Source: a virus
DNA length: 20,794 nt
IMG/VR virus record: IMGVR_UViG_3300030329_004630
Location: 1-20,794 of that record
Direction: 5' to 3' (one strand)
Shown here piece after piece: positions 1 through 20,794 of the stretch. Positions within the stretch are counted from its first letter, which is position 1, and each line of letters begins with the position of its first letter. Below the pieces are notes generated by a model, which had not been told where the DNA came from, searched no databases, and saw only the letters and a list, made by a program, of their open reading frames with translations. A program made the position numbers and the translations under genes.

Positions 1-19
1 ACGGTCCGGAGGTAGGTTT

Positions 20-463
20 GTGTCGAGTAAACAACCAGCAGACACCAGCACTAAGCTGGTAAACAACCAGCAGGGGGTACCAGCAGAACCAGCTACTATT
101 ACTACTACTACTACAACTACAACTACTAAGAAGAATAAGGCATCTAAGCCTACGGCTTATACGCGCTGCGTCGAAGAGTACTTCATTCTGTACCAGGAGC
201 AGTCTGGCGGCAGAAAGCCCCGATGGGGCGGAGCTGCGGGTAAGAACTTGAAGCAGCTACTCAAAGAGCACGGCGAGTCAGAAGTACTTGCCAGAATGCG
301 CTTCATGTTTGACGGGGAAAGCTGGCTTAAGCCACCCTATACGATTTCAAGCTTGTTCCGGAATTGGGATGCGCTGATTCCGACGCAGATACGAGACAAG
401 AAAAGCGTGAGTGGTGACGATTTGCGCGATTTAGCAGCAATACTCAAAGAACGGGGGGAGTAA
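20..463 (+). CDS. Hypothetical basic protein with poly-Thr tract (early module)
   Basis: The product is 147 residues. I chose the GTG start because GGAGGT lies six bases upstream, at positions 8-13. Residues 1-45 are low complexity: Gln, Ala, Pro and Ser, then nine consecutive Thr and a Lys-rich stretch. This looks like a disordered linker. The remaining ~100 residues look folded, with aromatic and basic residues (around YFILYQEQ, GRKPRWGG, SLFRNWDALIP). A C-terminal helical block of this kind, next to a helicase-loader gene, is what phage replication-initiation or DnaD-like proteins often carry, but I see no decisive motif. It is the first gene of a tightly packed rightward early operon; the next gene's ATG follows its stop directly. 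The reading frame is secure and the function is unknown. Confidence 0.75.
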   Translation: MSSKQPADTSTKLVNNQQGVPAEPATITTTTTTTTTKKNKASKPTAYTRCVEEYFILYQEQSGGRKPRWGGAAGKNLKQLLKEHGESEVLARMRFMFDGESWLKPPYTISSLFRNWDALIPTQIRDKKSVSGDDLRDLAAILKERGE

Positions 464-727
464 ATGAAAGCACATCGGACAACATCAACTTGGTCAATCG
501 ACGATTCAAAGCAGGGATATAAAGAAGTGTTCCAGTACTGGCACTGGTACGACTGCGGGAAATGCGGGGACCACTGGGAGATGTGGGATTTTGACGAAAG
601 CGGAAAAAGTATTTATTTCTGCCCCTGCTGTGGGCAAAAAGGAGAGGTGACATATGAAGCGCTCGGAAGTTCTGGAAATAGTTGCAGCACTGAGGGACAG
701 GTTCCCGAAAGCGAGCAAGGAGTTTAG
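464..727 (+). CDS. Small zinc-ribbon protein
   Basis: The product is 87 residues and starts at the ATG directly after the upstream TAA, with GGGGGGAG just before it. Two knuckles are visible: C31-x2-C34-G and C53-P-C-C56-G. This is the pattern of a zinc ribbon, and its body runs from about residue 25 to 60. Aromatic residues (Trp, Tyr, Phe) lie between the knuckles. Zinc ribbons of this size in phage early regions usually bind nucleic acid or support transcription or replication complexes; the exact role here is an inference. The last ~25 residues overlap the next gene in another frame (74 bases). They have no cysteines and look like a dispensable tail, so the functional part is probably upstream of the overlap. 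Confidence 0.72.
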   Translation: MKAHRTTSTWSIDDSKQGYKEVFQYWHWYDCGKCGDHWEMWDFDESGKSIYFCPCCGQKGEVTYEALGSSGNSCSTEGQVPESEQGV

Positions 728-1238
728 CTCTCGCCATGCTGCCGCTTTCTGTGAAGATTTGGTTGACCTCGACTTCGGCATCTCTCTCACTGTTGTCCGC
801 AAAATTGCGGCTTCGAGCCCATTCTTTCCGAGCATCGCGGAATTTAGAGAAGCCTATGCAGACCTTGCGGCGCCGACCATGGATGCCGACGAAGCGTGGG
901 CGGCAGCAAAGCGACACGGCCACGCAATCGCCTGGGGGCGACACAAGACAAGCACAGCGACAGACATTCACCCGGCCATAGAGGACGCTGTAAGGGGGCT
1001 CGGCGGCTGGCGGGAGCTTGGACAATCTACAGACAAAATGGCCGACAGAGCCCACTTCATAAAGCTGTATGCGATTTCACGAAAACGACATAGAGATAAA
1101 GTGATTGTTCAGCCGTTGATTGAAGACACTCAAAGAAAACTTTTAGGGGGAAAAATTGCAGAAAAAGAAGAAAAGTCAGGGGACGCGAAAGATTCGAGCG
1201 AAGAATCCCAAAACGTTAGGCGACTTGGTCGGCGGTGA
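654..1238 (+). CDS. Probable replicative helicase loader / replisome organizer (G39P-like)
   Basis: The product is 194 residues. The ATG is preceded by GGAGAGGTG at a good distance. The N-terminal ~70 residues read as a helical domain with the order xxxIVAALRDRFPKA, a second helix with FCEDLVDLDF, then SSPFFPSIAEFREAY at about residues 54-68. The 'FFPSIAEF' signature is typical of the N-terminal domain of phage helicase loader/inhibitor proteins (G39P family, also seen in other replisome organizers). That family delivers the DnaB-type helicase to the phage origin. The remainder is helical and basic, with a charged, poorly ordered C terminus. Both ends overlap neighbouring genes (74 bases upstream, 83 bases downstream). 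The DUF1064-type nuclease downstream supports a replication module. The family call is by motif, not by a search. Confidence 0.6.
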   Translation: MKRSEVLEIVAALRDRFPKASKEFSSRHAAAFCEDLVDLDFGISLTVVRKIAASSPFFPSIAEFREAYADLAAPTMDADEAWAAAKRHGHAIAWGRHKTSTATDIHPAIEDAVRGLGGWRELGQSTDKMADRAHFIKLYAISRKRHRDKVIVQPLIEDTQRKLLGGKIAEKEEKSGDAKDSSEESQNVRRLGRR

Positions 1239-1479
1239 TTGTTGTGTTGTTTTGTACAAGGGCAAGCCGGAGGAAGTGCAAGTTGGGTTTGCTATTGGGG
1301 GGTCTATTTTTGTGAGATTGCACGATTGCGAAGCCGACCAGTTAATTTCTATGGGCGAAGATGAACCATTTTTAGAGCTTACATATGAACAGCCGGGCGG
1401 AATGGCCCGGGCAAGACGTACTGTGCTTGACGGTCGAGAGTACAGCGGTGACCCATTACTAAGAGAGGAAAGAAGATGA
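1156..1479 (+). CDS. Hypothetical protein, basic N terminus
   Basis: The product is 107 residues. It starts at TTG because AGGGGG sits five bases upstream and the next in-frame Met is more than 60 residues in, so this is an uncommon but well-supported start. Residues 1-20 are strongly basic and are encoded within the 83-base overlap with the helicase-loader gene. The rest looks like a small beta-rich domain (CCVVLYKGK, VGFAIGGSIFVRLHDCEADQ). I do not recognise a family. It sits in the early operon and shares an ATGA junction with the next gene (stop and start overlap by four bases), which suggests coupled translation. Confidence 0.65.
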   Translation: MQKKKKSQGTRKIRAKNPKTLGDLVGGDCCVVLYKGKPEEVQVGFAIGGSIFVRLHDCEADQLISMGEDEPFLELTYEQPGGMARARRTVLDGREYSGDPLLREERR

Positions 1480-1937
1480 AAAGAAAACAGTTAAACGTTG
1501 AAGATTTTGAAGTAATTCCGGAGGGCGACGTCCATCACCCGGTTTGGCAAGCGGCGTATGGCGCGTCGGTTACAAATGAAGCGTTGGATAATAAAACGTT
1601 TTTAGACTGGCATTATGGCGCGATGGAAAAAGCAGATGCGGCTTATGCGGCTTATGCGGCGATGGGGGGCGTAATTGTTAAGAAATCAAAGAAGCGAAAA
1701 GACGAACCTAGCTACCAGTTTGGGCAAGTCACTGTCGAGAAAGAGACAGAAAAAGCCATTCTCGTGATTTCTCCGGGCCAAGACCGTGAAAACGGTACTT
1801 GGGTGCCTAAGTCGCAGATTCACCAAGAATCAGAGGTTGAAGGGGATGGCGATGAAGGTATTTTGTATGTAACCCAATGGTACGCAGAGCAGAACAATTT
1901 AATGAAATCGACGACAGATGACCGGGTCCCGTTCTAG
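1476..1937 (+). CDS. Hypothetical early protein with Ala-Tyr repeats
   Basis: The product is 153 residues. The ATG overlaps the previous stop (ATGA), with AGAGAGGAAAG as ribosome binding site. Residues 48-62 contain an Ala/Tyr-rich repeat (ADAAYAAYAAM) encoded by repeated gcttatgcg units. The C-terminal half (about residues 75-150) reads as a beta-rich domain: VTVEKETEKAILVISPG, then GTWVPKSQIH and WYAEQNNL. A 'W-[IV]-P-x-S-x-I-H' patch is common in small phage and prophage proteins of unknown function encoded near single-strand DNA or recombination genes. The position just before a PD-(D/E)XK nuclease fits a DNA-metabolism neighbourhood. No function is assigned. Confidence 0.65.
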   Translation: MKRKQLNVEDFEVIPEGDVHHPVWQAAYGASVTNEALDNKTFLDWHYGAMEKADAAYAAYAAMGGVIVKKSKKRKDEPSYQFGQVTVEKETEKAILVISPGQDRENGTWVPKSQIHQESEVEGDGDEGILYVTQWYAEQNNLMKSTTDDRVPF

Positions 1938-2280
1938 TAAAAAGAAATTCATGGCAAAGGGGCGCATCAAGCGCCCTGGCGTTATGAATAAACTAGAGCT
2001 TCGTTACTCGGAATATCTTGAAGAGCTTCGTTTAAAGGGGGAAATCTTGCGCTGGGATTATGAACCGGTAAAGCTACGGCTTGCTAAAGGCACGTATTAT
2101 ACACCAGATTTTAGAGTTCAAAAAAATGATGGTACAATTGAGTATCATGAGACTAAAGGTTTTTGGAGAACGACGGGGCGCGTCAAGATTAAATGCGCGT
2201 CTGAAACTCATAACATTTACAGATTTATCGGCGTTGAGTGGAAGAAGAAAGAGTGGATTTTTGAGTATTTCAACGACTAG
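1918..2280 (+). CDS. PD-(D/E)XK nuclease, DUF1064 / Holliday-junction-resolvase-like
   Basis: The product is 120 residues. It matches what I know of the DUF1064-type phage endonucleases related to T7 endonuclease I and resolvases. An N-terminal helix carries an acidic residue (N-K-L-E28-L-R-Y). It is followed by YYTPD64F and IEYHE78TK80GFW, the classic D...E-x-K metal-binding core. The C terminus ends in beta strands and aromatics. This family cleaves branched DNA, resolving recombination and replication junctions before packaging. The first ATG overlaps the previous gene by 20 bases and has a weak ribosome binding site. An in-frame ATG at 1951 would give a 109-residue protein that keeps all catalytic residues, so the start is uncertain. 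It belongs to the rightward early operon. Confidence 0.75.
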   Translation: MTGSRSSKKKFMAKGRIKRPGVMNKLELRYSEYLEELRLKGEILRWDYEPVKLRLAKGTYYTPDFRVQKNDGTIEYHETKGFWRTTGRVKIKCASETHNIYRFIGVEWKKKEWIFEYFND

Positions 2281-2307
2281 CATTTTTAGAGAGCTGGGGA
2301 TTTTATT

Positions 2308-2805
2308 ATGTTTAGTTATATTATTTGCGTTGCTGCGCTAATGGAAAGCTTCCCTTCCGGAGCTTCGCAGGGATACTTAAAAAAACTGGGGAATGATTAT
2401 CCGGAAAGAATGAATGTTTGTCAGCGTGTCTATGAGGCAGCCGAAAAACACGAAATTGAGCCCGAAATTCTTGTGAGTATCGCGTATCAAGAAACAGCCA
2501 TGCGAGGATGGCTCGTTGGCGGAGCTGGCGAAAAAGGCCCCCTTCAAGTGATTCCTAAATATTCGTCTAAAAAGTGCAAGAAGAATTTCAAGAAATGCGA
2601 CTGGATTTCCGAAGGCGCCATGATTTTTAAGCGATGGCTAGCAATTAAAAAAAGTTTGCCGAAAGCGCTGATTCACTACAACGCTGGTAATATTTCAAAT
2701 CGAAAAGCTAGGGCCTATTCCCGAAAGATAATGAAGCGCATATATAAGTTAAGGCTCATTATGAAACACGCTAGCCTACAAACAAAATCACAATTATTAC
2801 ACTAG
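2308..2805 (+). CDS. Lytic transglycosylase (SLT fold), possible endolysin or entry enzyme
   Basis: The product is 165 residues. In order, it shows a short hydrophobic N terminus (residues 1-20, ending SGAS-Q, a plausible signal peptide), a helical stretch, ILVSIAYQE62TAM with the catalytic Glu, GEKGPLQV at 74-81, and HYNAGN at 123-128. This is the SLT/lysozyme-like order (ES, GLMQ, YNAG) of peptidoglycan lytic transglycosylases. These cut the MurNAc-GlcNAc bond and leave 1,6-anhydro ends. The C terminus is very basic. There is GGGG at a usable distance before the ATG. It is the last gene of the early rightward operon and faces the leftward operon. No other lysin is seen in the window, so it may be the endolysin, exported by its N terminus. 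A role in cell-wall remodelling is the alternative. Confidence 0.75.
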   Translation: MFSYIICVAALMESFPSGASQGYLKKLGNDYPERMNVCQRVYEAAEKHEIEPEILVSIAYQETAMRGWLVGGAGEKGPLQVIPKYSSKKCKKNFKKCDWISEGAMIFKRWLAIKKSLPKALIHYNAGNISNRKARAYSRKIMKRIYKLRLIMKHASLQTKSQLLH

Positions 2806-2933
2806 ATGAGATAATTGCTATTATTTCCCTGAGTACAGATAAAAAAATCCCGGCAAGCACTGTCATACTTACCGGGGGACCAGAATGTCCGAATGGCTAG
2901 AAACAAACAACTCTGGCGAAAGGTGGTTATATT
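2806..2933. other. Convergent intergenic stretch between early rightward and leftward operons
   Basis: About 130 bases lie between the transglycosylase stop and the end of the 37-residue leftward gene. They contain the leftward terminator and little else. I see no good rightward terminator: the same hairpin read on the + strand is not followed by a T-run. Rightward early transcripts may therefore read into the antisense of the leftward operon. Confidence 0.5.
2841..2876 (-). terminator. Intrinsic terminator of the leftward operon
   Basis: Read on the - strand, CCCGGTAAG (2876-2868), a 10-base loop, then CTTGCCGGG (2857-2849) form a 9-bp stem with one mismatch. It is followed directly by ATTTTTTT (2848-2841). 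The GC-rich base and the U-run make a standard rho-independent terminator. It lies about 60 bases past the last leftward gene. On the + strand it has no trailing T-run. Confidence 0.8.
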
Positions 2934-3047
2934 TTAATCGTTTTTTTCTGCGATTTTCCAGCACAAAAATAGGATAACACTAAAGACCAGCAAAAATAAG
3001 CTTGGGATATTTTGCGGGTGTAAGAAAAAGTCAATTAACTTGGACAT
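2934..3047 (-). CDS. 37-residue single-span membrane microprotein
   Basis: The product is 37 residues. ATG at 3047-3045 overlaps the end of the upstream leftward gene by 17 bases; TAA is at 2936-2934. The predicted protein begins MSKLIDFFLHPQN, has a clear hydrophobic span at residues 14-30 (IPSLFLLVFSVILFLCW) and ends with a charged tail (KIAEKND). This is the layout of a one-pass inner-membrane peptide. It fits exactly in the gap between the previous gene and the operon terminator, which supports it. No good ribosome binding site is visible, so it would depend on coupling to the upstream gene. Holin-like, lysis-control or superinfection-exclusion roles are possible; none can be assigned from sequence. 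Confidence 0.5.
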   Translation of the reverse strand: MSKLIDFFLHPQNIPSLFLLVFSVILFLCWKIAEKND

Positions 3048-3246
3048 ATAGCGACGCGGTTAGCATTATTGCAGTGTTAGAAAAAAAGGTTCTATAGTCT
3101 GATTCTTCGTGAAATGTTCTTTTCATCCAATCATCAGCGGCGAGGATGACTAACTCTCGTTCTGGTATTTGCCCGATTTTGTGCTGGAAATGGGTATCTA
3201 TATGGTGTTGGAGCTCTTCAATTTCTTTTTTTAGTTCATCGCTCAT
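3031..3246 (-). CDS. Hypothetical 71-residue protein of leftward operon
   Basis: The product is 71 residues, beginning MSDELKKEIEELQHHIDTHFQHKIG. The first ~30 residues are a charged amphipathic helix, possibly a short coiled coil. They are followed by PERELVILAADDWMKRTF. AAGGGG lies nine bases before the ATG, and the ATG overlaps the upstream gene's stop (ATGA), so translation is probably coupled. It does not carry the repeated leader seen on four other genes of this operon. No family is recognised. Confidence 0.7.
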   Translation of the reverse strand: MSDELKKEIEELQHHIDTHFQHKIGQIPERELVILAADDWMKRTFHEESDYRTFFSNTAIMLTASLYVQVN

Positions 3247-3404
3247 AGTGATTCCCCTTTTTTAACTGTTTCTAAATGCACTTTGACGCAATTTTCTTTT
3301 TCAAGCAATTCAAGCTCAATAGGAGCAGCGATTGTTAAGCCGGATTCGTTTAGGTGGCGTTCTATAATTTCTTGTAATTGGTCGATTTCAATTTGTATAA
3401 ACAT
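3243..3404 (-). CDS. 53-residue hypothetical protein with repeated leader
   Basis: The product is 53 residues, beginning MFIQIEIDQLQEIIERHL and ending VKKGESL. It is acidic, predicted alpha/beta, with no hydrophobic span. ATG is at 3404-3402 and TGA at 3245-3243. Support is strong for such a short gene. It starts right behind a copy of the operon's conserved leader (AAAGAAAGGTCACTGTC), follows the upstream gene's stop by 17 bases, and shares an ATGA junction with the next gene. The sequence MFIQIEI...LNESGLTIAAPIELELLEKENCVKVHL could form a small mixed fold. No family is recognised. Confidence 0.72.
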   Translation of the reverse strand: MFIQIEIDQLQEIIERHLNESGLTIAAPIELELLEKENCVKVHLETVKKGESL

Positions 3405-3424
3405 GACAGTGACCTTTCTTTTTA
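3401..3424 (-). repeat. Conserved leader copy 4 (subtype A)
   Basis: On the coding strand this is AAAGAAAGGTCACTGTC followed at once by ATG. Twenty-one bases (3401-3421) are identical to the copy before the 190-residue gene (4655-4675). It fills the whole gap between the stop of the 102-residue gene and the start of the 53-residue gene. AGAAAGG serves as ribosome binding site, eight bases from ATG. Confidence 0.85.
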
Positions 3425-3730
3425 AAATATTTCCGTCTCATTTTGAAACATAATATCCGCTTCGTTTGAGGCTTCCTTTTCATCATTTGTTGATATTTTG
3501 TAAAGCCCCTCGAATCCGTTTTCACTGTGTACAGTGAACCAGTAACAGTTATGGAGTTTATAAAGAGAACACGATACCTCTGTAAAATTGATTGCGATTG
3601 TGTCCCCGTGCCAATTCCATTGCTCCACTCCCCTGTGCCCGTTGAATTCTTCCACGGGTTCAAGGTCTAAGAGCTCGTCTATCTTATCAAAATCTGGGTG
3701 GTTGCTCTCAATATGCAGTACGCTCGCCAT
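3422..3730 (-). CDS. Hypothetical acidic 102-residue protein
   Basis: The product is 102 residues if started at the ATG at 3730, or 103 from the adjacent ATG at 3733. I prefer 3730 because it gives better spacing from GGGGG and a TGATG overlap with the 23-residue gene upstream, implying coupling. The protein is acidic and probably beta-rich in the middle (WNWHGDTIAINFTEVSCSLY, CYWFTVHSENGFEGLYKI), with an acidic C-terminal tail (NDEKEASNEADIMFQ). It lacks membrane spans. Small acidic proteins in phage accessory operons often bind host proteins or mimic DNA, but nothing specific is visible. It is followed by a leader repeat copy. Confidence 0.7.
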   Translation of the reverse strand: MASVLHIESNHPDFDKIDELLDLEPVEEFNGHRGVEQWNWHGDTIAINFTEVSCSLYKLHNCYWFTVHSENGFEGLYKISTNDEKEASNEADIMFQNETEIF

Positions 3731-3801
3731 CATGAAACCCCCATGATGCTACAGAAAAGAGTTATGGGGAGTAGGCTTGCTAGTAGTATTTCGATTTTCA
3801 T
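3730..3801 (-). CDS. 23-residue hydrophobic microprotein
   Basis: The product is 23 residues: MKIEILLASLLPITLFC, then SIMGVS. ATG is at 3801-3799 and TGA at 3732-3730. It starts behind a full copy of the operon's leader (subtype B), whose ribosome binding site is AGAAAGG. Its stop overlaps the next gene's start (TGATG). Apart from Lys2 and Glu4 it is entirely hydrophobic or neutral and could span or insert into the inner membrane. It has a Cys at 17 but no proper lipobox. It may be a genuine peptide or mainly a leader ORF that couples translation to the 102-residue gene. The leader copy and junction argue that it is translated. Confidence 0.55.
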   Translation of the reverse strand: MKIEILLASLLPITLFCSIMGVS

Positions 3802-3823
3802 TTTGACAGTACCTTTCTTTTTT
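3793..3823 (-). repeat. Conserved leader copy 3 (subtype B)
   Basis: On the coding strand: AAGAAAGGTACTGTCAAA then ATGAAAATC. Twenty-seven bases (3793-3819) are identical to the copy before the 79-residue gene (4061-4087), including the first codons Met-Lys-Ile. The ribosome binding site AGAAAGG is ten bases from ATG. Compared with subtype A it lacks one C after GGT and has AAA inserted before ATG. Confidence 0.85.
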
Positions 3824-3829
3824 GTCCGA

Positions 3830-4069
3830 TTACTTGGTCGATGTAATTCTGCGGAGTGCGGTATCTATATGGCTATCATCGAGGCCGGATGCGTATAGTT
3901 CTCTGTAAAGGTCTCCGGTATGATGAAAGAGAGTCCATCTCATTGCCATCATTGTTTTAGAGCGGTCGCGGAAGTATGTTTTCCATTCGTCGAGTGATAG
4001 CTCACTATCAGTTATGACAACATCGATTGCGGATTTAAGCTTTGAGTATTGCTCTTTCGTGATTTTCAT
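3830..4069 (-). CDS. Hypothetical 79-residue helical protein
   Basis: The product is 79 residues from the ATG at 4069-4067. An upstream in-frame ATG at 4093 would add eight residues encoded by the leader and the ribosome binding site itself, so I reject it. The protein begins MKITKEQYSKLKSAIDVV and continues with SLDEWKTYFRDRSKTMMAMRWTLF, then HIDTALRRI. It looks wholly alpha-helical and soluble. It shares its first codons with the 23-residue gene because the 27-base leader repeat includes them. No family is recognised. It is the second gene of the leftward operon. Confidence 0.72.
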   Translation of the reverse strand: MKITKEQYSKLKSAIDVVITDSELSLDEWKTYFRDRSKTMMAMRWTLFHHTGDLYRELYASGLDDSHIDTALRRITSTK

Positions 4070-4088
4070 TTTGACAGTACCTTTCTTA
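4061..4088 (-). repeat. Conserved leader copy 2 (subtype B)
   Basis: This is the partner of the 3793-3819 copy, identical over 27 bases. The TAA of the 190-residue gene (4088-4086) is fused to the beginning of the leader, so the stop codon supplies part of the AAGAAAGG ribosome binding site. Confidence 0.85.
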
Positions 4089-4658
4089 TCCAATTACAGT
4101 TACTTTGCCGCTATAACCAAGAGCTTCGCAGATTGACGTAAGAGCTTCGCGTACAACGCTCGTTCCTCGGCCATCAGCATCAATCGTCTCAATTCCGGCG
4201 CTTTCGCATGCACGCGCAAAAGATGCGCTTTTCTTGCAGTATCCGCCACCGCCCGCAGTGCCGTGACCGGCAACAGAAATATTTGCTCCGCTTACCCAGA
4301 TTGAGCAATAAACCTTAGAAGCGGATTTGCTGCGTCCCATGTACCAGCGCACGGTAACGGGATTCTTAATTTCTCCGTCATGGATGAGGACGGCGTTAAA
4401 TTCTTCTACTAACTCTTTTTCGTTAGCTAGATTTTTAGCGTTAGAGATAGTTTCGTTTTTGAATGTCGTCGTCATTTGAACAGTGCGCTTGATTTCGATG
4501 TCGCCTGCTTCAAAAACAAGTGCGCTGCCGTCGTCAAACGTCCAAGTTCGGACACCAGCGCTGTAGTCGTCTTCGCATTCAGCACCTTGAACGGTGCAAA
4601 GGGTTGTTAGTTCTGGGTGATTTAGGAGATATAAATCGGCTTGAGTTTGGATGGACAT
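4086..4658 (-). CDS. Conserved-looking phage protein of unknown function, first gene of leftward operon
   Basis: The product is 190 residues. ATG at 4658-4656 follows leader copy 1. The N-terminal half has an acidic beta-rich look (RTWTFDDGSALVFEAGDIEI). The C-terminal half contains VRWYMGRSKSASKVYCSIWVS, a Gly/His segment (SVAGHGTAGGGGYCKKS), and helices ending SVVREALTSICEALGY. I recall a similar arrangement (WYMGRS..S.VY.SIWV, GHG.AGG.GY.K.SAA...A..SAGI) in uncharacterised phage and plasmid proteins. That is from memory, not a search, and their function is unknown to me. His/Cys residues in the Gly-rich region could bind metal. It leads the operon and lies about 20 bases after the control region. 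Confidence 0.75.
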   Translation of the reverse strand: MSIQTQADLYLLNHPELTTLCTVQGAECEDDYSAGVRTWTFDDGSALVFEAGDIEIKRTVQMTTTFKNETISNAKNLANEKELVEEFNAVLIHDGEIKNPVTVRWYMGRSKSASKVYCSIWVSGANISVAGHGTAGGGGYCKKSASFARACESAGIETIDADGRGTSVVREALTSICEALGYSGKVTVIG

Positions 4659-4675
4659 GACAGTGACCTTTCTTT
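4655..4675 (-). repeat. Conserved leader copy 1 (subtype A)
   Basis: This is the first copy of the leader: AAAGAAAGGTCACTGTC then ATG on the coding strand. It is identical over 21 bases to 3401-3421. It provides the ribosome binding site of the operon's first gene. Confidence 0.85.
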
Positions 4676-4698
4676 AATCAGTATTCTTGCTCGACTTG

Positions 4699-4730
4699 TT
4701 TATAGTGACATAAACTCAACCGGATTACAA
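4699..4730 (-). promoter_or_regulatory. Possible leftward promoter
   Basis: On the - strand TATAAA (4704-4699) could be a -10 box about 40 bases before the first leftward ATG. A TTGTAA (4730-4725) lies 20 bases further upstream, which is longer than the usual 16-18. This is only a weak sigma70 match, so the true promoter could be recognised by another factor. Confidence 0.25.
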
Positions 4731-4775
4731 GCGGTATTTATGCAAAAACGACATATTGTGTGGATTTATTTATCC

Positions 4776-4808
4776 GTGAACACAAGTACACGTAAACATT
4801 AGTTAACG
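4776..4808. repeat. Operator-like cluster, left
   Basis: The cluster contains GTGAACAC (4776-4783) followed by AAGTACACGTAA (4784-4795) and GTTAACG (4802-4808). The same elements recur at 4999-5104, in different order. Confidence 0.5.
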
Positions 4809-4998
4809 GCGCCTCGCACGGTTCGCCTATATATTAATGTAATGGATGACTCCAGGCCATGTTCGCACGGTAGCAGCGATTCAAAAAGGCTGAGAAAGGG
4901 GCTGTGTTGGGGTCCCACATATCATGCCAACTTTTTATGCCCTAACCCTTTAAAATGACTATACTTTTCCTGTGCTGGAAAATGCCGTGTGTGAAAAA

Positions 4999-5066
4999 AC
5001 GTTAATGTTAACGTATGTTCACGTGAATGATTACAGACACTTGTGAATGAGTGTTCACACGTAATC
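4999..5066. repeat. Operator-like cluster with two palindromes
   Basis: ACGTTAA-TG-TTAACGT (4999-5014) is a perfect 7-2-7 inverted repeat. It is followed two bases later by TGTTCACGTGAA (5016-5027), whose TTCACGTGAA is a perfect 10-bp palindrome. Next come TTGTGAATGA (5041-5050) and GTGTTCACACGTAATC (5051-5066). The spacing and symmetry look like binding sites for a dimeric DNA-binding protein. Confidence 0.55.
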
Positions 5067-5108
5067 TTGGCACGCTTATTGACTCACGCTAAGTACACGT
5101 AATCACTA

Positions 5109-5120
5109 GGGGGTACCCCC
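5109..5120. repeat. Perfect GC palindrome
   Basis: GGGGGTACCCCC is fully self-complementary and is followed by CCG. It has no loop, so it is more likely a protein-binding or structural DNA site than a terminator. It lies just after the second AAGTACACGTAA copy. Confidence 0.6.
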
Positions 5121-5181
5121 CCGATTGAAGTTGGCATACTTTTCGTCTCCCCCACACAAATTGCACACCCGAAAACCGTTT

Positions 5182-5233
5182 AGCGAGCGAGGAGAGGAAA
5201 AGCGAGGAGGGAGGACAGCGAGGCTGGGAGAAG
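5182..5233 (+). repeat. Purine-rich tract with AGCGAGG repeats
   Basis: AGCGAGG occurs at 5186-5192, 5201-5207 and 5217-5223, in a stretch that is almost entirely purine on the + strand (C appears mainly in GCG). The 15-16 base spacing is regular. It is not part of any credible gene. Confidence 0.5.
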
Positions 5234-5347
5234 CTGTACTCGTAAACTAATGTATGGACACACCTCCAAACCTTTGTCAAGGAGCCCGCTTACACTTACA
5301 CCCGACTTTCTCAGCAAACCCCCATTTTTATCATACATGTCGCACCC

Positions 5348-5410
5348 ATATGTGAACAGAAATTCATGGTTTATTTGCATATGCTCTGAGCCCTATGATA
5401 TATGTGAACA
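5348..5410. promoter_or_regulatory. Phased 11-bp operator pair at the late operon start
   Basis: ATATGTGAACA occurs at 5348-5358 and again at 5400-5410, exactly 52 bases apart (five turns of B-DNA). A -10-like TATGAT (5394-5399) touches the second copy; a convincing -35 is not seen. The second copy lies about 25 bases before the first late gene. The layout suggests a factor binding both copies on the same face of the helix and covering or activating the late promoter. Confidence 0.45.
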
Positions 5411-5434
5411 ACTGGTCACACCAGGGAGGGGTTC

Positions 5435-5797
5435 GTGGCAAAGAAACGGAACACGATATATCTGGACGAGATTACCGAGCAGACACTTCGATTACAGAAG
5501 CGAACGCTTGACCGTCTAGAGCAGTGGTCCGACCAGCTCGATGAGTCCCCCGAACAATTCGATGCGGACTTTGCCAAGGAATTAGCTTCAGTTACCCGTG
5601 CCCTTGCTACAGTTTTGAAGGAGGCGCGTGCGATTAATAAGGATAACGCCGCAGCTACCGCAAAATTAGGGCCGACCGAAAAGCGTAAGCTCTTGGTTGA
5701 TTGGTTTGAAAAACAGCCGTATGAAGTGAAGCGGTCCCTTCTTTGGGAAATGACCCAGCTATGCAATGCGTCACGGGTGGATGGAAAAAGCTCCTGA
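5435..5797 (+). CDS. Possible small terminase subunit / DNA-packaging protein
   Basis: The product is 120 residues. It starts at GTG, with AGGGAGGG five bases upstream. The protein looks entirely helical and amphipathic: a basic start (MAKKRNTIYLDEITEQ), heptad-like residues 10-70 (LRLQKRTLDRLEQWSDQLDE, then ELASVTRALATVLKEARAI), and a C-terminal helix block KRKLLVDWFEKQPYEVKRSL. Small terminase subunits are small, oligomeric, coiled-coil-bearing DNA-binding proteins that select the genome for packaging, and they head late operons. This gene is the first of the late operon but is separated from the large subunit by two genes. The call is by position and fold impression only. Confidence 0.5.
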   Translation: MAKKRNTIYLDEITEQTLRLQKRTLDRLEQWSDQLDESPEQFDADFAKELASVTRALATVLKEARAINKDNAAATAKLGPTEKRKLLVDWFEKQPYEVKRSLLWEMTQLCNASRVDGKSS

Positions 5798-6339
5798 TGC
5801 ACCACGAAGCGGTGATTGGATATCGCGATGCCGCTCCTGATGATATGCGATTTGTGCGGCATAGTTGGGTAGAGTCATACCGAACCTCTCATTATGCAGG
5901 CCCCATCCCAATGCGTGACTATTTCCGCATATACCACGATGTGGTGAAACGTTTAGTGGCGCGAGAAGACTCGCATGTCATGGTCGCCTTCAACCCGCAG
6001 TACGAATCCCAAATTTTTGGGTTCGTTGCATATGAGCGAGGGTTTTCGTTGCCACTAGTTAATTATATCTATGTGAAGGAGGATTTTCGGGAGCTGCCCA
6101 CAAAAGACAGCACCTTTAAAGAAGGACTCGCCACAATGCTACTACGGGAGATAAATATCGACCCGAAGAAGCCATTTTACTACACCTTCAAAACCGGAGC
6201 ATGGGCGTGGCTCACAAAACGGAGCGGTCCATTTTCCGGAGGAGTATTCCAACCCCTTTTGGCTCGCTTTGAGAAGCGTGAAGCCGTAGAACACGAGAAG
6301 CAAGAAACCCCAAAAAAGAGAGATAGAAAATGCGCGTAG
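5797..6339 (+). CDS. GNAT-like acyltransferase-fold protein upstream of terminase
   Basis: The product is 180 residues from the ATG at 5797, which overlaps the previous stop (TGATG). An in-frame ATG at 5743 would add 18 residues inside the previous gene, and I reject it. The order suits a GNAT fold: DDMRFVRHSWVESYR (helix 1), SHVMVAFNPQ and QIFGFVAYE (strands 2-3), LVNYIYVKEDFR (strand 4), FKEGLATMLLREI (helix 3, where the acyl-CoA pyrophosphate loop lies), PFYYTFKT (strand 5). The loop lacks a full R/Q-x-x-G-x-G/A signature, having K-E-G-L-A instead, so CoA binding is uncertain. GNAT-like genes near terminase genes are known in several marine and podovirus-type phages; their role is unclear. 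The C terminus is a charged tail. Confidence 0.55.
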   Translation: MHHEAVIGYRDAAPDDMRFVRHSWVESYRTSHYAGPIPMRDYFRIYHDVVKRLVAREDSHVMVAFNPQYESQIFGFVAYERGFSLPLVNYIYVKEDFRELPTKDSTFKEGLATMLLREINIDPKKPFYYTFKTGAWAWLTKRSGPFSGGVFQPLLARFEKREAVEHEKQETPKKRDRKCA

Positions 6340-6638
6340 AGACTGTTTCATTTGTCACCCGAGTTCGATTGCCCGACGGAAAGCACGAAACCACGATTTC
6401 GATGCAGAATAATCATCAGAAACTGAGTTATGAGGTCCAGGTAGACCCAAAGCAACAACTCGTAAATGTAAGCTCCATCAGACCACCGAGATGGACCTGC
6501 CTCGTGCCAATGTCGAATTGTACGTTTATCACTCTGGCAAAATCCCAGAAAAAAGTGTCATCAAAACCATCAAAACCAGCCGAAGAAGCTCCCCGGGTTC
6601 CCGTGGTTGCTCAGCGCAGACGTGTGAAGGCTAAATAA
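6330..6638 (+). CDS. Hypothetical basic protein between packaging genes
   Basis: The product is 102 residues and overlaps the previous gene by 10 bases, with a GAGAGA ribosome binding site. The first ~70 residues look beta-rich (VSFVTRVRLPDGKHETTI, YEVQVDPKQQLVNVSSI, PMSNCTFITLA). The last 30 are disordered and strongly basic (SKPSKPAEE, then QRRRVKAK), suggesting contact with nucleic acid or an acidic partner. I do not recognise a family. Its place between a GNAT-like gene and terminase implies packaging or late expression, but that is context only. Confidence 0.65.
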   Translation: MRVETVSFVTRVRLPDGKHETTISMQNNHQKLSYEVQVDPKQQLVNVSSIRPPRWTCLVPMSNCTFITLAKSQKKVSSKPSKPAEEAPRVPVVAQRRRVKAK

Positions 6639-6640
6639 CA

Positions 6641-8191
6641 GTGAAAGGCACTTCCTCATACGACGTTTTTCGCGAAATTGCGAATGAGGCGGCGCTGTAC
6701 TCCCCTAGTCGTGACCGCCAAAAAGCGGACGACATGAAAGCTCGACTTTTCGGGCCCCAAGTTGACCTAATTAACGATACATCTAGACGAAAAACGCTTT
6801 TATGCCCAAGACGCGCAGGAAAATCGTACTCCGCAGCCGTCTATTTAATGGCAACGTGCCTTAGTCGAACAAAAGCCAATTGTTTATACGCAACATTGAC
6901 GAAAGGCTCCGCTAGAGGCATTTTATGGCCCCTTTTGAAGATGTTTTCGGAAGAATTTGAGCTAGATTGCCATTTTCACAACACGCAACTTGTTTGTACG
7001 TTTCCAGGTGGAGATAGGCGTATTATTCTAACTGGGGCCGAATCTAGGGCGGAAATCGACAAATTAAGGGGCCAACCCTACGATTTGGTGGTTATTGATG
7101 AGTGCAAATCGTTCCCAAGTGACGTTTTGACCGAATTGGTTCGAGAGGTTATCGGTCCAGCACTTAACGATACGATGGGGAGCCTTGTTTTAATGGGAAC
7201 CCCCGGCTCTGTGCTAGCGGGGATTTTTTATGAGACCACAAAACCCGGCTCGACCCTTACCCGCATGTACAGAGACCGAGAAACCGCAAAAGCAAAAATG
7301 TGGAGTGGCCATTCTTGGACAATTCAAGAAAACGTCGCCCAGCCACACCTTTGGGATGCGTGCCTGGCGGATAAAGACAGCTACGGCTGGAGTGATGAGA
7401 ATCCGATTTGGCAACGTGAGTATCTGGGGCGGTGGGTCTCTGATGATGATGCGTTCGTTTATAAGTACGACCCGAGTCGCAACACCTGGGAGAAAGACCC
7501 CGAATCAAAAAACGAGTTTGGGCTACCCGAAGAGCACGAATGGAAATACTTGATGGGCTGCGACCTTGGGTACGATGACCCCTTCGCGCTTGTTGTCGTC
7601 GCCTATTCCGAAACGTGTGACACCTTATACCAGGTATACGACTACAAACAGGCCAGTTTAACCGTTAGCGATATTGCGAGGGTTATCCGGGACACCCAAG
7701 TAATTTTTGGGGAGTTTGAGGTAATGGTCGGTGACCGAGGCGGTTTAGGTAAGATGGTATTGGCTGAGTTAAGCGAACGCTACGAGCTCCATATCGAAGC
7801 GGCGGAAAAAACAGAAAAACGCGACTACATCGAACTTCTTAACTCCGACATGTTTGAGGGGCGAATAAAAATACTGGAAGACTCTGAATTAGCTCAAGAA
7901 ATGTGCTATCTCGTATGGGATGAGCACGGCCAAAAAGAGGATAGGGCGTGCGCAAACCATGTTTGTGACTCCTTCCTTTATACCTGGCGCTATTCGTTTC
8001 ACAACTTTGCTCGTGCCTACAAGAAAGCCCCGGCAGTGGAGTCAAAGGAGTGGTGGGATGAGAGGATGCGCCAAGAGCGAGAGCTCGCCTATGAGCGAAA
8101 ACGTCGGAGTAAGGGCGTAGACTATTTCCAGAAACTAGAGGCCGAGGTTGCCGATGACCTTAGTTACGAGGATACATGGCTAGAACACTAA
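6641..8191 (+). CDS. terL: Terminase large subunit (ATPase and nuclease)
   Basis: The product is 516 residues. It starts at GTG two bases after the previous stop, and the ribosome binding site is weak (GAAGG, somewhat distant). It drives DNA into the procapsid and cuts concatemers. The ATPase domain shows Walker A PRRAGKS (56-62), Walker B DLVVIDE (148-154) with catalytic Glu154, and the coupling motif LMGTPGS (184-190). The RNase H-like nuclease domain supplies D308 (MGCDLG), D365 (VGDRG) and D443 (HVCDSF), the three expected metal ligands. Length and motif order are normal for a large terminase. The last 16 bases overlap the next gene. Confidence 0.95.
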   Translation: MKGTSSYDVFREIANEAALYSPSRDRQKADDMKARLFGPQVDLINDTSRRKTLLCPRRAGKSYSAAVYLMATCLSRTKANCLYATLTKGSARGILWPLLKMFSEEFELDCHFHNTQLVCTFPGGDRRIILTGAESRAEIDKLRGQPYDLVVIDECKSFPSDVLTELVREVIGPALNDTMGSLVLMGTPGSVLAGIFYETTKPGSTLTRMYRDRETAKAKMWSGHSWTIQENVAQPHLWDACLADKDSYGWSDENPIWQREYLGRWVSDDDAFVYKYDPSRNTWEKDPESKNEFGLPEEHEWKYLMGCDLGYDDPFALVVVAYSETCDTLYQVYDYKQASLTVSDIARVIRDTQVIFGEFEVMVGDRGGLGKMVLAELSERYELHIEAAEKTEKRDYIELLNSDMFEGRIKILEDSELAQEMCYLVWDEHGQKEDRACANHVCDSFLYTWRYSFHNFARAYKKAPAVESKEWWDERMRQERELAYERKRRSKGVDYFQKLEAEVADDLSYEDTWLEH

Positions 8192-8442
8192 AAGAGATGA
8201 AGGAGCTCGTGGAGTTTATGCGAGAGAATGGAGTCCTTCACTGCAAAAATGGCGATTGCGAGCTATCTATCCACCCATCTGCAATTCGGATGGAGGCTGA
8301 AGAGGTTGACGTAGAAGCAGCCGGCGACATCGTTCGATACGGAAGCGACTACGATGACCCAATGTTATACCCGGACGGCAAGGACCCGGTTGCGGAGCAA
8401 CGCGAATGGTTAAAGATGAGAGCGGAGGCAACTAGGCAATGA
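8176..8442 (+). CDS. Small conserved-looking protein between terminase and portal
   Basis: The product is 88 residues and overlaps the terminase end by 16 bases and the portal start by four (ATGA). GAGGA is the ribosome binding site. The N-terminal ~30 residues are a helix followed by CKNGDCELSIHPSAI, with two cysteines that could pair or bind metal. The C terminus has DDPMLYPDGKDPVAEQREWL. Small acidic proteins with a 'DPMLYPDGKDP' kind of segment are often found between terminase and portal in podovirus-like genomes. That is remembered, not searched. Function is unknown; a portal or terminase accessory role is inferred from position. Confidence 0.65.
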   Translation: MARTLKEMKELVEFMRENGVLHCKNGDCELSIHPSAIRMEAEEVDVEAAGDIVRYGSDYDDPMLYPDGKDPVAEQREWLKMRAEATRQ

Positions 8443-10310
8443 GAAAAACGTTTTGGTGGGAAGCGAAAGATGGCGTGGTTCACGAGGAAGTCTTTTCTTA
8501 CGTGGAATCCATCGAGGAGACCCAAGGCTATATCCACGAGTTAAACATTCGGAACGCACGACTTTATTCCAACGTTGACCTACTCGGGCTCGACTGGACG
8601 CTAACCCAGCGCGATTACTCACGTAAAAGCTTAGGGCGGGTTACGGAGAACTTAATCCAATCGGTTTGTGACACCGCAACCAGTGTAATTGCCGGAAATA
8701 GAGCACGGGTCACGTTTCAGACCGACGGCGCGGAGTTCAGTGTTCAGCGAAGAGCGCGAATGCTTGAGAGGTGGGTAGAGGGGAAGTTTGATGAAACAGG
8801 CTTCCACCGGGAGGCGACTCGGGCATTTCGTGATGCCACGATTTTCGGAACCGGCGTTTTAAAGATTTACGAATATAATGGCGATATTCGGTGCGAGCGT
8901 GTCTTAATTGACGAGATTAAGGTAGACGAAATGGAGTGCAGGTCTTCGGACCCTCGCCAGCTTCACCATGTTAAGTTTGTAGATAAGGAGGTCCTCAAGG
9001 CAGACTTCCCAGACTTTCATGCGGAAATTGACGAATCTACCCGCCACCGAGTTGGTCGGCATAGTGCATATCGAGACGTGGACACAAACACCGCGATATG
9101 CGTTGAAAGTTTTCATTTACCCAGCGGAAAAGACGCAGGTGACGGCAAGCGTGTTATCTCAATCGACGGCGCCACCCTTCTAGTCGAGGAATACACCAAA
9201 GATTACTTTCCGTTCCTGTTTTATCGCTGGAGTGAACCGGTTTGTGGCTTCTACGGGCAGGGATTGGCAGAGCAGTTAACAGGGATTCAACTGAGAATTA
9301 ACAAGCTAAATGCATTTATCCAAAAGGCCCAAGACTTAATTGCCGTTCCTCGTGTTTTTGTTGATATTGCTTCCAAGAATCTCAAAATGCAAATCAACAA
9401 CGAAGTTGGAGCAATCATCCCCTATCGCGGAAAGCCACCCATTTTCCATACAGCTCAAGCTGTTTCTCCGGAGATTTACTCTTACAAGGAGTCTCTCTGG
9501 AGGCGAGGGTTTGAGATTGCGGGAATCTCTCAGCTTGCTGCAACATCGAGGAAGCCATCAGGACTAGAGAGCGCTGTGGCGTTGCGGGAATACAACGACA
9601 TAAACGCACAAAGGTTTGCCTATAACGCGCAAGAGTTTGAGAGACTAGCTCCTACCGCAGCGGAGCGCTATATCGACATTGCCAGGGATATTAACTCTTC
9701 CGGCGGTGAATGTAAGAGCGTATTTCATTCCAAGAAGCTAGTGGAGAAGATTTGTTTTAAGAAGGTTGCCATCAATGACGGTACATTCCGAATTCGCCTA
9801 GAGCCTGCCAGTATTTTAAGTAGAACCCCGGCAGGACGGTCTCAGCAGGTAGTAGAGTGGGCGCAGAGTGGAATTATAGACACCGACGAAGCAAGGCGCC
9901 TCCTAAACCATCCCGACCTTGAGCGAGCTGCAGATATTAATAACGCAGCAATCGAAGACATCGAAGCAACGATTGAAGACTTGCTTGATGGGCAATATGA
10001 CCCACCAGAGCCCTATCAGAATTTACCGATGGGAATAAAGAGGGTCCAACTAGCATATCTGAAGGCGCGTCGAGATGGAGCACCGGATGATATTCTGGAA
10101 AATATGCGCCGATGGATTGAGAGCGCAGAGTATGAAATGAAGCTTGTAGTACAACAAGCACAGATGGAAGCGGCAGAAGCGCAGGCAGCTATGCAGCCAC
10201 CTCCAGGGCCACCACCTCCGGGAGGCCCGGCTCCAGGTGGGCCAGAGGCTCCGACTGCAGCACTAGCACCGCAGGCGCAACTGTTAAAACCAACAGGAAT
10301 ACCAAGCTAA
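8439..10310 (+). CDS. Portal protein
   Basis: The product is 623 residues. Portal proteins form the dodecameric ring at one capsid vertex through which DNA enters and leaves, and on which terminase and the tail dock. Recognition rests on the conserved core: INKLNAFIQKAQDLIAVPRV, then NEVGAIIPYRGKPP, and GISQLAATSRKPSGLESAVALREYNDI. This is the signature pattern I know from podovirus-type portals. The N terminus carries the usual helical region (around RVTENLIQSVCDTATSVIAGNR). The C-terminal ~45 residues are Pro/Gly/Ala rich (QPPPGPPPPGGPAPGGPEAP), likely a flexible tail. Size, place after terminase and before scaffold all agree. Confidence 0.9.
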   Translation: MRKTFWWEAKDGVVHEEVFSYVESIEETQGYIHELNIRNARLYSNVDLLGLDWTLTQRDYSRKSLGRVTENLIQSVCDTATSVIAGNRARVTFQTDGAEFSVQRRARMLERWVEGKFDETGFHREATRAFRDATIFGTGVLKIYEYNGDIRCERVLIDEIKVDEMECRSSDPRQLHHVKFVDKEVLKADFPDFHAEIDESTRHRVGRHSAYRDVDTNTAICVESFHLPSGKDAGDGKRVISIDGATLLVEEYTKDYFPFLFYRWSEPVCGFYGQGLAEQLTGIQLRINKLNAFIQKAQDLIAVPRVFVDIASKNLKMQINNEVGAIIPYRGKPPIFHTAQAVSPEIYSYKESLWRRGFEIAGISQLAATSRKPSGLESAVALREYNDINAQRFAYNAQEFERLAPTAAERYIDIARDINSSGGECKSVFHSKKLVEKICFKKVAINDGTFRIRLEPASILSRTPAGRSQQVVEWAQSGIIDTDEARRLLNHPDLERAADINNAAIEDIEATIEDLLDGQYDPPEPYQNLPMGIKRVQLAYLKARRDGAPDDILENMRRWIESAEYEMKLVVQQAQMEAAEAQAAMQPPPGPPPPGGPAPGGPEAPTAALAPQAQLLKPTGIPS

Positions 10311-10320
10311 GGAAAAACCC

Positions 10321-11346
10321 ATGTCAGAGCAAGAACTAAGCCCACAAGAAGTAGCAACACCAGAGGAACGAATCCAGGCAGCAATCCAGGCGGTAACTGG
10401 GGAGCCTGCAGTGGAGGAGTCAGCAGAACCAGTAGAACCAATAGAAGCTCAGGAGGAAGCCGAGCCCGTCGAGGTTGCCGCTGATGGAGGCGAAAAGCCT
10501 GCCAACGACGACGACGACATGCCTATTACCCCAGGCGAAGAGAATATTGCCGAGTCCAGTAGACTAGCATCGCTGGCAAGGCGAGAGCGACGAGCCAGGG
10601 AACAGGCAAAAGAGCGCGAGTCTCAATTAGCTCAACGAGAAAAAGAGCTCGAAGAGAAGTTGAAAAGGGCCGAAGAATTGGAGGGCCGTATTGATGGCCT
10701 GAAAAAGCAACTTCGGTATGACCCAATAAGCGCACTCAAGGAGCTTGGAATCGAGGATGGTTATTCAGATGTCGCAAGCGCTCTTTATGATGAGGAGCTA
10801 GGGGATGCGGCGCCACCCGAGCATAAATCACAGCGCGAAATTCGCGCATTGCGTGACCGACTCGCAGAGATTGAGAACGCACAGAAGCAAAAAGAAGAGA
10901 CGGCAAAGGCTGCAGAGGAAGAGAAGATTATCCTGGAGGCTCAACAAAAATATGTTGCCTCTATGGATAGTTATATGAAGGAAAAATCCGACTCTCTTAC
11001 GTATGCGAATGCCCTATATAGCCAAAGCCCAGAGGATGCAATTCAAGCAATGTACAACATTGCGCGAGCTGTGGCGATGGAAGACCCGAATGGTCCGCTT
11101 CCAGACCCAAGGCAGATAGCCGAAGTTTTAAACCAAAATTTAGAGGAGACACTAGGACCGGTGGTTGATGCGCTTTACGCAGCACGACACCCAAAAACTG
11201 AAGAAATAACCCCAGTCAATAAGGAACCCGTAAGACAACAAAAAACACTGCGTAATTCGCAATCCAGGAGAACAACACAACAACCACCCGCGTTAACCGA
11301 AGAGGAGCGCGTAAAGCGCGCACTCCAGGCATTGACCGCCGGGTAA
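10321..11346 (+). CDS. Head scaffolding protein
   Basis: The product is 341 residues, encoded between portal and capsid genes as expected. It starts at ATG with AAGGA upstream. The N-terminal ~80 residues are acidic and disordered. A charged coiled coil spans about 80-135 (RLASLARRERRAREQAKERE, then EKELEEKLKRAEELEGRIDGL). There is a globular stretch YDPISALKELGIEDGYSDVA, more helix at 180-215, and a basic C terminus. Scaffolds guide coat assembly and leave the mature head. The N-terminal EERIQAAIQAVTG and C-terminal EERVKRALQALTAG resemble each other; the C-terminal one sits where P22-like scaffolds bind coat. The call rests on position and architecture. Confidence 0.85.
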   Translation: MSEQELSPQEVATPEERIQAAIQAVTGEPAVEESAEPVEPIEAQEEAEPVEVAADGGEKPANDDDDMPITPGEENIAESSRLASLARRERRAREQAKERESQLAQREKELEEKLKRAEELEGRIDGLKKQLRYDPISALKELGIEDGYSDVASALYDEELGDAAPPEHKSQREIRALRDRLAEIENAQKQKEETAKAAEEEKIILEAQQKYVASMDSYMKEKSDSLTYANALYSQSPEDAIQAMYNIARAVAMEDPNGPLPDPRQIAEVLNQNLEETLGPVVDALYAARHPKTEEITPVNKEPVRQQKTLRNSQSRRTTQQPPALTEEERVKRALQALTAG

Positions 11347-11359
11347 GGAGAATTAGAAA

Positions 11360-12583
11360 ATGACTACATCAGCATATCCAACATTAACCCAGGGCGCATT
11401 CGATGCGATGCTAAAAGAACTGTATCCTGCAGGCGCGCCCGAAAACGTGGCAATGAAGCGCCACCCATTTATGTCCATGGTTAAGAAGGTGGACGACTTT
11501 GAAGGCGACAATCTGGTAATCCCAATTTACTACGGAAACCCAGGCGGTCGGTCTGCAACCTTCAACACCGCAAGGCAGAACACGAGCGCCTCCTATTCTG
11601 CAAAGTGGAACCTCACCCAAATGAGCGACTACGGCGTTATTCAGATTGATGCGCTTACCATTAGAGCATCTCGCTCAAACCGTGGCGCATTCGTAAATGC
11701 TCGCAAAACTGAGATTGATATGATGCTCAAGCAGTTGGGTAACTCAGCAGCACATGCCCTTTACCGTAATGGCTATGGCTATATTGGGCAGGTATCTGGC
11801 GAGCCAGGCACTGACACCGACCTTGTATTAACCGACGCAGACGATGCGCGAAACTTCGTAGTGGGTCAACACATCATGTGGACAGGCGCAGCGGATGGTA
11901 CGAGCCCCATTGACTCCAGTAATGCTCGCGAAGTGACCAAGGTGGACGAAAGCACCGGGACGATTACCGTTGGCGCCGCGCTTCATACCGACGTTGCTGA
12001 CACGAACTACATTTGGCCGGTCGGAGATGCTGGTTTAACGAAAATTACCGGGCTTGCTGGTTGGATTCCCTTGACGACACCTGGTGGAAGTGACTCGTTC
12101 TTTGGTGTAAACCGTTCGGTTCATGCAAACCGTCTTGCCGGTCAACGGTTGAACGCAACCGGTAACTCCATCGAAGAGAATATCCTAACCCTTGCCGAGA
12201 GCATTGTTCGCCAGGGCGGAGCACCAGACAAGTGCTTTATTAGCCATGGTAACTTCTCCAACCTGATTAAAGGCCTTGGAACCAAGGTGGAGTATCAAGG
12301 TGCAGGCGGAAGCGCAGACGTTGGTTTTGGTGGAGTTCAGATTCATACCTCCGCTGGCCCCGTAATGGTACACCCTGACCCGGACTGTCCTGCCAATCGT
12401 GGCTATGTTCTACAAATGGACACCTGGGCCTTGCACCATCTCGACGGGTTCCCACACATCGACACAGTTGACGGAAACAGCTCTCAGCGCATCGTCGATT
12501 CCGATGGTATCCAGATTCGGGCTCGCTACTGGGCACAGTTGGCATGTATTGCCCCAGCATGGAACGGCGTTTTCGCTATCTAA
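11360..12583 (+). CDS. Major capsid protein (HK97 fold expected)
   Basis: The product is 407 residues. ATG is preceded by AAGGAGAA. It forms the icosahedral shell. The N-terminal stretch (LTQGAFDAMLKELYP, then HPFMSMVKKVDDFEGDNLVIPIYYG) resembles the N-arm and E-loop start in P22/HK97-like coat proteins. It is followed by DYGVIQIDALTIRASRSNRGAFVNARKTEI (spine helix region), and the C-terminal SQRIVDSDGIQIRARYWAQ matches the usual final strands. Length is typical. It lies directly after the scaffold and is followed by a decoration-like protein. The fold is inferred from family patterns rather than shown. Confidence 0.9.
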   Translation: MTTSAYPTLTQGAFDAMLKELYPAGAPENVAMKRHPFMSMVKKVDDFEGDNLVIPIYYGNPGGRSATFNTARQNTSASYSAKWNLTQMSDYGVIQIDALTIRASRSNRGAFVNARKTEIDMMLKQLGNSAAHALYRNGYGYIGQVSGEPGTDTDLVLTDADDARNFVVGQHIMWTGAADGTSPIDSSNAREVTKVDESTGTITVGAALHTDVADTNYIWPVGDAGLTKITGLAGWIPLTTPGGSDSFFGVNRSVHANRLAGQRLNATGNSIEENILTLAESIVRQGGAPDKCFISHGNFSNLIKGLGTKVEYQGAGGSADVGFGGVQIHTSAGPVMVHPDPDCPANRGYVLQMDTWALHHLDGFPHIDTVDGNSSQRIVDSDGIQIRARYWAQLACIAPAWNGVFAI

Positions 12584-12601
12584 TAACTAAAGGAGGCAAT
12601 T

Positions 12602-12985
12602 ATGTCTAAAACAACTCTTTACGAGGTTAATGCAGATGGGAAGGGACTCGTTATTGTAACGGGCCGCTTTTCACACCCGACCACTGTCTCGTCAGGGAAC
12701 GGGTTTACTGTTGTAGACCATGCCACTACGGGCAGATACACCATTACGTTCGACGACCAATACAGTGGGTTTATTTCCTGTGTTGCCAGCATTGAGGGTA
12801 ATACGGCGACGGACGTTGATGGTTGGACGGTAACCACGTCCACCTACACGGCTGCCGCCAACCCAACGCTTGAGGTTTACGTGTATCCATCCTATGACGC
12901 GGCGAATCCGACTGCTGCCGACTTGGCGGCAAACTGCTTTGTCAACTTCATTGCGGTCTTCCGTAATACATCGGTGACAACCTAA
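12602..12985 (+). CDS. Probable head decoration protein
   Basis: The product is 127 residues and is predicted all-beta. It starts at ATG after a strong AAAGGAGG. The order GNGFTVVDHATTGRYTITF, then FISCVASIEGN, LEVYVYPSYD and CFVNFIAVFRN looks like a compact beta sandwich of the kind found as capsid decoration or head-fibre proteins. Such small beta-rich genes directly downstream of the coat gene usually add stabilising trimers to the shell. The stop overlaps the next ATG (TAATG). The family is not named; the role is inferred from place and fold. Confidence 0.65.
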   Translation: MSKTTLYEVNADGKGLVIVTGRFSHPTTVSSGNGFTVVDHATTGRYTITFDDQYSGFISCVASIEGNTATDVDGWTVTTSTYTAAANPTLEVYVYPSYDAANPTAADLAANCFVNFIAVFRNTSVTT

Positions 12986-13197
12986 TGCCGAAAGGCGCAG
13001 GAATGTTAGCTTTACTAATCGGGGGCAAAAAGCCCCCGGCTAGTTTGCTAAAAAAGAAGACGGAATCCAGGGGAGCATCCCGCGACGACTTAAGGGCTGC
13101 GGCTCGTGATTTTGCGAATGCGAAGGATGATGATGCTCGTGTTGATGCGTTATTATCCTTTCAGGAGCTCTCGCGAGACTACAACCACGAAGACTAG
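12985..13197 (+). CDS. Small helical head-associated protein
   Basis: The product is 70 residues, with ATG overlapping the previous stop (TAATG). An in-frame ATG at 13003 would give 64 residues. The first 25 residues are basic and Gly/Pro rich (MLALLIGGKKPPASLLKKK). The rest is a helical acidic segment (DDLRAAARDFANAKDDDARVDALLSFQEL). Short proteins of this layout, a basic start and then a D/A-rich helix, recur between head and adaptor genes in many phages. Function is not known to me. A 7-bp hairpin lies inside the coding sequence. Confidence 0.6.
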   Translation: MPKGAGMLALLIGGKKPPASLLKKKTESRGASRDDLRAAARDFANAKDDDARVDALLSFQELSRDYNHED

Positions 13198-13206
13198 GAG
13201 GAGGAG

Positions 13207-13887
13207 ATGGCTCGAACATTTACACTGTTACAGGTAAGGACTAGGGCGCGTGAGCGTGCGGACATGGTGAATAGTTCGTTTATTACGGACAGTGAATTGA
13301 ACGGGTACATCTCCGCTTCTTATGCAGAGTTGTATGATTTGCTTGTACAATCAGGGCTGATTTACTTCACTCCTGGGACTCATACAATAACAGCATCCGG
13401 CAGCGAGACATATGCACTTCCCAGTGACTACTACGGGACTGTTCGGGTTGACCGACTGTCTGGCAGCGACTACATCCCCTTGGTGGAGTACATGATTACA
13501 GAAAGAACCTCCTACGAAAACAACGGGGGTTCCAACTCAATCGGTTACTCTGTTCAAGGCGCAAATATATCCCTCCTCCCCGCTCCTAGTGCGGGAACGT
13601 ATCGACATATTTATATACCGGCACCTGTAGACCTAACCGCATCCGCAGATTCGACGACAATCGATGGCGTAAGCGGATGGGAAGAGTTTATTGTGGTGGA
13701 TGCTGCGAGAAAGATGCTCCAGAAAGAGGAGTCATCTACGGTCGCGGTGGAGAGAGATATTGCTCGCCTTCGTGTCCGAATTGAGGAGATGGCGCAAAAC
13801 CGGGCTTGGGCGACCCCTCGAAGAGTTGTGGATGTTCAAGGGGACCGCTTCGACGCGATTGATTGGTGGAGGACGACAAGCGTATGA
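13207..13887 (+). CDS. Head-tail adaptor (P22 gp4 / T7 gp11-like neck protein)
   Basis: The product is 226 residues, with AGGAGGAGGAG directly upstream. It docks below the portal ring and carries the tail. N-terminal helices (LLQVRTRARERADMVNSSFI, then SELNGYISASYAELYDLLVQ) are followed by a beta region: TYALPSDYYGTVRVDRL, then NISLLPAPSAGTYRHIYIPA. A final helical hairpin (RKMLQKEESSTVAVERDIARL) follows. The 'F-I-T-D-x-E-L-N-x-Y-I' start, 'YALPSDY' and 'LLPAP' are the pattern of this adaptor family. The position after capsid genes agrees. It ends ATGA with the next gene. Confidence 0.8.
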   Translation: MARTFTLLQVRTRARERADMVNSSFITDSELNGYISASYAELYDLLVQSGLIYFTPGTHTITASGSETYALPSDYYGTVRVDRLSGSDYIPLVEYMITERTSYENNGGSNSIGYSVQGANISLLPAPSAGTYRHIYIPAPVDLTASADSTTIDGVSGWEEFIVVDAARKMLQKEESSTVAVERDIARLRVRIEEMAQNRAWATPRRVVDVQGDRFDAIDWWRTTSV

Positions 13888-14207
13888 GGTCGGTTTCCAA
13901 GGTCTCCGTCGATAACCCATCGGCATCTCTTATTGACCGTTTCAATGAAATGGCGGATATACCCATCCTTCAGGGGAGGCTCTTGGAAAATATCAGGATT
14001 AAAGAGGGAACAACGACGCGAATCCCTCACGGGCTAGGTCGGAAGTTGAGAGGGTGGATAGTCGTAGGAAACAATATATCGGGCGCTGCGGCATCATTCA
14101 TTTACGACAAGCAGATTACAAACAAGAACAAGGATAGGGAGCTGTTGCTGTTTCTGAATACCGGCTCCAGCTCGGCAATATACACAATCAGTCTGTGGGT
14201 TTTTTAG
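13884..14207 (+). CDS. Small virion protein, beta-rich
   Basis: The product is 107 residues from the ATG at 13884, which overlaps the adaptor stop (ATGA). An upstream in-frame TTG at 13863 has no better ribosome binding site. The protein has a helical start, then KEGTTTRIPHGLGRKLRGWIVV, ELLLFLNTGSSSAIYTISLWVF. The 'IPHGLGR.P.GWIV' and final 'LWVF' form a pattern seen in short proteins between neck and tail genes of many phages, sometimes annotated as tail or virion proteins. A small beta-sandwich structural component is likely; the exact role is unknown. Confidence 0.65.
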   Translation: MRSVSKVSVDNPSASLIDRFNEMADIPILQGRLLENIRIKEGTTTRIPHGLGRKLRGWIVVGNNISGAAASFIYDKQITNKNKDRELLLFLNTGSSSAIYTISLWVF

Positions 14208-14216
14208 GAGAAGCGA

Positions 14217-15506
14217 ATGCCTGGAGTAGCGATTACATCACCTTTACCAGTAGTGGGCTCGACAGTAGGGCCTACGTGGGCCACGCAATTGCGAGCTTGG
14301 TGTAACGAGGTCGAAACAGACCTTGAAGCCAATATTGTGCCTAGTGAGATTACTGTAAATCAAGATTTTACTTTTGCCGGCTATAAAGCGAAGGATTTAG
14401 GTGGAGTCAGGTTTAGCTCGCAGTCTTCTGCGTCTACAGGCTCAAGTAATACAAATTTACTTGAAGTTGTTTCTGAAGATTTATATTTTGTGGATGGCAG
14501 CGGTAACTCGATACGTGTCACAAACGGCGGCGCGCTTGATATCACAACTACGGGTGGTATAGGAGGAAACTACACCACAACGACAGCGGAAGTTACATAC
14601 TCTAGCGCTGATACAGAGTACACATTTTCCGACCATAACACTCCCGCAAGGCCAGCCGGCATCCAGTGCGGAATCATTCGGGTGCGGGAAGAGGCGGCAT
14701 CGACAAATGCGGTAAGTATCCAGTCTCCTGGAAGCCTATCATCCGCTTACGCGATAACATTACCGACGGGAGTTGGCTCTGGGACCCAGGTCGTTACTTC
14801 GACAACGTCGGGAAGTGCTATTTCGCTCGCGGTGTCTTCGAGCTTGGCGCTAACGGGAACGATAGAGGCGGCTTCTGGTATGAAATTCAAGGCGTCGGGC
14901 TCCGGCTCCGATACGCTTACACATTTCGAGGACAAGGGAACCACCAGCAGCGCGAGAGGGTTTGACCCTACGGTGGCGGGTGCCTCTGCCGCGACGCTTA
15001 CCTATACCAAGCGCTATGCTTACTACCAGAAGATTGGCGAGTTTGTTCACGCTTTTGTTTCAATAATCTTTACGTCGAACTGGTCCGGAAGTGTTGCTAG
15101 TAAGATTCGGGTTTCGGGACTACCCTATAAAGCGAAGGGTGATTCCATCGGTACCACGACAGGTAACATTGTAGCGTGTGGTTCGTGTGTAAACTACCCA
15201 CCTGCTGGTCTTGGGGCTCAATCTGGCTATGTAGCGGCTTCGTCGGGCGCTTCACCAACGTCGGTAGCGCAGTTTTGCCCCCAGGTTGTTCCGGTAATGA
15301 TTGACGACGACGCTGATGTTTACTTCATGAAGTCTGGCATCATGGACTCCATGACAGCCAACGTGAATAACGAGTGGGACGGCTCTGCGACACCTCCCAC
15401 GTCATCCGGTACTGCGATGACCAATTCACTCGGCGTAACGCTCGCTAATAGTGGAACTCACTATATTACGTTTTCTATTACGTACCGAGCAGGAGGCGCG
15501 GCATAA
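14217..15506 (+). CDS. Fibre-like or tail appendage protein
   Basis: The product is 429 residues, with AGGAGA before the ATG. A short N-terminal helix region (ATQLRAWCNEVETDLEANIV) may be an anchor. It is followed by long Ser/Thr/Gly-rich, beta-repeat sequence (DLYFVDGSGNSIRVTNGGAL, TTTTAEVTYSSADTEYTF) and a C-terminal domain (IGEFVHAFVSIIFTSNWSG, then YITFSITYRAGG). This look suits a trimeric fibre or spike-type virion protein. No catalytic motif (lyase, hydrolase) is evident. It overlaps the next gene by one base (TAATG). Function is inferred from composition and position. Confidence 0.6.
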   Translation: MPGVAITSPLPVVGSTVGPTWATQLRAWCNEVETDLEANIVPSEITVNQDFTFAGYKAKDLGGVRFSSQSSASTGSSNTNLLEVVSEDLYFVDGSGNSIRVTNGGALDITTTGGIGGNYTTTTAEVTYSSADTEYTFSDHNTPARPAGIQCGIIRVREEAASTNAVSIQSPGSLSSAYAITLPTGVGSGTQVVTSTTSGSAISLAVSSSLALTGTIEAASGMKFKASGSGSDTLTHFEDKGTTSSARGFDPTVAGASAATLTYTKRYAYYQKIGEFVHAFVSIIFTSNWSGSVASKIRVSGLPYKAKGDSIGTTTGNIVACGSCVNYPPAGLGAQSGYVAASSGASPTSVAQFCPQVVPVMIDDDADVYFMKSGIMDSMTANVNNEWDGSATPPTSSGTAMTNSLGVTLANSGTHYITFSITYRAGGAA

Positions 15507-18500
15507 TGGCAACCATGCGGTGGCAAAAGGTATCACTCCCCATTAATCAGGGGGTTGATACGAAGACGGACGAGAAGGCGCTTCCACCTGCAAAGCTTGC
15601 TAATTTAGAGAACGGTGTCTTTACCAAGGCTGGCAGCATTGTCAAAAGGAACGGATATACCGAGCTCAGCGATGACGTGATTAACCTATCAAGCACACCA
15701 ACGTCGGTAAGAGGTTTGCACGCAGTAAACAATGAGCTTGTTCTTACGGATGATGAAAGAATTTTTTCTTACGCATCAGAGACGGACCAATGGAGCAATC
15801 GCGGAAGGTTTAAGTCTCTCGATATCAACACGGAGGTTGTCGAGGATACGGATGCCCTACAAGTGGGCGCAGACTGCGCGACGGTGCGAAATATAACGGT
15901 ATACGCATGGGAGGACAGTCGGGGCGGAGTCTACATCTCTGCGGTCAACGAAGAGACAGGTGCGACATGTCTTTCTGCTACGCAGGTCGATGCAAGTGGT
16001 GCAAGGCCGAGGGTTGCGGCAGTGGGCTCGTTTATACATGTCTACTTTGCGGTGAGCTCTTCGTTTAAGCAGCTTGTAATCTCTCCGTCGAATATCGAAA
16101 AGCTTGTGTCTACTGGTCCGGCAAGCCTCTACACAGAGCTGGCTTCGGACATGCACGGTGACCAAAAATATGACATCTGCACAGACGAGGAGTCTGTTTA
16201 TATTGCGTATTACACGACTCACGGCTCCAATAAGCTTAAGGTTGTGCGAAGGAAGGCAGCGGGTGGCGCGCTCGCAGACCAGGATTATGCGATAAACCTG
16301 GATAAATGCCTAACCATAGCCAAGGAGCCAAATACCGGGAAGGTGTTTGTGGCGTGGCATTACCACACCGACGCTGACACAAAAGCGTATGAGTTAAACG
16401 GCGTTGATTTGTCGGTTCTCAAAACGCATACCATCGAGGACAATTTGACGGGTGTCAGGAATATGACGGCAGCATTTAGGGGTGTTTCGTCGGCCAGGCC
16501 AAACCTGTATGCGTTAGACCTGGAAGCTACTAGCTCAGCTCAATACGCCTACCTCGGAACTAACACCAAGGGCGATACCCTAGACCTTCGCGAAGACATT
16601 ACAATCGAGGCGTGGATAAAGTTTGAATCACTCCCAACAAGCAGTGGCTCAATGGAGATTGTCGCAAGGGATGGGAACGCCACCGACCAAAAAGGGTACT
16701 ATTTCCGATTTACCGATGCCGCAACGGATAAGCTTCAGTATGCGACACGGGACAGTAGCGGCAACTATATAACGGCAGAAACCAATTGGAATGCTCCAGC
16801 GACAGATACATGGTTTCATGTTGCTGTAAGCCACGACAAGAGCGCGGGGAAGGTCCAGTTTTACGTAGATGGCTCAGCTCAAGGTTCCGAGATATCCGGC
16901 TTAAACACAACAACAGCAGAGTCATCGGAGGCAAAATTTAGCATAGGTTGCAAAATAGCGTCCGACGGAACGATATCTAACAACTTTGACGGCATGATTA
17001 GCGAGGTCCGTGTCTGGGATTCGCTCCTCCATCCGAGCGTTATAGCGGCGAATGATATGACAGAAATCGCTGCGCAGACCAACCTGGTTGGGTACTGGCG
17101 TTTAAATAATAGCTACGAAGACACATCCGGCAATGAGCAGACGCTGACACCGGGAGGGGCTACGGCGTACACGCTTCCGCAGTTTGTTTATGCCTATGGG
17201 GCAGGTCTCACGGTTGGCAAAACATCAACGTTTGCGGCACTGGAAACCGAAACCCTGTCGGACAATTATCAGGCTGTTTTATTTTATGAGGTCCAGGACG
17301 CTGCTAATATTTACTGGAAAAACATCGTCAGGAAGGCCGCTGTAACACTTAGCGGAGATATTACTGCGGGCGCAGATTTCAAGCTTCACTGTGGGCTCTC
17401 TTCTCATGCCTGGGCCGAGCAGGGAGATGTCCACGTCAACGTAAATATGGACACAACCCTGCAGACCACGTTCTTTACGTACATGGATGACGGTACGTTA
17501 ATCGCGAAGATGGAGCCAGGGGTAGCATACGGCACAATTACGACGGGTATACTTCCAGGTGTTCAGGACCTGGGGGATAGGTTGTTCCAGTGGACCGGTG
17601 GCTACAGGAAAAGGCTCGACTCCGAAGAGTCAACAACAACCTCGGGGAGTGAGTACGAAGGCGTGGATGCCACGACGGACGGAACGGCGAACGCTGTTTA
17701 TACCGCGCCAGGGATTAAAAGGTTCCGGATGAACTTCAACGCGGAGCAGTCACATCAGGCCGTTCAGGTTGGGAGAACGTCTTACCTTAGCGGTGGAATG
17801 CTTTGGCAGTATGATGGGAGTGTTGCAGTGGAGTCGGGGTTCCACGTGTACCCGGAGAAGTTTACGGTTGCAGTGTCTGCCGGTACTGGGCTCACAGCAA
17901 GTAGGTATTATTTTTATCGGGTCTACGCCGTGTGGACAAATGCGAACGGTGAAACAGAGCGCTCCGCATGTCCGGCGTCTATCTCCCAGATGATGCCCGG
18001 CTCAACTAACCTAGAGTGTACACTAACAATCCCGACGATATCCCACACAAACAAACTTGCCTCCAACGGAGTCGCGCCGATACATTTCGAGGTTTATCGG
18101 ACGACGGCGGACCCGCTAGCAAACTCGCCATTCTATAAGGTCTCGTCCGATGACCCAACAGACACAACCGGTGAAAACAGGTACGTGACCAACGACCAAA
18201 CGACTCAGACGGTTACGTTTGTCGATGAACTTGCGGATACGGTAATCATTGCCAAGGAAATTGATTACCAGAACTCTGGGGAGTTAGACAACATAGCGCC
18301 ACCGTCGGCATCAATTATCGCGGAGGGAAAAGATAGGATATGGCTGGCCGGATTTGAGAATGCTTCCGAAGTGCAGTACTCAAAACAGCATTTTGCGGGC
18401 AAGCCGGTAGAGTTTAACGATGCTCTTAGGCTGACAATCCCGGAGTCTGGCGGCGCGATTACTGGCCTCCGAGTCATGTCGAACAACCTCGTTATATTCA

Positions 18501-19399
18501 AGAAGCGCTCTATTTATGTTTTGCCCGGTGATGGGCCGAATAATTTAGGGTTTGGCCGGTTCGGTGCTGCTCAGCTTGTATCTAATGATGTCGGCTGTAA
18601 GGACCAGAGGAGTCTTGTCGATACCCCGCTAGGCATCATGTTCCAATCGGAAAAAGGTATATATGTCCTGTCGAAGGGGTATCAAGTTGCTTATGTTGGG
18701 GCTGCGGTTGAGGGGTATAACTCGCAAACTGTTACGGATGCGATTCTAATAGGTAATAAGAACCATGTTGCTTTCCTTACCGCAAGCGGCAGGACATTAC
18801 TGTTTGATTATCTCTTTCAGCAATGGTCAACGTTTACAAACCACGAGGGGACCAGTGCAGCATTTTGGAATAACTCCTTTTGTTACGGCAGAGGCACCGG
18901 CAAGGTATACAGGGAATCAACGACCACATTCACGGATGCAGGCTCTCCGATAAAGTTAAAAATCGAAACCGCGTGGATAAAGATGGACACCCTTCAGGGG
19001 TTCCACCGTGTGAGGAGGGCCATGGTTCTCGGTGAGTTTAAGTCAAGCCATCGCCTTGCTATGGATATTTCATACGACTACGAGCCCTTGCGGAGACGGC
19101 TTATATTTGACGCAGATGCAAAGATGGAAACAACGACATTCGGAGACCCCGCCGACCCGAGCGAGTTCGGTGATGGCACTCCTTTTGGTAGTGGCACAAC
19201 GACGAGCGAAATGGAAAGCAACGTTTACCAGTTTAAGGCTCACTTGCCTGTCCAGAAATGCCAGTCAATAAAGTTCTATTTTGAGGATATTGAGGCAGTC
19301 GGCAAGGCTCTTGCTGAAGGCTACGAAATAACAGAGCTAATGTTAGAGGTAGGAATGAAGCGCGGAGCGTTCAAAGTCGCAGATACAAGGAGTATTTAA
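15506..19399 (+). CDS. Large tail protein (P22 gp10 / T7 gp12-like) with embedded LamG domain
   Basis: The product is 1297 residues, about twice a typical gp10-like protein. The N terminus, LPINQGVDTKTDEKALPP and LENGVFTKAGSIVKRNGY, matches the start I know of packaged-DNA-stabilising/tail-tube proteins. The region 60-320 has many short beta strands (propeller-like). Residues about 340-552 form a LamG/concanavalin-like sandwich: ITIEAWIKFE, FHVAVSHDKSAGKVQFYVDG, FDGMISEVRVWD, LVGYWRLNN. The C-terminal part (WLAGFENASEVQYSK, NLVIFKKRSIYVLPGD, LGIMFQSEKGIYVLSKGYQ) returns to the gp10-like pattern. LamG domains bind sugars or proteins, so this copy may help adsorption. The gene is uninterrupted. 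It starts TAATG with the previous stop. Confidence 0.78.
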   Translation: MATMRWQKVSLPINQGVDTKTDEKALPPAKLANLENGVFTKAGSIVKRNGYTELSDDVINLSSTPTSVRGLHAVNNELVLTDDERIFSYASETDQWSNRGRFKSLDINTEVVEDTDALQVGADCATVRNITVYAWEDSRGGVYISAVNEETGATCLSATQVDASGARPRVAAVGSFIHVYFAVSSSFKQLVISPSNIEKLVSTGPASLYTELASDMHGDQKYDICTDEESVYIAYYTTHGSNKLKVVRRKAAGGALADQDYAINLDKCLTIAKEPNTGKVFVAWHYHTDADTKAYELNGVDLSVLKTHTIEDNLTGVRNMTAAFRGVSSARPNLYALDLEATSSAQYAYLGTNTKGDTLDLREDITIEAWIKFESLPTSSGSMEIVARDGNATDQKGYYFRFTDAATDKLQYATRDSSGNYITAETNWNAPATDTWFHVAVSHDKSAGKVQFYVDGSAQGSEISGLNTTTAESSEAKFSIGCKIASDGTISNNFDGMISEVRVWDSLLHPSVIAANDMTEIAAQTNLVGYWRLNNSYEDTSGNEQTLTPGGATAYTLPQFVYAYGAGLTVGKTSTFAALETETLSDNYQAVLFYEVQDAANIYWKNIVRKAAVTLSGDITAGADFKLHCGLSSHAWAEQGDVHVNVNMDTTLQTTFFTYMDDGTLIAKMEPGVAYGTITTGILPGVQDLGDRLFQWTGGYRKRLDSEESTTTSGSEYEGVDATTDGTANAVYTAPGIKRFRMNFNAEQSHQAVQVGRTSYLSGGMLWQYDGSVAVESGFHVYPEKFTVAVSAGTGLTASRYYFYRVYAVWTNANGETERSACPASISQMMPGSTNLECTLTIPTISHTNKLASNGVAPIHFEVYRTTADPLANSPFYKVSSDDPTDTTGENRYVTNDQTTQTVTFVDELADTVIIAKEIDYQNSGELDNIAPPSASIIAEGKDRIWLAGFENASEVQYSKQHFAGKPVEFNDALRLTIPESGGAITGLRVMSNNLVIFKKRSIYVLPGDGPNNLGFGRFGAAQLVSNDVGCKDQRSLVDTPLGIMFQSEKGIYVLSKGYQVAYVGAAVEGYNSQTVTDAILIGNKNHVAFLTASGRTLLFDYLFQQWSTFTNHEGTSAAFWNNSFCYGRGTGKVYRESTTTFTDAGSPIKLKIETAWIKMDTLQGFHRVRRAMVLGEFKSSHRLAMDISYDYEPLRRRLIFDADAKMETTTFGDPADPSEFGDGTPFGSGTTTSEMESNVYQFKAHLPVQKCQSIKFYFEDIEAVGKALAEGYEITELMLEVGMKRGAFKVADTRSI

Positions 19400-20295
19400 T
19401 GGACCCGTTTACAGCAACGTTAATTATTGGTGGGGCTATGGCCGCCGGTGGATATTTGGGACAGAAGGATGCCCCGGAGCTACCACCCCACTTAAAGGGG
19501 ATACAATACGACTATCAGCTCTCCGGCAGAGGGGAGCGTGCGAACGAACTACGAAGGTTTGCGAGTGACGTTGACAAGCGCGACATCCTGCGATTGCGTG
19601 ACCCATCCGGCTTTGCAATGCAGCAACGAGGACTTGAAGAGTTATGGAGAACAAGGGATGAGGGCGACCAGCTAGCCAGAAAGCAGCTTTTTGCCGATGC
19701 GGATACCGCAGCAGCTCGGGCGAGGGGAATGGCAGTTGCTCAGGGACCCCAAAACCAAGCGATGGCAGCTCGTCAGGCGATGATGCAAAGCGGCGCAGCT
19801 CAGCGTGAGGCAGCGGGCAGGTCTGCGATGGCAGACATTGCTGCAAAGAGAAGCGCGAGAGAGCTCTACCAAAGAGCTGCGCTCGGTCTTTCGGGGCAGC
19901 AGCTACAGAGGGGTATGGCAGACATACAGGGGCAGGTCGGACAGCAGCAATGGAAAGACAAGATGCGGCTTACCGGCATACAACAGCGCGCAGAAGAAGC
20001 GTACAGGCAGGCTGTACTCTCTGGCGACAAGGAGAAGATGCGGCTGGCAAGGGCGCAGATGGAGATAGCTCGACAAAACGCAGAGGTTACATTTGGCGAG
20101 GCCGCGCTTCAGACTGGCGCGATTGCAGTCGGCGCGATGGGGCAAGCGGGCGCCTTCGGCGGCGGCAGCAGCGGCAAGGGTTCCATAAGTCAAGCGTCCA
20201 CAATGAGCCCGTATGCAAATATACAGATGCCCGAGATAGGCTCCACGCTCCCTGAGTGGGGGAGTAACTCATACCGGAATAACCTGTACCTATAG
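19399..20295 (+). CDS. Probable ejection / internal virion protein
   Basis: The product is 298 residues, with ATG overlapping the previous stop (TAATG). A Gly/Ala hydrophobic N terminus (ATLIIGGAMAAGGYLGQ) could insert in a membrane. Residues 50-230 are Gln-, Ala- and Arg-rich helices (QQRGLEELWRTRDEGDQLAR, QAMAARQAMMQSGAAQREAA). The C terminus is Gly/Ser rich (GAFGGGSSGKGS). This composition and position after the gp10-like tail gene are usual for pilot proteins of the P22 gp7/gp20 or T7 gp14 kind, which enter the cell envelope ahead of DNA. No sequence motif is decisive. Confidence 0.65.
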   Translation: MDPFTATLIIGGAMAAGGYLGQKDAPELPPHLKGIQYDYQLSGRGERANELRRFASDVDKRDILRLRDPSGFAMQQRGLEELWRTRDEGDQLARKQLFADADTAAARARGMAVAQGPQNQAMAARQAMMQSGAAQREAAGRSAMADIAAKRSARELYQRAALGLSGQQLQRGMADIQGQVGQQQWKDKMRLTGIQQRAEEAYRQAVLSGDKEKMRLARAQMEIARQNAEVTFGEAALQTGAIAVGAMGQAGAFGGGSSGKGSISQASTMSPYANIQMPEIGSTLPEWGSNSYRNNLYL

Positions 20296-20304
20296 GATGA
20301 AACA

Positions 20305-20794
20305 ATGCCAGATAATCAGCCATATGACTGGGAAACAAGGGAAGACTATGAAGCGAGGATGCGAAGACAAGGGCTTGAGAGTCTGGATTATGTAACCGAA
20401 GGGTTGCCGCTTGGCCATCCCGGCAGGGAGGAGTGGGTAGGTCATGGCAATGTTCCCGTGGGGAAAGATGAGTTTCCGCGAGATTTTCAGCGTCAGCCAG
20501 GTGCTGAATTTGTAGGAACATCTGGAGGCGAGCCTACGGGTGTGATGACTCGACCCGAGGACCTTGCTTTTTCCCGCTACTCGGTCAGGCCGGATGGCCT
20601 CGGTGTTAGTGAGGTTGAAGTCTTAGGCCCAGAAGAGGCGCGGCTGGCTAGGCTTCAGGAGGAAGGACTCGGTGGAGCTCCTTCGCTAAGACCACCGGCG
20701 GAATTTGCCGAGATACAGAGACGAGGCGAGGCGGAAGTTCTTGCACGGATGAAGCCGATGGACAGGCTAGAATATCTGCAGAGCGTAAGCCATG
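20305..20794 (+). CDS. Partial gene, probable internal virion protein (runs off window)
   Basis: An open frame starts at ATG (20305) nine bases after the previous stop, with AGGATGA before it, and stays open to the window end (163 codons). It begins MPDNQPYDWETREDYEARMR and continues acidic and Gly/Pro/Arg rich (VTEGLPLGHPGREEWVG, then EEARLARLQEEGLGGAPS, RMKPMDRLEYLQ). It looks largely disordered or helical. By position it is the next ejection or internal virion protein. The end is outside this window, so length and family are unknown. Confidence 0.6.
   Translation, partial: MPDNQPYDWETREDYEARMRRQGLESLDYVTEGLPLGHPGREEWVGHGNVPVGKDEFPRDFQRQPGAEFVGTSGGEPTGVMTRPEDLAFSRYSVRPDGLGVSEVEVLGPEEARLARLQEEGLGGAPSLRPPAEFAEIQRRGEAEVLARMKPMDRLEYLQSVSH

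Follow-up and report, generated by a model that had tools for sequence, protein, structure and literature searches.

We propose that a run of small genes in the DNA of a marine tailed phage is an accessory cassette of a recurring kind: a leftward operon of four translational units, each of which starts with a phage-specific leader that resembles the Start-Associated Sequences (SAS) of other phages. We put the probability of this reading at about 0.72. It is based on four exact copies of the leader that are found only at the heads of the units, with conservation that ends at the edges of the leader; on weak pairing of the leader with the anti-Shine-Dalgarno (anti-SD) sequence; and on the same layout, with other sequences, in other phages. 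The record that we analyzed (the window) is 20,794 bases long and has matches to terminase, portal, and major head proteins.

Seven leftward genes and a terminator had been predicted at 2841-4675, and all of these are present. On the minus strand, seven open reading frames (numbered g1 to g7 from right to left) run from 4658 to 2934, and an intrinsic terminator follows. From right to left, the features are:

4676-5434, no strand: divergent control region, with the leftward cassette on one side and the rightward genes toward the terminase on the other
4659-4674, minus strand: leader type A (AAGAAAGGTCACTGTC), before g1
4086-4658, minus strand: g1, 190 amino acids; residues 64-184 are similar to phrog_7028 (function unknown), E = 1.8e-8
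4073-4087, minus strand: leader type B (AAGAAAGGTACTGTC), before g2
3830-4069, minus strand: g2, 79 amino acids; weak match to phrog_9817, E = 0.0038
3805-3819, minus strand: leader type B, before g3
3730-3801, minus strand: g3, a hydrophobic peptide of 23 amino acids; stop codon partly shared with the start codon of g4 (ATGA)
3422-3733, minus strand: g4, no family match; overlaps the end of g3
3405-3420, minus strand: leader type A, before g5
3243-3404, minus strand: g5, 53 amino acids; no family match
3031-3246, minus strand: g6, 71 amino acids; overlaps the end of g5 (ATGA)
2934-3047, minus strand: g7, 37 amino acids, with one hydrophobic segment; starts within the end of g6
2849-2876, minus strand: intrinsic terminator hairpin of 12 pairs, then a T run

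Two adjacent ATGs could start g4; the first gives a protein of 103 amino acids and the second one of 102. A scan of a 5-kb stretch for terminators gave 5 terminator-like sites where 4.9 were expected by chance; the hairpin at 2849-2876 has the longest stem among the scanned sites and lies at the 3' end of the cassette. Convergent to the cassette, at 2308-2805 on the plus strand, is a gene for a protein of 165 amino acids that has a hydrophobic stretch at its N terminus as well as an SLT transglycosylase domain (PF01464, E = 9.6e-6), and for which a search of viral contigs found no relatives. Upstream of it, at 1918-2280 on the plus strand, is a match to DUF1064-like endonucleases or Holliday junction resolvases (phrog_190, E = 5.7e-14).

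The original prediction also held that four of the genes start behind near-identical leaders, and this was upheld. The leader, AAGAAAGGT[C]ACTGTC, has exactly four copies in the record, without any mismatch and all on the minus strand. They lie directly before g1, g2, g3, and g5, with 0 or 3 bases between the end of the leader and the ATG. The pattern did not arise once in 3000 dinucleotide shuffles of the cassette, and none of the other gene starts that we examined in the window, including those of structural genes, carries it. There are two sub-types, TCACTGTC-ATG (g1 and g5) and TACTGTCAAA-ATGAAAATC (g2 and g3), which are distinguished by one base ahead of ACTGTC and by the AAA before ATG. 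Searches of Rfam, and of phage genomes with the DNA of the whole window, gave no match. The exact leader pattern does occur among 2.9 million viral contigs, with a single copy per locus among the matches listed, and we take these to be chance.

The conservation is sharply bounded. At positions -20 to -1, pairwise identity is 17/20 for g1 and g5 and 19/20 for g2 and g3, while at -50 to -20, upstream of the leaders, it is 4-11/30, and by codon 10 it is at background again. The leaders might be remnants of a recent duplication of a start region, with new genes joined to its copies, in which case their identity would reflect recency and they would have no special function. This would account for the two closer pairs that types A and B form, for the similarity that continues over the first few codons (D1 and D2), and for a locus in another phage (L153) where the first five codons are also common to two genes. 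However, the leaders are perfect while the downstream coding sequence and the upstream flanks are at background, which implies that the leaders outlived their surroundings, and many phages arrived at this design with sequences of their own. We therefore consider simple duplication to be unlikely.

The original prediction overlooked that the genes fall into four translational units, with the leader at the head of each. The three genes without a leader all overlap the preceding gene: the start codon of g4 lies in the stop of g3 and that of g6 in the stop of g5 (both as ATGA), and g7 starts inside the end of g6. Because of these overlaps, the four leaders head the units g1, g2, g3-g4, and g5-g6-g7. 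Judging from the overlaps in the sequence, g4, g6, and g7 are probably translated by coupling to the preceding gene. Leader-headed hydrophobic peptides are also found in cassettes of other phages: one of 27 residues overlaps the next gene in L148 (compare the 23-residue g3), and one of 20 residues is in L150.

Is the leader just a strong ribosome binding site? We rejected this explanation because the predicted pairing between the leaders and the anti-SD sequence is only -3.6 to -4.8 kcal/mol, whereas many of the phage's other genes reach about -8 to -11.6 kcal/mol. With such a weak Shine-Dalgarno core, the leader is not simply a strong ribosome site. A related explanation is that the gene starts of this A-rich operon simply converged on a good ribosome binding site. 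The leader does have an AAAGGT core at the position of a ribosome binding site, and local folding of the RNA around the leaders is weak, as this explanation would expect. But the pairing is weaker than for most other genes of this phage; the spacer, ACTGTC, which has no complement in the anti-SD sequence, is equally conserved (fully, across all four leaders); and no other gene that we examined in the window uses the leader. Convergence is thus very unlikely.

The terminator hairpin raises another alternative, as it contains ATGACAGTGCTT, which shows partial complementarity to each of the four leaders. The operon would then supply, from its 3' terminator, an RNA that could pair with the leaders and lower translation as the transcript accumulates. 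Such an operon would be self-limiting: the hairpin would cover the Shine-Dalgarno core, the spacer, and the start codon and so repress every accessory gene. On the cassette strand, ATGACAGTG occurs once in the whole window, and this copy is in the hairpin. Its predicted duplexes with the leaders are at -20.2, -17.6, -16.1, and -16.1 kcal/mol (ranks 1, 3, 4, and 4 of 24 starts), and the mean duplex score was reached by 0.18% of shuffled hairpins. There is also a precedent, as OppZ and CarZ are reported to be autoregulatory small RNAs derived from 3' untranslated regions (PMC7398697). On the other hand, the hairpin's self-fold is at -19.0 kcal/mol with a loop of 4 nucleotides, so invasion by a leader is not clearly favorable. 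The complementarity was noticed after the fact and is not seen in the other cassettes, whose 3' ends are mostly missing. We doubt that the terminator pairs with the leaders in this way, and a self-limiting operon is equally improbable.

We favor the SAS-like reading instead. The cassette would be an operon of small accessory genes, presumably transcribed leftward as a single RNA, divergent from the packaging genes, and ended by the intrinsic terminator. Each unit would start with a weak Shine-Dalgarno core and a conserved spacer that touches or nearly touches the start codon. The leader would act in translation initiation, either by setting one initiation rate for all units or by exposing all of them to one common regulator. 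It would also be the socket at which the phage acquires new genes.

The claim that none of the seven proteins has a recognized function stands in that phrog_7028 has none assigned, but g1 does belong to a known phage family. Relatives of g1 are found in Aeromonas phage phiWae15, in 11 viral contigs from IMG/VR, and in a contig from a Henriciella metagenome-assembled genome; profile searches add Burkholderia phage BcepSauron and Escherichia phage ECP26. The phrog_7028 profile is matched by 9 of 11 aligned relatives, and residues 1 to about 58 of g1 are extra, outside of the conserved domain. In a structural model of g1 (pLDDT 76), the conserved part forms four long strands and two helices. Neither the sequence nor the fold has a credible match in the PDB, and the matches in BFVD are uncharacterized phage proteins only. 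Our model of g4, which was folded as a single sequence, had low confidence (pLDDT 48) and was set aside. Anti-host, anti-defense, or superinfection-exclusion roles had originally been put forward as an inference. The PADLOC models gave weak matches only, of which the best was PDC-S10 to g6 (E = 6e-4, 17 bits). Guessing from context, the proteins of the cassette are probably accessory factors that act on the host or on other phages.

To the right of the control region, genes run rightward and reach the large terminase at 6641 and then the portal at 8439. The three genes before the terminase (5435-6638, plus strand) are well conserved in related contigs, and the first two of them have no confident family match. 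Within the control region, 5093-5434 is conserved in related contigs, and no sigma-70-like promoter was scored in 4676-5434. The stretch at 4960-5420 has many inverted motifs of the types GTTCAC/GTGAAC and GTTAAC (for example, TTCACGTGAA) and may contain operators or an origin. A block in the control region, TGTCAAGGAGC..GC.TACACTTAC, is conserved in two contigs (L006 and L007). We did not find close relatives with the cassette, as the contigs that are related by the portal or by a 120-amino-acid gene mostly begin at or to the right of the control region. Hence, neither conservation of this phage's own leader nor swapping of genes behind it was seen.

In unrelated phages, the small genes around a g1 relative frequently have near-identical leaders before their starts, and each phage has its own leader sequence. 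Searches of whole records show that these repeats are confined to the cassettes: there are 6 copies of AACACGGAGATCA within 2.3 kb of a 14.7-kb record, 11 copies of CAACCGAAGAGG within about 6.8-8.5 kb of an 89.7-kb record, and 5 copies of GGANTTTTAAAAATG within 4.5 kb of a 55.7-kb record. For a CAAGGRACA-type leader, 4 of 5 matches lie within 1.1 kb of a 30-kb record. Further repeated leaders are GGACTYGGAAGGA (4 copies), AACCTGGAGAA (3 copies), and ACGAAAGGAMCGAAA (3 copies). L013, which is related to the present phage by its portal protein, has AACAAGGAGNNTNNAAAATG four times, all in leftward genes upstream of the terminase region. The large terminase is divergent from the leader-bearing cassette in four phages: L148, L150, L156, and the present one. 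In L150, a helicase-loader gene lies between the terminase and the cassette, on the cassette strand. The L148 contig has only g1 in common with the present phage at the cut-off that we used.

We compared 13 loci that were found by the g1 protein alone to 100 control phage loci, which are not a perfectly random sample because they were fetched via one chance copy of the present leader pattern. By an automatic test that counts leader positions, at least 5 copies of one leader were present at 3 of the 13 g1 loci and at 0 of the 100 controls (p = 0.0012, to be read with the knowledge that this was the second of two versions of the test). The first version gave p = 0.066; it kept only non-overlapping long reading frames and so lost small genes. 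With a threshold of at least 4 copies, the counts were 4/13 and 8/100 (p = 0.03). The cases of L146, L148, L155, L156, and phiWae15 are based on alignments that we read by eye, and several of these by-eye cases do not exceed the controls under the automatic test alone. A clear repeated leader was lacking at 5 of the 13 loci (none in L145, L147, L149, or L152, and at most 2 weak copies in L154). In Citrobacter phage Mordin, the positive control, we counted 16 copies in the cassette, whereas the structural region had a background of 2. The second version of the test is insensitive for Adephagia because its SAS are thinly spread.

The presence of one leader before genes for unrelated proteins had originally been taken as a sign of modular gain or of common post-transcriptional control. 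The recurrence of the design in unrelated phages and its resemblance to published SAS agree with this, but swapping behind the same leader was not seen. Previous observations of SAS-type repeats are few, and each concerned a single phage group; here the repeats recur, with a different sequence each time, around one gene family in unrelated phages. This suggests that phages have, in leaders with their own sequence, a standard socket or switch for the translation of accessory genes. As a regulatory target, the leader could allow a single factor or RNA to control many accessory proteins of the phage at once; as a recombination socket, it would explain how such genes are gained. Repeated leaders offer an easy way to find accessory cassettes in phages without annotation and to compare leaders between groups.

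Among the phages with g1 relatives, phiWae15, BcepSauron, and ECP26 all have the relative within a run of small hypothetical genes, as here. In phiWae15, there are two near-identical leaders, the terminators are paired, and the neighborhood had no match to g2-g7. ECP26 has looser repeated leaders (AAGAGGATAAAATC). BcepSauron has no clear shared leader; TATACT...TCACTTTCAAC recurs before many of the small genes of its array (L171, 1-10000) and looks like a per-gene promoter.

SAS-like repeats with their own, different sequences are known from Mordin (PMC4611695) and from Microbacterium phages of cluster EF (PMC7302621). As in the present phage, the repeats of Mordin lie in one cassette of small genes that ends in a terminator. 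Mordin has more copies, its cassette genes are mostly separated by gaps whereas three of ours overlap the preceding gene, and we found no relative of g1 (phrog_7028) in it.

SAS and the associated ESAS were described by Pope et al. 2011 (PMC3203893) in mycobacteriophages of cluster K, a different phage group from the present phage. The cluster K consensus, GGGATAGGAGCCC, is unrelated to AAGAAAGGT[C]ACTGTC, and there are 11-19 copies over half a genome as compared to four in one 1.8-kb operon. ESAS-type inverted repeats (17 bp, upstream of about half of the cluster K sites) have no shared counterpart upstream of the present leaders. In both systems, a short asymmetric repeat lies near start codons at the position of the ribosome binding site, is conserved beyond the part that pairs with 16S rRNA, and precedes a subset of the non-structural genes, mostly in one orientation, while being absent from structural genes; in the present record, which may be a fragment, all four copies are in the cassette. 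Because these positional features are shared and the cluster K consensus is absent, we describe the leader as SAS-like rather than as a cluster K SAS.
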